From assembly GCF_001579845.1 (NCBI RefSeq), contig NZ_CP007440.1:2050001-2114000 (forward strand): a DNA stretch of 64,000 bases. Direction: 5' to 3'. The notes beneath the pieces were generated by a model. That model worked only from the letters and a program-made list of their open reading frames with translations. It had not been told where the DNA came from and made no database searches. This stretch comes from Rhodoplanes sp. Z2-YC6860. GTDB lineage: Bacteria > Pseudomonadota > Alphaproteobacteria > Rhizobiales > Xanthobacteraceae. This document shows, piece after piece, positions 1 through 64,000 of this stretch. Position numbers and translations under genes: made by a program. How positions within the stretch are numbered: position 1 is the stretch's first letter; each line of letters starts with the position of its first letter.

Positions 1-1169
1 GCAAGGCCGCGTCCGAGGCGCTGGCCAAGACCTTCAGGGAGAACCTGCGGCTTTTCACGCTGATCACCAACACGCTCGCCAAGGACAAGGAGATTTCCGA
101 CCGCTGGCGCGGCTTCAACGATGTCGCGGCGTCGCGCCATCTCGCCAACCGCATCGAGCCCGAAGTGGTCGACGCGCTGGTCGCCTCGGTGCGCGAGGCC
201 TATCCGCGGCTGTCGCACCGCTACTACGCGCTGAAGGCGAAGTGGTTCGGCAAGAAGAAGCTGCCGCACTGGGACCGCAACGCGCCGCTGCCGCAGGTCG
301 CGATGAAGAGCATCCGCTGGTACGACGCGCAGAACATGGTGTTGTCCGCCTACGGCCAGTTCTCGCCGAAGATGGCCTCGATCGCCGAGCGCTTCTTCAC
401 CGACCGCTGGATCGACGCGCCGGCGCGGCCCGGCAAGTCGCCCGGCGCCTTCGCGCATCCGACCGTGCCGTCGGCGCACCCTTACGTGCTGCTGAATTAC
501 CAGGGCAAGCCGCGCGACGTGATGACGCTCGCGCACGAGCTCGGCCACGGCGTGCATCAGGTGCTGGCAGCGCCGAACGGCGCGCTGATGGCCTCGACGC
601 CGCTGACGCTCGCCGAGACCGCGAGCGTGTTCGGCGAGATGCTGACCTTCAAGAAGCTCCTCGCCGAGACCACCGACAGGAAGCAGCGCAAGGCGATGCT
701 GGCCGGCAAGGTCGAGGACATGATCAACACGGTGGTGCGGCAGATCGCGTTCTACACCTTCGAGCGCCGGGTCCACACCGAGCGGCGAAACGGCGAGCTC
801 ACCTCCGAGCAGCTCTGCAAGATCTGGATGGAGGTGCAGACCGAGAGCTTAGGGCCGGCGATCGAGCTCAAGCCGGGCTACGAGACGTTCTGGAGCTACA
901 TCCCGCACTTCATCCATTCGCCGTTCTACGTTTACGCCTACGCGTTCGGCGATTGCCTGGTGAACTCGCTCTACGCCGTCTACGAGAAGGCTGCCGACGG
1001 CTTCGCCGAGCGCTATCTGCAGATGCTCGCGGCCGGCGGCACCAAGCACCATTCGGAACTGCTCGCGCCATTCGGCCTCGACGCCCGCGACCCGAAATTC
1101 TGGCAGGGCGGGCTCGGCGTGATCGAGCGGATGATCGGCGAGCTCGAGGCGCTGGACGCGAAGAAGTAG
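1..1169 (+). CDS. pepF: M3 family oligoendopeptidase (PepF type), 3' part
   Basis: The gene enters from outside the window; the reading frame is open from base 3, so the 334-residue version starting at 165 is only an internal start. The protein is a cytosolic zinc metallopeptidase of family M3 that cleaves short peptides. The zinc signature HELGH is encoded at 534-548 inside MTLAHELGHGVHQ, followed by the family's helical C-terminal half with a GYETFWSYIPHF stretch and an FGDCLVNSLY segment. The carboxy end at residue LDAKK is complete. It is followed by a composite palindromic repeat rather than a clear terminator. Oligoendopeptidase F is the best fit within M3; the missing N-terminal half prevents a firmer subtype call. 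Confidence 0.88.
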   Translation, partial: KAASEALAKTFRENLRLFTLITNTLAKDKEISDRWRGFNDVAASRHLANRIEPEVVDALVASVREAYPRLSHRYYALKAKWFGKKKLPHWDRNAPLPQVAMKSIRWYDAQNMVLSAYGQFSPKMASIAERFFTDRWIDAPARPGKSPGAFAHPTVPSAHPYVLLNYQGKPRDVMTLAHELGHGVHQVLAAPNGALMASTPLTLAETASVFGEMLTFKKLLAETTDRKQRKAMLAGKVEDMINTVVRQIAFYTFERRVHTERRNGELTSEQLCKIWMEVQTESLGPAIELKPGYETFWSYIPHFIHSPFYVYAYAFGDCLVNSLYAVYEKAADGFAERYLQMLAAGGTKHHSELLAPFGLDARDPKFWQGGLGVIERMIGELEALDAKK

Positions 1170-1210
1170 GCCGTGTGGAGGATTTTCCACATAAGTCGCC
1201 CCAAACTCAG

Positions 1211-1304
1211 CCGTCATGCGCGGGCTTGACCCGCGCATCTCGCTTAGGGACGCACGGTGCTCACCTGATCGAGATGGCCGGGACAAGCCCGGCCATGACA
1301 GCGG
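1211..1304. repeat. Composite palindromic repeat, copy 1
   Basis: Two different perfect palindromes (cores GCGCGGGCTTGACCCGCGC and GGCCGGGACAAGCCCGGCC) flank a central segment beginning GCTTAGGGACGCAC. The element fills the gap between the peptidase and the convergent esterase gene. A second copy lies at 2641-2735 on the other side of the esterase, with its flanking palindromes in the opposite order. This is a REP-like element of the sort scattered in Rhizobiales genomes. Confidence 0.85.
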
Positions 1305-1339
1305 AGATGGTGTAACGTCGGATCAGCGGGCCATCGCAG

Positions 1340-2488
1340 CTACTTGATATTCTTCTTCCCCCAGTCGTCGATCACCTTGGCGATCGCGAAGTTGTTCTTC
1401 TCGATCATCACCATGTGGCCGTTGCCGTGGATGCCCTTTGAGTCGAGCGGCATCCATTCGGCCTTGGCGCCGGCCTGGTTGAGATACTTCACGGTGCAAT
1501 GGTCGTAGAGCCGGTGATACGAGGCTTCGCCGGCGATCACCACGATGGGAATGCCCTTCAGATTCGGCAGTTGCCGCGCCGGCGCCTTCTGCATCGTGCA
1601 GACGGTGAGGTCCGGCCCGTCGGCCTTGTCCTCGCGCACGGTCTGCAGCTGGTCCGGGCTGTTCACCGGCGGATCGTAGGTCATCTTGATGTCGGTGAGG
1701 CCCCACGGCCGCGTCTTGCCGGTGCCGATCACCACCGCTTCGAATGGCGGGCCGGCGGGCTCGATGGCGATGATGCCCTTCACGAGCTTCGGCCGCGCGT
1801 CGGCAATGAGCCAGCCGAACGAGCCGGACTGCGAGTGCGTGAGGATCACCGCAGGCCCGATCTTGTCGAGCAGCGCCGCCGCAGCGTCCTGGTTGCGCTC
1901 CTGCGTGAGTTCGGGCGACAGCACCGTCTCGACCTGCGTCGCATAGAACGCGTCGAAATAGGGATCGCCTTTTTTGCCCTTGTTCGGTCCGCTGCCCGGC
2001 CACTGCGTGTGCTTCTCGCGGCCCGGCCACGTGCCGTCGCTCTCGATCGCGGTGAATTGGAACTGCTCGTTCTGCGCCGTGAACATCCGCGTCGCGCCGT
2101 CACCCGGATGCGGCGCCGAGCGGCCGCGCATCGGCTGGTCGATCATGTAGACGACCCAGCCTTGCTCGACGAAATACTCCGCCCAGCCCTTGCGGCCGTC
2201 CGGCGTTCCCATCCAGTTGGTCGCGGTCTGCGCCGCGCCATGGATGAGCACGAGCGGGTAGGGGCGGCGTTGCGTCTTCGGCGCCAGCACCTCGACATAG
2301 ATCTGGCCCTGCATGATGGACTTGCCGGGCTCGCCGACATATTTGCCGCCGACATAGAAGTAGCCGCGCTTGGCCACCGCCATCTGGTCGACCGCCGGCA
2401 CCGGCAGCTTCACCTCGGCTTGCACGGCTGCGGCAAACAATCCCGACAGCAATGCGCCACAAAGCATCCGCAAACGAATGCGCCTCAT
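1340..2488 (-). CDS. Exported alpha/beta hydrolase (esterase-713-like)
   Basis: This is a 382-residue alpha/beta-hydrolase with an N-terminal signal peptide (MRRIRLRMLCGALLSGLFAA...VQA), so it should act in the periplasm or outside the cell. The ATG at 2488 is chosen because a strong GGGAGGA ribosome site lies 5 bases ahead; an upstream start at 2539 lacks one. The oxyanion strand is LVLIHGAAQT. The nucleophile elbow reads THSQSG instead of GxSxG, a form I associate with the Alcaligenes esterase 713 group. A late GNGHMVMIE motif carries the likely catalytic histidine. The substrate is unknown. The gene stands alone between two copies of the same repeat. Confidence 0.78.
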   Translation of the reverse strand: MRRIRLRMLCGALLSGLFAAAVQAEVKLPVPAVDQMAVAKRGYFYVGGKYVGEPGKSIMQGQIYVEVLAPKTQRRPYPLVLIHGAAQTATNWMGTPDGRKGWAEYFVEQGWVVYMIDQPMRGRSAPHPGDGATRMFTAQNEQFQFTAIESDGTWPGREKHTQWPGSGPNKGKKGDPYFDAFYATQVETVLSPELTQERNQDAAAALLDKIGPAVILTHSQSGSFGWLIADARPKLVKGIIAIEPAGPPFEAVVIGTGKTRPWGLTDIKMTYDPPVNSPDQLQTVREDKADGPDLTVCTMQKAPARQLPNLKGIPIVVIAGEASYHRLYDHCTVKYLNQAGAKAEWMPLDSKGIHGNGHMVMIEKNNFAIAKVIDDWGKKNIK

Positions 2489-2640
2489 GAACGTCCTCCC
2501 AGCACTTGTTCGTGAACGGCTCGATTTCGCCGCGATCATTTTTATTTGTTTTCAGCGTGACGCTGCCCATCCTGTCTTGTCAATCGATGGGCAAGGCGTA
2601 TCGATGGCGCGAGAGTGTTTTCTGGCGACGTTGCACCGCC

Positions 2641-2735
2641 TCCGCTGTCATGGCCGGGCTTGTCCCGGCCATCCCGCTTAGGGACGCACTGTGCTCACCT
2701 AAGCGGGATGCGCGGGTCAAGCCCGCGCATGACGG
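2641..2735. repeat. Composite palindromic repeat, copy 2
   Basis: This is the main content of the 317-base gap between the esterase start (2488) and the kinase start (2806). It has the same two palindromes and the same central segment (GCTTAGGGACGCACTGTGCT) as copy 1 at 1211-1304. On the + strand the centre has the same direction in both copies while the outer palindromes are swapped. The rest of the gap holds the esterase promoter and shows no gene. Confidence 0.85.
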
Positions 2736-2805
2736 CGGAGTTTGTGGCAACGGAAGTCGAAAATGCACGAGCGTTCACAGTCTCGGGAACATTCGTTAGG
2801 TATCC

Positions 2806-4167
2806 ATGGCCGACAGCGAACGAAACCGTCTCACCGCCCGCGCGGCGCGCTACGCCCGGGTCGGCGCCAATGTCGGCGGTGTCGCCGCGCGGATCGCCGG
2901 CGCGCGCATCTTCGGTTTCGATCTCGACCGCGCCAAGAACGCCGCCGAGCTCGCAGCGGGTCTCGGCGGCCTGAAAGGCCCGATCATGAAGGTGGCGCAA
3001 CTCCTCGCCACCATCCCGGACGCGCTGCCGCCGGAATACATCACCGAGCTGACCAAGCTGCAGAGCCAGGCGCCGCCGATGGGCTGGGCCTTCGTCAAGC
3101 GCCGCATGCAGGCGGAACTCGGCCCCGGGTGGCAGAGCAAATTCAAGAGCTTCGAGCATCATCCGGCCGCCGCCGCCTCGCTCGGCCAGGTCCATCGCGC
3201 CCGCTCGCTCGATGACGCGGAGCTCGCCTGCAAACTGCAATATGCCGACATGCAGTCGGCCGTGGAGGCCGACCTCAAGCAGCTTCGTCTCCTCTTCGCC
3301 ATGCACCGCCGCTTCGATCCCGCCATCGACACCCGCGAGATCATCAAGGAGATCGACGCGCGGATGCGCGAGGAGCTGGACTACCGCCGCGAGGCGAAGC
3401 ACATCGCGCTCTATCGGAACATGCTCGCCAAAGAGGATGCGATCCGCGTGCCGGGCGTCGCGCCGGAACTCTCGACCGCGCGGCTTCTCTCCATGCAATG
3501 GCTCGAGGGCAGCCGGCTGCTGGAGCACAAGGACGATTCGCTTGCCGTGCGAAACCGCCTCGCCACCGCGATGTTCACCGCCTGGTGGCTGCCGTTCAGC
3601 CGCTTCGGCGTGATCCACGGCGACCCGCACCTCGGCAACTACTCGGTGTTCGAGGAGAAGGGCAAGCCGTCCGGCATCAATCTCCTGGACTACGGCTGCA
3701 TCCGCATCTTCCCGCCGAAGTTCGTCGGCGGCGTGGTCGATCTCTACAACGGGCTGCGCCACAACGACGACGCCCGCGTCGTTCACGCCTACGAAACCTG
3801 GGGGTTCCGCAAGCTCAGCCGCGAGCTGATCGACATCCTCAATGTCTGGGCGCGCTTCATCTACGGCCCGCTGATGGAGGATCGCGTGCGCAGCATCGCC
3901 GACGGCGTGAAGCCCGGCGAATACGGCCGGCGTCAGGCCTTCGAGGTGCAGCGCGCGCTGCGACAAAAAGGCCCGGTGCTGGTGCCGCAGGAGTTCGTGT
4001 TCATGGACCGTGCCGCGATCGGGCTCGGCGCCGTGTTCCTGCATCTGCGCGCCGAGCTCAACTTTCATCGGCTGTTTGAAGCCGCGATCGAAAAATTCTC
4101 GACCGCGGCGGTGGCGGAACGCCAGCGCGCGGCGCTCGTGAAAGCCGGCCTCGAAACATCGGGATAG
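2806..4167 (+). CDS. ABC1/AarF/UbiB atypical kinase family protein
   Basis: This 453-residue protein belongs to the UbiB/ABC1/ADCK atypical kinases, ATPases that support ubiquinone biosynthesis or lipid homeostasis. Family marks are visible in order: the KxGQ-like segment GPIMKVAQLLA (glycine replaced by alanine), the alanine-rich loop AAAASLGQVHRA in place of a glycine loop, EELDYRREA, the catalytic loop GVIHGDPHLGNY, and the metal-binding LLDYGCIR. There is no obvious C-terminal membrane pair like that of Escherichia coli UbiB. The ATG follows a weakly matched ribosome site. No ubiquinone genes are adjacent, so a role in quinone synthesis is only an inference from the family. Confidence 0.82.
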   Translation: MADSERNRLTARAARYARVGANVGGVAARIAGARIFGFDLDRAKNAAELAAGLGGLKGPIMKVAQLLATIPDALPPEYITELTKLQSQAPPMGWAFVKRRMQAELGPGWQSKFKSFEHHPAAAASLGQVHRARSLDDAELACKLQYADMQSAVEADLKQLRLLFAMHRRFDPAIDTREIIKEIDARMREELDYRREAKHIALYRNMLAKEDAIRVPGVAPELSTARLLSMQWLEGSRLLEHKDDSLAVRNRLATAMFTAWWLPFSRFGVIHGDPHLGNYSVFEEKGKPSGINLLDYGCIRIFPPKFVGGVVDLYNGLRHNDDARVVHAYETWGFRKLSRELIDILNVWARFIYGPLMEDRVRSIADGVKPGEYGRRQAFEVQRALRQKGPVLVPQEFVFMDRAAIGLGAVFLHLRAELNFHRLFEAAIEKFSTAAVAERQRAALVKAGLETSG

Positions 4168-4240
4168 ATCGGCAACTGGCCACCCTGTCAGGTTGCACAT
4201 CGCGGTGCGGCCGGGTTATGGGGGCGCGGGGACGCATATC

Positions 4241-4290
4241 GGGCGGTGCGCTCCCTCCCCCTGCAAGGGGGAGGGTCGGGGTGGGGGTCT
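4241..4290. repeat. CCCTCCCC/GGGGAGGG hairpin repeat
   Basis: A short hairpin (CTCCCTCCCCC / GGGGGAGGG) is followed by TCGGGGTGGGGGTC, preceded by GGGCGGTGCG. The same unit recurs at 9831, 27731 and, degenerated, at 8064 and 58500. Here a single unit lies just upstream of the small exported protein gene. Confidence 0.8.
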
Positions 4291-4318
4291 CTTCGCACGC
4301 CAAATCGGAGGCGGGTTG

Positions 4319-4699
4319 ATGCTGGTTCGGCTGGGCTTGAGTCTTGTGATCGGTGCCGCGATGCTTTCGACGATCCTTGCGCCCGGCGTCGCGCGCGCGG
4401 GCTGCTCCGAAGAACTCAGCAAGCTGATGTCCAAGGACACCGAAAACCTGACCACCCGCTTTCAGCGCGTCAGCAAGCAGATCGAGAAGAGCAAGGGCGC
4501 CGGCGCCAAGCTGGTGCAGGAGCAATGCCGGATCGCCCGCCAGCTCAAGCCGCGGCTGGAAGACCAGCTTGCCGCGATCAAGCAGTCAGGCTGCCTGAAG
4601 GACCCGCAGATGGGCACCATGATCGCCGACATCGTCCGCGGGCACGAGGACGATCTGGCGGCTGCGAGCCGCAGCACGGCGCGGTCGGAGTGTCGGTAG
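4319..4699 (+). CDS. Small exported protein of unknown function
   Basis: This 126-residue protein is not recognised. The ATG at 4319 has a GGAGG site 6-7 bases ahead; the longer frame starting at 4193 would run through the repeat and is rejected. A signal peptide is clear (MLVRLGLSLVIGAAMLSTILAPGVARA, cleavage likely before GCSEEL). The mature part is rich in Lys, Gln and Glu and looks helical, with four cysteines (GCSEEL, EQCRIA, SGCLKD, SECR) that could form two disulfides in the periplasm. Small periplasmic proteins of this kind are common in Bradyrhizobiaceae, but I cannot name a family. It stands alone. Confidence 0.7.
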   Translation: MLVRLGLSLVIGAAMLSTILAPGVARAGCSEELSKLMSKDTENLTTRFQRVSKQIEKSKGAGAKLVQEQCRIARQLKPRLEDQLAAIKQSGCLKDPQMGTMIADIVRGHEDDLAAASRSTARSECR

Positions 4700-4914
4700 G
4701 GCATTTCCGCTTCAGTTGCACCAGGTCCGCTGTCATCTGCGCGGGATCGGATACCGCGAAGCAGCATGCGAGTCCGGATGCGCGCCGATGTTCCAGTTGC
4801 CGCATTGATCGAATGCTGCTGCTCGAACGACTTTACAGCGAGACGGTGCCGGGACCCGCAGACGTTCACGCCCGCAATGTGCCGTCAATTTCACACAGCA
4901 TGGTGATAATCAGG

Positions 4915-7061
4915 TCAACTTTCACTGGTGGCTAGGGCTGGCACCGCGAGTGTCGCTCCGATGATCAGCCAGAATGTACGTTGGTAGATCATCTCGGCTG
5001 GACCTCCCATCACTGCGAACGACACAATGCAAAGAAAGGCGATTGCAGCCATGGGCTCGGTGCGCGCTAAACGGAATTGCGTGATTAGAATTGTTAGGCC
5101 TGGCGCTGCAAAGACGATAAGCCCAATCAAGCCGAGCTCCGCCATGAGCCATAGTGGCGTGGAATGAATCAGCAACGGGATCACGCTGTCTCCGGTCCTG
5201 ATGTTGAGATTGCGGAAGGCACCGAGCCCCGCACCGAAGATCGGATGGTCAAGGAACATCTCCCATCCGCGGGTCATGGACAACAATCGCTCAGCCGTTG
5301 AGCCTGAGCTCGGTAGCAACTCCGGCCCGCTAATGGCGCCAAGTTGGGCGCCAGGACTGGAGTTGAGAGCAGCTATTGCAGCGATGGCGCCGATACAGGC
5401 CGCAGCTCCCGCAAGGCCAAACGCGATCTCTTTTATCGATGCGTGACGAGTAGAGATGGCCGCGACCATAGTGGTTAAGAACGCCAGCCAGCCGGATCGT
5501 GAGCCGCTGTACCATAGCGCGGCCATGAGTAAGGCCAACGTTACAATCCGTAACCGTTGCGATTCGATCAGCACGATCCCCACGCATGCAGCCATCAGAA
5601 GCTGAAACGCAAAGAAGTTGCGATTCAACGCGAAGGCCTCGATATTGCCCGGCTCCACAAGCTGCGGCAGCTCGTTTGTCAGTTCGCTAATCGCAACCAA
5701 TACGATCTCGATCACGGCAACGCCGAGCGCCGCCCCCACATAGCTCAGCAGCATCACGCGCAGCCCCTTGCGGCCGGCGACTGTGGTAATCAGCGCTCCA
5801 GTCGCTGCAAAAGCGAGCAGCACGAACCAGCCGACAAAGCGGTTGATCAGTGCCCAATCTGTGAGGCCGAAGCGCGATGCGCCGATCAGCAGCGACGCGC
5901 CGAGCATGACCGTCGCGGCAACGGCGGCAATGTTAACCCCGCCGACGCGCCAGCGTGGCAGGGTGCGGGTTGTGATCGCCTGCAAAAGGAACAGCGAACC
6001 GGCGAGCAGCGCAATGGGATCGGCGAGATTGACGTTTAGAAGCCCCGTGCCAATCGGCACGTAAATCTGAAACAGCACGCTGACTGCAGCAGCAATCGGC
6101 AGGCACCACGCGAGCGCCTGTGCATAATCACGCGTTGGTATGGCGGCTTCGAGAGCTTTTTCATCTGAATGCTTGCCGCCTTGGGCAGCACCGCCAACCG
6201 CAAGCAAAAACGTCATTGCTAGGATCGAACCGGCGCCGATCACGATTGCAGCGGCAAAGGCGTCGTTGACGGCCACGCCAACAGCGCCAAGTGCTGCGAT
6301 CGCACTCATCTCGCGAACGCCCCAACCAGCGAAGCTGATCGGGATGCTGGCGGCAAACATCACGATGGTTGAGGCAGCAAGGAGATCGTCGACCTTCGTT
6401 TGCGGCGCAAGCGCATGTGTCGCCAACACGTAAGCCGCCATGGTCGGGATTTGTACGAGGAGCGCAAGCAGCAGGAGAATGAAAGTCTGAGCTATGAGCC
6501 GCGCCGTGAAGAGCGGCGCAAGCGTCTGTCGGGCCAGCGCGCCGTAACCGAGCCATGATGCACCGCAGATAGCGGCCACGAGACCGCAGATGATCTTGAT
6601 GAACGTCAGGCCGCCAGCCTGCTGGTCAAGATAGATGCGGCCGAAAATGTAGAAAGCCCAATCAGTGCGAGTGTGCCGGACAGTGCTGCTGAGGCGAATC
6701 GCTCACAGAGCGTGACGGCGACGACGGCGGCGAACGGCATCCGGCCGCGCCGCATGACGATGCTGCGCGCCATCAACTGGCCGGCGAACTGGAAGAACAT
6801 CGCTCCGCCAAGGCTTCCGGCCGCAACGCTGGCCATCGCTTGCCGGAAGCGAACTTTGTGGCCGGCGGCCTCCGAGATAAACTTAAACCGGTAAGCCGCC
6901 GCGAGGCCGTTCGCGACAAGCGTCAGGAAAACCAGAACGGCTACCGACGTCGACACCCTTCTGAGGCTTTGGAGCAGTCCTTCGGTTCCGAGGTTCAAAA
7001 CGGCCCAGGGCAGCGCGATGGAGAGAAGCAGAATCGAAACGAAGGGGCCGGCTTTTCGCAT
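4915..7061 (-). pseudogene. Frameshifted membrane protein: flippase-like domain plus O-antigen ligase domain
   Basis: Two overlapping reading frames together make one gene. The upstream piece (7061-6606, 151 residues from MRKAGPFVSI) is the first half of an UPF0104/lysylphosphatidylglycerol-synthase-type flippase-like membrane domain. The second frame carries on with FGRIYLDQQAGGL and FAGWGVREM, then a multi-span O-antigen ligase/polymerase (Wzy_C/WaaL-like) region with NRNFFAFQLL, SGSRSGWLAF and DHPIFGAGLGAFRN. Adding one T to the run at 6653-6655 (minus strand GGGCTTTC) restores a continuous GLFYIFGRIYLDQQAGG, about 714 residues. The break is therefore a one-base deletion or a sequencing error. 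The stretch is visibly less GC-rich than its neighbours, and no other polysaccharide genes are adjacent, which suggests a transferred or decaying gene. Confidence 0.72.
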
Positions 7062-7940
7062 TACGACTCGATTTGTCCAGGAAACTCGACGCTAAACCGC
7101 GCTTATTTTTGGTTGCAATGCGAAAATAGATTTCCGTGGGGGTTGTATCCGAGCAAAAGGTCGCAGCTCGTCAGGAGTGTGTCGATTTTTCCTGGCTGCG
7201 GCCGGATCGGCGGGGGCGCCTCACCTCAGAGCCAGATTTCTTGAAGGGATCTAGCCGGAAAGAGAGCAGCCAGGCAGATCATGAAGTGGAGAACTGCGCC
7301 GCGACCTGGAGCGAGGCAAGTTGCAGATCGATAGTTTGTGCACATCAAGCCGTTGGCGAGAGATCGAGCCGACTAGGCCGCCCGTCCGCCAAGGATTTTT
7401 CTGATCTCGGCGTCAGGGACGAATAGACCGGCCGCATGCTGGCGCTTCATCGCGCACTCTGCCGCTAGCGCTACTTCGGATAGCTAATCGAGGCGGCTGA
7501 ATGGCCGGTGTGCTGGTCACGCAGCATTTCGATTTGCATTTCGGCAAATCAGATGTAGTAGCGATTCTGCCTCGTTCGTTGAGGGCGTCGACTAGGGACG
7601 TCTATTTGGCGGAGCGAGGTGTGGCGCCTGCAGGCGTGGCTCGTGACCACGTCCCAGGGTGCAAGGTCATCGTCCGTCCCCGATGAGGGGGCCGCCTTCA
7701 GTGGCAGGGCGCGGTCGGGTGAAAGCGGGCGCAAATGCCCCCTGGAGCATGGTGGGTGAAAACCCAGCCGGTCCGATCGAATCTCGAACGGTGGCCTCGC
7801 AATAAATCGCCACAAGTGGAGCGCCGGAAGGCGTGCGGGCTTCGCAAAAAGCCCGCGGCACCCCGCAAGGGGTGTCGACTGAGACGTAGCGCCAACCGGC
7901 GCTCCGCGCCCTCACTCATGTGAGGGACAAGGAAGAATAG

Positions 7941-8043
7941 AGGCGCCAGCCCCGCGCCTGATCTGAAGGGGCCGATGAATCACGCCTGTATGGATGCTGA
8001 AGGACGCGCGCGAGCGCGGGCTGTTTGAATGTGGAAATCTGAC
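7941..8043. repeat. Interspersed repeat shared with 51838-51951
   Basis: The segment aligns along about 100 bases with 51838-51951. Shared blocks include GCCCCRCGCCTG, GAAGGGGYCGAT, CACGCCTG, GACGCGCG and GCTGTT..ATGTG. Identity is moderate, so these are old copies of one family. Both lie in gene-poor DNA. Confidence 0.65.
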
Positions 8044-8063
8044 ACTGAACCGCGCTGTGGCAG

Positions 8064-8250
8064 CACGGTTTCCCTCCCCGACAGGGGAGGGTGGCCTCGC
8101 GTCAGCGAGCACGGGTGGGGATATGCATCAATGACGGAGAGTGCTTGCGGGTGGCACCATCTCCCCACCCCGGTTCGCCATAGCGCGTCGAAGACGCGCG
8201 TAACCGCGCTGGTGGCTCGCCGACCCTCCCCTGGCGGGGAGAGATGGGAC
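8064..8250. repeat. Inverted pair of CCCTCCCC-type repeats
   Basis: A left half (CCCTCCCC..GGGGAGGG then GTGGCCTCGCG..CACGGGTGGGGA) is matched by an inverted right half (TCCCCACCC..GGTGGCTCGCC..ACCCTCCCC..GGGGAG). The whole can form a long imperfect stem with loops. It lies about 200 bases upstream of the cytochrome oxidase subunit gene. Confidence 0.7.
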
Positions 8251-8443
8251 CGCCGGCGCACCGCATGTTTCCACAAGGGGCGGCACCCCCCACGGCATTG
8301 CCCGGCCCCCGCGATTCCGCTAAATCCTGAATCCTTCGGTTCAGCCGTTCCCGGCCGCTGCTTTGGCCGATGAACGCGCTTCATTCTCAACTTTCCCGTC
8401 CGCTTGCCCTCTGGGACCGGCCTTGGAATTCGAAAGGATCGCG

Positions 8444-8596
8444 ATGTCCGCGCACGACACAGTTGAATATGCGGTCGCAGACGGGAACGACTATCCCGCG
8501 CACGAGCAGACCTACCGGAACTTCATCACCCTGGTGAAGTGGGGCACCGGCACGGTCATCGTGATCGTCGCCCTGATGGCCTACTTCCTGGTCTGA
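8444..8596 (+). CDS. aa3-type cytochrome c oxidase subunit IV
   Basis: This 50-residue protein matches the short bacterial aa3-oxidase subunit IV (the COX4_pro_2 type). A polar N-terminus contains HEQTYRNFI and is followed by one membrane helix (VKWGTGTVIVIVALMAYFLV). The ATG at 8444 has AAGGA seven bases ahead; the longer frame from 8363 has no ribosome site. This subunit is a single-span accessory of haem-copper oxidases in alphaproteobacteria, and its gene is often separated from the main ctaCDE cluster, as here. It sits 64 bases upstream of pntAA and could be co-transcribed with it. Placement beside transhydrogenase genes is common in Rhizobiales. Confidence 0.85.
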   Translation: MSAHDTVEYAVADGNDYPAHEQTYRNFITLVKWGTGTVIVIVALMAYFLV

Positions 8597-8660
8597 ACGC
8601 CGCGAAGGCCCAAAGATTGGGCCAAGGTTCTGGCCTGACGATCCGGCCGCGGGAGACAGC

Positions 8661-9791
8661 ATGAAAATCGCGATTGGCGCTGAATCCGATCCCTCCGAGC
8701 CGCGCGTCGCCGCGACCCCCGAGACCGTCAAGAAGCTGGTCGGTCTCGGCGCCGCGGTCGCGGTCGAGCCCGGTGCGGGCGTGAAGTCCGGCATTCTCGA
8801 TGCCGATTACGCTGCGGCCGGCGCCGCGGTTCAGCCTGGCGCGGTGGCCGGCGCCGACGTGGTGCTCACGGTGCGGCGTCCCGATCCGGCGGCGCTGTCG
8901 GGCGTCAATCCGGGCGCGCTGGTCATCTCGATCATGGACCCCTATGGCAACGAGGCCGCGCTGAAGGCGCTGGCCGATGCCAAGGTCACGGCCTTCGCCA
9001 TGGAACTGATGCCGCGCATCACCCGCGCGCAGTCCATGGACGTGCTGTCGAGCCAGGCGAACCTCGCCGGCTATCGCGCGGTGATCGATGCCTCCTCCGA
9101 ATACGGGCGCGCCTTCCCGATGATGATGACGGCGGCCGGCACGGTGCCGGCGGCGCGCGTGTTCATCATGGGGGTCGGCGTCGCGGGGCTTCAAGCGATC
9201 GCGACCGCCCGCCGGCTCGGCGCGGTGGTCACCGCGACCGACGTGCGGCCGGCCACCAAAGAGCAGGTCGAGAGCCTCGGCGCCAAGTTCCTCGCCGTCG
9301 AGGACGAGGAGTTCAAGAACGCCCAGACCGCGGGCGGCTACGCCAAGGAAATGTCGAAAGAGTACCAGGCCAAGCAGGCCGCGCTGGTCGCCGAGCACAT
9401 CAAGAAGCAGGACGTGGTCATCACCACGGCGCTCATTCCGGGGCGGCCGGCGCCGAAGCTCGTCTCGGCCGATATGGTGAAGTCGATGCGACCGGGCTCG
9501 GTGCTTGTTGATCTGGCGGTCGAGCGCGGCGGCAATGTCGAAGGCGCGCAGGCCGGCAAGGTCGCGGACGTCGGCGGCGTCAAGATCGTCGGCTACACCA
9601 ACGTGGCGGGAAGGCTCGCGGCGTCGGCCTCGGGCCTCTACGCCAAGAACCTGCTGACGTTCCTCGAAATCCTGATCGACAAGAAAGAAAAGAAGCTCGC
9701 GGTCAACTGGGACGACGAGATCGTCAAAGCCACCGTGCTCACCCGCGATGGCGCGGTGGTGCATCCGAACTTCAAGCCCAAAGCAGCTTAG
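8661..9791 (+). CDS. pntAA: NAD(P) transhydrogenase alpha subunit 1 (NAD-binding domain I)
   Basis: This 376-residue soluble domain I of proton-translocating transhydrogenase binds NAD(H) and passes hydride to NADP held by the beta subunit. The start MKIAIGAESDPSEPRVAATPETV is typical of the alanine dehydrogenase/PntA N-terminal fold. The mobile RQD-loop region (YRAVIDAS), the Rossmann GVGVAGLQAIATARRLGA and DVRPATKEQVESLGAKF are all present. The separate alpha-1 and alpha-2 genes follow the Rhodospirillum-type three-gene layout rather than the two-gene enteric form. A GGGAGA ribosome site precedes the ATG. It heads the pntAA-pntAB-pntB operon, interrupted from pntAB by a 115-base repeat. Confidence 0.95.
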   Translation: MKIAIGAESDPSEPRVAATPETVKKLVGLGAAVAVEPGAGVKSGILDADYAAAGAAVQPGAVAGADVVLTVRRPDPAALSGVNPGALVISIMDPYGNEAALKALADAKVTAFAMELMPRITRAQSMDVLSSQANLAGYRAVIDASSEYGRAFPMMMTAAGTVPAARVFIMGVGVAGLQAIATARRLGAVVTATDVRPATKEQVESLGAKFLAVEDEEFKNAQTAGGYAKEMSKEYQAKQAALVAEHIKKQDVVITTALIPGRPAPKLVSADMVKSMRPGSVLVDLAVERGGNVEGAQAGKVADVGGVKIVGYTNVAGRLAASASGLYAKNLLTFLEILIDKKEKKLAVNWDDEIVKATVLTRDGAVVHPNFKPKAA

Positions 9792-9830
9792 AGGCGATCG
9801 TGACCCAAACGATCTCCTCCTCTTTACCCC

Positions 9831-9945
9831 GGGCGGTGCGCTCCCTCCCCCTAAAAGGGGGAGGGTCGGGGTGGGGGTCATTGGGCGCGCAAACTGATCC
9901 CCACCCCGACCCTCCCCTTTTCAAGGGGAGGGAGCGGACCGCCCG
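9831..9945. repeat. Inverted repeat pair inside the pnt operon
   Basis: Two head-to-head copies of the CCCTCCCC unit begin GGGCGGTGCGCTCCCTCCCC and end GGGGAGGGAGCGGACCGCCC. The two 45-base halves are complementary, and each half also contains its own small hairpin. The element takes up most of the 181 bases between pntAA and pntAB. It has no T-run on either side, so it is not a normal terminator. Confidence 0.9.
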
Positions 9946-9972
9946 AATTGGGCTAAACGCGAAGGAGCCTTC

Positions 9973-10296
9973 ATGACCGGAACTGCGCTCGACGCCGTTG
10001 ATCCCTTCGTGTTCCGGCTGTCGATCTTCGTGCTCGCCGTGTTCGTCGGCTACTACGTGGTCTGGTCGGTGACGCCGGCGCTGCACACGCCGCTGATGTC
10101 GGTGACCAACGCGATCTCCTCGGTGATCGTGGTGGGCGCGCTGCTCGCGGTCGGCGTGGCGCTGACCACCGACGACAACGGGCCGATCTGGGCGCGGGCG
10201 CTGGGCTTCGTCGCGCTGGTGTTCGCCTCGATCAACATCTTCGGCGGCTTCCTGGTCACCCAGCGCATGCTCGCGATGTACAAGAAGAAGAAATGA
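9973..10296 (+). CDS. pntAB: NAD(P) transhydrogenase alpha subunit 2 (membrane)
   Basis: This 107-residue membrane subunit of the three-gene transhydrogenase forms part of domain II, the proton channel, together with PntB. Three hydrophobic helices can be seen: [39 protein letters not shown] and [20 protein letters not shown]. The ending [12 protein letters not shown] is typical of the family. The ATG follows AAGGAG. The gene ends 10 bases before pntB, so the two are clearly co-transcribed. Confidence 0.94.
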
Positions 10297-10306
10297 GCAG
10301 CGCGCC

Positions 10307-11701
10307 ATGACCGCCAACCTCTCAGCCCTTCTTTATCTCGTCGCCGGCGTCCTGTTCATCATGGCGCTGCGCGGGCTTTCGAGCCCTGAGTCGAGCCGCC
10401 GCGGCAACATGCTCGGCATCGCCGGCATGGTGATCGCGATCGGCACCACGCTCGCGGGCCATCCGCCGCACGGCATCGGTGCGTGGATCCTGGTGATCGC
10501 GGGCCTCACGCTCGGCGGCGGCATCGGCGCGGTGATCGCGCGCCGCGTGCCGATGACCTCGATGCCGGAGCTGGTCGCGGCCTTCCACTCGCTGGTCGGC
10601 ATGGCGGCGGTGCTGGTCGCGGCCGGCGCGTTCTATGCGCCGACCGCCTTCGACATCGGCACCCATGGCCACATCCACACCCAGAGCCTGATCGAGATGT
10701 CGCTTGGCGTTGCGATCGGCGCGATCACGTTCACCGGCTCGATCATCGCGTTCCTGAAGCTCTCCGGCCGCATGAGCGGCAAGCCGATCATCCTGCCGGC
10801 GCGCCATGTCATCAACATCGTGCTGGCCGCGGCGCTGGTGTTCTTCATCTACGGTCTCGTGGTGTCGCAGAGCCAGGTCGATTTCTGGCTGGTGACGCTG
10901 ATCGCGCTCGTGCTCGGCGTGCTCATCATCGTGCCGATCGGCGGCGCCGACATGCCGGTCGTGATCTCGATGCTGAACTCTTACTCGGGCTGGGCCGCGG
11001 CCGGCATCGGCTTCACGCTCGGCAATTCGGCGCTGATCATCACCGGCGCGCTGGTCGGCTCCTCGGGCGCGATCCTGAGCTACATCATGTGCGCCGGCAT
11101 GAACCGGAGCTTCATCTCGGTGATCCTCGGCGGCTTCGGCGGCGAGGTGGCAGGGCCGGGCGGCGGCGGCGAGCAGCGGCCGGTCAAGATCGGCTCGGCC
11201 GAAGACGCCGCCTACATCATGAAGAACGCCTCGAAGGTCATCATCGTGCCGGGCTACGGCATGGCGGTGGCGCAGGCGCAGCACGCGCTGCGTGAGATGG
11301 CCGACCGTCTCAAGAAGGAGGGCGTCGAGGTCAAGTACGCCATCCATCCGGTGGCGGGCCGCATGCCCGGCCACATGAACGTGCTGCTCGCCGAGGCCAA
11401 CGTGCCCTACGACGAGGTGTTCGAGCTCGAGGACATCAACTCGGAGTTCGCCCAGGCCGACATCGCCTTCGTGATCGGCGCCAACGACGTGACCAATCCG
11501 GCCGCCGAAGAGGACAAGACCTCTCCCATCTACGGGATGCCGGTGCTGCAGGTCTGGAAGGCCGGCACCGTGATGTTCGTCAAGCGCTCGTTGGCGTCCG
11601 GATATGCCGGCATCGACAACCCGCTGTTCTACCGCGACAACACCATGATGCTGCTCGGCGACGCCAAGAAAATGGCCGAGACCATTGTGAAGGGAATGTA
11701 G
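10307..11701 (+). CDS. pntB: NAD(P) transhydrogenase beta subunit
   Basis: This 464-residue beta subunit has an N-terminal membrane region of about nine spans (roughly 1-260). The C-terminal NADP-binding domain III begins near RPVKIGSAEDAAYIMKNA and carries the dinucleotide fingerprint VPGYGMAVAQAQHA, followed by AIHPVAGRMPGHMNVLLAEA and VIGANDVTNPAA. It couples hydride transfer from NADH to NADP+ to proton entry across the inner membrane, supplying NADPH. Length and motifs are those of a complete enzyme. It is the last gene of the operon; the next gene is convergent with no clear hairpin between. Confidence 0.96.
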   Translation: MTANLSALLYLVAGVLFIMALRGLSSPESSRRGNMLGIAGMVIAIGTTLAGHPPHGIGAWILVIAGLTLGGGIGAVIARRVPMTSMPELVAAFHSLVGMAAVLVAAGAFYAPTAFDIGTHGHIHTQSLIEMSLGVAIGAITFTGSIIAFLKLSGRMSGKPIILPARHVINIVLAAALVFFIYGLVVSQSQVDFWLVTLIALVLGVLIIVPIGGADMPVVISMLNSYSGWAAAGIGFTLGNSALIITGALVGSSGAILSYIMCAGMNRSFISVILGGFGGEVAGPGGGGEQRPVKIGSAEDAAYIMKNASKVIIVPGYGMAVAQAQHALREMADRLKKEGVEVKYAIHPVAGRMPGHMNVLLAEANVPYDEVFELEDINSEFAQADIAFVIGANDVTNPAAEEDKTSPIYGMPVLQVWKAGTVMFVKRSLASGYAGIDNPLFYRDNTMMLLGDAKKMAETIVKGM

Positions 11702-12622
11702 CTAGATCGGCTTGACGATGTGCTTGTTGGCCTCGGCGATGGCAGCAAGCGACATCCCGGCACGGTCCCGCTCGTCCATGCCGCGGGTGCTCCTCACCCA
11801 GATCACGTCGAGGCTGCCGGCAAAGTCGTCGAGCTCGCTCGCCTCGATCCGCACCGTGCCGCCGTGCGGCCACAGCACGAACGGCGAGAACCCCGCATCC
11901 TTCAACCGCGCCAGCATGGTCGTGGTCGACAATCCGCCGGCCGCGCTGAGATCGGGCGAATACTCCAATATCAAGGCATCGGTGCGTCGCAGCGTTTGCA
12001 TCGCGCCATCGATCACCTTGGGTTCGTATCCTTCCACGTCGATCTTGATCAGCGATATCGGCCGCTCGCTCAAACCGAGCGCTGCGAGCGCACCGTCGAG
12101 ATCGGTCACCGGCACGGTGCGCGAGCCCTGGCCGTGGTCGGCGGCGAGCGAATGCCGCCCGAAGTTGTTGCGGTTGTAGCGATGCAGATGCGCGGTGCCG
12201 GGCGCGGCGCCGACCGCGCGGGTTTCGACGATCACATTGTCGATCTCGTTGGCGGCGAGGTTGCGCTCCAGCAGCCAGGCGTTGAACGGATCGGGTTCGA
12301 AGGCCACCACTGTTTCGGCCTTGGGATGGCGTGCCGCGTGCAGCGCGTGCCAGCCGAGATTGGCGCCGATGTCGACCACGATGCCGCGCGGCGCGGCGTC
12401 GAGAAACTCCGCCATCCAGCGCGTCACCAGCGGCTCATGGGTGCCGTATTTGGCGATGTGACGGCCGATCGCGTCGCGGTGGTGCGCGTGGAATTTGAGC
12501 TTCGATTGCGCCGCGGTGGTGCGGAATGCCGGCCGCCACGGCACGAACCAGGCCGCGACGAAGTTCAGCGTGCCGAGCGGCCGCGGCAGGACGAGTTGCG
12601 ACGAAGGCTTGAGAGCGCTCAT
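11702..12622 (-). CDS. FkbM family SAM-dependent methyltransferase
   Basis: This 306-residue protein contains the FkbM methyltransferase fold. The SAM-binding motif is VVDIGANLGWHALHAA, followed by VVAFEPDPFNAWLLERN, the SLIKIDVEGYEPKVIDGA strand typical of FkbM, and LILEYSPDL. FkbM-type enzymes O-methylate sugars, macrolides or polysaccharides, but the substrate cannot be read from sequence. The start MSALKPSSQ at 12622 is preferred over 12688 because the longer version would intrude into the promoter of the divergent hydrolase. Its stop abuts the pntB stop tail to tail, so the two transcripts converge. Confidence 0.82.
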   Translation of the reverse strand: MSALKPSSQLVLPRPLGTLNFVAAWFVPWRPAFRTTAAQSKLKFHAHHRDAIGRHIAKYGTHEPLVTRWMAEFLDAAPRGIVVDIGANLGWHALHAARHPKAETVVAFEPDPFNAWLLERNLAANEIDNVIVETRAVGAAPGTAHLHRYNRNNFGRHSLAADHGQGSRTVPVTDLDGALAALGLSERPISLIKIDVEGYEPKVIDGAMQTLRRTDALILEYSPDLSAAGGLSTTTMLARLKDAGFSPFVLWPHGGTVRIEASELDDFAGSLDVIWVRSTRGMDERDRAGMSLAAIAEANKHIVKPI

Positions 12623-12702
12623 GCGCCGTTTAGAGCATATTCCCGCAGTCGATGCAGCGGCGGACCTTTGGCTGCACGATGGGCCCATGATATCAACGCG
12701 CC

Positions 12703-13497
12703 ATGGCGCTGCTGAAATGGCTTTTGCTGATCGTTGCGATCTACGGGGGCGCGCTCACGCTGGTTTATATCGGTCAGCGCTCGCTGCAGTACCATCCCGA
12801 CAAGACACGCACACCGCCGGCCATGGCCGGCCTGCCTTCCGCCGAAGAGCTCGAGCTCAAGACCTCCGACGGCGAGACGGTGGTCGTCTGGCACGTGCCG
12901 CCGCGAGGCGACAAGCCTGTCGTGCTTTACTTCCATGGCAACGGCGGTTCGCTCGCCTGGCGCGCCGATCGGTTCAAGTCGTTCACGGCCGACGGCACCG
13001 GCCTCGTGGCGCTGAGCTATCGCGGCTATGGCGGGTCGACGGGCAGCCCGACCGAAGCGGGACTGATCGCCGACGCGCAGGCAGCCTACGCGTTCACGGC
13101 CGCGCGTTACCCGGCGGAGCGGATCGCGGTATGGGGCGAGTCGCTCGGCACCGGCGTCGCCACAGCGCTTGCGGCTTCGCAGCGGATTTCGCGTCTCATC
13201 CTGGAGTCGCCGTTCACCTCCGCCGCCGATGTCGGCGCGAAGGTCTATTGGTTCCTGCCGGTGCAGCTTCTCATGAAGGACGCATTCCGCTCCGATGAGC
13301 GCATCGGCAAGATCACGGTTCCGGTTTTGATACTGCACGGCAGCGCCGACACGGTGGTGCCGTTCGGCTTTGGCCGGAAGCTGTTCGCGCTGGCCAATGA
13401 GCCGAAGCGCTTCGTCCGTCTCGAAGGCGGCGGCCACAGCAATCTCGACCAGTTTGGCGCGCAGAACGCGATCCGCGCCTTTCTGTACGGCGGCTGA
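12703..13497 (+). CDS. Membrane-anchored alpha/beta hydrolase (BEM46/ABHD13-like)
   Basis: This 264-residue hydrolase has an N-terminal membrane anchor (MALLKWLLLIVAIYGGALTLVYI). The order of motifs is VVLYFHGNGGSLAW (oxyanion strand), LSYRGYGGSTGSPTE, the nucleophile elbow VWGESLGTGVA, LILESPFTSAADV, the acid strand LILHGSADTVVPF and GGGHSNLDQF with the histidine. These are the features of the BEM46/ABHD12-13 group of lipases and thioesterases, whose natural substrates in bacteria are mostly unknown. The gene is divergent from the methyltransferase with an 80-base shared promoter gap. Confidence 0.82.
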   Translation: MALLKWLLLIVAIYGGALTLVYIGQRSLQYHPDKTRTPPAMAGLPSAEELELKTSDGETVVVWHVPPRGDKPVVLYFHGNGGSLAWRADRFKSFTADGTGLVALSYRGYGGSTGSPTEAGLIADAQAAYAFTAARYPAERIAVWGESLGTGVATALAASQRISRLILESPFTSAADVGAKVYWFLPVQLLMKDAFRSDERIGKITVPVLILHGSADTVVPFGFGRKLFALANEPKRFVRLEGGGHSNLDQFGAQNAIRAFLYGG

Positions 13498-13650
13498 TCG
13501 GTTGCCGACAGGACCGAAATCCTTGCTGTGTTCCGCCCCTTACAACGCTGAGGCGTGGCGTCACGGTTAGACTTCCTCTAAGCTTGAACCCGCTGCCGCG
13601 TTGCGGGACGAGGCGGCACGAGAGTTCCGAACCGGGCCGGCGAGGTGGGG

Positions 13651-14127
13651 ATGTCGCTGCGCGCAAATCCGGAATCACCGACGGAGTCGTCGCTATTCCG
13701 GCGCTGGATTTCACCGATCACGGTGTCGCTGCTGCTTGTGGCGCTCACCACCACACTGCTGTGGTTGCTTCAGCCACGACTTCAGCAGGAACACCTGATC
13801 TTCATCTACTTCGTTCCGACCACTCTGGTGGCGATCCGCTATGGCAGTCTGTCGGCCATGGGCGTGATCATCGCGAGCAGCTTTGCCGCGGCCTACTTCC
13901 TCTATCCGCCGAACTTCAGCTTCCTGGTCGCAAGCCGGCTGGAGTTCATGGAAATCGTGCTGTTCTGCCTGCTCGCGCTGTTGGCAAGCCAGGTCGTGTC
14001 GGGCTTTGCCAATGACAACGACGTCGTCAAGCGCCCCCCTCGTGCGGGGGCGCGGTTCTTCAGATCCAGGCCGTCGAACTTTCGCGGAATGCTGAGTCGC
14101 GTTCGGGCGAAGATCGCATTGTTCTAG
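13651..14127 (+). CDS. DUF4118-like small membrane protein
   Basis: This 158-residue protein has three to four hydrophobic helices in its first 120 residues (ISPITVSLLLVALTTTLLWLL, LIFIYFVPTTLVAIRYG, GVIIASSFAAAYFLYPP, FMEIVLFCLLALLASQVV), then a basic tail. The pattern, with FVPTTLVAIRYG and AYFLYPP, resembles the KdpD-type DUF4118 membrane domain that usually precedes a histidine kinase, but no kinase follows. It may be a stand-alone sensor module. A GAGG site lies five bases before the ATG. The TAG stop shares its G with the first base of a palindromic repeat. Confidence 0.62.
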   Translation: MSLRANPESPTESSLFRRWISPITVSLLLVALTTTLLWLLQPRLQQEHLIFIYFVPTTLVAIRYGSLSAMGVIIASSFAAAYFLYPPNFSFLVASRLEFMEIVLFCLLALLASQVVSGFANDNDVVKRPPRAGARFFRSRPSNFRGMLSRVRAKIALF

Positions 14128-14226
14128 AGCATGATCCCGAAAAGTGTGAAGCGGTTTTCGGAAAAGATCATGCTCACACAAAAGTAAAGAGCGACGGGTC
14201 TGATTCAACGAAGTTGAATCAGACCC
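14127..14226. repeat. Two-hairpin palindromic repeat, copy 1
   Basis: Two hairpins lie in a row. Hairpin A has arms GAGCATGATC and GATCATGCTC around a GAAGCGG centre. Hairpin B is GGGTCTGATTCAAC / GTTGAATCAGACCC. A linker of about 20 bases lies between. The same element in reverse is at 22759-22856, and hairpin A alone recurs at 44575-44623. The first G is also the last base of the TAG stop of the preceding gene. Confidence 0.9.
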
Positions 14227-14241
14227 TAGCCGCGCCGCTCC

Positions 14242-15147
14242 TCAGAACGTCTGGTAGGTTTGGCCCATCTTGCCGCCGACGCGGGCAAAGCCCTGCTTGG
14301 CCGGCTCGTGGTCGCTCTTGATGTTGAGCGCGCGCGCATAGGAGCCGGCGGCTTTCTCCTTGTCGCCCATCCGCTCATAGACGAAAGCACGCGTGGTCCA
14401 CGCTTGCAGACTTTGCGGCTCGACGCCGACCGCCTCGTCGAGATCGCCGGCGGCGGCCTTCAGATCGTTGATCGCCATGTAGCTCAAGCCGCGCGCGATA
14501 TAGGGCTCGGACTGGCTCTGCGACAGTCCGATCGAGGTCGAGAAGTCGTCGATGGCGTACTGGTATTGCCGCTGGCTCTGATAGAGCAGGCCGCGATTGT
14601 AATAGGCCTCGGCATTGTCGGGCCGGATTGAGATCGCCTGGTTGAAATCCTTGAACGCATCGAACGGCTGCTTCCGCAGCCGGTAGACCACGCCGCGGCC
14701 GAGATAGGCGACCGGATAGTTCTGATCGAGCGCCAGCGCCTTGTTGTAGTCGGCAAGCGCCTGATCGAGCTTGCCGGTCTTGCGATAGATCAGCCCGCGA
14801 TTGGCATAGGCCTGGGCATAGTTCGGATCGAGACTGATGGCTTTGTTGAAATCGGCCAGCGCTTCATCGTTGCGGCCGGCTTGCCCGAACACCGAACCGC
14901 GCATGTTGTAGGCCTGCGGATCGCTCGGGTTGCGCTGGATCACCGAGGACAGCGACGAGATGTTGGCGGGCGAAGCGGCGAACTGATTGTCCTCGGTCTC
15001 GGAGGTCTGGGAGACGCCGCTGCCGCCGACGCCGTTCATCACCGTGCCGCAGCCCGCAAGCGCCGCAGCCGCAACGAGCAACACCGCGCCCGTGAGGCGA
15101 CAGGCTACGGGGCGGGGCTCTCTTGCGATGGGTGCGGGCTGTCTCAT
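14242..15147 (-). CDS. TPR-repeat lipoprotein
   Basis: This 301-residue outer- or inner-membrane lipoprotein begins at 15147 (MRQPAPIARE); its signal sequence ends in the lipobox ALAGC. It carries about five tetratricopeptide repeats with strong internal similarity (RNPSDPQAYNMRGSVFGQAG, LDPNYAQAYANRGLIYRKTG, LDQNYPVAYLGRGVVYRL, IRPDNAEAYYNRGLLYQ, VEPQSLQAWTTRAFVYERMG), an arrangement seen in NlpI/BamD-like scaffolds. A role in envelope assembly is an inference. An upstream start at 15258 would bury the lipobox 70 residues in, so it is rejected. The ribosome site is weak (TGATA before ATG). Confidence 0.82.
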   Translation of the reverse strand: MRQPAPIAREPRPVACRLTGAVLLVAAAALAGCGTVMNGVGGSGVSQTSETEDNQFAASPANISSLSSVIQRNPSDPQAYNMRGSVFGQAGRNDEALADFNKAISLDPNYAQAYANRGLIYRKTGKLDQALADYNKALALDQNYPVAYLGRGVVYRLRKQPFDAFKDFNQAISIRPDNAEAYYNRGLLYQSQRQYQYAIDDFSTSIGLSQSQSEPYIARGLSYMAINDLKAAAGDLDEAVGVEPQSLQAWTTRAFVYERMGDKEKAAGSYARALNIKSDHEPAKQGFARVGGKMGQTYQTF

Positions 15148-15256
15148 TATCAAATGGTAGCCGGGCGAGCTGTCATCCGCGATGGCTTCAATGGTGTTCA
15201 CCCAAGGAATGCGGCGAAGGTTCGGCGGTCGGAGCTGAGCGCCGTCGAAGCCTGGC

Positions 15257-15293
15257 AAAATGAAAACGCGGGCTGCAATTTCTGCCGCCCGCG
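15257..15293 (-). terminator. Rho-independent terminator of rpsU
   Basis: On the minus strand CGCGGGC and GCCCGCG form the stem (15267-15273 with 15287-15293), followed by TTTTCATTTT. It ends the rpsU transcript 30 bases after the stop codon. Confidence 0.8.
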
Positions 15294-15323
15294 TCCAAGC
15301 TCGTCGACCGGAAATCGGGCGGA

Positions 15324-15674
15324 TTAACGTCCGAAGCCGCCACCGCCGCCGAAGCCGGCACCACCGCCAAATCCGCCGCCGCTGCGGCCGGCGCCGCCAC
15401 GGCCCGGGCCGCCGGCACCGCGTCCGCCACGGTCGCCGCCCGGTCCACCGATCGTCTTCGGCTTCATCGGGATCAGCCCTTCGCGCTGGGCGCGCTTGCG
15501 GGCAAGCTTACGGGCGCGGCGGACCGCTTCCGCCTTCTCACGTGCCTTCTTCTCGGATGGCTTCTCGTAGTGACCGCGCAGCTTCATCTCGCGGAAAATA
15601 CCCTCGCGCTGCATCTTCTTCTTGAGCGCCTTGAGGGCCTGATCGACGTTATTGTCACGGACGAGAACCTGCAC
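15324..15674 (-). CDS. rpsU: 30S ribosomal protein S21 with Gly/Arg-rich tail
   Basis: The S21 core ([40 protein letters not shown], then the basic helix [20 protein letters not shown]) is complete. Translation most likely starts at GTG 15674, with GAAGGA seven bases ahead; the TTG at 15692 lacks a site. After about residue 75 the protein carries a 40-residue tail of Gly, Arg and Phe (for example [10 protein letters not shown] and [13 protein letters not shown]). Most bacterial S21 proteins end at about 70 residues. Such a low-complexity RGG-like tail could bind RNA. The gene is monocistronic, with a perfect palindrome in its leader and its own terminator. Confidence 0.93.
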
Positions 15675-16174
15675 GCGTGTTTCCTTCTGCAATCCGGGCT
15701 CTGAAAGCCGGTCATGAATGTTGAGCTTGTAGGACCCTATTTAGGGTCCCGGGTTGGGCGTCGGTACCAGATCGATTGTAAAAAGTCCATCATTCCGGGG
15801 GTTTCTTGCGATCTTTCGGCCTCTGACCGCAGGAAACCTCAGGAAACAAGGGCTTGGCCCTTGGTCATGGCCGGTCAGCCGCGGCTTGGCGCTCGGGAAG
15901 CCGCCCATGCTCGCCGGCCGGTACGTCCCGATTACCGTCCCCCTTGCCGATGGCGGTGTGCTGGACGATGCCGGCACGGGTGGCCTCCCGCTTCCGGAGA
16001 TCAGCAGCTGTGGATAAGGTGGATAACCTTGGTGCGCTGCGGCGAGCGACGCGCAGCCGCTGACGAGAGCGAGACGCTGGCTTGTCTGGTGGGGGAGGCG
16101 GCGTTTGGCCGACTGTGCCCGGACCGCATGGCACAGATCTCTGGCGGGACGTCTCGAGCGCAGATCGAATCGAT
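15675..16174. other. 500-base gap: rpsU leader region, DnaA-like boxes
   Basis: No gene is visible. Sixty bases upstream of rpsU lies the perfect palindrome GACCCTATTTAGGGTC (15733-15748), which would form a leader hairpin. At 16009-16026 two DnaA-box-like nonamers (minus strand TTATCCACA and TTATCCACC) stand side by side. The remainder has no clear coding or structural signal. Confidence 0.5.
16009..16026 (-). promoter_or_regulatory. Two tandem DnaA-box-like nonamers
   Basis: The + strand reads TGTGGATAAGGTGGATAA; on the minus strand these are TTATCCACC and TTATCCACA, the second a perfect match to the DnaA box. A third, TTATCCACT, lies at 16560-16568 on the + strand, upstream of the DUF465 pair. 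No dnaA, hemE or parAB genes are nearby, so this is not taken as an origin; it could titrate DnaA or be chance. Confidence 0.35.
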
Positions 16175-16474
16175 TTACGCGATGATGTCGGGGGTGAGCT
16201 GGTCTTCGATCAGGATGATCTGGTCGCGCAGTTGCAGCTTGCGCTTCTTCAGCCGCTGCACCTGAAGCAGATCCGCGCCCGGCGAGTTGTAAAGCGCCTC
16301 AATCGCCGCATCGAGGTCACGGTGCTCCTGGCGCAGCTGCGCCAACTGCGTCCGCAATTCGCCTTCGTCGTCTTGCTTCATGGCCGCCGCAATCAGCGTC
16401 TGGTCCAACAGCCCGGCTGCGCCACCGGTCGCAGGCGCAGAGCCTTCGATTACCACAAAGTCTTGGATACTCAT
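16175..16474 (-). CDS. DUF465 (YdcH-like) coiled-coil protein, longer copy
   Basis: This 99-residue protein has an Ala/Gly-rich N-terminal extension of about 35 residues, then the DUF465/YdcH helical hairpin: LRQEHRDLDAAIEAL, a turn at NSPGADLLQ, and VQRLKKRKLQLRDQIILIEDQL. DUF465 proteins are small cytosolic coiled-coils of unknown role, common in alphaproteobacteria. A second member is encoded divergently at 16729-16914; the two share the HRxLD and LKxRK motifs. The 254-base region between them must hold both promoters. Confidence 0.85.
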   Translation of the reverse strand: MSIQDFVVIEGSAPATGGAAGLLDQTLIAAAMKQDDEGELRTQLAQLRQEHRDLDAAIEALYNSPGADLLQVQRLKKRKLQLRDQIILIEDQLTPDIIA

Positions 16475-16728
16475 GACTACCGGGCCTGCGGCTGGCCTCT
16501 CCTGTGCCGGAGCCCCTGAGCGGGTTCCTCTGGCGCGTGCGCCAGCACACTTAGGGAATTATCCACTTTTTCTCAAGCGCTGTCCAAACCCGTAGCGCGC
16601 ACATTTTCCGTGCAAAACTCGGATTTTTCGCAACGCACAAAAACGGTTATTCGACTTCGATCCTGCCGCGTGGCACACTGAAGATGTCAGGGGTGTTCGC
16701 TTAAACCGTCTCCGAGGAGCCACTCCAT

Positions 16729-16914
16729 ATGACCATCCAAGCGCATCTTGCGGAGCTAGAACGGAAGCACCGTGCCCTCGACGAGGAGCTCGCCGAGGCC
16801 ATGAACCATCCGTCGACCGATGACCTCAAGATTGCCGAACTGAAGCGTCGTAAGTTGCTCGTTAAAGACGAGATTCAGCGTCTTCAGATCACGGAGCCGT
16901 ACAGCCTCCATTGA
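16729..16914 (+). CDS. DUF465 (YdcH-like) coiled-coil protein, short copy
   Basis: This 61-residue protein is almost entirely the DUF465 helical hairpin: LAELERKHRALDEELAEAM, the turn NHPSTDDLK, then IAELKRRKLLVKDEIQRLQ. It is the minimal form of the family and is encoded divergently from its longer paralogue. GAGGAG lies eight bases before the ATG. A good terminator hairpin follows at 16950. Function is unknown. Confidence 0.87.
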   Translation: MTIQAHLAELERKHRALDEELAEAMNHPSTDDLKIAELKRRKLLVKDEIQRLQITEPYSLH

Positions 16915-16949
16915 GGCTGGTTTCCGGTTCTGAAGTAGAATCAGCACAG

Positions 16950-16987
16950 CCGCCGGCTCTCGCCATGGGAGCCGGCGGTGCTATTTT
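16950..16987 (+). terminator. Terminator after the short DUF465 gene
   Basis: The stem CCGCCGGCTC (16950-16959) pairs with GAGCCGGCGG (16969-16978) around a nine-base loop, followed by TGCTATTTT. Confidence 0.8.
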
Positions 16988-16988
16988 C

Positions 16989-17056
16989 GACGCCAGAACA
17001 GAAAAGACCTGGGACGTCAGAAGGACCTGGGACGCCAGAACAGAAAAGACTTGGGA
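16989..17056 (+). repeat. Short tandem repeat upstream of a TTT binding protein gene
   Basis: A 26-base unit (GACGCCAGAACAGAAAAGAC plus YTGGGA) occurs at 16989-17014 and 17031-17056, with a shortened unit between them. The last unit runs into the ribosome site (GGGAGGAG) of the gene at 17064, so the array lies in the 5' leader. Confidence 0.8.
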
Positions 17057-17063
17057 GGAGGCG

Positions 17064-18062
17064 ATGGGCGGAAATCGGCATCGTTGGTTGCGTTGTGTCG
17101 TGGCAGGCTTCGCGGCGTTTGTGGCGTTCGTGGCGCCGGCCCAAATCCAAGCTCAAGCGCAGGATTATCCGCATCGCACCGTGACCCTGGTCGTGCCCTA
17201 TCCGCCGGGCGGCGGCGTCGACGTGCTGGCACGGGTGGTGGCCGAAAAGCTTTCCGGTGTGATCGGCCAGCAGGTGATCGTCGACAACCGGGTCGGCGGC
17301 TCGGGGCTGGTCGGGACGCGCGCAACGATCCGCAGCGCGCCGGACGGCTACACGCTGTTCTTCGGCCATACCGGCTCGATCTCGATCAACCCGTCGCTCT
17401 ATGCCAATGCCGGCTTCGATCCACGCAAGGACTTTCAGCCGGTCGGACTGTTCGCCTCGATGCCGGTGGCGCTGCTCGCGCATCCCTCGTTCCCCGGCAA
17501 GACCATCGGCGAGGTGGTGGAGATCGCCAAGAAGGACAGCGGCAAGCTCAACATCGGCACCTCGGCGGTCGGCACCGGCGGCTATCTCTCGGCCGAGCTG
17601 TTCAAGTCGATCACCGGCGTGCAGGCGACGATCGTGCCCTACAAGGGCACGGCGCAACTCATGAACGATCTGCTCGGCGGCCAGGTGCCGATCGCGTTCG
17701 GCGTGCTGCCGCCGGCCATGGGCAATCTTGCGGCCGGTACGCTGCGCGGCATCGCGATCCTCGACCGCCAGCGCTTCAGCCTGTTGCCGGACGTTCCGAC
17801 CTCGCACGAGTCCGGCTTGCCGGGCTTCGAATCCGTGCTGCATTACGGCCTGCTTGGCCCCGCCGGCATGCCGCGCCCGATCGTCGACAAGCTCAACGCG
17901 GCGATGAGGCAGGTTGCCGTCACCGACGAGGTGAAAAAGCGCATCAACAACGAGGGTGGTGATCCCATGACCTCGACGCCCGAAGAATACGCGGCCGACA
18001 TCGCGGCCGAATACGACAAGTGGGGCACGCTGATCCACAAGCTCAAACTGAAGGTGGAGTGA
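17064..18062 (+). CDS. Tripartite tricarboxylate transporter (Bug family) substrate-binding protein 1
   Basis: This 332-residue periplasmic binding protein of the TctC/Bug family has a signal peptide (MGGNRHRWLRCVVAGFAAFVAFVAPAQIQA). It carries the family core: YPHRTVTLVVPYPPGGGVDVLAR, VIVDNRVGGSGLVGTRA, SAPDGYTLFFGHTGSISINPSLY, KIGE-type SGKLNIGTSAVG, and VPYKGTAQLMNDLLGGQV. Family members bind carboxylates or related small ligands. The ATG at 17064 sits behind GGGAGGAG; an upstream frame to 16911 crosses a terminator and repeats. Its TGA overlaps the next ATG by one base (TGATG), so the two binding proteins are translationally coupled. No TctA/TctB membrane genes are present. Confidence 0.9.
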   Translation: MGGNRHRWLRCVVAGFAAFVAFVAPAQIQAQAQDYPHRTVTLVVPYPPGGGVDVLARVVAEKLSGVIGQQVIVDNRVGGSGLVGTRATIRSAPDGYTLFFGHTGSISINPSLYANAGFDPRKDFQPVGLFASMPVALLAHPSFPGKTIGEVVEIAKKDSGKLNIGTSAVGTGGYLSAELFKSITGVQATIVPYKGTAQLMNDLLGGQVPIAFGVLPPAMGNLAAGTLRGIAILDRQRFSLLPDVPTSHESGLPGFESVLHYGLLGPAGMPRPIVDKLNAAMRQVAVTDEVKKRINNEGGDPMTSTPEEYAADIAAEYDKWGTLIHKLKLKVE

Positions 18063-19030
18063 TGCGCTCCTCTGTCAGCATCGCGGTTGCGCTGGCTGGA
18101 CTGGTCTTCGCCACAAGCGTTGCGGCCGCGCAGGACTTTCCCACCAAGCCGATCACGCTGGTGGTGCCGTTTCCGCCGGGGGGCGGCAACGACGCGCTCG
18201 CCCGCACCGTTGCCGACAAGATGAGCCGGCCGCTCGGCCAGCAGGTGGTGGTGGAGAACCGCGGTGGTGCCGGCGGGACTATGGCGACACGCGCCGTCGC
18301 CAAGACCGCGCCCGACGGCTACACGATCCTGCTCTCCTACACCGGCACCTTCGCGATCAATCCGAGCCTCTATCCCAACGCCGGTTACGATCCGCGCAAG
18401 GATTTCGCGCCGATCGGGCTGATTGCCTCGATGCCGAGCGTGCTGGTGGTGCATCCGTCCGTGCCGGCACGCAGCACCGCCGAGCTGATCGCCTACGGCA
18501 AGGCCAATCCCGGCAAGATCAACTACGCCTTCGTGCCGGGTACGGTCGGCCATATCACCACCGAGTTGTTCGCGCGCACGGCCGGCATCGAGCTCACCAA
18601 GATTCCCTACAAGGGCAACGGCGACGCGCTTGCCAATCTGATCGGCGGCCACGTGTCGATGATGTTTCTCTCGATCGCGCCGATCGTCGGCAATGTGAAG
18701 GCTGGCTCTCTGTACGCGCTGGCGCTCACCACGGCCGAACGTTCGCCGCTGATGCCCGAAGTGCCGCCGATTTCGGAATCCGGCGTGCCCGGCTTCTCGG
18801 CAGCGATCCGCTATGGTCTCGTGGCGCCGCCGGGCACGCCGCGGCCGATCATCGAGCGGCTCAACAAGGAGCTGCGCGTCGCGCTCGATGACGAACAGCT
18901 CAAAGCCAAGCTCGCGGCCGAGGGCGCAACGCCTGCGCCAAGCACGCCCGAAGAATACGGAGCGTTCATCGACGCCGACGAAACCAAATGGGCGCCGATC
19001 GTCAAAAGCCTCAATCTGAAATTCGAATAG
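18062..19030 (+). CDS. TTT (Bug family) substrate-binding protein 2
   Basis: This 322-residue TctC/Bug-family periplasmic protein has a signal peptide ending ATSVAAAQ. The same landmarks as its neighbours are seen: FPTKPITLVVPFPPGGGNDALAR, VVVENRGGAGGTMATRAVAK, APDGYTILLSYTGTFAINPSLY, IPYKGNGDALANLIGGHV. Start and stop of neighbours interlock (TGATG at 18060), a sign of operon translation. It is clearly a paralogue of the genes on both sides yet diverged over its whole length, so the three probably bind different ligands. Confidence 0.9.
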   Translation: MRSSVSIAVALAGLVFATSVAAAQDFPTKPITLVVPFPPGGGNDALARTVADKMSRPLGQQVVVENRGGAGGTMATRAVAKTAPDGYTILLSYTGTFAINPSLYPNAGYDPRKDFAPIGLIASMPSVLVVHPSVPARSTAELIAYGKANPGKINYAFVPGTVGHITTELFARTAGIELTKIPYKGNGDALANLIGGHVSMMFLSIAPIVGNVKAGSLYALALTTAERSPLMPEVPPISESGVPGFSAAIRYGLVAPPGTPRPIIERLNKELRVALDDEQLKAKLAAEGATPAPSTPEEYGAFIDADETKWAPIVKSLNLKFE

Positions 19031-19038
19031 GACATGTG

Positions 19039-20025
19039 ATGCGTGTGACTGCTTTGCTGCTGGTGGCAGCGACTTTGCTGCTTGGTGCGTTCTCGAACGC
19101 GTTGGCCCCGAACGCGTGGGCTCAGGACTATCCCACCAAACCGATCACCATGATCGTGCCGTTTCCGGCAGGCGGCGGCGTCGACGTGGTCGGACGCATC
19201 GTCGGCGAGAAGCTGTCGGCGGCGCTCGGCCAGCCGATCATCGTCGACAACCGCGCCGGCGCCGCCGGCGTCATCGGCACCCGCTTCGCGACGCGCGCCG
19301 CCCCCGACGGCTACACGCTGGTGATGGCGACCTCCGGATCGATCGCCATCAACCCGAACCTCTACGTCAATCCGGGCTATCAGACGCTCAAGGACCTTGT
19401 GCCGATCGGGCTCATTTCCACGACGCCGATCGTGCTGATGGCGCATCCGTCTTCGCCGGAGCAGACGCTCGCCGACATCATTGCGACGGCCAAGCGTGAT
19501 CCCAGCAAGATCAACATCGGCACGCCGCCGCCCGGCACCAGCGCCAATCTCGCCGCCGAGCTTTTGAAATCGATGGCCGGCATCGACTACACCATCGTCA
19601 CGTATCGCGGCACCGGCCCGCTCACCACCGATCTGCTTGGCGGTCACGTCAAGCTTGGGCTCAACGTGCTCGCGCCCGCCATGAGCAACCTCAAGTCGGG
19701 AACGCTGAAAGCGATGGCGGTGCTGTCGCCCAAGCGCTCGAGCCATCTGCCCGACGTGCCGACCTCGGCTGAGGCGGGGCTGCCGGGCTTCGAGTCCGGC
19801 CTGAACTACGGCTTGCTCGCTCCGGCCGGCACGCCGCGGCCGATCATCGAGCGCATCAATCGCGAACTGCGGGTTCTGATCGATCTGCCCGACGTGCGGG
19901 CGAGGATTGCCGCCGACGGCGGCGATCCGATGCCGTCGAGCCCCGAGGAATATGCCGCCGACATCGCGCGCGAGGACGCCAAGTGGGGCACGCTCATCCG
20001 CAAGCTTGGCCTGAAGGTGGAGTGA
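19039..20025 (+). CDS. TTT (Bug family) substrate-binding protein 3
   Basis: This 328-residue member of the same family has a signal peptide ending in AWAQ. It carries YPTKPITMIVPFPAGGGVDVVGR, IIVDNRAGAAGVIGTRFATR, APDGYTLVMATSGSIAINPNLY and VTYRGTGPLTTDLLGGHV. It begins nine bases after binding protein 2; the ATG at 19039 gives a proper signal peptide, whereas the frame start at 18988 would overlap the previous gene. Protein 1 is closer to protein 3 in its last 40 residues (both end in a GTLI..LKLKVE-like tail), pointing to serial duplication. Confidence 0.9.
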   Translation: MRVTALLLVAATLLLGAFSNALAPNAWAQDYPTKPITMIVPFPAGGGVDVVGRIVGEKLSAALGQPIIVDNRAGAAGVIGTRFATRAAPDGYTLVMATSGSIAINPNLYVNPGYQTLKDLVPIGLISTTPIVLMAHPSSPEQTLADIIATAKRDPSKINIGTPPPGTSANLAAELLKSMAGIDYTIVTYRGTGPLTTDLLGGHVKLGLNVLAPAMSNLKSGTLKAMAVLSPKRSSHLPDVPTSAEAGLPGFESGLNYGLLAPAGTPRPIIERINRELRVLIDLPDVRARIAADGGDPMPSSPEEYAADIAREDAKWGTLIRKLGLKVE

Positions 20026-20228
20026 TCGCAGGTCGAGCGTGCCCTTTGTTGCTGCGATGTAACCAGGATTGGTTATGGTCCATTAGCGATGGTCGCAAAG
20101 CGGGACCAGCGTTCAGGTTTCGCTAACCAGCGCCGAAAAATACGGCAAGGAAATGCATAATCCGACCCGGCAATTTTAGCGACTGATGCTGCATACCGGG
20201 GTGTTCAATTCACAGGTCCGAACACCCG

Positions 20229-22676
20229 ATGTTGCCGCCGATGCAGAAAGCGTCCCGACGCCGCGCCGCATCAAACATGCCTGCACGCCTGCAGTTGCCG
20301 ATGGTGATCACGGCGGTAATCGGCCTTGTGCTGGCCGTGTTCTGCAGCAGCCTGATGTGGCGCTGGGAGCAGCGCGCTGCGCATCAGGAATTCGTTGCGG
20401 TGACGCAAAGCCAGGTGGCCGCGTTGCAGCGCGGGCTCGATGAGTATCTCAACCAGCTTCAGGCGCTGCGCGCGCTGTTTGAAGCCTCCGACGACGTGAC
20501 GCGGCCGGAGTTCGAGTCGTTCGCCGGCCGGCTCTTGGCCGGTCAGAAGGCGATTCAGAATCTTTCCTGGGTGCCGCGGGTGAAACGCGAGGAGCGCACC
20601 GAGCACGAATTGCACGGTCTCGCTGTCGGCCTGCCAAACTACCGCATCCGGGCGGTGACATCGAACGATAGCATCGTGATCGCTCCGGAGAAGGACGAGT
20701 ATTTTCCGATCTTCTATTCGTCGCTGCCGGTGACGTCGCGCATCTATGGCATCGATCTTCTGTCGCAGCCGGGAGTCGGTGTGCACCTCCTGCGGGCCCG
20801 CGACGAAGACACCTTGTCGGCCGTTCCGAATTTCGTCCTGCACAGCCGTGACGACGACGTTCATGCCTTTCTGTTTTCGCTGCCGGTCTACCGCCGGCAC
20901 ATGCCGCGCGACACCGTCGAGCAGCGGCGCGCGGCGCTCGCTGGCTTCGCTCATGGTGCCTTCGTCACCGGCGTCGCGATGGAGCAGGTGGTCGGCCAGT
21001 CGGCAATGGCCCGCGGGCTCAATCTCTATCTTTTTGTCGATGGCGCGGACGATGACGCGAGGCCGATCCATGGGCTCAGCGTTGGGCCTGCGGCGCGGCG
21101 GGCCGAACTCGCCACGTTTGGCTCGCTCCGTTCACAGTGGCATGCGACCGGCACGCTCGTGGCCGGCCCGGCGCGCTGGATTCTCGTCGCAACGCCGGTC
21201 GGGAACGGCCCGCTTGCCGAACATCACGACCGTTCCGGTCTGGTGCTGATTGGCGGCCTCGTGATCACCGCATTGGTGGTTCTGTTCCTGCGTTCGTCGA
21301 TCCACCACGCGCATCGTCTGTTGCGCGCCAACGAGGAGATCTCCTCGCTCGCCCACAAGGATCCTCTGACCGGTCTCGACAACCGGCGCGCCTTCAACGA
21401 GCGGTTGGCCGCGGCCTTCTCGGGACGCCGGGGCAGGGACAGCGCTTTCACGCTGCTCTATTTCGATCTCGACCACTTCAAGGATGTGAACGATACGCTC
21501 GGCCATCCGATCGGCGACATGCTGCTGCAGCAGGTCGCAACACGCGTCAGCGCCGTGGTGCGCCGCGATGACGTCGTGGCCCGCGTCGGTGGCGACGAAT
21601 TCTTCATCCTGCAGCATCATGCCGACGAAGCCATGGCTGCGGCGCTGGCGGAGCGGATCAACCAGACGCTCGCCGAGCCCTTCCTGATCCAGGGCAACGA
21701 TGTCCATGTCACGTCGAGCATCGGCATCGCCCTGTGCACGAAGAAGACGCCGACTGCCGACATGCTGATCGTGCAGGCCGATCTCGCGCTCTATCGCGCC
21801 AAGGGCGACGGCCGCAACTGCTTCCGCTTCCACAGCGAGACGTTCGACCGCGAGGTGCACGAGCGGGTGTCGATATCGGACGATCTGCGCGGCGCGGTCG
21901 ATCGCGGCGAGCTGTGCCTCTATTATCAGCCGCAGATTGAGCTTGCGACCGGACGCATCGTCGGCGCCGAGGCGCTGTTGCGCTGGAAGCATCCGGAGCG
22001 CGGGCTGGTCAGTCCGGGGCAGTTCATCCCGATTGCCGAGCGCACCGGCGCCATCATGGCGCTGGGTGAGTTCGTGATCAGCGAGGCCTGCCGTCAGCTC
22101 CAGGAGTGGAACCAGCTTGGGATCGCCCCGAACGTGCTTGCGATCAACTGCTCGGCGAGCCAGTTCAAGGCGGGCGGCGATCTGATCGGCTTCATTGATG
22201 CGACCGTCGAGCTGTCCGGCGTGACGCCGTCGCAGCTCGAGGTCGAGCTCACCGAGTCAGTGCTGATGGAGGTGACCAAGCAGCACAATACGCTGCTCGC
22301 GCGGCTGCACCAGCTCGGCGTGCGGATCGCCATCGATGACTTCGGCACCGGCTATTCGTCGCTCAGCTATCTGACCAGCTATCCGTTCAGCCGGCTCAAG
22401 ATCGCGCAGGAACTGGTGTTCGATGTCACACGCGAGCGGCGCAACGCCACGGTGGTCCGCGCCGCGATCAGGCTTGCCGATGAGCTTGGCATCGAGTGCA
22501 TCGCCGAGGGCATCGAGACGCCCGAGCAGGCCGCGCTCTTGATCGAGGCTGGCTGCAACCAGGGGCAGGGTTTCCTGTTCGGCAGGCCGGTCGCGGCTGC
22601 GGAAATGACCGCAATGCTGCGAGAGCGACGCGAGGTTCCGAAGCCGAATCCGGCACCGCTTTCGCTCGCGGGCTAA
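20229..22676 (+). CDS. CHASE-GGDEF-EAL membrane c-di-GMP signalling protein
   Basis: This 815-residue sensor enzyme has membrane helix 1 at about 20-40, a periplasmic CHASE sensor domain (about 60-320, with the characteristic LSWVPRVKREER), membrane helix 2 at about 337-357, then a GGDEF domain with an intact RVGGDEF site (residues 454-458) and an EAL domain with EALLRW (E581) and IDDFGTGYSS. Both catalytic centres look complete, so it could make or break c-di-GMP, with the CHASE domain sensing an unknown ligand. It is monogenic, 200 bases after the binding-protein array, and followed by a palindromic repeat. Confidence 0.92.
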   Translation: MLPPMQKASRRRAASNMPARLQLPMVITAVIGLVLAVFCSSLMWRWEQRAAHQEFVAVTQSQVAALQRGLDEYLNQLQALRALFEASDDVTRPEFESFAGRLLAGQKAIQNLSWVPRVKREERTEHELHGLAVGLPNYRIRAVTSNDSIVIAPEKDEYFPIFYSSLPVTSRIYGIDLLSQPGVGVHLLRARDEDTLSAVPNFVLHSRDDDVHAFLFSLPVYRRHMPRDTVEQRRAALAGFAHGAFVTGVAMEQVVGQSAMARGLNLYLFVDGADDDARPIHGLSVGPAARRAELATFGSLRSQWHATGTLVAGPARWILVATPVGNGPLAEHHDRSGLVLIGGLVITALVVLFLRSSIHHAHRLLRANEEISSLAHKDPLTGLDNRRAFNERLAAAFSGRRGRDSAFTLLYFDLDHFKDVNDTLGHPIGDMLLQQVATRVSAVVRRDDVVARVGGDEFFILQHHADEAMAAALAERINQTLAEPFLIQGNDVHVTSSIGIALCTKKTPTADMLIVQADLALYRAKGDGRNCFRFHSETFDREVHERVSISDDLRGAVDRGELCLYYQPQIELATGRIVGAEALLRWKHPERGLVSPGQFIPIAERTGAIMALGEFVISEACRQLQEWNQLGIAPNVLAINCSASQFKAGGDLIGFIDATVELSGVTPSQLEVELTESVLMEVTKQHNTLLARLHQLGVRIAIDDFGTGYSSLSYLTSYPFSRLKIAQELVFDVTRERRNATVVRAAIRLADELGIECIAEGIETPEQAALLIEAGCNQGQGFLFGRPVAAAEMTAMLRERREVPKPNPAPLSLAG

Positions 22677-22758
22677 AACATGATCCCGACCGCGGCGGCG
22701 GTGAGCCGCCGCTGGGGCGGCGCTCACCGTCGATCGCGCCGAAATCGCAGCGCGCTAA

Positions 22759-22856
22759 GCTCTGATTCAACTTCGTTGAATCAGAGCTGTCGCTCCTTCT
22801 CTTGTTTGGGCATGATCTTTTCCGAAAACCGCTTCACACTTTTCGGGATCATGCCC
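22759..22856. repeat. Two-hairpin palindromic repeat, copy 2
   Basis: This is the reverse orientation of the element at 14127. Hairpin B here is GCTCTGATTCAAC / GTTGAATCAGAGC and hairpin A has arms GGGCATGATC / GATCATGCCC. Differences from copy 1 in the arms are paired on both sides, so the stems are conserved. The last base is shared with the TAG stop of the PadR gene. Confidence 0.9.
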
Positions 22857-23482
22857 TAGCTCTTCTTCAACTCGCCCGCGGCGCGCGCGAGGATTTCGAC
22901 CACCTTGGCTTCGGCGTCAGGATCTTTCTTCAGCCGCTCCTCGGCGACGTCGCGCAGGTTCTCCAGCGCCGAGCGCACGAGGCGCGGCACCTTAGGCCTG
23001 TCGTCGTCCCGGTTGCGGTATTCCTGCGCCCGCTCACCGACCGCTTCGAGCCGCTCCAGCAGGGCATCGACGAAGTCGCGGTTCTCTTCGAGATAAGCGC
23101 GGCCTTCGGCGGTGATGGTATAGAGCTTCTTCGCACCATCGGCCTGGGCGGTAACATAACTGGCCTCTTCCAGATAGGTCAGCGTCGGATAGACCACGCC
23201 TGGGCTTGGCGCGTACCAGCCGCCGGTTTTGTCCTCCAGCACCTTGATGATCTCGTAGCCGTGACGTGGCTGCTCGGCGATCAGCGCAAGCGCCAGCAGG
23301 CGAAGGTCGCCCTGCGCCAGCATCCGACCAGCCCGCATCATGTCGCCCGAGCCCATGTCGCCGCGGCCACCGTGACGGCCATGGCCGTGTCGATGCTTGC
23401 CCCAGCGGCCGTGCCGGCCGACGCCATAGTGATCCTCGTAGCCCCCGCCGCAGCGGGATTCGGAATGTCTCATTCCACGCAT
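22856..23482 (-). CDS. PadR-family regulator with His/Gly-rich metal-binding N-terminus
   Basis: This 208-residue transcription regulator has, after a 50-residue His/Gly/Arg-rich head (KHRHGHGRHGGRG among others), the PadR winged helix: LRLLALALIAEQPRHGYEIIKVLE, PSPGVVYPTLTYLEEASYVT, GAKKLYTITAEGRAYLEEN, and a C-terminal dimer helix. The His-rich head recalls E. coli YqjI, a nickel/iron-responsive PadR repressor, so metal sensing is likely by analogy. AAGGAG lies eight bases before the ATG. Two 20-base direct repeats just upstream probably are its own operator. No YqjH-like ferric reductase is adjacent; the nearest other genes are nirBDC. Confidence 0.87.
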   Translation of the reverse strand: MRGMRHSESRCGGGYEDHYGVGRHGRWGKHRHGHGRHGGRGDMGSGDMMRAGRMLAQGDLRLLALALIAEQPRHGYEIIKVLEDKTGGWYAPSPGVVYPTLTYLEEASYVTAQADGAKKLYTITAEGRAYLEENRDFVDALLERLEAVGERAQEYRNRDDDRPKVPRLVRSALENLRDVAEERLKKDPDAEAKVVEILARAAGELKKS

Positions 23483-23501
23483 CTCAATTTTCTCCTTGGT
23501 T

Positions 23502-23560
23502 CTTGAGATATATCGTTAGATAGATCGATTACTGATATAACTCAAGATATATCTTTAGAT
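23502..23560 (-). promoter_or_regulatory. Tandem operator repeats upstream of the PadR gene
   Basis: Two 20-base direct repeats lie 39 bases apart (23502-23521 and 23541-23560); on the minus strand they read ATCTAACGATATATCTCAAG and ATCTAAAGATATATCTTGAG. Each contains the near-palindrome GATATATC. The 39-base phase is close to four helical turns, fitting cooperative binding of two dimers and autoregulation. Confidence 0.65.
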
Positions 23561-23648
23561 TATCTTTTTGAAGAAATACAAATGTGAAATCAAGGAGATG
23601 GCTTTTCGATCCCGCCGCTCGTCACGTGGTCTGATGCGACGGCGGGCA

Positions 23649-23665
23649 TGCATCAAGAATGGGCA
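23649..23665 (+). promoter_or_regulatory. Possible NtrC-type enhancer site
   Basis: TGCATCAAGAATGGGCA resembles the NtrC dyad TGCACC-N5-GGTGCA and lies about 110 bases upstream of the sigma-54 promoter, a normal enhancer distance. Only a partial match. Confidence 0.3.
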
Positions 23666-23755
23666 AATTGCCCAAAGGCTATACCGCGCCGCAAAAGAGC
23701 GTCGGTCGACCGGCCAAATTCGCGAGCAATTCCAAGGCCGGGCCATCGACCCAGG

Positions 23756-23772
23756 CTGGCACAGCGATTGCA
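23756..23772 (+). promoter_or_regulatory. Sigma-54 promoter of nirBDC
   Basis: CTGGCACAGCGATTGCA has GG at -24 and GC at -12 separated by ten bases, matching the sigma-54 consensus TGGCACG-N4-TTGCA. Transcription would start near 23783, giving a leader of about 170 bases before nirB. This fits nitrogen-limitation control by NtrC. Confidence 0.72.
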
Positions 23773-23819
23773 AACTCTCACACCGGTCAATGACGACTGC
23801 CGGCCCGTCGGCATGCTGA

Positions 23820-23833
23820 GGCCAAAGCTGGCC
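23820..23833 (+). promoter_or_regulatory. Hexaloop hairpin in the nirB leader, possible NasT/ANTAR target
   Basis: The stem GGCC/GGCC holds a six-base loop AAAGCT with A first and G fourth, the signature of hairpins bound by ANTAR antiterminators such as NasT. Just upstream TGCCG-GCCCGT-CGGCA (23798-23813) is another hexaloop hairpin but without the A/G pattern. A clear terminator is not seen, so this is a hint only. Confidence 0.3.
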
Positions 23834-23954
23834 GAGGCGCAGGAACAGCCTGAAGTGTCCTTAAGGACGCTTTGCGCAGTCGTCGCGACGCCTTTCCGTA
23901 TGGCTTGCGAACTCCTGCTTCCGATCGGGTGCGGTTGGAACGTGGGGAATGCGC

Positions 23955-26435
23955 ATGCGCCAGCAATCGGAACAACGACGACGCAAGCTTGTCGTGCTCG
24001 GCAACGGCATGGCCGCCGGCCGTACGCTCGATGAACTCTTTGCCAGGGCGCCGGATCGCTACGACATCACGATCTTCGGCGCCGAGCCGCGCGTCAATTA
24101 CGACCGCATCATGCTGTCGCCGGTGCTGGCCGGGGACAAAGCGTTCGACGACATCATCGTCCACGACGACGCCTGGTACGCCAGTCACAACATCGATCTG
24201 CGCAAGGGCGAGACCGTGGTCGCAATCGATCGCGCGACGCGCACGATCCGCACCCAAGCCGGCACCATCGCGAGTTACGACGATCTCCTGATCGCCACCG
24301 GCTCGCGGCCGATCCTCATTCCGGTGCCCGGTGCGGAATTGCCCGGCGTCGTCACGTTCCGCGATCTCGACGACGTCAACGCCATGCTTGCGGCGGCGGG
24401 GAAGGGCGGCAACGCGGTGGTGATCGGCGGCGGGCTTCTCGGCCTTGAAGCCGCTGCCGGTCTTGCCCTCAACGGCATGAAGACCACGGTCGTGCACCTG
24501 ATGCCGACCCTGATGGAGCGTCAGCTCGATCCCAACGCGGCCTATCTCCTGCAGAAAGCGATCGAGAAGCGCGGCATCACGGTGCTGACCAGCGCCAACA
24601 CCAACGCCATTCTCGGCGACAGCCATGTCACCGGCGTGCGGCTCGAAGACGGCCGCACATTGCCGGCCGATCTGGTGGTGATGGCCGTCGGCATCCGGCC
24701 CCACTTCGCGTTGGCCAAGGATGCCGGCCTCGAGGTGAAGCGCGGCATCGTGGTCGACGACCATCTGCGCACCAGCGACGCCAACATCTTTGCGATCGGT
24801 GAATGCGTCGAGCATCGCGGCCTGTGCTACGGCCTGGTCGCGCCGCTCTACGAGATGGCGAGGACACTCGGCGCCACGCTCGCGGGCGAGATTGTGCTGG
24901 GCTACACCGGCTCGGTCACCTCGACCAAGCTCAAGGTCACCGGTGTCGACCTGTTCTCGGCGGGCGACTTTTCCGAAAGCGACGAGAAGGACGAGATCGT
25001 GCTGCGCGACCCCTCGCGCGGCGTCTACAAGCGCGTCGTGCTGCGCGACAACCGCATCGTCGGCGCGGTGCTCTATGGCGATACCGGCGACGGCTCCTGG
25101 TATTTCGACCTGCTGAAGAAGGGCGCCGACGTCACGTCGATGCGCGACATGCTGATCTTCGGCCAGGCCTATCAGGGCGGCGGCGCGCCACTGGATCCGG
25201 CGGCCGCGGTCGTGGCGCTGTCGGACGACGCGGAGATCTGCGGCTGCAACGGCGTCTGCAAGGGCGCGATCACCAAGGCGATCACGGCCAATGGCCTGAC
25301 CACGATCGACGATGTCCGTGCGCAGACCAAGGCGTCGTCGTCCTGCGGCCAATGCACCTCGAAGGTCGAAAGCCTGCTCAAGGTCACGCTCGGCGACGCC
25401 TATTCGGCGTCGGGCCGCAAGCCGGTCTGCAAGTGCGTCGATCTCACCCATGAAGAGGTGCGCGGTTTCATCGTCTCCAAGGAGCTGAAGTCGCTTCCAG
25501 CCGTCTGGCAGGAGCTTGGCTGGAAAACCTCGTGCGGCTGCCCGACCTGCCGGCCGGCACTCAACTATTATCTGCTGTGCGCGTGGCCCGGCGAATACCG
25601 CGACGACGCGCAGTCGCGCTTCGTCAACGAGCGCGTCCATGCCAACATCCAGAAGGACGGCACGTTCTCCATCGTCCCGCGCATGTGGGGCGGCGTGACC
25701 ACGCCGGACGAACTGCGCGCCATCGCCGACGTCGCCGAGCGCTTCAACATCAAGACCGTGAAGGTGACCGGCGGCCAGCGCATCGACCTGCTCGGCTTCA
25801 AGAAAGCCGATCTTCCGGCAGCGTGGGCGCAGCTCAATGCGGCGGGGCTCGTCTCCGGCCAGGCCTATGCCAAGGGCCTGCGCACCGTGAAGACTTGCGT
25901 CGGCACCGACTGGTGCCGGTTCGGCACGCAGGATTCGACCGGGCTTGGCATCAAGCTCGAGCGCTTCCTGTGCGGCTCATGGACGCCCGCGAAGGTGAAG
26001 CTCGCGGTCTCTGGCTGCCCGCGCAACTGCGCCGAAGCGACCGTCAAGGACATCGGCATCATCTGCGTCGATTCGGGCTACGACATTCACATCTCGGGCG
26101 CTGCGGGCCTTCACGTCCGCGCCACCGATCTGCTCGGCCATGTCGCCACCGAGGAGGAGGCGATCGAATACGTCGCCGCCTTCATGCAGCTTTATCGCGA
26201 GCAGGCCGCCTACCTCGAACGCGTCTGGAAGTGGGTCGACAAGTACGGCCTCGACAAGGTCCGCGCCGCCATCATGGACGACCATGACGGCCGGCGCGCG
26301 CTGCTCGAGCGCTTCAAGAAATCGCAGCTCGCGGTGCGCCGCGATCCGTGGGCCGAGCGCGCCGCGGGCCGCGAACTGCACGAGTTCATGCCGCTCGCCG
26401 TGCTCGAGCCGATCCGCCAGATCGCCGCCGAATAA
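23955..26435 (+). CDS. nirB: Assimilatory nitrite reductase (NAD(P)H) large subunit
   Basis: This 826-residue cytosolic flavo-siroheme enzyme reduces nitrite to ammonium. Domains in order are an FAD/NAD-binding reductase (about 1-330; VVLGNGMAAGRT, VVIGGGLLGLEAAAGLA), BFD-like [2Fe-2S] regions (about 415-530; ICGCNGVCKGAI, CGQCTSKV, CKCVDLTHEEV, SCGCPTCRPALN), and the siroheme-[4Fe-4S] half (about 550-780) with cysteines 648, 654, 688 and 692 (TCVGTDWC and CPRNC). Everything needed for activity is present. ATG 23955 is favoured over 23949 because GGGGA then sits seven bases ahead. It leads nirB-nirD-nirC; no nitrate reductase is in the window. Confidence 0.95.
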   Translation: MRQQSEQRRRKLVVLGNGMAAGRTLDELFARAPDRYDITIFGAEPRVNYDRIMLSPVLAGDKAFDDIIVHDDAWYASHNIDLRKGETVVAIDRATRTIRTQAGTIASYDDLLIATGSRPILIPVPGAELPGVVTFRDLDDVNAMLAAAGKGGNAVVIGGGLLGLEAAAGLALNGMKTTVVHLMPTLMERQLDPNAAYLLQKAIEKRGITVLTSANTNAILGDSHVTGVRLEDGRTLPADLVVMAVGIRPHFALAKDAGLEVKRGIVVDDHLRTSDANIFAIGECVEHRGLCYGLVAPLYEMARTLGATLAGEIVLGYTGSVTSTKLKVTGVDLFSAGDFSESDEKDEIVLRDPSRGVYKRVVLRDNRIVGAVLYGDTGDGSWYFDLLKKGADVTSMRDMLIFGQAYQGGGAPLDPAAAVVALSDDAEICGCNGVCKGAITKAITANGLTTIDDVRAQTKASSSCGQCTSKVESLLKVTLGDAYSASGRKPVCKCVDLTHEEVRGFIVSKELKSLPAVWQELGWKTSCGCPTCRPALNYYLLCAWPGEYRDDAQSRFVNERVHANIQKDGTFSIVPRMWGGVTTPDELRAIADVAERFNIKTVKVTGGQRIDLLGFKKADLPAAWAQLNAAGLVSGQAYAKGLRTVKTCVGTDWCRFGTQDSTGLGIKLERFLCGSWTPAKVKLAVSGCPRNCAEATVKDIGIICVDSGYDIHISGAAGLHVRATDLLGHVATEEEAIEYVAAFMQLYREQAAYLERVWKWVDKYGLDKVRAAIMDDHDGRRALLERFKKSQLAVRRDPWAERAAGRELHEFMPLAVLEPIRQIAAE

Positions 26436-26444
26436 GGGAATGCC

Positions 26445-26783
26445 ATGAGAGAACAGCAGGAGTTCTGGTTCGACGTCGGCCCGCTGCATGCGATCCCGCC
26501 ACGCGGCGCGCGCACCGTGAGAACACCGCGTCGTGAAATCGCGGTGTTCCGCACGGCGGGGGACGAAGTCTTCGCGCTGGAGAATCGCTGTCCGCACAAG
26601 GGCGGGCCTTTGGCGGACGGCATCGTGCATGGCCGCAAGGTGGCGTGCCCGCTGCACAACTGGATCATCAGTCTCGAAGACGGCGAGGCGACCGGCGCCG
26701 ACAAGGGCTGCGCCCGGAGCTTTCCGGTCAAGATCGAGAACGGCCGCATCTATCTCGACATGGGCGTCGCCGCCGCGCCGTAA
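26445..26783 (+). CDS. nirD: Nitrite reductase small subunit, Rieske-type
   Basis: This 112-residue Rieske-fold partner of NirB starts nine bases after it. Unlike many NirD proteins, this one keeps the full cluster-binding set: C49-P-H51 and C68-P-L-H71 (RCPHKGGPLADG and ACPLHNW), so it probably carries a real [2Fe-2S] centre. It assists electron transfer or assembly of the nitrite reductase complex in the cytosol. The ATG follows AAGGG. The short N-terminal extension is normal. Confidence 0.92.
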   Translation: MREQQEFWFDVGPLHAIPPRGARTVRTPRREIAVFRTAGDEVFALENRCPHKGGPLADGIVHGRKVACPLHNWIISLEDGEATGADKGCARSFPVKIENGRIYLDMGVAAAP

Positions 26784-26830
26784 GAACTGCAACGAAACTT
26801 CCAGAAACTTCCGGAGAAAAGGGAATCGAA

Positions 26831-27688
26831 ATGGCCTATCTCGCACCTTCCGAATTCGTCACCAAGATGGTGGACGCCGGTGAATCCAAGATCTTCATGT
26901 CGACGCGCGACACGGTGATCCGCGCCTATATGGCCGGCGCCATCCTCGCCTTGGCCGCCTGGTTCGCGGTCACGATGACCATCAACACCGGCGTGCCGAT
27001 CATCGGAGCGATTCTCTTCCCGGTTGGCTTCTGCATGCTCTATCTGTTCGGCTTCGACCTGCTCACCGGCGTGTTCGTGCTGGCGCCGCTCGCCTTGATC
27101 GACAAACGCCCGGGCGTGACGATCGGCGGCGTGCTACGCAACTGGGGCCTTGTTTTCATTGGAAATTTTGGCGGCGCCTTCACGGTCGCCGTGATGGCAG
27201 CGATTGTCACCACGTTCGGCTTCTCGTCGGAGCCCGATAAGGTCGGCGTGGCGATCGGCCATATCGGCGAGGCCCGGACTTTGGGTTATGCCGCGCACGG
27301 TGCCGCCGGCATGCTGACGCTGTTCGTCCGCGGCATGCTTTGCAACTGGATGGTGTCGGCCGGCGTGGTCGGCGCGATGATCTCCACCACGGTGCCCGGC
27401 AAGGTGATCGCCATGTGGATGCCGATCATGCTGTTCTTCGCGATGACCTTCGAGCATTCGATCGTGAACATGTTCCTGTTCCCATCGGGCCTGCTGCTGG
27501 GCGGCCACTTCACGTGGTTCGATTATCTGTTCTGGAACGAAATCCCGACGGTGGTCGGCAATCTGGTCGGCGGGCTCGCCTTCACAGGGCTCACGCTCTA
27601 CGCCACCCATATCAAGACGGCGCCCAAGCGCTCCATCGAGCGTCACCTCGATCGTTCACTGGACCGTTCCTTGGAGCGCGCCGCCTGA
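26831..27688 (+). CDS. nirC: Formate/nitrite transporter family channel (NirC type)
   Basis: This 285-residue inner-membrane channel of the FNT family has six hydrophobic spans and the family's sequence LFPVGFCMLYLFGFDLLTGVF, GGVLRNWGLVFIGNFGGAF, GMLCNWMVSAGVV and FFAMTFEHSIVNMFLFPSGLLLG. It should move nitrite (or formate) across the inner membrane, and its place directly after nirBD argues for nitrite uptake or release. A start at 26831 with AAAGGGAA ahead is chosen; the longer frame from 26645 overlaps nirD. The C-terminus has a short run of Arg/His repeats (HLDRSLDRSLERA) not usual in the family. Confidence 0.9.
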   Translation: MAYLAPSEFVTKMVDAGESKIFMSTRDTVIRAYMAGAILALAAWFAVTMTINTGVPIIGAILFPVGFCMLYLFGFDLLTGVFVLAPLALIDKRPGVTIGGVLRNWGLVFIGNFGGAFTVAVMAAIVTTFGFSSEPDKVGVAIGHIGEARTLGYAAHGAAGMLTLFVRGMLCNWMVSAGVVGAMISTTVPGKVIAMWMPIMLFFAMTFEHSIVNMFLFPSGLLLGGHFTWFDYLFWNEIPTVVGNLVGGLAFTGLTLYATHIKTAPKRSIERHLDRSLDRSLERAA

Positions 27689-27730
27689 GCCGGCAAGGGC
27701 TATCTCATATGGCGCAGCTCGGGTGCTGCA

Positions 27731-27846
27731 CTCCCTCCCCCTGAAAGGGGGAGGGTTGGGGTGGGGGTCATTTGTGCTCATGATCGACCCCCACCCGACG
27801 CGCTTTCGCGCGTCGACCTCCCCCTTTCAGGGGGAGGTGAAGGGGG
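27731..27846. repeat. Inverted pair of CCCTCCCC-type repeats
   Basis: The left unit (CTCCCTCCCCCTGAAAGGGG, then GAGGGTTGGGGTGGGGGTCA) and an inverted right unit (GACCCCCACCC, a GACGCGC/GCGCGTC hairpin, then CCTCCCCCTTTCAGGGGGAGG) separate nirC from the phosphatase-kinase gene by 170 bases. It is the same family as 9831-9945. Confidence 0.88.
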
Positions 27847-27858
27847 CTAAGGCGCTGG

Positions 27859-29586
27859 ATGCCGGGTGAACTGAAAATCTCCGTCGGGCAGCATTCCGAC
27901 AAGGGCCGCAAGGCGGCCAATCAGGACTTTCACGGCGTCCTGTTTCCAAAGGAGCCGCTGCTCAGCCTCAAGGGCGTCGCGGTGGTGCTTTGCGACGGCA
28001 TCAGCAGCAGCAGCGTCAGCCGGATCGCGGCAGAATCGACGGTCAAAAGCTTCCTCACCGACTATTACTGCACGTCCGAATCCTGGTCGGTGAAGACCTC
28101 GGCGCAGCGCGTCATCGCCGCGATCAACTCCTGGCTCTATTCGGAGACCAGGCGCAGCCAGCACGGCTACGACGCCGACAAGGGCTATGTCTGCACGTTC
28201 AGTGCGCTCGTCGTCAAAGCCTCGGTGGCGCATCTGTTTCATATCGGCGACGCGCGCATCTACCGCGTCAGCGGCAACTCGCTCGAGCAGCTTACCGAGG
28301 ACCACCGGGTCGTGCTGTCGTCGTCGCAGAGCTATCTCGGCCGTGCGCTCGGCGTGAACCCGCAGATCGAGATCGACTACAGGACGCTCAAGGTCGAGCC
28401 CGGCGACACGTTCCTGCTCGCGACTGACGGCGTCTACGAGCATGCGGCAGCCCGCTTCGTCAATCGCGCGCTCGTCGAACATGCCTCCGACCTCGACGGA
28501 GCGGCGCGCGCCATCGTCGATGAGGCTTATCGTAACGACAGCCCGGACAATCTCACGGTCCAGATCGTCCGCATCGATGGTGTGCCGCACGGGGAGGCGA
28601 GCGAACTCTACGGTCAGGCCTCGGAGCTGCCACCACCGCCGCTGCTCGAACCGCGCATGCTGTTCGACGGCTTTAAGATCGTCCGCGAACTGCACAGCAG
28701 CAGCCGAAGCCACATCTATCTCGCGATCGATACGGCCGACGAAGCGCTGGTGGCATTGAAGATTCCCTCGATCGACTTGCGCGGCGACGAGGCCTACCTC
28801 AAGCGTTTCATGCTGGAGGAATGGGTGGCGCGCCGCCTCAACAGTGCCCATGTGCTGAAGCCGCGCCAGCAGTCGAGGAAGCCGAACTATCTCTACGTCG
28901 CGATGGAGTTCATCGAAGGCCAGACGCTGGCGCAATGGATGATCGACAATCCAAAGCCCGATCTCGAGATCGTGCGCGGCATCGTCGAGCAGATCGCGCG
29001 AGGTCTGCAGGCCTTCCACCGCAAGGAGATGCTGCACCAGGACATCCGGCCGGCCAACATCATGGTCGACAAAACCGGCACGGTGAAGATCATCGATTTC
29101 GGCTCGACCCGAATTAAAGGCGTGGTCGAGGCTTCGCCCTCGATCGACAGCGACATTCTCGGCACGGTGCAGTACACCGCGCCGGAGTATTTCGTCGGCG
29201 AGAGCGGCACACCGGCCTCCGACATCTTCTCGCTCGGCGCGATCGCCTATCAGATGCTGACCGGCCGGCTGCCGTACGGCGCCGAAGCCGCCAAGGTGCG
29301 AACGAGGTCCCAGCAGCGCAAGCTGAAATACATCTCGGCGCTCGATGATACACGCGAAATTCCGGCCTGGATCGACGAGGTGTTGAAGAAGGCGGTGCAT
29401 CCGGATCCGCTGCAGCGCTACAGCGAGCCGTCAGAGTTCGCCCATGAATTACGCAATCCGAACAAGGCTCATCTCAACTCGTCGCCGGTGCCGCTGATCG
29501 AGCGCAATCCGCTGCTGTTCTGGAAGTCCCTCGTAGCCGTGCTGTTCGGCATCATCGTATTGCTGCTTTACAGCAAATACGGTTGA
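27859..29586 (+). CDS. Fusion of PP2C-type phosphatase and Ser/Thr protein kinase, membrane-tailed
   Basis: This 575-residue fusion has residues 1-240 as a PP2C phosphatase (HSDKGRKAANQDF, VVLCDGISSS, HIGDARIYR, LLATDGVYE, DNLTVQIV) and residues 268-530 as a protein kinase with K301, catalytic HQDIRPAN (D395, N400) and IDFGST (D413). A single membrane helix near the C-terminus (SLVAVLFGIIVLLLY) anchors it with both domains in the cytosol. The nucleotide loop IVRELHSSSRSHIYLA lacks all the usual glycines and the catalytic lysine after HxD is arginine, so kinase activity is uncertain. Such fusions are known beside nitrate/nitrite assimilation genes in other proteobacteria, which suggests control of nitrogen assimilation. 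Confidence 0.88.
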   Translation: MPGELKISVGQHSDKGRKAANQDFHGVLFPKEPLLSLKGVAVVLCDGISSSSVSRIAAESTVKSFLTDYYCTSESWSVKTSAQRVIAAINSWLYSETRRSQHGYDADKGYVCTFSALVVKASVAHLFHIGDARIYRVSGNSLEQLTEDHRVVLSSSQSYLGRALGVNPQIEIDYRTLKVEPGDTFLLATDGVYEHAAARFVNRALVEHASDLDGAARAIVDEAYRNDSPDNLTVQIVRIDGVPHGEASELYGQASELPPPPLLEPRMLFDGFKIVRELHSSSRSHIYLAIDTADEALVALKIPSIDLRGDEAYLKRFMLEEWVARRLNSAHVLKPRQQSRKPNYLYVAMEFIEGQTLAQWMIDNPKPDLEIVRGIVEQIARGLQAFHRKEMLHQDIRPANIMVDKTGTVKIIDFGSTRIKGVVEASPSIDSDILGTVQYTAPEYFVGESGTPASDIFSLGAIAYQMLTGRLPYGAEAAKVRTRSQQRKLKYISALDDTREIPAWIDEVLKKAVHPDPLQRYSEPSEFAHELRNPNKAHLNSSPVPLIERNPLLFWKSLVAVLFGIIVLLLYSKYG

Positions 29587-29654
29587 TTCCGGTTGTCGAC
29601 GCATCGTGGTCTTTGCGTCGGGGCCAATGCCAGTGGCATCATAGGGGCGAGGCC

Positions 29655-30386
29655 GTGATCAAACGTGCTTTTGTAGCTGCACTATTGTGTCTTTCCATGT
29701 CGTCGCCCGGTGAAACAGCCGACAAGGTGCGGATCGCTTACAACAGCATCCTGCCTCCATTCGCAGAGGCGAAGGACGGCAAGGCCGTGGGTCTGGTCGT
29801 CGATATTGTCAGAGCGGCGGCCGAGCACGCCGGCTATGACGTCGAATTCCTGGCCGTGCCTCTCGATCAGATGGAGCCCGCGTTGCTGGACGGGCGCGCG
29901 GTTGCCGTCATTCCTTCAGCGGCATCCCCCGAACGTCGCGAGAGAATGGACTTCAGCGACACATTGCTGATGACCGGCGGCGCTCTCTATGTGCGCGCGC
30001 CCGAGCTGACGCCGGCGAGCTTGCAGGCCCTGGCCGGCAAGACGGTGGTGACGCCACGCGCCGGTCCGCTGGCCGCGTTCATCCAGAAGAACGCGCCGCA
30101 GGTGAAGCTGGTCGTCACTGAGGACTACGAAACCAGTCTGGCTCGTGTCGTCGGCGGCGAGGCTGACGCCGCGGCGCTGAACTATCAGGCCGGGGCATCG
30201 CTGGCGGCGAGGCTCTATCCCGGCAAGCTGACCGTTCCACGATCGATGTTTCTGGAACTGCCATTTGGTGCTGCCGTGCTCAAAGGGCAGCACGCCGAAT
30301 TTCTCACGAGGCTGAATGCGGGGATCGGTGCCATTCGCGCCGACGGCACCTTCGATCGCATCAACAAGAGTTGGATGGGGCAATAG
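29655..30386 (+). CDS. Periplasmic solute-binding protein, amino-acid-type (SBP family 3)
   Basis: This 243-residue protein has a signal peptide (MIKRAFVAALLCLSMSSPGETA) and an SBP_bac_3 fold: VRIAYNSILPPFAEAKDGKAVGLVVDIVRA, RRERMDFSDTLLMTGGALYVR, GKTVVTPRAGPLAAFIQ and GEADAAALNY, ending FDRINKSWMG. The start is GTG 29655 with GGGGCGAGG ahead; the ATT-type longer frame has none. No ABC permease or ATPase accompanies it. It follows the kinase gene by 68 bases on the same strand and may be a receptor for it or a separate gene. The ligand is unknown. Confidence 0.78.
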   Translation: MIKRAFVAALLCLSMSSPGETADKVRIAYNSILPPFAEAKDGKAVGLVVDIVRAAAEHAGYDVEFLAVPLDQMEPALLDGRAVAVIPSAASPERRERMDFSDTLLMTGGALYVRAPELTPASLQALAGKTVVTPRAGPLAAFIQKNAPQVKLVVTEDYETSLARVVGGEADAAALNYQAGASLAARLYPGKLTVPRSMFLELPFGAAVLKGQHAEFLTRLNAGIGAIRADGTFDRINKSWMGQ

Positions 30387-30406
30387 TCGAACAGCCTGTC
30401 GGCCGC

Positions 30407-31441
30407 TCAATCCGGCCGGATCGCCTTCCTTGCGCGTTCGACGATCGCCGGTGGCGCGGCATAAAGCTTCGCCACCACGTCTTGCACCTTCGCGCCAGGC
30501 AGCGGATCGATGTCGATGCTCACCTTTTCGGCGTCGGCGAGGAACGCCTTGTCCGCCATGGTGTCGTCGAACGCCTTGCGCAGGATCGCAAGCTGCTCCG
30601 GCGGCGTCTCGGGTGGCGCGATGTAGGAGCGGTGGAACACGGTCTGGCTCACGACCAGTTCGAGCACCTTGCGGCTCTCTTCGTCTTTGACGAAATCGAA
30701 CGCCGTCGGCACGCCCATCTTGGCCAGCACCGGATGCGGCTCGATGCTCGCCTGCAGCAACACGTTGACCTTGCCGTCGCGCAGCCAGTCCGGCTTCTGC
30801 GACTTGAAGCTCGACCAGTCCCAGCCGCAGACGCCGTCGATCTCGCCGCGCTCCATGGCGAGCCCCATCTCCGCGGTACCGCGATAGCCGGTCACCACGT
30901 CCCACAGCGCGCCGCCGGTGTGCTTGTGCAGCAGTGCGTATTCGAAGGTGGAGTCGTTCGGGCCGCTGCCGCCGAGCTTGCCCTTGACCTTCTGAGCGTC
31001 GGCGAAGCTGCCGATGCTGTTGCCCTTCAGCGTGACGCAGACCCGGACGCCGCTGTTGGCGGTGCCGATGTAACGGACCTTGGTGGGATCGAACAGCGGG
31101 GCGGTGCGGTCGTCGAGCAGCGGCCCCATGATGGCGCCCGGCATGATGCCGGCGATCGAGGTGCCGTCCTTCGGCGCGATGCCGGTGATGTATTGCGCGG
31201 CCTTGGCGCTGCCGGCGCCCGGCATGTTCTTGACCACGACGGTCGGCTCGCCGGGAATGTGGCGGCCGAGGTGGCGGGAGACCGCGCGGGCATAGATGTC
31301 GTAGCCGCCGCCCGGCGCCGCCCCGACCAGGAACTCGAGGGTTTTGCCGGCGTAATAGTCGGCCGCAACCGCCGGGGTCGCAGCCAATGGAGCGAAAAAG
31401 GCGAGATGGAACAGTGAGATGGTGATCGGCAGCCGGGCCAT
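30407..31441 (-). CDS. TTT (Bug family) substrate-binding protein 4
   Basis: This 344-residue TctC-like periplasmic binding protein is more distant than the trio at 17-20 kb. The signal peptide ends in TPAVAA. Core motifs are YYAGKTLEFLVGAAPGGGYDIYAR, VVVKNMPGAGSAKAAQYI, PKDGTSIAGIMPGAIMGPLL and SGPNDSTFEYALL; the usual second-lobe region is replaced by GVCGWDWSSFKSQKP. This subtype (with MPGAGS and the GWDW segment) is often left orphaned without transporter genes. Its end is convergent with the previous gene, 20 bases apart. Confidence 0.82.
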   Translation of the reverse strand: MARLPITISLFHLAFFAPLAATPAVAADYYAGKTLEFLVGAAPGGGYDIYARAVSRHLGRHIPGEPTVVVKNMPGAGSAKAAQYITGIAPKDGTSIAGIMPGAIMGPLLDDRTAPLFDPTKVRYIGTANSGVRVCVTLKGNSIGSFADAQKVKGKLGGSGPNDSTFEYALLHKHTGGALWDVVTGYRGTAEMGLAMERGEIDGVCGWDWSSFKSQKPDWLRDGKVNVLLQASIEPHPVLAKMGVPTAFDFVKDEESRKVLELVVSQTVFHRSYIAPPETPPEQLAILRKAFDDTMADKAFLADAEKVSIDIDPLPGAKVQDVVAKLYAAPPAIVERARKAIRPD

Positions 31442-31650
31442 CGGTGTCCTCCCAAACGATTATTGTTATTTTGCAACAAGCCTAGGAGATCGGTGGATGC
31501 TGCACAATGAGGCGGGCTGCCGCCATGGTGCAGCCTTGATACTTGGGGACCGTGGCCTAGACTTGCCTGTGAACTGCGCCGGGGCGTATCTAGCGTCGCA
31601 TTCGAGTCGTCTGCGGGACGGCGCTGAGCGAGGAAGGGCTGAGGGGTGAA

Positions 31651-32034
31651 ATGAGCTCTCTTCTGAAACGGCTTTGCCTGGGCGCCGCTGCGGCTTGGCT
31701 GCTGGCGGCACCGGGAGCGCATGCCTTCACCATCGAGAACAGGGAAACCGGCGACGGCGCCGCGAGCAACTTTTCCGGCAGCCCGTACGCGCCGCCGAAG
31801 TTCGACCTCGAAGAGCAGGCGAAGAATTTCCGCAATCCCGGCTCCAGCATCACGTCGCCTGGGCCCAAGCCCGATTTCAGCACGCCATACGGCAGTGGCT
31901 CGGTGTCGTTCGGCGTGCAGCAGGGCTCGGCCTTTGGTTCGGGTTTCGGAACCAGCGGCACGAGCTCATTCAGCGGCTCCCGCGTCAACCGCGCGGATTT
32001 CGAGCGCATGGTGACTCCGGATAGTTTGAAGTAG
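31651..32034 (+). CDS. Small exported protein, Ser/Gly-rich, unknown
   Basis: This 127-residue protein has a clear signal peptide (MSSLLKRLCLGAAAAWLLAAPGAHA) followed by a low-complexity mature part. FTIENRETGDGAASNFSGSP is followed by SGSVSFGVQQGSAFGSGFG and a basic end. No family is recognised. The mature chain has no cysteine and looks disordered, so it may be a surface or periplasmic protein. The gene is divergent from binding protein 4 with a 209-base gap and followed by a palindromic repeat. Confidence 0.68.
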   Translation: MSSLLKRLCLGAAAAWLLAAPGAHAFTIENRETGDGAASNFSGSPYAPPKFDLEEQAKNFRNPGSSITSPGPKPDFSTPYGSGSVSFGVQQGSAFGSGFGTSGTSSFSGSRVNRADFERMVTPDSLK

Positions 32035-32041
32035 TTCACCG

Positions 32042-32186
32042 CCGTCATTCTGGGGGCGCGAGCAAAGCTCGCGAACCCGGAATCCAGATGCAGGCTCCAC
32101 TCTTGGTTTTAGATTCCGGGTTCGCGCTATATCGTGTCGCAGACGCGCGTGAACGCGCTTATGCAGCGCACCCCGGAATGACAGCC
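32042..32186. repeat. CCGTCATTC...GAATGACGG interspersed repeat, copy 1
   Basis: Outer inverted arms (CCGTCATTCTGGGG and CCCCGGAATGACAG) frame inner inverted segments GAACCCGGAATCCAG and a matching ATTCCGGGTTCGCG, plus small CGCGAGC/GCTCGCG-type hairpins. Further copies are at 34790 and 56468. This is a common Rhizobiales element. Confidence 0.85.
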
Positions 32187-32197
32187 GAGAGCCCGCC

Positions 32198-33850
32198 TCA
32201 AACCGCCTTCGCCATCTCGCGCAGCTTGAACTTCTGGATCTTTCCGGTGCTGGTCTTCGGCAATTCTGCAAAGACCACGTGCCGCGGCACCTTGTAGCCC
32301 GCGAGATTCTGCTTGCACCACGTCACCAGCTCGTCAGTCGTGGCCTGTTGTCCGGGCTTCAATTCCACGAACGCGCAGGGCGTCTCGCCCCATTTCTCGT
32401 CGGGCTTGGCGACCACCGCCGCGGCCTGCACGGCCGGATGCTTGTAGAGCGCATCCTCCACTTCGATCGAAGAGATGTTCTCGCCACCTGAAATGATGAT
32501 GTCCTTGGAACGGTCCTTCAGCTGGACGTAGCCGTCGGGGTGCATCACGCCGAGATCGCCGGAGTGAAACCAGCCGCCGGCGAAGGCTGCGTCGGTCGAC
32601 TTCGGGTTCTTGAGATAGCCCTTCATCACCACGTTGCCACGGAACATCACCTCGCCGAGGGTCTCGCCGTCACGCGGCACGGGCTTCATCGTTTCGGGAT
32701 CGAGCACGTCGAGCGCTTCGAGCATGTGATAGCGCACGCCCTGCCGCGCTTTCTTTGCCGCTTGTTCGATGGGAGACAGCGCATTCCATTCGCCGTGCCA
32801 GTCGTTGACCACGGACGGACCGTAGACTTCCGTGAGACCATAGACGTGGGTGACGTTGAAGCCCGCAGCCTTCATCGCAGCGAGGACCGCCTCTGGCGGC
32901 GGCGCGGCCGCAGTCGCGAACTGCACCACATGCGGCAGCGGCTTTTTCTCTTCCGCAGGCGCATTCACGAGCATCGACATCACGATCGGCGCGCCGCAGA
33001 GATGCGTCACCTTGTGCTCGGCAATGAGGTCGTACATCGCTTTCGCGCGCACTGCGCGCAGGCAGACATGGGTGCCGGCCACGGCCGACAGCGTCCAGGG
33101 AAAGCACCAGCCGTTGCAGTGGAACATCGGCAAGGTCCAGAGATAAACCGGCCGCAGGCCCGACGCCTGGATCGACATGCCGCAGGTGATGACGTTGTTG
33201 ACCGCGAGCAGATGCGCGCCGCGGTGGTGATAGACCACGCCCTTCGGATCGCCGGTGGTGCCCGAGGTGTAATTCAGCGTGATCGCGTCCCATTCATCAC
33301 CGGGCATCGCCCAGGCGAAATCCGGATCGCCCGAAGCGAGGAAAGCTTCGTATTCGATGCTGCCGATCCGCTCGCCTGCGCCCGTGAATTCCGGATCGTC
33401 GTAGTCGATCACCATGGGCTTCACCTTGGCGATCGAAAGCGCCTCCTTCACCACCTTGGAGAACTCGCGGTCGGTAATGACGACTTTCGCCTCGCCGTGG
33501 TCGAACTGGAACGCGATGATCGCTGCGTCGAGCCGGGTGTTGATGGTGTTGAGGACAGCGCCAGCCATTGGCACGCCGTAATGGCATTCAAGCATCGCCG
33601 GCGTGTTGGCGAGGACGGCCGCGACCGTATCGTTCTTGCCGATGCCGCGCTTCGTGAGCGCCGAGGCGAGCCGCCGGCAGCGCGCATAGAACTCGCGATA
33701 GTCGCGCCGCAGCGCGCCGTGCACAATCGCAAGCTGATCGGGATAGACCTGAGCGGCGCGCTCCAGAAGCGTAAGCGGCGTCAGCGGCTGGAAGTTCGCT
33801 GCGTTGCGGTCAAGACCGGTCAGATACGGCGATTGATGTGTTGTGCTCAT
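32198..33850 (-). CDS. AMP-dependent acyl-CoA synthetase (AlkK/DmdB-like)
   Basis: This 550-residue fatty or substituted acyl-CoA ligase activates carboxylates with ATP and CoA. The AMP-binding signature is YTSGTTGDPKGVVYHH; later come GLTEVYGPSVVND, GWFHSGDLGVMHPDGYVQLKDRSKD and the catalytic lysine region PKTSTGKIQKFKLRE. The similarity in length and in the PMFHCNGWCFPW region fits the medium-chain AlkK / methylmercaptopropionate-CoA ligase (DmdB) group. ATG 33850 has GGGGAA ahead and is preferred to 33868. The neighbouring TauE/SafE and prpE genes suggest a carboxylate and sulfur-compound catabolic locus, but that is inference. Confidence 0.85.
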   Translation of the reverse strand: MSTTHQSPYLTGLDRNAANFQPLTPLTLLERAAQVYPDQLAIVHGALRRDYREFYARCRRLASALTKRGIGKNDTVAAVLANTPAMLECHYGVPMAGAVLNTINTRLDAAIIAFQFDHGEAKVVITDREFSKVVKEALSIAKVKPMVIDYDDPEFTGAGERIGSIEYEAFLASGDPDFAWAMPGDEWDAITLNYTSGTTGDPKGVVYHHRGAHLLAVNNVITCGMSIQASGLRPVYLWTLPMFHCNGWCFPWTLSAVAGTHVCLRAVRAKAMYDLIAEHKVTHLCGAPIVMSMLVNAPAEEKKPLPHVVQFATAAAPPPEAVLAAMKAAGFNVTHVYGLTEVYGPSVVNDWHGEWNALSPIEQAAKKARQGVRYHMLEALDVLDPETMKPVPRDGETLGEVMFRGNVVMKGYLKNPKSTDAAFAGGWFHSGDLGVMHPDGYVQLKDRSKDIIISGGENISSIEVEDALYKHPAVQAAAVVAKPDEKWGETPCAFVELKPGQQATTDELVTWCKQNLAGYKVPRHVVFAELPKTSTGKIQKFKLREMAKAV

Positions 33851-33931
33851 CGCATTCCCCGGGACCAAGGTTAGCGAAGGCGGACCGTCAAGATCAATCG
33901 CGGCTTGAGGCTTAAGGGGCGTGCGGCGGCA

Positions 33932-34693
33932 TTACTTCAGCAGGCCCATGACGCCTTGCCGGGTCAGCTCGAGGCCGAGCAGCAACACCAGAACATTGGT
34001 GATCTTATAGAAAATGTCCTCGGGGGTGACGCGCACCAGCCAGATGCCGAGATAATTGGTCGCAATGGCGAGAGGAAACAGCAGCAGCGAGGTGGCAAAC
34101 CCTGCGGTCGAGAACTGTCCGAGCGCGACGTACGGCACGACCTTCATGGCGTTGGCGGCGGCGAAGAACATCACCGTGGTGCCGACATAGACCATCTTCT
34201 CGAGCCGCTGCGGCAGCACGAAGGCGTAATAGGGCGGCGCTCCGATCTGGATGAGCGTCGTGGTGAAGCCCGACAGCGCGCCCCAGAACACGCCGTGCGA
34301 GGCGCGCGGTTTGGGCGGCTCGCCGGGCAGAAGATGACGGATCAGCGCATAGATAATGAAGCCGATGGCAATGACGCCGACCATCAGCCGCACGGCTGCA
34401 TCGGACACATGGGCCGCGAACAGCCAGGCCACGCCGATGCCGATGACGCAGCCCGGCAGCATCACCTTCAGATTCCACGGGTCCCAGACGCGGCGATAGA
34501 CGAACACCGAGAACGCGTCCTGCACCAGAAGGATCGGCAGGAGGATTGCAGCGGCTTCGAGCGGCGGCATGACCAGCGCGACCAGCGGCGTCGACACCAT
34601 GCCAATGCCGGAGAAACCGCCCTTGGACAGGCCGAGAAAGACCACCGCCGGAATGGCGACGGCGTAGAACAGCGGGTCGGTGATAATGGTCAT
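33932..34693 (-). CDS. TauE/SafE family membrane transporter, copy A
   Basis: This 253-residue permease with eight predicted membrane spans belongs to the TauE/SafE (DUF81) family. The two internal repeats each start with a GxSKGGFSGIG-like motif: LGLSKGGFSGIGMVSTPLVAL, and in the second half SGFTTTLIQIGAPPYYAFVLPQRL. Members export sulfite, sulfoacetate or related anions. The start MTIITDPLF at 34693 is preferred to the longer form. The paralogue at 34915 has the same layout (YRRxWxxWN, LPQRLEK), so the pair arose by duplication. Confidence 0.86.
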   Translation of the reverse strand: MTIITDPLFYAVAIPAVVFLGLSKGGFSGIGMVSTPLVALVMPPLEAAAILLPILLVQDAFSVFVYRRVWDPWNLKVMLPGCVIGIGVAWLFAAHVSDAAVRLMVGVIAIGFIIYALIRHLLPGEPPKPRASHGVFWGALSGFTTTLIQIGAPPYYAFVLPQRLEKMVYVGTTVMFFAAANAMKVVPYVALGQFSTAGFATSLLLFPLAIATNYLGIWLVRVTPEDIFYKITNVLVLLLGLELTRQGVMGLLK

Positions 34694-34789
34694 AATGGTA
34701 TGGCGTGAGCCGGCGCGCGACTTAAAGCGGAGATGGACGGCAAAAGCCACCCGTTTTCCGTCATAATGCTATGCGGGCTGTCTCTCTCC

Positions 34790-34908
34790 GCCGTCATTCC
34801 GGGGCACGCGCGCCAGCGCGTGAACCCGGAATCCAGAACAACAAAGACTCTCTGCATGTCTGGATTCCGGGTTCGCTCGCTTTCGCGAGCGCCCCGGAAT
34901 GACGGCGG
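34790..34908. repeat. CCGTCATTC...GAATGACGG interspersed repeat, copy 2
   Basis: This is the same element as at 32042: arms CCGTCATTCCGGGG and CCCCGGAATGACGG enclose AACCCGGAATCCAG / CTGGATTCCGGGTT. It separates the two TauE/SafE paralogues. Confidence 0.88.
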
Positions 34909-34914
34909 AGAAAT

Positions 34915-35685
34915 TCAGTGCCACCACAGATCGATAATGGAGCTTCGCATCAGCTCCACGGCGATGACGAACATCAGCACATAGGCGATGCGGAAGAACA
35001 TCTCGGTCGACACCCGCCGCACCAGCCAGATGCCGGCGTAGTTCGCCGCGACCGCGATCGGCACCAGCGCGAGGCCGACCAGGAGGTTGTCGCGGGTGAG
35101 ATAGCCGAGCGTCGCAAAGCCTGGAATCTTTACGATGTTGCTCGCTGCGAACAGGATGCTCACCGTGCCGATGTAGGGCAGCTTCTCCAGCCGCTGCGGC
35201 AGGAGGTGAATCTGCCAGGCCGGACCGCCGGCATTGGCGAGCATGGTGGTGAAGCCGCCGATTGTGCCGAAGATGATTCCCGTCGCGACGCTGGGCTTCG
35301 GCATCCAGCGTTCGAAGCGCTTGGCGGTCCAGTGCCGCAAGACGAACAGTGTCGCGATCAGGCCGATGGCGAGCCGGATATGCGCCCCCGATAGCGAAGC
35401 GGCCATCAGCCAGCCGAAGATCATGCCGACGAACATGCTCGGCAGCATGATCTTGATGTTCCAGGCGCTCCATTCGCGGCGGTAGATCCACAGCGTCAGC
35501 CAATCCTGCGCCACAGCGGTGGGCAGGACGATCGCCGCCGCCTGCAAGGGCGGCACGAACAGCGACATGAGCGGCAGCGCCATCACGCCGAGGCCGAGGA
35601 AGCCGCCCTTGGAAATGCCAAGCAGGCAGACGCCGATGACGGCGACCGCCATGAAGGCGGGATTTGTCAGAAGGTCCAAGGGCAC
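34915..35685 (-). CDS. TauE/SafE family membrane transporter, copy B
   Basis: This 256-residue TauE/SafE permease carries LLGISKGGFLGLGVMALPLMSLF in the first half and GGFTTMLANAGGPAWQIHLLPQRLEKL in the second, both part of the family's repeated fold, with eight likely spans. Translation starts at GTG 35685 (MPLDLLTNPA). It is a paralogue of copy A; the differences in the second repeat (Asn-Ala-Gly versus Gln-Ile-Gly) suggest distinct anions. It diverges from prpE with a 146-base gap. Confidence 0.86.
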   Translation of the reverse strand: MPLDLLTNPAFMAVAVIGVCLLGISKGGFLGLGVMALPLMSLFVPPLQAAAIVLPTAVAQDWLTLWIYRREWSAWNIKIMLPSMFVGMIFGWLMAASLSGAHIRLAIGLIATLFVLRHWTAKRFERWMPKPSVATGIIFGTIGGFTTMLANAGGPAWQIHLLPQRLEKLPYIGTVSILFAASNIVKIPGFATLGYLTRDNLLVGLALVPIAVAANYAGIWLVRRVSTEMFFRIAYVLMFVIAVELMRSSIIDLWWH

Positions 35686-35831
35686 CCGGCATGCGAGAGG
35701 AATCGAGGCAGCGCATCTGAGCGCAGGGCGCTATTTTGCGCCAGATCAATTTTCGGCCGGGCTGATTATGCGTCGTTGGTGGTGCTTGCAAATCCGAAGC
35801 ACTGGATGAGAATCGACGCGGGAGAAAAGCC

Positions 35832-37754
<1,923 letters not shown>

Positions 37755-37912
37755 GGGCCTGATGGCATAAGCGCCTGAGCGAGTGGGCAGGGCCCTTTCG
37801 CTTTCACATTCGTTCGTCCGTCTTGCAACGCAGCATCGCTTCTGCTCGCGCGAGCGTCGCCTCGTTGCTAGCATGCCTCAACAACAAGCGTTTCAAATTG
37901 GGGGAGGGCATC

Positions 37913-38371
37913 ATGGCCGACACGGGGGCCGAACCGAAACTTCTGCTGCCGCAGCTTCAGTCGTTCTACGAAGTGGTCACGCCGCTGGCGTGGCCGATCG
38001 TCCGGATCGCTGCGGGCTGGAATCTTTTCGTGCATGGCTGGGGCAAAGGCATCGTGCGCGGGCCCGGAGCCTTCGCCAAAGGCTTCGCCGACATGGGCTT
38101 CGATTCCGCAACGATGCTCTGGGTGTGGGGCTCGCTCGCGATCGAACTGGTCGGAGGCGCGGCGCTGATCCTCGGTCTGTTCACGCGCTTCTGGGCCGCC
38201 GCCGCCGCCATCGAGATGGCGATCATCATGGGGCTCTACTGGAACAACGGGTTCGCCTGGCTCAACCGCGGCTATGAATACGTGCTGTTGTGGGGACTCG
38301 TGTGCTTCGCCATCGCACTTCGCGGCGGCGGGCCTTATTCGCTGGATCGCGTGCTCGGCAAGGAGCTCTAA
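37913..38371 (+). CDS. DoxX family membrane protein
   Basis: This 152-residue protein has four membrane helices and the DoxX-type patterns LAWPIVRIAAGWNLFVHGWGK, LELVGGAALILGLFTRFWA and GYEYVLLWGLVCFAIALRGGGPYSLDR. DoxX proteins are small inner-membrane subunits or quinone-linked oxidoreductase partners; their exact role is unclear. The ATG at 37913 has GGGGGAGGG seven bases ahead; the longer frame from 37823 has none. It is 158 bases downstream of prpE on the same strand. Confidence 0.82.
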   Translation: MADTGAEPKLLLPQLQSFYEVVTPLAWPIVRIAAGWNLFVHGWGKGIVRGPGAFAKGFADMGFDSATMLWVWGSLAIELVGGAALILGLFTRFWAAAAAIEMAIIMGLYWNNGFAWLNRGYEYVLLWGLVCFAIALRGGGPYSLDRVLGKEL

Positions 38372-38599
38372 GCCCCTTCAATCGCCTACTTTTTTGGACC
38401 GGTGCTACTGTTTGCAGCAGTGCCGGTCGTCTGCTGTTGTCAGGCTCGTCGGAGAATGTCTTGAACGCTCGGCCGTCAACCACTAATTGAGCGCAGTCGG
38501 CATCCATTTCAGCGTCGATTTGGATCAGGTGGCGGCTTGAGCCGTCGCCTTTTTGCTGCGTTCAGTTTTCGAAATTTTCTTTGGCTCAGCGGAATCGGT

Positions 38600-40366
38600 A
38601 TGCCTCCCGAAATGCCCGATATTGTCGGCAATGCGCCCGCGCCTGCGGAGATCAGGGCGGCCCTCGAGCGTGTGATTGCCAGCGAGGCGTTCAGCCGCTC
38701 GCCGCAGCTCGGCGCGTTTCTGCGTTTCGTGGCGGACGCGACCCTGTCCGGCAAGAGCGACCGCATCAAGGCCTACACCATCGGCGTCGAGGTGCTCCGG
38801 CGCGACGCCAACTTCGATCCGCAGCTCGATCCGATCGTCCGCGTCGAGGCGACGCGGCTTCGCCGCACCATCGAGCGCTACTACGCAGGGGCCGGGCAGG
38901 ACGACGATATCGTCATCGACCTGCCGCGCGGTTCCTACGTGCCGACCTTCCGGCGGCGCGAAAGCGCGATCCCCGCAGCCGCGACGATCGGCGTCACGCA
39001 GTGGAAGGCGCGCCTGGGCGGCATCCCGATGCCCGCGGTCCTCACCGGGATCGTCGCGGCCGCCGTCATCGTGATCGCCGCCATTGCCTATATGAGCCGT
39101 CCACTCGATGTGATGATCACCGGCACGGCGACGCGGGCCGGAGCATCGCGGCAGAGCGCGGCGTTGCCGCCCGGCAACGGAATGCCCGTGGTGATCATCG
39201 AGCCGATTCGCGTCATCGGCACGCCGCCGCAGCACACCGTCACGGTCGATCGTCTGCAAGCCAAGATCGGCGATGCGTTCTCGCGCTTCGACACCATCAA
39301 CGTGTCGCTTGCGGCGGCACCGATTCCGGCCTCGGAAGGCGTCGCCGCGCTGCCTCGCGGCGACTACGTGCTCTCCGGCGCCATCGAATATGCCGACGCC
39401 GCCGCCACCGTCTGGTTCACACTATCCAGCATCGCGGAAAACAAGGTGGTGTGGTCGAGCACCTTCGAGCGCGTGCAACCGTCGGGCGGCCAGGGTTTGA
39501 CCGAAGACTCCGTCGTGATCGCGCTCACCAACTCGCTGCTGCAATCCTACGGCGTGATCCGGGCGCGCGACCGTGCCAATCAGCTTGCCTCGAACGCAGG
39601 AGACCCGCGCTACCGCTGCGTCCTGCAGGCTGCCGATTCGATGCGGACCGCCGACCTCCAGAGCCACGAACTGGCGCGCGCCTGCCTTGAGCATTTCACC
39701 GCGCTCGATCCGAGTTTCGCGGTGGGTTTTGCGTTTCTCGCCATGATCTACAACCGCGAATTCCAGCTCGAATATCCGGCGCATTCCGGTGATGGGCCGC
39801 CGCTCGATCGCGCGCTCAAGGCGGCGCGGCAGTCGATCGCGCTCAATCCGGAGGATTCGCGCGGCTATCTCGCGCTGTTGATCGTGCAGTTCAACCGCCG
39901 CGAACTCAGCGCGGCGTTCTCGGCCGGCAAACGCAGCGTCGCGCTTAACAGATACGACATGCTGGCGCTGGGCGAATATGGCGGCCGGCTGATCCTGGCT
40001 GGCAAGATCGAACAGGGCATGGCGGCGCTCCAGGAGGCGGGCGCTGCCGAGACCTCACGGCCAGCTTGGCATCACATCTATCTGTTCATCGGCAGCTACG
40101 TAGCCGGCGACATGGCGGAGGCGATCCGCCATGCCGGTGACATCCCGAACGACAATGTGGCGTTGGGGCAGGTGGCACAAGTGCTCGCGGCTCAGGCGGC
40201 GGGTAAGCCCGACGAGGCTCGCAAGGCCATCGACCGGCTGAACGCCATCGCGCCGGCCTGGGTAAGCAGTCCGCGGCAGGAACTCGCGCGGCTGATTCCC
40301 GACCGCACCATTGTCGAGCGGCTGGCCAAGGGTCTCGCGGCTGCTGGCGTTCCCGGCGGCTCTTGA
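38600..40366 (+). CDS. Large single-span membrane protein with N-terminal regulator-like domain and TPR-like tail
   Basis: This 588-residue protein has a conserved N-terminal domain (about 15-125) reading RSPQLGAFLRFVADATLSG, KAYTIGVEVLRRDANFDP, LDPIVRVEATRLRRTIERYY and ProLPRGSYVP. That module often precedes CadC-like or adenylate-cyclase-like signalling proteins in Rhizobiales. A membrane helix (PAVLTGIVAAAVIVIAAIAY) follows, then a periplasmic FlgO-like region (DYVLSGAIEY) and about four TPR-like helical repeats (LNPEDSRGYLALLIVQFNRR). No catalytic domain is seen. The start is uncertain (TTG 38537, ATG 38600 or 38612); ATG 38600 is used. The family is widespread but poorly described. Confidence 0.7.
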   Translation: MPPEMPDIVGNAPAPAEIRAALERVIASEAFSRSPQLGAFLRFVADATLSGKSDRIKAYTIGVEVLRRDANFDPQLDPIVRVEATRLRRTIERYYAGAGQDDDIVIDLPRGSYVPTFRRRESAIPAAATIGVTQWKARLGGIPMPAVLTGIVAAAVIVIAAIAYMSRPLDVMITGTATRAGASRQSAALPPGNGMPVVIIEPIRVIGTPPQHTVTVDRLQAKIGDAFSRFDTINVSLAAAPIPASEGVAALPRGDYVLSGAIEYADAAATVWFTLSSIAENKVVWSSTFERVQPSGGQGLTEDSVVIALTNSLLQSYGVIRARDRANQLASNAGDPRYRCVLQAADSMRTADLQSHELARACLEHFTALDPSFAVGFAFLAMIYNREFQLEYPAHSGDGPPLDRALKAARQSIALNPEDSRGYLALLIVQFNRRELSAAFSAGKRSVALNRYDMLALGEYGGRLILAGKIEQGMAALQEAGAAETSRPAWHHIYLFIGSYVAGDMAEAIRHAGDIPNDNVALGQVAQVLAAQAAGKPDEARKAIDRLNAIAPAWVSSPRQELARLIPDRTIVERLAKGLAAAGVPGGS

Positions 40367-40509
40367 GCGCGATGGTCGCAGCTCGGCCGGCGGTCACTGT
40401 TATTGCTGAGTTATTTGCCTGCGCTAGCCTCACTTAACTGCAAATTGCTTACCCGAACGGAGGACGCCCGGCAGAACCGCCATCCGAACTGTGTGACAAA
40501 GGGCAGGCC

Positions 40510-40989
40510 ATGTCCAACCGCGAATTCGATTCAAGCAAGACTCAGCCGGGCAATGTCATCTGGTTGGATGATACCGGAGGCGGCGAGCCACCGGCCGATC
40601 GTATCCTCTCACTGGAGAACGTCGCAGAGATGCTCGGCGTGTCGAAGCTCCGCCTTCGCTATTACGAGTTCCGCGGCCTCATTCGCCGCCAGCAGGTTCA
40701 TGACGGTGTCCGGGTCTACAGCGCGGCCGATTGTGAGCGGATTGCCCTCATCACCAAGTGCCGCAAGGCCGGTCTGACGCTCTCCGACATGATCGTGATC
40801 ATCGAGGCGACCGACGAGGACGTTACGCCGCTGATCTTCCGGGCCGGACAGGAGACCTGCATGGAATTGGTTGAGCGGCTGGAGCGGCGGCGCAAGGTGC
40901 TGGACGACGCGCTGTCGGAGCTGAGTCACGTCTATGCGGTGCTGACCGCACGCCTGATCGGCGGCAAGAACGACGGCGCTAATCGTTGA
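40510..40989 (+). CDS. MerR family transcriptional regulator
   Basis: This 159-residue cytosolic regulator has the DNA-binding MerR head with a winged helix: LSLENVAEMLGVSKLRLRYYEFRGLIRRQQVHDGVRVYSAADCERIALITKC, then a coiled coil (RLERRRKVLDDALSELSHVY). The C-terminal part has only one or two cysteines and no metal-binding pattern, so the inducer is unknown. The first 30 residues form a hydrophilic extension. The last 11 bases overlap the convergent ABC exporter gene tail to tail. Confidence 0.85.
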   Translation: MSNREFDSSKTQPGNVIWLDDTGGGEPPADRILSLENVAEMLGVSKLRLRYYEFRGLIRRQQVHDGVRVYSAADCERIALITKCRKAGLTLSDMIVIIEATDEDVTPLIFRAGQETCMELVERLERRRKVLDDALSELSHVYAVLTARLIGGKNDGANR

Positions 40990-42829
40990 ATTGCAGCCTG
41001 GCGAGGCGCGCATAGAGGCCGCCTTGCGCGACCAAGCTGTCGTGGGTGCCTTGCTCGACGACGCGGCCCTTGTCGAGCACCAGGATGCGGTCGCAGGACA
41101 GCACAGTCGCAAGCCGGTGCGCGATGACGAGCGTGGTGCGGTCGGCCATCAGCCGCGTCAGCGCGGTCTGCACCAGCGTCTCGCTTTCGGCGTCGAGCGA
41201 CGAGGTGGCTTCGTCGAGCAGCAGCAACGGCGCGCCTTTCAGAATGGCCCGCGCAATCGCGATGCGCTGGCGCTGGCCGCCCGATAGCGTGACGCCGCGC
41301 TCGCCGACCGGCGTGTCGAAACCCTCCGGCAGCGCGCGGATGAAGCTTGCCGCGGCAGCGGCTTCGGCCGCCTGCTCGATCTCGGCGTCGGTCGCATCGG
41401 GGCGGCCGAAGCGGATGTTGTCGCGCACGCTCATGGCGAAGATCGCGGTGTCCTGCGGCACCAGCGCGATGTGGCGGCGCAGCTCGGCGGGATCGGCGTC
41501 GGGGAGCCGCACGCCGTCAAACGCGACGGTGCCCGATCGCGGATCGTAGAAGCGTAGGATCAGGTGGAAGATCGTGCTCTTGCCGGCGCCCGAGGGGCCG
41601 ACGATCGCGACCTTCTCACCGGCCTTGATGCTGAGCGACACGCCGTCGAGCACGTCGGCGTCGGGCCGCGCCGGATAGGCGAAGCGGACATTGTCGAAGG
41701 CCACTTCGGCGCGCGGCCGCTCCGGCAACGGCACCGGTTTGGCGGGGGCACGGATCTCGGGCTCGACCGCGAGCAACTCGGCGAGCCGCTCGGCGGAGCC
41801 CGCGGCCTGCGAGATTTCACCCCAGACTTCGCTGAGCTGGCCCAATCCGCTCGCGGCAAACACCGCGAACAGCACGAACTGGCTGAGCGTGCCCGCGGTG
41901 ATCGAGCCTGCGATCACGTTCTGGGCGCCGACCCAGAGAATGACCACGACACTTGCGGACGCGAGGAAAATGATCACCGCGGTCAGGGTGGCGCGCGCCT
42001 TGGTCGAATAGATCGCGGCCTCGTAGGCGCGCTCGACGGCGCCGGAGAACCGCGCGCCCGCGGCCGGCTCGTTGGTGAAGGCCTGCAAGGTGCGAATCGC
42101 GCCGATGAGCTCGGCCGCATAGGCCGACGCATCCGCCAAGGTATCCTGCGCGGTGCGTGAGCGGCGGCGCACGGAACGGCCGAACGCGACCAGCGGCAAA
42201 ACGATCACCGGAATGGCGCCGAGCACGAACGCCGAAAGCTTCGGGCTCGTGATCACCATCATCGCGGCCGAGCCCAGGAACAGCACGAGGTTGCGCAACG
42301 CGACCGACACCGAAGAGCCAACCGCCGATTTGATCTGCGTGGTGTCGGCGGTGAGCCGCGAGGTGAGCTCGCCGATTTTGGCGGTGTCGAAGAACGGCGC
42401 CGACAGCGTGGTCAGATGGGAGAACACGGCGCTGCGCACATCGGCCACCACGCGCTCGCCGAGCGTGGTGACGAGGTAGTAGCGGCCGGCACTGGCGATC
42501 GCGAGCACGCCGACGATCAGGATCATCACGCCGAAATACTGGTCGATCAGGCCGATGCGCTCTTCCGAGAAGCCGAAGTCGATCATGCGGCGCACCGCGA
42601 TCGGCACCACCAGCGTGGCCATCGAGGCGACCAGCAAGGCTACGATCGCCAAGGCGATCCGGCCGCGATAGCGCATCGCGTAGGGAACCAGGATTCGCAG
42701 CGGCTGAAGCTTGGGAGTGCGGGCAGGGGCGGCAGGACCGGACGTGGCAGGCGCCACAGCGTCACCGGCCGCAGAGGCGGGCGAAGCGACGCCGTCCTTC
42801 GGCCCGCTATGGCTGGACATATCGTTCAT
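40979..42829 (-). CDS. ABC exporter with fused membrane and ATPase domains
   Basis: This 616-residue half-transporter of the MsbA/LmrA class has six membrane helices at about 45-340 and the ATPase at about 370-610. The Walker A is GPSGAGKST, the signature LSGGQRQRIAIARA, Walker B LLLLDEATSSLD, and the H-loop VIAHRL. A Pro/Ala-rich N-terminus of 40 residues precedes it. It should work as a homodimer exporting lipids or drugs; the substrate cannot be told from sequence. It is monocistronic and faces MerR tail to tail, with rpmE divergent at its head. Confidence 0.9.
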   Translation of the reverse strand: MNDMSSHSGPKDGVASPASAAGDAVAPATSGPAAPARTPKLQPLRILVPYAMRYRGRIALAIVALLVASMATLVVPIAVRRMIDFGFSEERIGLIDQYFGVMILIVGVLAIASAGRYYLVTTLGERVVADVRSAVFSHLTTLSAPFFDTAKIGELTSRLTADTTQIKSAVGSSVSVALRNLVLFLGSAAMMVITSPKLSAFVLGAIPVIVLPLVAFGRSVRRRSRTAQDTLADASAYAAELIGAIRTLQAFTNEPAAGARFSGAVERAYEAAIYSTKARATLTAVIIFLASASVVVILWVGAQNVIAGSITAGTLSQFVLFAVFAASGLGQLSEVWGEISQAAGSAERLAELLAVEPEIRAPAKPVPLPERPRAEVAFDNVRFAYPARPDADVLDGVSLSIKAGEKVAIVGPSGAGKSTIFHLILRFYDPRSGTVAFDGVRLPDADPAELRRHIALVPQDTAIFAMSVRDNIRFGRPDATDAEIEQAAEAAAAASFIRALPEGFDTPVGERGVTLSGGQRQRIAIARAILKGAPLLLLDEATSSLDAESETLVQTALTRLMADRTTLVIAHRLATVLSCDRILVLDKGRVVEQGTHDSLVAQGGLYARLARLQFND

Positions 42830-43019
42830 CTGCCTGTTTTGGCCTGCTTTTTCGCCGCGTCCCGGGATTTGCTCTGCGCTCTTGGGAGCCCAAATGCAAC
42901 AAAACCTGACGGCTGCCTCAAGGGCTTGTTACCTGGGGTCCTGTCCTGTATAGAACCGCGCAAATCCAGCCAAATTCAACGGCGGCACTTAACGGCGGCT
43001 TGGCCGCAGGATCTCTACC

Positions 43020-43256
43020 ATGAAGCCTGATCTGCATCCGGATTACCACACCGTCACGGTCAAGATGACCGACGGCAGCGAATTCACCACCCGCACCACG
43101 TGGGGCGCCAAGGGCGACGTGCTGCACCTCGACATCGACCCGAAGTCGCACCCGGCCTGGACCGGCGGCCAGCAGCAGTTGATGGACCGTGGCGGACGGC
43201 TGTCCAAGTTCCAGAAGAAATTCTCGGGCCTGGGCATCAGCAGCGCCAAGAAATAA
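43020..43256 (+). CDS. rpmE: 50S ribosomal protein L31
   Basis: This 78-residue L31 has [45 protein letters not shown] and [16 protein letters not shown]. The zinc-binding cysteines of the C+ form are absent, so it does not bind zinc. It is monocistronic with a strong terminator at 43278. The neighbourhood ABC exporter, rpmE, rcdA is an arrangement I associate with Rhizobiales. Confidence 0.95.
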
Positions 43257-43277
43257 CCGGATCAACCGGCGTCAAAC

Positions 43278-43313
43278 AAAAAACCCCGCGCCTGGCGCGG
43301 GGTTTTCGTTTTT
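43278..43313 (+). terminator. Rho-independent terminator of rpmE
   Basis: CCCCGCG (43284-43290) pairs with CGCGGGG (43296-43302), with AAA/TTT flanks, then TTTTCGTTTTT. It lies about 25 bases after the stop codon. Confidence 0.92.
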
Positions 43314-43387
43314 CCGGGCTTCAAACCCGGCGATAACGCGGTTGTGGCTCCCCGAGCAAAACCGAGAATTCTCTCGATGGGGTGGCC

Positions 43388-43915
43388 TTAATGCCCGTCC
43401 TGCTCGAAGGCGGCCTTGAGCAGCCCGAGCTGTCGCACCACCGGATTGCTGCCCTGGGGTTTATCGGGGGCGAGCGGCGGCGCGTAGATGTTGGCATCGA
43501 GGCGCCGGACCTGGTCGTTCAGCTTCTTGGAGCGGTCGATCAGGTCGCGGAGGCGCTCGGGCAAAACCTTGATGGTCTCCGGATCGCCTGGCTCGCCGGC
43601 CGCGAGCTTGACCTTGGTCTTTTCCTTGTTGGCCTGGGCGAGCGACATCTCACCTTCCTTGACGGCCCGGTGCAGCAGCAGCCACGAGGCAAGCTGCATC
43701 AGCCGCGTGGTCAGGCGCATGCTTTCGGTGGCGTAGGCGAGCGCCGCGTTGCGCTCGAGCTTTTTGGATTCCTGCCGGCCGGGCCCGTCGAGATAGGCCG
43801 CGGTCTCTTCGACCAGCCCCATGCCGTCGCGGAACAGCGCTGCAAACGCCTGAGAGCCGGCGAGTCTTTCGCCGAATGCGATCGGCAACGCTTCGTCCGC
43901 GGAACGCTCTTTCAT
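43388..43915 (-). CDS. rcdA: RcdA: regulator of CtrA degradation (DUF1465)
   Basis: This 175-residue protein matches the RcdA/DUF1465 family of small helical adaptors that, in Caulobacter, help deliver the cell-cycle regulator CtrA to ClpXP. Family signatures are FGERLAGSQAFAALFRDGMGLVEETAAYLDGPGRQESKKL and ATESMRLTTRLMQLASWLLLHRAVKEGEMS. The ATG at 43915 fits the family start; longer frames would run through a terminator and an ncRNA. Its upstream region holds a candidate small RNA and two CtrA boxes, so a feedback relation to CtrA is likely. Confidence 0.9.
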   Translation of the reverse strand: MKERSADEALPIAFGERLAGSQAFAALFRDGMGLVEETAAYLDGPGRQESKKLERNAALAYATESMRLTTRLMQLASWLLLHRAVKEGEMSLAQANKEKTKVKLAAGEPGDPETIKVLPERLRDLIDRSKKLNDQVRRLDANIYAPPLAPDKPQGSNPVVRQLGLLKAAFEQDGH

Positions 43916-44060
43916 GATGCACGCCTTACCCAGACCCAACGCTTGATATGAACGGGTCGAGTTAAGACTGTCCAGCCGTTTAGCTGCAATGTTTACAAAA
44001 TGGTAACCGTGATGGCGGGCTCGAAACGTTCCGCGCCGCGATATTTGCGCCGAAACGGCA

Positions 44061-44191
44061 CAAAAAAAGAGCCGCCGTTGCCGGCGGCTCAAAGGTGGTA
44101 ACAGGGAGGCGTCAAACAGAGTGGACAGGAGCCACTCGCGTCCATGAAGATGGACGGGTGTGAGTAATGAACGAGAAAGCTTAATTTTAAG
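44061..44191 (-). ncRNA. Candidate CtrA-controlled small RNA with anti-Shine-Dalgarno loops
   Basis: On the minus strand an RNA of about 130 bases is predicted between a CtrA-box promoter and a strong terminator. It has three hairpins: CGTCCAT-CTTC-ATGGACG (44156-44139), GAGTGG-CTCCTGT-CCACTC (44137-44119), and the terminator GAGCCGCCG-GCAA-CGGCGGCTC followed by seven T (44090-44062). The second loop exposes CUCCU and the linker between hairpins 2 and 3 carries GCCUCCC, both complementary to ribosome binding sites. This matches the design of trans-acting Rhizobiales sRNAs such as EcpR1. The 5' end is a guess from promoter spacing. It could instead be the 3' UTR of the DUF1192 gene or a processed form of it. 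Confidence 0.72.
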
Positions 44192-44195
44192 TTAA
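44181..44195 (-). promoter_or_regulatory. CtrA box 1 (TTAA-N7-TTAA)
   Basis: TTAATTTTAAGTTAA has the exact TTAA-N7-TTAA spacing recognised by CtrA. It overlaps the predicted transcription start of the small RNA, where bound CtrA would repress. Confidence 0.7.
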
Positions 44196-44197
44196 TC

Positions 44198-44238
44198 TTT
44201 ATGAAACCGACGCGCTGTTATGGTTAACGGGCGGTTAA
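44198..44238 (-). promoter_or_regulatory. CtrA box 2 and predicted promoter of the small RNA
   Basis: TTAACGGGCGGTTAAC (44224-44239) is a full CtrA box, TTAA-N7-TTAAC. On the minus strand its second half TTAACC (44227-44222) can act as -35; after 18 bases CATAAA (44203-44198) is a plausible -10, putting the start near 44191. This is the layout of CtrA-activated promoters. Confidence 0.6.
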
Positions 44239-44284
44239 CGGCGCGAACTTCCGAACCCAAGCGGCGCCAGTCCGCTGACGCGCG

Positions 44285-44479
44285 TCACTTCTTGAAAAAC
44301 AGATCGGCTGCAGCCTTTGAGGCCTGCTTGCCTTTGATGTCGGCTTCGAGCCGTGCGATCTCGTCCTTGAGCAGCGCGATCCGTTCGTTGAGTTCACCAA
44401 CCGAGAGCAGGGTCAGATCCTGACCGATCTCGTGGGAGATTTTTTTCTTCGGCCGGTCGTCATCGTCGGTCGCAGGCAT
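44285..44479 (-). CDS. DUF1192 small coiled-coil protein
   Basis: This 64-residue protein begins at ATG 44479 behind GGGAGG. An acidic head (MPATDDDDRPKKK) is followed by HEIGQDLTLLSVGELNERIALLKDEIARLEADI, typical of the DUF1192 family, and a basic, aromatic end. Function is unknown. In Rhizobiales it is usually found near rcdA and a quinone oxidoreductase, as here. The gene ends 195 bases before the only terminator on this strand, leaving room for the small RNA. Confidence 0.85.
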   Translation of the reverse strand: MPATDDDDRPKKKISHEIGQDLTLLSVGELNERIALLKDEIARLEADIKGKQASKAAADLFFKK

Positions 44480-44574
44480 CTCGGGCCTCCCGCATTCGAT
44501 TGAATCAATAGCTTCCGCCCGGCTGGCTGTCACACGCCCGGTTGTCACGTTGCGGCCGGAAGACTACAGCGTTG

Positions 44575-44623
44575 GCGCATATCCGTTCCGGAAAACCGGT
44601 GTCCGCTTTTCCGGGACATGCGC
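44575..44623. repeat. Single hairpin of the 14127/22759 repeat family
   Basis: The arms GCGCAT and ATGCGC enclose CCGGAAAACCGGTGTCCGCT-like sequence. In reverse it matches hairpin A of the two-hairpin element (CATGxTCCCGxAAAGxG...CGGTTTTC). It lies in the divergent gap between DUF1192 and the oxidoreductase. Confidence 0.7.
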
Positions 44624-44656
44624 TACAACCGCGATCTTCCAAACATCGAGGACGAC

Positions 44657-45652
44657 ATGACCCTGCCTGCCCGCATGACTGCCATTGCGATCCGCACACC
44701 CGGCGGGCCGGAAATGCTGGTGCCGGAGGAGCGGCCGATGCCGGTGCCGGGGCCGGGCGAGATCCTGGTCAAAGTCGCGGCCGCCGGCGTCAATCGTCCC
44801 GACGTGCGCCAGCGCCAGGGCACCTATCCGCCGCCCAAGGGCGCGACCGATATCCCGGGCCTCGAGATCGCGGGCGAGGTCGCAGCCCTCGGCGCCGACG
44901 TGAAGCGCTGGAAGTTGGGCGACAAGGTCTGCGCGCTGGTGGTCGGCGGCGGCTACGCGAACTACTGCCTCGCTTACGAGCCGCACGCGCTGCCGGTGCC
45001 GGCCGGGCTTTCGATGGTCGAGGCGGCGGCGATTCCGGAAACCTTCTTCACCTGCTGGCAGAACATGTTCATGCGCGCCGATGTGAAGCCCGGCGACTGG
45101 GTGCTGGTGCATGGAGGCACCTCGGGCATCGGCACCACGGCGATCATGCTCGCGAAAGCGTTTGGCGGCCATGTCGTCACCACCGCAGGCTCCGACGACA
45201 AATGCTCGGTGGCGAAGAAGATCGGCGCTGACGTTGCGGTGAACTACAAGACCGAGGACTTCGTCGAGGCCACCAAGAAAGCCACCGGCGGCAAGGGCGC
45301 CAATCTCGTCGTCGACATCGTCGGCGGCGACTATATCGACCGCAACTATGCGGCTGCGGCCGACCAGGGCGTGATCGCGCAGGTGTCGTTCACCGGCGGG
45401 CCGAAGGCCATCGCCAATTTCGCGGTGCTGATGCAGAAGCGATTGCATCACACCGGTTCGACTTTGCGGCCGCGCACGGTCGCAGAGAAAGCCGCGATTG
45501 CGCGCGGTCTCGAGGAGCGGGTGTGGCCGCTGATCGCGGCAGGCAAGATCAAGCCGGTGATCGATTCCACATATCCGCTGGCCAAAGCGGGCGATGCTCA
45601 GGCCCGCATGGAAACGAGCCAGCACATCGGCAAGATCGTTCTGACGGTTTGA
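44657..45652 (+). CDS. NAD(P)H-quinone oxidoreductase (zinc-type, PIG3-like)
   Basis: This 331-residue medium-chain dehydrogenase of the quinone oxidoreductase/PIG3 branch shows AGVNRPDVRQRQGTYPPPKG, IPGLEIAGEVAALG, VLVHGGTSGIGTTAIMLAK (nucleotide fold), TAGSDDKCSVAKKIGADVAVNYKTEDF and HHTGSTLRPRTVAEKAAIA. It lacks zinc ligands in the right places, like its family. It should reduce quinones with NADPH in the cytosol. ATG 44657 (MTLPARMTAIAIR) has GAGGA ahead. Divergent from DUF1192. Confidence 0.88.
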   Translation: MTLPARMTAIAIRTPGGPEMLVPEERPMPVPGPGEILVKVAAAGVNRPDVRQRQGTYPPPKGATDIPGLEIAGEVAALGADVKRWKLGDKVCALVVGGGYANYCLAYEPHALPVPAGLSMVEAAAIPETFFTCWQNMFMRADVKPGDWVLVHGGTSGIGTTAIMLAKAFGGHVVTTAGSDDKCSVAKKIGADVAVNYKTEDFVEATKKATGGKGANLVVDIVGGDYIDRNYAAAADQGVIAQVSFTGGPKAIANFAVLMQKRLHHTGSTLRPRTVAEKAAIARGLEERVWPLIAAGKIKPVIDSTYPLAKAGDAQARMETSQHIGKIVLTV

Positions 45653-45734
45653 AAGCGCCACTCACTTTGCGTCATAAAGTAGCCACGGAGTCCGTGGCTG
45701 ATGTCAGCCCTGAAACGAAGCGGGCTGACGGCAC

Positions 45735-47129
45735 GTGCGGCGAATTCTGACTCTGACGCTGGGCGTATTGCGTTTCGCCGTCGCAGGCTTGCTGCTTTGG
45801 CTCGCCTGGGAATGGCGGTCGCCGTTGTTCGCTTCGATCCGCGCGCCGGCCTTCGCGGCGCTGATCCTGTTGCCGGTTGCTCTGATCGTCCTGGAGGTCG
45901 TGATGCGGCGGCTTGGCACGAGAAGCCTTGGCACAAAATGGTTGCCCGGGACTTTGCTCGGCGCGGCGACGGCTATCGTCGCGGCGCTCGCGGCCGGCAC
46001 GACGCTCTTCACCGATCTGCATTTCCGTTGGATGCGCTATCAGGTGCTGCACGCCGATGCCGCGCAGGTCGAACGGCTCGGGCGGCATTTCATGATCGGC
46101 TATCGCGACGATCCGGCGGCGCTGCGCGACCTGATCGAGCGCCGCGCGATCGCGGGCTTCTTCATCACCGCGCACAACGTTCGCGACAAGGACGCCGGCA
46201 CAGTCCGCCAGGAGATCGATGGCTTTCAAGCGATCCGGAAGCGGCAGGGCCTGCCGCCTTTGCTGATCGCGACCGATCAGGAGGGTGGGGCGATTTCGCG
46301 GATGTCGCCGCCGCTGGCACGGCCGACGACGCTCGGCGATATCGTCCGCTCGCACAGTGACGCGACCGAGCGGCAGCAAGCCGTGCGGAGCTACGCAGAA
46401 GAGGTCGGCCGGTCGCTGGCAAGCCTCGGCATCAATGTGAACTTCGCGCCGGTGGTCGATCTCGACCACGGCCTGGACAATCCGAACGACCGCTATTCGC
46501 GCATCTCAAGTCGCGCCATCTCCAACGATCCCAAGATCGTGGCCGAGGTGGCGGCGGACTATTGCGACGGGCTTCGTCGGCATGGCGTGCAGTGCACGCT
46601 CAAGCATTTCCCGGGTCTTGGCCGCGTGTTCGAGGACACGCATTTCGAGCGCGCGAGCCTGACGACCTCGGCGGACGAGCTCGCCCGCACCGATTGGGTG
46701 CCGTTTCGTTCTCTGATGCAACAGCCCGGCATGTTTACCATGCTGGGCCACGCTCGCCTGACGGCGATCGACGCCGAACGGCCGGCCTCGTTCTCGGCGC
46801 CGGTGGTGTCGGGGCTCCTGCGGGGGACGTGGAAATACGGCGGCATCCTCGTCACTGACGATTTCAGCATGGCGGCGGCTTACGAAACCCCGGGCGGCCT
46901 TGCGGCCGCGAGCGTCGCGGCGCTCAACGCCGGTGTCGACCTGATCCTGACGAGTTACGACCCCGATCAGTATTTCCCGATGGTTTACGGCCTGCTGCAT
47001 GCGGAAGCCGCCGGAAAACTCGCGAATGAGGCACTGGAGCGAAGCGACCGCAGGCTTGCAGGCGCCATAACGGAGCCGGCCGCACAGATCACCCGCGCTT
47101 CGTGCCGTTTGGCCGGAAATTCTTGCTAA
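45735..47129 (+). CDS. Membrane-anchored glycoside hydrolase family 3 (NagZ-like)
   Basis: This 464-residue protein starts with GTG and has two to three N-terminal membrane helices (about 1-100), then a GH3 beta-N-acetylglucosaminidase domain. Motifs are LLIATDQEGGAISRM, NVNFAPVVDLDH, TLKHFPGLGRVFEDTHFERASL (with the D-x-H dyad of NagZ-type enzymes) and the nucleophile ILVTDDFSM. It may remove GlcNAc from peptidoglycan fragments, here tethered to the inner membrane, unlike the soluble NagZ. Catalytic residues are all present. Monocistronic, 82 bases after the oxidoreductase. Confidence 0.85.
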   Translation: MRRILTLTLGVLRFAVAGLLLWLAWEWRSPLFASIRAPAFAALILLPVALIVLEVVMRRLGTRSLGTKWLPGTLLGAATAIVAALAAGTTLFTDLHFRWMRYQVLHADAAQVERLGRHFMIGYRDDPAALRDLIERRAIAGFFITAHNVRDKDAGTVRQEIDGFQAIRKRQGLPPLLIATDQEGGAISRMSPPLARPTTLGDIVRSHSDATERQQAVRSYAEEVGRSLASLGINVNFAPVVDLDHGLDNPNDRYSRISSRAISNDPKIVAEVAADYCDGLRRHGVQCTLKHFPGLGRVFEDTHFERASLTTSADELARTDWVPFRSLMQQPGMFTMLGHARLTAIDAERPASFSAPVVSGLLRGTWKYGGILVTDDFSMAAAYETPGGLAAASVAALNAGVDLILTSYDPDQYFPMVYGLLHAEAAGKLANEALERSDRRLAGAITEPAAQITRASCRLAGNSC

Positions 47130-47229
47130 GTCAGGCTGCTAACGCTAGTCATGGCGGTTGGGGAAGGGTCGGCCGGACCAGAGGTTTAGGCCGTGAAATC
47201 GGCATAATGTTGGGGGCTTTACGGCACCC

Positions 47230-50169
47230 ATGGACTGGCTCGGGGCCTGGCTTGGGGCCGTAACACTCGCAATCGGACGCGGAGGGCGTCGCTTGAGCTT
47301 CTGGCGCGCGGCACCGTTCGCTGCACTTCTGATCGTCGCTGCCCTTTTCGGCAGCCCGGCCGCCCAGGCGGTCGAGGCCGTCAACGTGCGCACCGACGTC
47401 ACCGCGATCGACCTCACCGGCGTGGCCGAGGTTGTCCACACCGACACCGACACCATCGCGGTCTCGGCCGCGCCCGGCGCCGACGGCATCGTTCGCCGCA
47501 TGCAGCAGCCGGCGCGCGAGGGCTCGACCAACTGGGCCGTGTTTGCGCTCGCCAACTCCGGCGACGAGCAGATCGACCGGCTGATCGTGGTTCCACATTA
47601 CCGGATGGTGGGCTCGGGCTTGCTGCTGCCCGACCTGGGCCTGTCCCGCATCGTCACCATCACGCCGAGCACCGGCGAGCGTCCCGAGCAGCAATACAGC
47701 GCGACCGCCGACATCTACCGGGTCACGCTCGATCCCGGCACGGTGATCACCTACATCGCCGAGCTTCGCACCGACCGGCTGCCACAGCTCTATCTGTGGG
47801 AACCCGACGCCTACAAGGACAAGGTCAACAGCTTCACGCTGTACTACGGCATCGTCATCGGCATCGCCGGTCTGTTGGCGCTGTTCCTCACGATCCTGTT
47901 CGTGGTGAAGGGCAGCGTGATGTTCCCGGCGGCCGCGGCGCTCGGCTGGGCGGTGCTGGTCTATATCGGCATCGATTTCGGCTTCTGGGGCAAGGTGTTC
48001 GACATGTCGTCGGGCGCCGAGCGCATCTGGCGGGCCTCCGGCGAGGCGATCCTTGCCGGCACCCTGCTGGTGTTCCTGTTCGCCTATCTCAATCTCGGCC
48101 GCTGGCACGTCCGCTACATGCACATCACGCTGGGCTGGCTCGCCGGCCTCGTGGCGCTGGTGGTGATTGCGTTGATCGATGCTTCGATCGCATCCGGCAT
48201 CGCCCGTCTGTCGCTGGTCGGCATCGCACTGCTGGGCTTCGGCCTCGTGGTCTATCTGTCGACCCACGGCTACGACCGCGCCGTGCTTTTGATCCCGACC
48301 TGGTTCCTGCTGCTGGTCTGGGCGATTGCGCTGGTGATGACGGTGACCGGCTCGGTGCAAAACGACATCATCGGGCCTGCTTTGCTCGGCGGCCTCGTGC
48401 TGATCGTGATGCTGATCGGCTTCACCGTGATGCAGCATGCTTTCGCGGGCGGCATCACCCACAACATCGTGACCGACGTCGAACGCCGTGCGCTGGCGCT
48501 GACTGGCGCGGGCGACATGATCTGGGACTGGGATGTCTCGGCCGACCGCATCTACACCAGCCCCGAGACCGAGCACCTCTTGGGTCTCAAGCGCGGCTCG
48601 CTCGAAGGTCCCGCCGCGCGCTGGCTCGACGTGCTGCATGTGCTCGACCGCGACCGCTTCCGTGCGGCGCTCGACAGCGTGCTGGAGCAGCGCCGCGGCC
48701 GGCTGATGCAGGACTTCCGCCTGCGGACTCCGGAAGGCAATTACCTCTGGTTCGCGCTCAAGGCGCGCCCCGTGGTGGGTTCGGATGGCGAGGTGGTGCG
48801 GCTTGTCGGCACGCTCACCGACGTGACCGAGTTCAAGACCGCCGAAGAGCGTCTTCTCCACGACGCTGTCCACGACAATCTCACCGGCCTGCCGAACCGG
48901 CAGCTGTTCATCGACCGGCTCGAAGCCGTGATGGCGTTTGCCAAGTCCGACGCCAACATTCGGCCGACCGTGGTGGTGATCGACCTCGACCGCTTCAAAC
49001 AGGTCAACGACTCGGTCGGCATTGCGGTGGGCGATTCGATCCTGCTCACGCTGGCGCGCCGGCTCGGCCGCCTTCTGAAGCCGCAAGACACGCTTGCCCG
49101 CCTCACCGGCGATCAGTTCGCCATGATCGTGCTGTCGGAACGGGATCCGACGCGGCTCATTGCCTTCGCCGAAACCATCCGGCGGACGCTGCGCGCGCCG
49201 ATCACCTTCAATGACCGCGAGATATTCCTCACCGCCTCGATCGGGCTTGCGCTCGGCGACGGCCAGCCGAGCCGCACGGAAGAAACGCTGAAGGACGCCG
49301 AGCTCGCGATGTATCACGCCAAGCGGATCGGCGGTGACCGCATCGAGCTGTTCAAACCGGCGATGCGCGCGCGCAAGACCGACCGCCTGACGCTCGAATC
49401 CGAATTGCGCCGCGCGCTGGAGCGCGAGGAGATCACGCTGGTTTATCAGCCGATCGTCCGTCTGGAAGATCGCTCGGTCGCAGGCTTCGAGGCGCTGGCG
49501 CGTTGGGACCATCCCAAGATGGGCCGGATGTCGCCGTCCGAGTTCATCAGCATCGCCGAAGAGATCGGTCTGATCGTCGATCTCGGCCTGTTCGTGCTGG
49601 AGCGGACTGCACGCCAACTCGGCGCCTGGCAGCGCCAGGTGCGCACCCGCGAGCCGATCTTCTGCAGCGTCAACGTCTCGTCACGGCAGCTCCTGCGCCA
49701 CGACCTCATCCACGACCTGCGCACCGTGCTGTCGCGCTCAGGATTGGCCCGCGGCTCGCTCAAGCTTGAGCTGACGGAGTCGCTCGTCATGGAGAATCCG
49801 GAGCATGCTGCGCAGCTGCTCACCCGCATCCGCGAGCTCGGCGCCGGCATCGCGCTCGACGACTTCGGCACCGGCCATTCGTCGCTCGCTTACCTGCAGC
49901 GCTTCCCGTTCGACACCATCAAGATCGACCAGTCGTTCGTCCGCACCAACAACAAGGGCACGCGGCCGGTGATCCTGCGCTCGATCATCTCACTCGCCCA
50001 TGATCTCGGCATGGACGTGGTGGCGGAGGGCGCGGAGACCGATTCCGACGCCGTCGAGCTTTATCAGCTGGGCTGCGAATACGCGCAGGGCTACGTGTTC
50101 GGCGAGCCGATGAGCCCCGAGGCCGCGCGCAAGCTTCTGCAGAGCGAGCACCTCGAGCCCGCGCGGTAA
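47230..50169 (+). CDS. 7TM-DISM-like sensor with degenerate GGDEF and intact EAL
   Basis: This 979-residue membrane protein has a signal sequence, a periplasmic beta-rich domain (about 50-190), and seven membrane helices (about 205-405) of the 7TMR-DISM pattern. A PAS-like domain (DMIWDWDVSADRIYTSPE) follows, then GGDEF (about 530-700) and EAL (about 715-970). The GGDEF site is TGDQF (626-630), which should abolish cyclase activity, while the EAL part keeps E754 (FEALARW) and LDDFGTGHSS. It is therefore most likely a c-di-GMP phosphodiesterase with a regulatory pseudo-cyclase domain. A repeat follows its stop. Confidence 0.9.
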   Translation: MDWLGAWLGAVTLAIGRGGRRLSFWRAAPFAALLIVAALFGSPAAQAVEAVNVRTDVTAIDLTGVAEVVHTDTDTIAVSAAPGADGIVRRMQQPAREGSTNWAVFALANSGDEQIDRLIVVPHYRMVGSGLLLPDLGLSRIVTITPSTGERPEQQYSATADIYRVTLDPGTVITYIAELRTDRLPQLYLWEPDAYKDKVNSFTLYYGIVIGIAGLLALFLTILFVVKGSVMFPAAAALGWAVLVYIGIDFGFWGKVFDMSSGAERIWRASGEAILAGTLLVFLFAYLNLGRWHVRYMHITLGWLAGLVALVVIALIDASIASGIARLSLVGIALLGFGLVVYLSTHGYDRAVLLIPTWFLLLVWAIALVMTVTGSVQNDIIGPALLGGLVLIVMLIGFTVMQHAFAGGITHNIVTDVERRALALTGAGDMIWDWDVSADRIYTSPETEHLLGLKRGSLEGPAARWLDVLHVLDRDRFRAALDSVLEQRRGRLMQDFRLRTPEGNYLWFALKARPVVGSDGEVVRLVGTLTDVTEFKTAEERLLHDAVHDNLTGLPNRQLFIDRLEAVMAFAKSDANIRPTVVVIDLDRFKQVNDSVGIAVGDSILLTLARRLGRLLKPQDTLARLTGDQFAMIVLSERDPTRLIAFAETIRRTLRAPITFNDREIFLTASIGLALGDGQPSRTEETLKDAELAMYHAKRIGGDRIELFKPAMRARKTDRLTLESELRRALEREEITLVYQPIVRLEDRSVAGFEALARWDHPKMGRMSPSEFISIAEEIGLIVDLGLFVLERTARQLGAWQRQVRTREPIFCSVNVSSRQLLRHDLIHDLRTVLSRSGLARGSLKLELTESLVMENPEHAAQLLTRIRELGAGIALDDFGTGHSSLAYLQRFPFDTIKIDQSFVRTNNKGTRPVILRSIISLAHDLGMDVVAEGAETDSDAVELYQLGCEYAQGYVFGEPMSPEAARKLLQSEHLEPAR

Positions 50170-50185
50170 GGGCTTCGCTATCTCC

Positions 50186-50277
50186 CCGTTCGTCCCCGCG
50201 AAAGCGGGGACCCAGCGCAAACAGGCTGAGACTTCCTTTGGGCAGAACTGGATTCCCGCTTTCGCGGGAATGAACGG
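50186..50277. repeat. CCGTTCGTCCCCGCGAAAGC-type interspersed repeat
   Basis: Outer arms CCGTTC / GAACGG enclose two hairpins CCCCGCGAAAGCGGGG and CCCGCTTTCGCGGG, another class of Rhizobiales repeat. Confidence 0.8.
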
Positions 50278-50362
50278 TTGAGTTTGGCGCGCAGATTGCA
50301 GCGAATCCGATAAGGTTCACTGTCGTCGTGATTCATCGCGCCGGCCAATGCGGGGCCATGCC

Positions 50363-50833
50363 ATGGACCAGAACAATCTGATGGAGCGCGCCGCGGCGTT
50401 GGCGCTGCAAAAGATGCGCGCCAATCAAGGCGGGCCGTTCGGCGCAGTGATCGTGCGCGGCGGCGAGGTAATCGCCGAAGGCTGGAATCAGGTCACCTCG
50501 GCGAACGACCCGACCGGCCATGCCGAGGTTACTGCGATCCGCAACGCCTGCGCCAAGCTCGAGACCTTCAGTCTGGAAGGCTGCGACATCTACACGAACT
50601 GCGAGCCATGCCCGATGTGCCTCGGCGCGATCTACTGGGCGCGCATTCAGCGCATCTACTATTCCAACACCCGCAGCGACGCCGCGAAGATCGGCTTCGA
50701 CGACGATTTCATCTATCGCGAAATCGGTATCCCGCTCGCCGAGCGGAGCATCCCTTCGATCCGCGTTGCGAATGCGACAGCGGAATTGGCGTTCAGCGAG
50801 TGGGCCGCCAAGCCGGACAAGCGGCGCTACTAA
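50363..50833 (+). CDS. Nucleoside/guanine deaminase (cytidine-deaminase-like fold)
   Basis: This 156-residue zinc deaminase resembles guanine deaminase GuaD and tRNA adenosine deaminases. It has GHAEVTAIRNACAKL (zinc ligand His and catalytic Glu) and NCEPCPMCLGAIYWARI (zinc Cys pair). The GTRSDAAKIGFDDDFIYREI-like stretch after it is usual for the GuaD type. ATG 50363 is used instead of 50348. Monocistronic, with an AT-richer islet on its downstream side. Confidence 0.88.
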   Translation: MDQNNLMERAAALALQKMRANQGGPFGAVIVRGGEVIAEGWNQVTSANDPTGHAEVTAIRNACAKLETFSLEGCDIYTNCEPCPMCLGAIYWARIQRIYYSNTRSDAAKIGFDDDFIYREIGIPLAERSIPSIRVANATAELAFSEWAAKPDKRRY

Positions 50834-50964
50834 GCGGCTTCTTCATATGGTCGTTTGACGTAAATTGATTCCGTAAAATTGAAGTCATAGTGGCATCTAC
50901 AAAGCAACCCGGTGCTGGTTATCTCCTCGAACCGACGCTTACGTTCACGAGAAATTGCTGTGAA

Positions 50965-51172
50965 ATGAAAAGTTGGTACGACGTTCTGGAGCCACGCGAA
51001 GCTGTTATCGCGGGCCTCGTCAATCTGGCCGTGGTGTATCTCTTGGTGCGCTATAGCAATGGCTACGAATTCTGGGGGCAGCCCTCCGCAATGGAAGGAC
51101 CTCGGAACGGCTGTCATCGTGCTGTCCTTTGCCATTCCGTACCTCGTGGTGAAGTGGTTTAGACGGCGATAG
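50965..51172 (+). pseudogene. Frameshifted small two-span membrane protein
   Basis: The first frame reads MKSWYDVLEPREAVIAGLVN then LAVVYLLVRYSNGYEFWG, and after one G is removed from the run of five at 51074-51078 it continues SPPQWKDLGTAVIVLSFAIP and YLVVKWFRRR to a stop at 51172. The joined product (about 68 residues) is a neat protein with two membrane helices and a basic end. As sequenced it is broken, or a sequencing error in a homopolymer is present. The ribosome site is weak. Confidence 0.45.
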
Positions 51173-51222
51173 AAATTTTCCGCTGCGTCGGAGACCTCCA
51201 GATCTTGTGCACCGCGATCAAC

Positions 51223-51762
51223 ATGATTCGACACGCGCACTCATGGATCAGATTGGCGACGCGTGCATTCGTTCAGATGGTCATATTTTTGACCGTCACA
51301 GGTCAGTTAACGGCGCACGAAGTTTTGTCGAGCAGCGATGAGCAGCGTGTATTGCGAGATTTCTCTCAGATCACACTCGCGAACGCAGCCGCTCGAGATG
51401 CGCGCGCATTTTTTGACGTGGACAAGTTCGTCGTTCAGGGCCTTTCAGCCGCTGACAATTCTGAGCTTCGAAAAATCGCGCGTGACGGGCTCTCTTCTCG
51501 CTTGCATCTCGTTTCTACCAAGGATGAGGCAAACCTGCTTGTCCAGATACGAATGGGGCAGCGAACCAATTTCGCGATCCGGAATCCAAAAAATGCTCCG
51601 TCGCAAGGATACGTTATGGTTAGCCTCTGCAGGTATCCGATCAAGGACGTTTCAAGCGACTGCGAGAATCTGCAATACGATTATTTCCACGATTACCGAG
51701 CCAGCGAAATTTTCTCGACTGTTTTTCAAAAGTGGCTCGCCACCATTTTCATAAACGACTGA
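51223..51762 (+). CDS. Exported protein of unknown function
   Basis: This 179-residue protein begins with a signal peptide (MIRHAHSWIRLATRAFVQMVIFLTVTGQLTA). The mature domain contains FSQITLANAAARDARAFFDV, LVSTKDEANLLVQIRMGQRT and YVMVSLCRYPIKDVSSDCENL; two cysteines could pair. No family recognised. Codon use is less GC-rich than the surroundings. A TTG at 51205 with GGAG 11 bases upstream is an alternative start. It lies beside a frameshifted small protein and an interspersed repeat, in what looks like an acquired islet. Confidence 0.55.
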   Translation: MIRHAHSWIRLATRAFVQMVIFLTVTGQLTAHEVLSSSDEQRVLRDFSQITLANAAARDARAFFDVDKFVVQGLSAADNSELRKIARDGLSSRLHLVSTKDEANLLVQIRMGQRTNFAIRNPKNAPSQGYVMVSLCRYPIKDVSSDCENLQYDYFHDYRASEIFSTVFQKWLATIFIND

Positions 51763-51837
51763 TATTGTGCCCCCCTCAGGGCCCGGCCGCCAAGTCGCGG
51801 CTCGGCAATAAAAGCGATTCACGCCGCGCGCCTAGCA

Positions 51838-51951
51838 ACGTCGCCGGCCCCACGCCTGCTTGGAAGGGGTCGATAACGCACGCCTGCCCACTGCCTAAAT
51901 GACTGCTTGCGTGACGCGCGAAAGCGTCAGCTGTTGACATGTGACTAGACG
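51838..51951. repeat. Interspersed repeat shared with 7941-8043
   Basis: This is the partner copy of the element at 7941-8043. It fills the 219-base gap between the exported protein and the ModA-like gene. Confidence 0.65.
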
Positions 51952-51981
51952 TCAAGTCGGACAAGCAGCGCCGTCAAACCG

Positions 51982-52752
51982 CTATTTCGCGACCGGCTCC
52001 CAGCCGGCCTTGACCCACCGCTCGCGCAGGGTGGACGCGGTGAGCGCCGTAACGAAGGCGCGCGCCTCTTTGGGCTCGGCGCTGCTCGTGGGGATCGCCG
52101 CGGCGTAGACCGTCCAGAGCTGAATGGCTTCGGGCAGCGCACCGGCGATGCGTGCATCCTTCGCATGGACATCGCTGATGGGCGCAATCGCGATTTCGGC
52201 TTCGCCGTTTGCGACCTTCTCCGCCGCGTCGTTGCCGCCGGTCGCGAGCAGGCCCTTGCGTACGACGTCGTCCTTGATGCCGAAGTTCTCCGCGATCTTC
52301 AGAAGATGCGTCGACGACGTCGCGCCGAGCTTCGGATCGGTGTAGGCGATGCTTTTGGCCTTGAGCAGCAGCGTCTTCACGGCGTCGGGCGTCGACACGT
52401 CCGGTATCGGGGCGCCGGCGCGAACCACGATGCCGAGCCCAACGCGGCCGAGCTCGATGCGGCTTCCCGGCGTGATCTTTCCGGTCTTCTCAAGATCGGC
52501 CATGAGCGGCGCCGAGACGATGACGAGATCGGTCGGCTTTCCGGACGCGATTGCGTCGCGCAGCATGCCCGTCGGGCCGACTGTGAAATTGAACTTGTGA
52601 CCGGTCTGTTTTGCGTAGTCGTCGATCATGCCGCCGACGATGCCGCGCACGGCGCCTGCTGCGATCACGTTCACTTCGGCGGCACCGGCAGGCAGAGCCG
52701 TGACCAAAGCCGCAAGCAGCAGTCCGGTGCGGTATAGAGACAGGGGAACCAT
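51982..52752 (-). CDS. ModA-like periplasmic substrate-binding protein
   Basis: This 256-residue protein has a signal peptide (MVPLSLYRTGLLLAALVTALPAGAA) and a type-2 periplasmic fold of the molybdate-binding (ModA) superfamily: EVNVIAAGAVRGIVGGMIDDY, FTVGPTGMLRDAIASGKPTDLVIVSAP, LGRVGLGIVVRAGAP, IAYTDPKLGATSSTHLLKIAE and NGEAEIAIAPISDV. No modB/modC genes are near, so it is an orphan and the ligand may not be molybdate. Many such orphan ModA-like proteins occur in Bradyrhizobiaceae. It precedes yqgE's stop by eight bases and is probably co-transcribed after it. Confidence 0.8.
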   Translation of the reverse strand: MVPLSLYRTGLLLAALVTALPAGAAEVNVIAAGAVRGIVGGMIDDYAKQTGHKFNFTVGPTGMLRDAIASGKPTDLVIVSAPLMADLEKTGKITPGSRIELGRVGLGIVVRAGAPIPDVSTPDAVKTLLLKAKSIAYTDPKLGATSSTHLLKIAENFGIKDDVVRKGLLATGGNDAAEKVANGEAEIAIAPISDVHAKDARIAGALPEAIQLWTVYAAAIPTSSAEPKEARAFVTALTASTLRERWVKAGWEPVAK

Positions 52753-52759
52753 GTTGAGT

Positions 52760-53392
52760 TCAGGCGTGGCCGACTTCGCTCGACAGCATGCCGGGGCGGA
52801 TGCCGATCTTTTTCATCGCACGGTCGTATTTCGCGCCGATATCAGTCCCGAAAATCAGGTCGGCGTCAGGGCTGCAATGCAGCCAGCCGTTCTGTTGCAC
52901 TTCGGTCTCGAGCTGGCCCGGCGACCAGCCCGCATAGCCAAGCGCGAGGATCGCGCTTGCCGGCCCGTCACCGCGCGCGATCGCCTTGAGGATGTCGAGG
53001 GTGGCGGTGAGGCAGATGCCTTCGTCGATCGGCAGCGTGGAGTTCTCGATGAAGAAGTCCGCGCTGTGCAGCACGAAGCCGCGCTCGGTCTCCACCGGCC
53101 CGCCCTTGAGAACGGTGACGCCGTCGGCCCGCTGCGGCAGCACAATCTTGTCGGCTTCAGGAATGACGTCGAGCTTCACCAGCAAATCGCGGAAGCTGAT
53201 ATGCGCCGCCGGCTGGTTGATCACGATGCCCATCGCGCCTTCGGACGAATGTGCACACATGTAGATCAGGGTGCGGGCGAAACGTTCATCGCGCATGCCG
53301 GGCGAAGCGATCAACATCTGCCCGTCGAGAAATCCGCGACCGATCGAGGAGCCCGTCGGCCGCTTCTGCAGCACCTTGCGCGAGAGCTTCAT
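52760..53392 (-). CDS. YqgE/AlgH family protein
   Basis: This 210-residue protein belongs to the UPF0301/YqgE/AlgH family: [65 protein letters not shown] and [23 protein letters not shown]. In some bacteria members affect alginate or redox regulation, but the biochemical role is unsettled. The start at 53392 (MKLSRKVLQ) is preferred over an N-terminal extension to 53515. Divergent from the DsbD-like gene. Confidence 0.88.
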
Positions 53393-53519
53393 ATGCGTGA
53401 GGTTACTCCCAATCTTTGCCGTTGGAAACAGAACTTCGGGACGCAGGCGTCTCCCAAATTGACCGGGTCCCGTTATGTTCACGAGCATGTCAGTGGCGCG
53501 TGTACTGCAGCCCAACTAA

Positions 53520-54386
53520 ATGGACATCATGTTTCTGACCAAATGCACCGGGCGCCTTACCCTGTTTGTGGCGATCGCGAGTCTAGCGGGTGTCGCTGCC
53601 GCACCTGCAGGCGATGCATCGGCATGGGATGAGGGATTGCAGTCCGCGGTGCGTCTGATCGCCGCGCGTGGGTCGGGTTCCGGCAACACCGCTGTTTATC
53701 GGTCGGCTGTCGAGATCAAGCTTAACCCTGGCTGGAAAACCTATTGGCGTTATCCCGGCGACTCTGGCGTGCCGCCGGCTTTTGATTTTTCCAAATCGGA
53801 AAATGTGAAGTCGGCGAGCGTGCTGTTCCCGGCGCCCTCTCTGTTCGAGGACGGAGCCGGTGGTCATTCCATCGGCTACAAGAAGGCTGTGCTGCTGCCG
53901 GTGCATGTGGTGCCCAAAGATCCGAAAAAGCCCGCGGTGCTGCGCGCCAAGATTGACTACGCGGTTTGTGAGAAGCTCTGCGTGCCGGCCGATGCCAATC
54001 TCGAGCTGACGCTGCCCGGGACCGACAGCGCGAATGACACGGTGGTTGATACCGCCGAGGCGCTCCTGCCGAAGATGAGTTCGGTCGGCGACGGTGGCAC
54101 GCTCGCGATCCGCGCCGCGCACAAAGAAGCGGGCAAGGGCAAGCCCAAAATCGTGGTCGACGTGGCCGCCCCCGCAGGCGCCGCTCCGGTGCTCTATGCC
54201 GAAGGACCCGACGCCAAGTGGGCGCTGCCGGTGCCGGAGCCGATGGCCGGCGCGCCGGCAGGTCTCCAGCGTTTTACCTTCGAGCTCGATGGGCTGCCGC
54301 CCGGCGAAAACGGCGCCGGCGCCACATTGCGTCTGACGGCGGTGGCTGGCGACAAGGCTGTCGAGGCCTTATTTCGGCTCGACTAA
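53520..54386 (+). CDS. Periplasmic DsbD-alpha-like thiol-disulfide protein
   Basis: This 288-residue protein has an N-terminal signal peptide (MDIMFLTKCTGRLTLFVAIASLAGVAAA) followed by a DsbD/ScsB N-terminal-type domain: AVEIKLNPGWKTYWRYPGDSGVPPAF, LLPVHVVPKDPKKPAVLRAKIDYAVCEKLCVPADANLEL with the redox-active CEKLC pair. Such proteins receive electrons in the periplasm for cytochrome or disulfide repair. No DsbD membrane or thioredoxin domain is attached. The downstream peroxiredoxin could share a redox task. Monocistronic by spacing (68 bases to the next start). Confidence 0.82.
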   Translation: MDIMFLTKCTGRLTLFVAIASLAGVAAAPAGDASAWDEGLQSAVRLIAARGSGSGNTAVYRSAVEIKLNPGWKTYWRYPGDSGVPPAFDFSKSENVKSASVLFPAPSLFEDGAGGHSIGYKKAVLLPVHVVPKDPKKPAVLRAKIDYAVCEKLCVPADANLELTLPGTDSANDTVVDTAEALLPKMSSVGDGGTLAIRAAHKEAGKGKPKIVVDVAAPAGAAPVLYAEGPDAKWALPVPEPMAGAPAGLQRFTFELDGLPPGENGAGATLRLTAVAGDKAVEALFRLD

Positions 54387-54454
54387 TCCGCCGGAGGCGC
54401 TAATTTTGGCGCCCATACTCAATCCCCCCATAACGAGGCGAGAGGAAGCAAGTC

Positions 54455-54937
54455 ATGGCTATCAAGGTTGGCGACAAGGTGCCGAGCGGGACGTTCACGG
54501 TGATGACGGGGGACGGCCCGAAGCCCATGACCACCGATGAACTCTTCAAGGGCAAGAAGGTGGTGCTGTTCGCGGTGCCGGGCGCTTTCACGCCGACCTG
54601 CCACAAGAACCACCTGCCGAGCTTCGTGAAGAACCTCAGCGCCATCAAAAGCAAGGGCGTCGACACCGTCGCGGTCACGGGCGTCAACGACGTATTCGTG
54701 ATGGACGCCTGGAAGAAAGCGTCGGGCGGCGACGGCATCGAATTCCTCGCCGACGGCAGCGCCGCCTGGGCGAAGGCGATCGGTATCACCGCGGACCTCA
54801 CCGAGCGCGGGCTCGGCGTGCGCTCGGGCCGCTATTCGATGGTGGTCCAGGACGGCACGGTGAAGTCGCTCAACGTCGAGGAGGCGCCCGGCAAGGCCGA
54901 CGTCTCCGGCGGCGATGCTCTGCTCAAGAGCCTTTGA
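54455..54937 (+). CDS. Peroxiredoxin (PRX5/AhpE-like)
   Basis: This 160-residue thiol peroxidase of the Prx5 type has the peroxidatic Cys in FAVPGAFTPTCHKNHLPSFV, followed by TVAVTGVNDVFVMDAWKK and RSGRYSMVVQDGTVKSLNVEE. It reduces peroxides in the cytosol. AGAGGAAGC lies ahead of the ATG. A bidirectional terminator follows, shared with rnhA. Confidence 0.92.
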   Translation: MAIKVGDKVPSGTFTVMTGDGPKPMTTDELFKGKKVVLFAVPGAFTPTCHKNHLPSFVKNLSAIKSKGVDTVAVTGVNDVFVMDAWKKASGGDGIEFLADGSAAWAKAIGITADLTERGLGVRSGRYSMVVQDGTVKSLNVEEAPGKADVSGGDALLKSL

Positions 54938-54951
54938 TCTTTCCGGAACGC

Positions 54952-54996
54952 AAAAGCCCTCGCTTCGTGAAAGCGGAGCGGGGGCTTTAGTTTTTT
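54952..54996 (+). terminator. Terminator between peroxiredoxin and rnhA (bidirectional)
   Basis: AAAGCCCTCGC and GCGGGGGCTTT form an imperfect stem around TTCGTGAAAGCGGA, followed on the + strand by AGTTTTTT. On the minus strand GAGGGCTTTTG also ends rnhA; the rnhA stop (54987) lies within the element. Confidence 0.8.
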
Positions 54997-55445
54997 CCGG
55001 CGGCGCGCATTTCCGCGATGGCGGCAACCGCAAGCTTGTCGGCGCGTTCGTTCAACTCATGGCCGGCATGGCCTTTGACCCAGTGCCATTTGACCTGATG
55101 CTTCTGGATCGCGGCGTCGAGACGCTGCCATAGATCGACATTCTTTACCGGCTTCTTGTCGGCGGTCTTCCAGCCGTTGCGCTTCCAGCCGTGAATCCAT
55201 TTTGAGATGCCGTCCTGCACGTATTTGCTGTCGGTGTGCATTTCGACCGTCGAGGGCCGCTTGAGTGCTTCGAGCGCGGAGATTGCGGCCATCAATTCCA
55301 TGCGATTGTTGGTGGTGTGCGGCTCGCCGCCCTTCAGCTCTTTCTCATGCTCGCCATAAGTGAGGATTGCGCCCCAGCCGCCCGGTCCGGGATTGCCGGA
55401 GCAGGCGCCGTCGGTGTGGACGATGACGTGCGGTCCCTCGGTCAC
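54987..55445 (-). CDS. rnhA: Ribonuclease HI
   Basis: This 152-residue RNase H1 cuts RNA in RNA/DNA hybrids. The catalytic carboxylates are D12 in [12 protein letters not shown]50 in NNRMELMA, D72 in MHTDSKYV, and the Asp of [10 protein letters not shown]; the basic handle [15 protein letters not shown] is present. Start ATG 55445 overlaps the thrB stop by four bases, so it is the downstream gene of a thrB-rnhA operon, a layout I know from other alphaproteobacteria. Confidence 0.96.
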
Positions 55446-56419
55446 ACGCGCACCCGCTCGGCGATGCCGTAGTCGCGCACGCTCGCGGCCTTCTGGTGGA
55501 ATCTAAGCTTGCGAAAATATTCCAGCGGGTTCTTCGGCTGCACCAGCGCGCCGGCTGGCACGTTGAGCCAGTCGACAAGGCGCGTCAGCAGAAAGCGCAA
55601 CGCAGCGCCGCGGGCGAGCACCGGCAGCGCTGCAAGCTCCGCGTCCGACAGCGCGCGGGTCTTGATGTAGGCGCCGAGCAGGTTCTGGCCCTTGGTGATG
55701 TTGTAGGAATGGTCCGGCTCGAAGCACCAGGCGTTGAGGCAGATTGCGACGTCATAGGCGAGAGTGTCGGTGCAGGCGAAATAGAAATCGATCAGTCCGG
55801 ACAGCTTGTCGCCCAGGAAGAACACGTTGTCGGGAAAGAGATCGGCGTGGATCACGCCCGCCGGCAAACCGCGCGGCCAGCTCTTCTCCAGAAAGCCGAG
55901 CTCGTCGGCAATGGTCGCACGCAAGCCGGGCTGCACGCTGTCGGCGCGATCCTGCGCTTGCTCGAACAGCGGCCGCCAGCCTTCGACCGAAAGCGCATTG
56001 CGGCGCTTGCCCGGAAAATCGGAGCCGGCGAGATGCATGCGCGCCAGCGCCTCGCCGACCGCTGCGCAATGTCCGGCATCCGGCCGCCGCATCCACATGC
56101 CGTCGAGAAAGGTCACGATCGCGGCGGGCCGGCCGCACAGGGTGCCGAGCGTGCCGCCGTTGCGGGCGGCGACCGGCTGCGGGCAGGTGATGCCGCGCGC
56201 GTGCAGATGCTCCATCAGCGCGAGGAAGAACGGCACATCGCCGACGGCGACACGCTTTTCGTAAAGCGTCAGGATGAAATGGCCGGTGCTGGTGTGGACC
56301 AGGAAGTTGGAGTTCTCGACGCCTTCGGCGATGCCCTTGTAGGAGAGCAACTCGCCGATGTCATAGCCCGCGAGAAAGCTCGCGAGCGCTTCGGTCGGAA
56401 CATCGGTGTAGACGGCCAT
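55442..56419 (-). CDS. thrB: Homoserine kinase (APH-fold type)
   Basis: This 325-residue enzyme phosphorylates homoserine for threonine synthesis. It has the aminoglycoside-phosphotransferase fold used by alphaproteobacterial Thr[30 protein letters not shown]-like [32 protein letters not shown] (catalytic loop) and [11 protein letters not shown] (metal loop). Full length. Leads thrB-rnhA, the stop overlapping the rnhA start (ATGA). Confidence 0.92.
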
Positions 56420-56467
56420 GGCGCAAGTTGGGCCCTGCGTTGGGCGGTCTCGTCAAGCCCCTCTCCA

Positions 56468-56577
56468 CCGTCATTCCGGACGCCCCGAAAGGGGCGATCC
56501 GGAATCCAGAAAAGCAGGAGGTCTTGATGTTTCTGGATTCCGGGTTCGCGCTTTCAGCGCGCCCCGGAATGACCGCG
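56468..56577. repeat. CCGTCATTC...GAATGACCG interspersed repeat, copy 3
   Basis: The arms CCGTCATTCCGG and CCGGAATGACCG enclose CCCCGAAAGGGG, GATCCGGAATCCAGAA / TTCTGGATTCCGGG, and GCGCTTTCAGCGCGC hairpins. It is the same family as 32042 and 34790 and separates thrB from ispH. Confidence 0.88.
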
Positions 56578-56606
56578 TGGATAAGGCTTTCCGTGACAGT
56601 CAAGAA

Positions 56607-57593
56607 TCAGGCCGCGGCCGTATCCCGAAGCTGCCGCGGCAGAGGGAAGAACATGCCGGATTCGTCCGCGCCGGACACAGTCTGGACATCGAGCTTGTAG
56701 CGCGCTGCAAACGAGTCGAGGATTTCCTCGACCAGCACCTCCGGCGCCGACGCGCCGGCGGTGACGCCCAGCGTCTTGATGCCTTCGAACTTCGACCAGT
56801 CGATGTCGGCGGCGCGCTGCACCAGCACCGAATAGCGGCAGCCCTCGCGCTCGGCGACCTCTTGCAGGCGTCGCGAGTTCGACGAGTTCGGCGCCCCGAC
56901 CACGACCAGGGCATCGACCGTCGGCGCCACGCGCTTCACGGCCTCCTGGCGGTTGGTGGTGGCGTAGCAGATGTCTTCCTTGTGAGGCGCGATGATGTTG
57001 GGGAAGCGCCGCTTCAGGGTCGCGACGATCTCGGCGGTGTCGTCGAGCGACAGCGTCGTCTGCGTGACGTAAGCGAGATTGTTGGAATCGCGTGGCGTGA
57101 CCGTCTCGGCCTCCTCCACGGTCTGCACGAGCGTGATTGCGCCGTCCGGCAATTGGCCCAGGGTCCCGACGACTTCGGGGTGGCCGGCATGGCCGATCAA
57201 AAGGATGTCGCGGCCGCGCTTGTGATGGATCTCGGCCTCACGGTGCACCTTGGTGACCAGCGGGCAGGTGGCGTCGAGATGGAAGAAGTTCCGCCTTTGC
57301 GACTCTTCGGGGATCGATTTCGGCACGCCGTGGGCCGAAAAGATCACCGGGGCGTTGGTCTCGGGGATCTCGTCGAGCTCTTCGACAAAGATCGCGCCCT
57401 TGGCCTTCAGGCTCTCCACCACATAGCGGTTGTGGACGATCTCGTGGCGGACATAAACCGGGGCGCCATAGCGCTTGAGCGCCTGCTCGACCGAATCGAT
57501 GGCCCGGACCACGCCGGCGCAGAAACCGCGCGGCGAACACAGCAGGACCTTCAGCAGAGGCTTGTCGGAACTTGCGGCGTTTTCTGCGTTCAT
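56607..57593 (-). CDS. ispH: 4-hydroxy-3-methylbut-2-enyl diphosphate reductase
   Basis: This 328-residue iron-sulfur enzyme makes IPP and DMAPP in the last step of the MEP isoprenoid pathway. The conserved cluster cysteines lie in [32 protein letters not shown] and [12 protein letters not shown], with [12 protein letters not shown] and [11 protein letters not shown] closing the active site. ATG 57593 ([10 protein letters not shown]) is preferred to the GTG at 57629; the ribosome site is weak either way. Divergent from trcR. Confidence 0.94.
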
Positions 57594-57753
57594 GGGTGAG
57601 AAATGAGGTTCCGGGGTACGTTCTGTCAAGCCGAGCCGCCTTTTATTGGACTTCCAAGGCTCAAATGCCTATATTCCGGGTCTATTCCAGTCATCATTGT
57701 ATGACACGGGGCCTCGTCCGGAAGGGCGGGCGGGGCACAGAGGAGGCTTACCC

Positions 57754-58473
57754 ATGCAAGAAGCGCCATTGATGCCCAAAGCGACCGCGGTTTGGCTGGT
57801 CGAGAACACGGCGCTGTCGTTCGACCAAGTGGCCGAATTCTGCAAGCTGCACCCCCTCGAAGTGAAGGCGATCGCCGACGGCGACGCCGCCCAGGGGATC
57901 AAGGGCCTGGACCCGATCCAGACCGGGCAGCTGACCCGCGAGGAGATCGAGAAGGCCGTCGCCGACCCCGACCACAAGCTGCTGCTCTCCAAGCCCAAGG
58001 TCGGCCTGCCGGAGGTCAAGCTCGGCCCGAAGAAGAAGGGCCCCCGTTACACCCCGGTGTCGCGTCGTCAGGACCGCCCGAACGCGATCCTCTGGCTTCT
58101 CCGGAACCATCCGGAACTCAAAGACGCCCAGATCATGCGGCTGGTCGGTACCACCAAGTCGACCATCGCCGGCATCCGCGACCGCACGCACTGGAACGCG
58201 GCAAGCCTTACGCCGCTCGACCCGGTGACGCTCGGCCTGTGCACCCAGATCGACCTCGATTTCGAGGTGCAGCGTGCCTCGAAGGAGAAGCCGGCGCCGG
58301 CCGAAAGCGGCGTCACGCTGCTGCCCGCCGCCGTCACCACCGCGCCGCAGGCGCCGGAAGAGCCGGAGAGCCCGGCCGCTCAGAAGTCGAAGGAAGACCT
58401 CGACACCGCGGCGGTGTTCGCCAAGCTCAAACAGCTCGGCGGCGGCAAGTCGGACGACAAGGACGACGAGTAG
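57754..58473 (+). CDS. trcR: TrcR-type cell-cycle regulator (DUF1013)
   Basis: This 239-residue protein belongs to the DUF1013/TrcR family found across alphaproteobacteria: ATAVWLVENTALSFDQVAEFCKLHPLEVKAIADGD, RQDRPNAILWLLRNHPELKDAQIMRLVGTTKSTIAGIRDRTHWN and QIDLDFEVQRA. A helix-turn-helix-like region (LKDAQIMRLVGTTKSTIAGI) supports DNA binding, and the name reflects an annotation as a cell-cycle transcriptional regulator; direct evidence is limited. The tail is low complexity (Pro/Ala/Glu then DDKDDE). ATG 57754 has GGAGG seven bases ahead; ATG 57772 is also possible. Confidence 0.88.
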   Translation: MQEAPLMPKATAVWLVENTALSFDQVAEFCKLHPLEVKAIADGDAAQGIKGLDPIQTGQLTREEIEKAVADPDHKLLLSKPKVGLPEVKLGPKKKGPRYTPVSRRQDRPNAILWLLRNHPELKDAQIMRLVGTTKSTIAGIRDRTHWNAASLTPLDPVTLGLCTQIDLDFEVQRASKEKPAPAESGVTLLPAAVTTAPQAPEEPESPAAQKSKEDLDTAAVFAKLKQLGGGKSDDKDDE

Positions 58474-58494
58474 TCGCGTTCACTGCACTTCCCT

Positions 58495-58560
58495 CCCAGC
58501 ACGAACGGTGCGCTCCCTCTCCCGCTTGCGGGGGAGGGGACGCAGGGGCACCAGCATGGG
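58495..58560. repeat. Degenerate CCCTCCCC-type repeat
   Basis: GGTGCGCTCCCTCTCCCGCT followed by TGCGGGGGAGGGGACGCAGG: a single imperfect unit of the family at 4241 and 9831, in the tail-to-tail gap between trcR and the GNAT gene. Confidence 0.7.
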
Positions 58561-58610
58561 CAAACGCAACCGTCTGCGTTTAGCTGTTCTCTGAGTAAGT
58601 TTCGCAGCCC

Positions 58611-59075
58611 TTACGGCCGCCACCGCATCCGATTGACCGGCCGGCCGGACACCGGGTTCACGTCCTCGCCCACATACGAAAATCCGTTCTTCTCGTAGAA
58701 CGCGATGGCGCGGGCGTTGTCTTTGTTCACCAGCAATTCCAGCAGCGCCGGTGAGATGCGCTTTCCCGCGTCGAGCAGCATCAGCGCCACGTTGCTGCCC
58801 CAGAACTCCGGCGCCACCACGATCTGATCGAGATAGCCGCTCTTGGGATCGACCGTGACGAAGCCTTCCAGGATGCCATCCATCTCGGCGACCACGATCC
58901 TGGCCACCGGCACCAGTTCGTTGCGCCAGCGCTCGCGCCACCAGGGCACGCGCTCGGTGAAGTCGATCCGCGGATAGGCCTGTTGCCAGGTGCGGCGCCA
59001 CAGCTCGATCGCCGCCTCTTCGTCGTCAGCGGTGTAGTTGCGCAGCTTCAGAGGGGGCGAGGAGGACGCTTTCAC
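58611..59075 (-). CDS. GNAT family N-acetyltransferase
   Basis: This 154-residue acetyltransferase has the GNAT core: LRNYTADDEEAAIELWRRTWQ, VAEMDGILEGFVTVDP, YLDQIVVAPEFWGSNVALMLLDAGKR (CoA-binding region), NKDNARAIAFYEKNGFSYVGED. The usual Q/RxxGxG/A is replaced by VVAPEFWGSNVA, which is tolerated in some members. Start ATG 59075 overlaps the stop of the OmpA-like gene by four bases, so it is the third gene of a motA-like/ompA-like/GNAT operon. Substrate unknown. Confidence 0.85.
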   Translation of the reverse strand: MKASSSPPLKLRNYTADDEEAAIELWRRTWQQAYPRIDFTERVPWWRERWRNELVPVARIVVAEMDGILEGFVTVDPKSGYLDQIVVAPEFWGSNVALMLLDAGKRISPALLELLVNKDNARAIAFYEKNGFSYVGEDVNPVSGRPVNRMRWRP

Positions 59076-60085
59076 CGCTCGGTCAGCTTCAGTTCAATGC
59101 GCCGATTGCGGCTGTAGGCTTCCTCGGTGGCGCCGGGATCGATCGGCTGGAATTCGCCGAAGCCCGCGGCGACAAGGCGCTGCGGCGGCAGACCCTTGCT
59201 GATCAGATACTGCACCACCGCGATGGCGCGCGACGCCGACAGATCCCAGTTGGTGCGACCACCGGAAATCGGACGCACGTCAGTGTGGCCGTCGACGCGC
59301 AGCACCCAGGCGATCTCCTGCGGAATCTGCTTGCTGACGTCGAGCAGCACCGCTGCGATCTTGTCGAGCTCGGCACGGCCTTCGGGCTTCAGCACCGCCT
59401 GGCCGGTGTCGAAGAACACCTCGGACTGCAGCACGAAGCGGTCGCCGACGATGCGGATGTCGGGGCGGTTGCCAAGGATGTCGCGCAGCTTGCCGAAAAA
59501 GTCGGAGCGATACCGCGACAATTCCTGCACGCGCTGGGCCAGCGCGAGATTGAGCCGCTGGCCGAGGCTTTCGATCTGGGTCTGCGCTTCGCGGCCCTTC
59601 TTCTCCGAGACGTCCAGCGCCTGCTCGACGGCCTCGAGCTGACGGCGCAGCGCCGAAATCTGTTGGTTGAGGATCTCGACCTGGGCGAGTGCGCGCAGCG
59701 ACACCTGCTTCTCGGAGTCGAGCTTCGTGGTCAGATCGGAAACCTGGCCTTGCGAGTTGCCGCTCTGGCCCTCATAGAGGCCTTTGTAGCGGTCGCGCTC
59801 GCCTTCGGTGCTGGAGAGGCTCGCGCGCAACTGCGCGATCTGTTCCTCGAGCGACACCTTGTTGGTCTGCTCCAGCGACAGCAGGTCGGACAACTGCGCG
59901 ATGCGCGCCGAGAGCCGCGACAACGCGGTGTCCTTGCCGGTGACCTCCTGCGCCAGGAAGAACTGCACCACTGCGAATACGGTGAGCATGAACACGATGC
60001 CGAGAACCAGCGTCGACAGCGCGTCGACGAAGCCCGGCCAGTAGTCGATCCCACGAGTCCCGCGACGGGCGCGCGACAGTGCCAT
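59072..60085 (-). CDS. MotB/OmpA-like membrane protein with coiled coil
   Basis: This 337-residue protein has one N-terminal membrane helix (FVDALSTLVLGIVFMLTVFAVVQFFLA), a long periplasmic coiled coil (about 55-200) and a C-terminal OmpA/MotB peptidoglycan-binding domain: FVLQSEVFFDTGQAVLKPEGRAEL, VLRVDGHTDVRPI and SRNRRIELKL. The layout resembles a flagellar MotB or TolR/ZorB-type stator, though no flagellar genes are near. It follows the MotA-like gene by 30 bases. A proton channel residue such as Asp is visible in the helix start (GFVDALSTL), suggesting it could use proton motive force. Confidence 0.85.
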   Translation of the reverse strand: MALSRARRGTRGIDYWPGFVDALSTLVLGIVFMLTVFAVVQFFLAQEVTGKDTALSRLSARIAQLSDLLSLEQTNKVSLEEQIAQLRASLSSTEGERDRYKGLYEGQSGNSQGQVSDLTTKLDSEKQVSLRALAQVEILNQQISALRRQLEAVEQALDVSEKKGREAQTQIESLGQRLNLALAQRVQELSRYRSDFFGKLRDILGNRPDIRIVGDRFVLQSEVFFDTGQAVLKPEGRAELDKIAAVLLDVSKQIPQEIAWVLRVDGHTDVRPISGGRTNWDLSASRAIAVVQYLISKGLPPQRLVAAGFGEFQPIDPGATEEAYSRNRRIELKLTER

Positions 60086-60115
60086 GTCAGATCATCCGCT
60101 TTCGTACAGCCGCGA

Positions 60116-61117
60116 TCATCGATCGACGCGCTCCTGAACCATCGTTTCGAGGAGCCTGCGCACTTCGCGGTGCTGTTCGGCCTGCGAGTCGACCCAGTCG
60201 CGGATCATCTGCTGCTCGGTGCGCATATGATGCACGAGGCCCTGGATCGCTTCGGCGAGGTTGGCCATGGCGGTGGTCGCGGCCTTGCCGGAGTTCGGAC
60301 CGCTGCCCCCTTGCAGCATGGCTTCGCGCAGCCGCTCGATTGCCATACCCATGTCGCCGATGCTGTTCCCGATCGGGATCGCGGAGGGGTCGGGGACGGT
60401 GTTGATGTCGCTCACCGTGGTGGCGAGCCAGTCTTCCAGGTCGGTGTGAAAGCGGTTCTGCGCCTGGCTCATCTGCAGGTCGAGGAAGCCCAGCACCAGC
60501 GAGCCCGCGAGACCGAACAGCGAGGACGAGAACGAGATGCCCATGCCGGACAGCGGTGCGGAGAGACCGTCACGCAATGAATCGAACACCGCGCTGGCGT
60601 CGCCGCCAACCTTGAGGTTGTTGATGACGCCGCCGACCGAGCTCACCGTCTCGATCAGGCCCCAGAAGGTGCCGAGCAGGCCCAGAAAGATCAGCAGCCC
60701 GGTCATGTAGCGCGAAATTTCGCGCGCCTCGTCCAGCCGGATGGCGATGGAGTCGAGCAGCGTCCGCATGGTCTGCGACGAGATCGACATGCGGCCGGCC
60801 TGGTCCCGGAGAATGGCGGCCATCGGCGCGAGCAGGGACGGTGGCCGTTCCTGGGCGACAGCCGGATCGCCCAGCCGGAAGCTGTTGACCCATGCGACCT
60901 CGGGAAACAACCGGATGACCTGCCGGAACGACAGGATGATGCCGATCAGCAGCACGCCGATGATCAGCGCGTTGAGTGGCGGATTGGCTTTGAAGGCCGT
61001 CAGGATCTGCGGATGGATGACGACGACGATCAGGCTGCACAAAATAAGAAAAATCAGCATCCTCACCAGGAAGATTCGCGGTGAGGACACTTTGAAGGGA
61101 TCGACGTCTTTCGCCAT
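60116..61117 (-). CDS. MotA/TolQ/ExbB-like membrane protein
   Basis: This 333-residue protein has two early helices (IFLVRMLIFLILCSLIVVVI, NALIIGVLLIGIILSF), and a MotA_ExbB region with ISRYMTGLLIFLGLLGTFWGLIETVSSVGGVI and LSAPLSGMGISFSSSLFGLAGSLVLGFLDL. It should form a stator-like complex with the MotB/OmpA-like protein encoded next. A cytosolic C-terminal helix follows. The MotA-like, OmpA-like pair is a conserved Rhizobiales locus of unknown role. The start MAKDVDPFK at 61117 is preferred to 61165. The gap to the preceding gene is 140 bases. Confidence 0.85.
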   Translation of the reverse strand: MAKDVDPFKVSSPRIFLVRMLIFLILCSLIVVVIHPQILTAFKANPPLNALIIGVLLIGIILSFRQVIRLFPEVAWVNSFRLGDPAVAQERPPSLLAPMAAILRDQAGRMSISSQTMRTLLDSIAIRLDEAREISRYMTGLLIFLGLLGTFWGLIETVSSVGGVINNLKVGGDASAVFDSLRDGLSAPLSGMGISFSSSLFGLAGSLVLGFLDLQMSQAQNRFHTDLEDWLATTVSDINTVPDPSAIPIGNSIGDMGMAIERLREAMLQGGSGPNSGKAATTAMANLAEAIQGLVHHMRTEQQMIRDWVDSQAEQHREVRRLLETMVQERVDR

Positions 61118-61260
61118 GGTTGGCCTTTTCGTCGCCGAAGCACGTAGCCACATTATGGCACGCATGCGGCGAAAGTAATGCCGGTTCTGGCCTAATCAAC
61201 GCAAATCGCGGCGAAACGGTCCACTCGCGCCGCAACGAACAAACTGCTGCGGCAGCGCGA

Positions 61261-62055
61261 TTATTTGCCCGCGGCCTTGAGGATTTTCTGCAATTCGCGG
61301 TGCACGGTCTCGTTGCCGACCACGATATTGCGTTTGTCGAACATCGCGTCGCCGCCCTCGATGTCGGTGGCATAGCCGCCGGCCTCGCGGACCAGCACGA
61401 TACCGGCCGCCATATCCCAGGGCGAGATGTTCTGCTCCCAGTAGGCATCGAGCCGGCCGGCCGCCACATAGGCGAGGTCGAGCGCCGCCGCGCCGAACCG
61501 TCGCAGGCCTGCGACCCGGTCCTGCACCGCGCTCAATTCCTTGATGCCGAGTTCCAAATCACCACGGCCGTGATGCGGCAGGCCGCAGGCGATCACCGTG
61601 TCGATCAGACGCGTGCGCGCCGCGACGCGAATACGCCTATCGTTGAGGAACGCACCCTTGCCGCGTTCGGCAGTGAACAGCTCGTCGGTGATCGGATTGT
61701 AGATCACGCCGGCCACCATGCTGCCGGAGCGTTCGAGCCCGATCGAAATGCAGAACTGCGGAATGCCGTGCAGGAAGTTGGTGGTGCCGTCGAGCGGATC
61801 GACGATCCATCGGTGGGTCGGGTCACTGCCCTCGCGGCTGCCGCCTTCCTCACCGAGGAAGCCATAGCCCGGGCGCGCCTTGGATAGCTCCGTGTAGAGC
61901 GTCTCCTCGGCGCGGCGGTCAGCGGCGGTGACGAAGTTCGCAGGCCCCTTCATCGAGACCTGCAGGTTCTCGACCTCGCCGAAGTCGCGCTTCAGCGAGC
62001 GTGCGGCCTTGCGGGCCGCTCCAACCATCACGTTGAGCAGTGCGGAATGAGGCAT
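61261..62055 (-). CDS. suhB: Inositol monophosphatase family protein
   Basis: This 264-residue magnesium-dependent phosphatase of the IMPase/SuhB/CysQ fold has motif 1 YGFLGEEGG, motif 2 WIVDPLDGTTNFLHGIPQF and motif 3 EQNISPWDMAAGIVLVREAGG. It cleaves inositol-1-phosphate or related sugar phosphates; a SuhB-type role in RNA polymerase complexes is known for E. coli but not implied here. It starts immediately after the efp stop (62055/62056) and is probably translated from the same mRNA. Confidence 0.9.
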   Translation of the reverse strand: MPHSALLNVMVGAARKAARSLKRDFGEVENLQVSMKGPANFVTAADRRAEETLYTELSKARPGYGFLGEEGGSREGSDPTHRWIVDPLDGTTNFLHGIPQFCISIGLERSGSMVAGVIYNPITDELFTAERGKGAFLNDRRIRVAARTRLIDTVIACGLPHHGRGDLELGIKELSAVQDRVAGLRRFGAAALDLAYVAAGRLDAYWEQNISPWDMAAGIVLVREAGGYATDIEGGDAMFDKRNIVVGNETVHRELQKILKAAGK

Positions 62056-62622
62056 TTACTCGGCCCGCCGCACGTAAGTGACTTCGTCGGTCGAGACGAC
62101 GATCTTCTCGCCGGCTTCGATGAAGGGCGGCACCTGGATGCGCAGTCCGTTTTCCAGCGTTGCCGACTTGTAGGACGACGAGGCGGTCTGGCCCTTGATG
62201 TGCGGATCAGCCTCGGCGATCTCGAGCACCACGGTCTCGGGCAGCTTGATGCCGATCGGCCGGTCCTGATGCAGCTGCACCTGCACGTTCATGCCGTCCT
62301 GCAGGAAGCTCGAGCGCTCGCCGACGAAATCCTCGGCGAGCTCGATCTGGTCATATGTTGCGGTGTCCATGAATACGAGCTGGTCGCCCTGCTTGTAGAG
62401 AAACTGAAACTGCCGGCGCTCGACTTCGGTTTCCTCGACACGGTCGGTGCCGCCGAAACGCTGGTTGAGCTTGCGGCCGTCGAGAATGTTCTTCAACTCG
62501 ACCTGGTTGTAGGCCGGTCCCTTGCCGGGTTTCACCGCGACGGTCTTGACGGCGGCCCAGAGCGAGCCGTCGTGCTCCAGCACCATGCCGGGCCGGATTT
62601 CGCTGCCGCTGATCTTGGCCAT
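62056..62622 (-). CDS. efp: Elongation factor P
   Basis: This 188-residue translation factor relieves stalling at polyproline. It has the three beta-barrel domains of [40 protein letters not shown] (with the lysine loop that is modified in many bacteria), [14 protein letters not shown] and the C-terminal GDKIVVST-like [14 protein letters not shown]. Length is typical. It leads efp-suhB on the minus strand. Confidence 0.95.
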
Positions 62623-62687
62623 GAACTGTCCGCCGCCGCCTTATTTCGTTCGCCAGCGGTGCAGATGCCCCGACCCGGCGAGCGCCG

Positions 62688-63767
62688 TCAAGGCTTTGCC
62701 TGAGCCGGCGGCGTCAGTGTCTGGGCCTGGGTCGGCTGTTGCGCCGTTGGCTGGGTCTGATCGAACGGGGTCGGCCCGCGAACCTGCATCAGGGCGATCC
62801 AGGGCTTGGCCTTCTCCTCGGCCTTGGCCCGGTCTGCCGGGTTCATCTTGCGCACGAAGTCTTCGAGGTACTGGTCGTTGCTGCCGCCGGCGACGGCGAT
62901 CATGTGCCATCGCGCGGCTTCCACCGGATCGGCCTTGATGCCGCGGCCCGACGCGTACATCAGCGCCAGCCGGCTCTGCGCCGGCGCGCTGTTTTTCTTG
63001 GCGGCCTTCAGCAGGAATTCGCCCGCGGCGCGCTCGTCCTGCTTCACGCCGGTGCCGTTGAACAGCGCGATGGCGTATTCGACCTCGGCGTCGGTGTAGC
63101 CCGCGCGGGCCGACGCCGCGAGCAGCCGCGTCGCCTCCTGCGCGTTCATCTTCACGCCGCGGCCTTCCCTGTAGAAGGTGGCGAGCGCGTATTGCGCCTG
63201 CGGGTTGCCGGCGTCGGCGGCGGTCTTCATCAACTCGGCCGCGCGTGTGAAATCCTGCGGCAAGAGCTGGCCTTCGAGATAGAGCAGGGCGAGGTCGTAA
63301 GCCGCGATGATATGGCCGAGCTTGGCGGCGTCGCCGAGGAGCTTCGCGCCCGCGGCGCGGTCAGTCGGACCGGCGCGCCCGCTGAGGCGGAACATCGCGA
63401 GCGCAAAGATCGCCTCGCGGTCGCCGCGCGCCGCGGCGAGCTTGTACCACTCGTTGGCCTTTTTATCGTCGTTGGGCACGCCGAGCCCGTCGGCATAGAG
63501 CTCACCGAGCAGCGTCATGGCCTTCGGGTCGTTCTTCTCGTCGACGCGTTTGGTGGCTTCGCGAAACGCTGTGAGATAGAGACCGCGCTGGAATGCGGCA
63601 TAGGCGACGTCGCCCTCGTCGGAACTGGCCGCCGGCGGGGCGGCAGAACTTGGCTGCGAAGGCTTGGGCTGCGGCGCGGGTTTCGGCTGTGCCAGCGCGG
63701 CCTGCGACAGCAGGGCCGCGGCGAGGGCTGCGGCTCCGATCCGCGAAGCGTTCCAGACGACGTTCAT
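62688..63767 (-). CDS. Sel1-repeat (TPR-like) exported protein
   Basis: This 359-residue protein has a signal peptide (MNVVWNASRIGAAALAAALLSQAALA), a Pro-rich linker, then about seven Sel1-like repeats of 36 residues (for example AMTLLGELYADGLGVPNDDKKANEWYKLAAARGD and AQSRLALMYASGRGIKADPVEAARWHMIAVAGG) and a Gln/Pro-rich tail. Sel1 proteins are scaffolds. The stop codon of the preceding thiE-like gene is directly adjacent to its ATG (TGA then ATG), so the two are coupled. It lies 65 bases upstream of efp. Confidence 0.87.
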   Translation of the reverse strand: MNVVWNASRIGAAALAAALLSQAALAQPKPAPQPKPSQPSSAAPPAASSDEGDVAYAAFQRGLYLTAFREATKRVDEKNDPKAMTLLGELYADGLGVPNDDKKANEWYKLAAARGDREAIFALAMFRLSGRAGPTDRAAGAKLLGDAAKLGHIIAAYDLALLYLEGQLLPQDFTRAAELMKTAADAGNPQAQYALATFYREGRGVKMNAQEATRLLAASARAGYTDAEVEYAIALFNGTGVKQDERAAGEFLLKAAKKNSAPAQSRLALMYASGRGIKADPVEAARWHMIAVAGGSNDQYLEDFVRKMNPADRAKAEEKAKPWIALMQVRGPTPFDQTQPTAQQPTQAQTLTPPAQAKP

Positions 63768-64000
63768 TCAAACCTTCTCCGGCAGTGCGAGCTTCGCCCC
63801 CGCTTCCGCGACGACCGCCGCTGGACCGCGCGGATCGTCCCAGATGCTGCCGCCGATCGCAACGAAATCGGCCCCGGCTGCGGCGAGCGGTCCCACCTCG
63901 TCGAGCGTGGCCGCATAGGCCACACACGGCACCTCGAACAGGTCGGCCCACCACCCGACGCGTTCGAGGATCGCGCCAAATGACGGCCGGCTGCCGTCCG
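63768..64000 (-). CDS. thiE: Thiamine phosphate synthase-like protein, C-terminal part
   Basis: The last 77 residues of this gene run into the window from beyond its edge. They read FGAILERVGWWADLFEVPCV, AYAATLDEVGPLAAAGADFV, AIGGSIWDDPRGPAAVVAEA and GAKLALPEKV, matching the end of the TenI/ThiE TIM barrel (GADFVAIGGSIW with the phosphate-binding loop). The full gene would make thiamine phosphate from its pyrimidine and thiazole parts, or be a TenI-like relative. The stop touches the Sel1 gene start. Confidence 0.72.
   Translation of the reverse strand, partial: DGSRPSFGAILERVGWWADLFEVPCVAYAATLDEVGPLAAAGADFVAIGGSIWDDPRGPAAVVAEAGAKLALPEKV

Follow-up and report, generated by a model that had tools for sequence, protein, structure and literature searches.

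We report that the gap between rcdA and a DUF1192 gene in the window (the whole 64,000-nt stretch of DNA that was analysed) holds a small RNA of a known family, BjrC1505 (Rfam RF02356), behind a conserved candidate binding site for CtrA, the master cell-cycle regulator of Alphaproteobacteria. Our reading, to which we give a probability of roughly 0.76, is that CtrA activates transcription of this RNA from about 44157 to 44062 and that its linker acts in trans at Shine-Dalgarno regions. To our knowledge few sRNAs have been placed in the CtrA regulon, and the promoter of the BjrC1505-family sRNA appears to be unreported so far. A known sRNA is newly recognised here as a probable and very widely conserved member of that regulon, and the conserved box points to a likely regulator for an orphan sRNA family. 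The features of the locus are as follows:

44285-44479, minus strand: DUF1192 gene (PF06698, E 2e-24), the next gene upstream.
44224-44238, minus strand: distal TTAA-N7-TTAA box, exact; not conserved.
44181-44195, minus strand: proximal TTAA-N7-TTAA box (putative CtrA site), exact; it would span about -24 to -38 relative to the predicted start.
44163-44170, minus strand: -10-like element TCATTACT, starting 10 nt after the proximal box.
44062-44157, minus strand: predicted BjrC1505-family sRNA transcript, roughly 96 nt long; its 5' end is an estimate (+/- 3 nt).
44139-44156, minus strand: hairpin 1, from the fold; 99.5% of cells paired and two-sided changes at 3 of 6 pairs (65 sequences, alignment A2).
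44119-44137, minus strand: hairpin 2, from the fold, with CUCCU in its loop here; 100% of cells paired in A2 and 92.0% in alignment A1.
44100-44113, minus strand: linker GACGCCUCCCUGUU, the most conserved stretch.
44062-44090, minus strand: intrinsic terminator, a stem at 44090-44069 followed by T7; helix 3 is conserved, with compensatory changes.
43388-43915, minus strand: rcdA (DUF1465; PF07323, E 6e-57), the next gene downstream, outside the sRNA.

CtrA acts in its phosphorylated form. It would bind the proximal box, which on our placement spans the -35 region of a promoter lacking a sigma-70 consensus, and, with the box centre at about -31, would switch on minus-strand transcription from about 44157; transcription would end at the intrinsic terminator at 44062, releasing a terminated RNA. 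Such an sRNA would be a non-coding member of the CtrA regulon, whose linker would most likely pair in trans with purine-rich Shine-Dalgarno regions and in this way lower the translation of chosen mRNAs.

The initial annotation had placed an sRNA gene between rcdA and DUF1192, and both neighbours are confirmed by their Pfam matches, on the minus strand: the frame matching DUF1465/RcdA runs over 43388-43951 (with the ATG at 43915 taken as the start) and the frame matching DUF1192 over 44285-44548 (ATG at 44479). An ORF of 234 aa opening on TTG (44092-43388) overlaps the terminator and was set aside as an over-extension of rcdA. The other features first described are likewise present: two exact TTAA-N7-TTAA boxes (the only ones in the 64-kb window, for an expected number of 0.02 in shuffles), three hairpins, the second of them with CUCCU in its loop, a linker that contains GCCUCCC, and a terminator of a 9-bp stem followed by seven T.

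RF02356 is the only Rfam family matched in the whole window. The match covers 44202-44062 on the minus strand with 118 bits, above the curated cut-off of 50, and extends over positions 1-140 of the 140 in the model; the 8.19-Mb genome contains one copy. The sRNA at this locus is a member of the BjrC1505 family and as such already known: the full-length match and the conserved structure support the sRNA gene that was first read here. BjrC1505 is said to come from Madhugiri 2012, and we know of no record of it other than as an expressed sRNA.

RF02356 matched 170 of the 199 genomes of the order (144 above cut-off), 95 of the 121 genomes of the large family f22 (65 above cut-off) and none of 14 control genomes. 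A second model, R1, was restricted to the transcript, so that its first column comes after the CtrA box. It matched all 33 genomes of the genus g137 and, among 290 genomes sampled from the whole class, 56 at E 1e-5, of which 51 lie outside the order; R1 E-values are rough, and the class matches inspected were the stronger ones. One of the 33 is the Sinorhizobium-like genome G239, in which the RF02356 search gave no match. A blastn search of the sRNA against plasmids returned no match. Loci were inspected in four samples: for the order, 130 loci from 128 of the 170 genomes with a match; for f22, the 30 loci with the highest scores among the 95 genomes with a match; for g137, 31 loci from the 33 genomes (L270-L301 except L290); and for the class, 30 loci of the 56 matches, 26 of which lie outside the order (L407 and L418 are without an anchor, and that of L414 looks spurious and is counted as a miss).

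Genomes of g137 are Sinorhizobium-like: those closest to S. meliloti reach 92-94% against a 6-kb stretch of its pSymB, and since none matches that stretch better over its length, S. meliloti itself seems to be absent from the 33. The RNA known in S. meliloti as SmelC671/Sm84 is very probably the window RNA, an identification based on locus layout, length and family spread and not on sequence. SmelC671/sm84 has been detected on northerns; SmelC671 is listed as 100 nt (Schlueter 2010), and sm84 is tabulated at about 110 and about 80 nt, in the layout SMc03988> sm84> SMc03989> (Valverde 2008). We take the figure of about 80 nt as the northern one. The order DUF1192 > sRNA > rcdA is found in all 31 Sinorhizobium-like loci, where the sRNA measures 97-108 nt by a scripted measure; in the three g137 genomes that come closest to S. 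meliloti, the distance from hairpin 1 to the end of the T-run is 100 nt, as listed for SmelC671. SmelC671/Sm84 further shares with the window RNA a gene> sRNA> gene layout on one strand, a terminator, relatives in Bradyrhizobiaceae (Reinkensmeier 2011) and extensive microsynteny. Unlike our reading of the window sRNA, the accessible literature gives SmelC671/Sm84 neither a function nor a link to CtrA, and a search made largely outside the subscription journals found nothing tying BjrC1505, SmelC671, Sm84 or ReC71 to CtrA.

Membership of the EcpR1 family, which had been suggested as a possibility, did not hold up: the Rfam search gives RF02356/BjrC1505 instead. EcpR1 (SmelC291) is likewise a Rhizobiales sRNA tied to the cell cycle, but it is described as lying near divK-pleD and rpmG, with UCCGCCGCAUCU in its SL1 loop and under stringent-response control (Robledo 2015), whereas the window sRNA has rcdA and DUF1192 as neighbours and that loop motif occurs on neither strand of the window.

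The case for CtrA rests on the proximal box, which was scanned for in 30 positions upstream of the linker (a hit being at least 7 of the 8 half-site letters). It was found in 122 of 129 order loci (54 perfect), in all of the 30 best-scoring f22 loci (27 perfect), in 31/31 g137 loci (23 perfect), in 21 of 24 loci outside the order (9 perfect) and in 75 of 76 loci fetched through RcdA protein similarity (57 perfect), a set in which the linker was found in 78 of 80; a shorter upstream scan of the named set gave 70/74. Control windows moved by -450 to +350 nt contained only 0-8 hits per set (at most 6.7%), and shuffles of the box windows reached 7/8 in 1.7-7.0%. The order and f22 sets are partly circular, as the Rfam model used to find them contains the box, whereas the RcdA-protein, g137 and outside-order sets are free of this circularity (R1 being a transcript-only model). 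The promoter first proposed at a CtrA box, binding itself being a prediction, is supported by conservation far beyond chance in five sets. In the comparison of the gap across genomes, which had been called for, the proximal box keeps a fixed place and the distal one does not: the bin at 121-130 nt before the linker has 5 hits of at least 7/8 among 130 loci, the hit in the window included.

In 118 loci a simple motif could be placed, and in 97 of them 24-26 nt separate the end of the box from the TCC of hairpin 1. Counted column by column, 123 loci yield a TTATTA-like stretch at +10 to +15 after the box, and a -10 element of this type is visible in most of those named rcdA loci that were viewed. 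Because the spacing from box to hairpin 1 is fixed and the TTATTA-like letters come 10 nt after the box, we place the start of transcription near 44157, which would give a transcript of about 96 nt with the box over its -35 region. The start predicted earlier (44191) is by the same spacing about 34 nt too far upstream. The earlier arrangement, with one box at -35 and the other over the start, also has to be revised: the proximal box would cover the -35 region and the distal box is unconserved. Against our start stands that the RF02356 model begins at 44202, upstream of the box, perhaps because the transcript known to its authors was longer; given that its 5' end overlies the conserved CtrA box, the public model (positions 1 to about 22, window 44181-44202) probably starts too far upstream.

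CtrA represses at some promoters too, and the box could in principle block RNA polymerase, the RNA appearing only once CtrA is cleared. We consider this unlikely: a conserved box with its centre near -31 of the inferred start, together with the absence of any sigma-70-like promoter with at least 9 matches in 43900-44300, fits activation better.

It might also be argued that the box is the promoter of rcdA, with the hairpins as an attenuator in the rcdA leader and the short RNA as a by-product of termination. The layout speaks for this, as rcdA follows on the same strand in 121/130 order, 27/30 f22 and 31/31 g137 loci (outside the order this holds for 13 of 24 loci, and DUF1192 lies upstream in 19 of the 24), and conserved CtrA sites have been predicted upstream of rcdA (Brilli 2010; Schlueter 2013). 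Yet sRNA and box part company with rcdA in several lineages. Nine order loci are without it: L188 and L193 lie at contig ends, L189 and L196 are second copies, and L178, L182, L185, L186 and L187 are single-copy loci. The box reaches 7-8 of 8 in these last five and in L196, and only 4 of 8 in L189. PF07323 was not found in G119, G015, G136, G180, G110 and G046 (completeness of the assemblies 97-100%, contamination 4-9% in those of f46), and the same holds for G468 from outside the order; sequence, structure and box (7-8 of 8) are kept in all six of these genomes that were inspected, that is, all except G046. At L178, L185, L182, L186 and L302 (f16 and f46) the L31 gene, located beyond rcdA in the window, follows the linker at a distance of about 150-500 nt and on the opposite strand, as though rcdA had been lost by excision and the sRNA kept. 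In f77 (L401, L402, L403, L420) the sRNA follows DUF1192 and the box remains with it, whereas rcdA is 42-46 kb away in three of the four genomes; in the remaining one it is on a different contig.

Because it is retained where rcdA was not found or is distant, the proximal box, a predicted CtrA site, is a property of the sRNA and independent of rcdA. A second box closer to rcdA shows no clear conservation among the 121 loci: 24 of 121 reach 7/8 (in a stretch of median 174 nt), and for comparison 14 of 124 do so within the 120 nt that precede the main box. Upstream of the distant rcdA no 7/8 box was found in G591 and four were found in G007, which looks AT-rich, so that little weight can be given to them. 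In S. meliloti, ChIP-seq found CtrA bound in the rcdA promoter region, and CtrA depletion gave no significant change in rcdA by microarray, qPCR and lacZ (Pini 2015, PMC4433202); CtrA is also said not to regulate rcdA in Hyphomonas. A box owned by the sRNA would account for CtrA upstream of rcdA without an effect on rcdA mRNA, and if SmelC671 is the window RNA, the bound site in S. meliloti being the SmelC671 promoter would explain this published puzzle. CtrA-regulon predictions upstream of rcdA may thus name the wrong gene, and we regard an rcdA promoter as an improbable account of the box.

The CtrA feedback loop through rcdA that had been suggested is likewise not supported, as sRNA and box persist where rcdA was not found. 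Nor is rcdA supported as a target, with the linker complement AGGGAG present in only 5 of 121 rcdA leaders, first codons included.

Three observations on divergent loci may be added. The second copy L189 (G088), away from rcdA, has no CtrA box and a changed linker. The second copy L196 (G022), also away from rcdA, has kept both, in an assembly that is 6% contaminated, and may be foreign. The four f77 loci all share the box TTAATTGTAATTTAA, the spacer of which is unlike the usual CCAT form.

Equally improbable, in our view, is an sRNA that is constitutive or stress-driven, with TTAA-N7-TTAA as an AT-rich promoter element or the site of another regulator. Promoters are AT-rich, and a sigma-70 promoter has been assigned to sm84 (Valverde 2008); the table of a 2020 review lists SmelC671 without a promoter. 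Against this, both half-sites are kept while the spacer between them mostly drifts (column counts), shuffled windows seldom reach 7/8 at the rates given above, and TTAA-N7-TTAA has been published as a CtrA motif.

The RNA structure is conserved as well. Fold z-scores are -4.67 for 142 nt and -5.48 for the proposed 96-nt transcript. Alignment A1, which is blind to structure, consists of the window and 64 of 68 selected loci (L164, L173, L179 and L208 left out; divergent rows kept); 96.1% of its cells pair and 10 of 18 pairs show two-sided changes. Alignment A2, from which R1 was built, combines the window with 46 of the A1 loci and 18 of the 30 f22 loci, without ten divergent rows (L187, L188, L190, L192, L194, L195, L200, L204, L207, L209) and eight others (L003, L009, L133, L141, L152, L169, L172, L174); here 99.6% of cells are paired and 8 of 19 pairs are two-sided. 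None of 500 shuffles was as good in either alignment, so the stems, whose pairing in relatives had been proposed as a check, are retained. RNAalifold alone on the first alignment recovered hairpin 1 and the terminator only; hairpin 2 was defined by us from the single-sequence fold. An 18-codon ATG frame can be read by eye through the hairpins of the window, but a small protein in place of an sRNA can practically be dismissed, as gaps of 1 and 2 nt occur in hairpin 2 and the ATG is lost in many aligned relatives, in both cases with pairing kept.

Within the transcript, the linker is the probable pairing region. Its GCCTCC is invariant in 65 sequences, and in the 130 order loci GACGCCUCCCUGU / GACGCCTCCCTGT is exact in 115 and CTCCCTGT in 124; in the fold of the window itself the linker is partly closed in a weak 5-bp stem. 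Of the ribosome-site-pairing loops initially described, the CUCCU loop does exist in the window, but it is poorly conserved (67/130 order loci, 0/30 in f22). In the g137 loci hairpin 2 and half of the linker have been rebuilt (CAGAC...GTCTG) while box, CUCCCUGUU and terminator are retained, and the targets of the sRNA may have shifted in this genus.

Motif screens did not single out a specific target. In its own genome 21 sites fit AGGGAGGCG-N(1,12)-ATG and 2 fit the reversed pattern, but a bias of this kind would favour whatever pattern resembles a Shine-Dalgarno site. Over 10 genomes AACAGGGAG-N(1,14)-ATG gave 93 sites against 14 for the reversed pattern, and a permuted decoy gave 94 against 14, so that the AACAGGGAG sites are no more frequent than those of the decoy. 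From 90 fetched loci (two places fetched twice) 75 yielded a protein; clustering showed no widely shared target among these 75, and three clusters that cross genera (dipeptide-type binding proteins, an MFS-type permease and TRAP-type binding proteins, kinds assigned by eye). Judged by eye from the N-termini, about 15 of 64 proteins in the target set and about 7 of 36 in the decoy set resemble transporter binding proteins; gene kinds do not clearly differ between the two.

A parallel is offered by CcnA of Caulobacter, also a non-coding RNA assigned to CtrA control, whose CCCC loop is reported to work at ribosome sites (PMC8959179). The likeness is one of description, and CcnA sits at the replication origin, unlike the window sRNA; no clear S. 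meliloti homologue of CcnA is reported in the accessible part of that source. Taken further, a single CtrA-activated sRNA in many alphaproteobacterial families might form a conserved post-transcriptional arm of the CtrA regulon, with the CtrA sites assigned to rcdA in Rhizobiales as its promoter and a part similar to that of CcnA, played through Shine-Dalgarno pairing; we hold this wider picture tentatively, at slightly less than even odds.

Finally, tandem sRNA matches about 200 nt apart were observed with R1 in family f123: at 79506-79831 of contig C6 in G745 and at 19-335 of contig C10 in G622.
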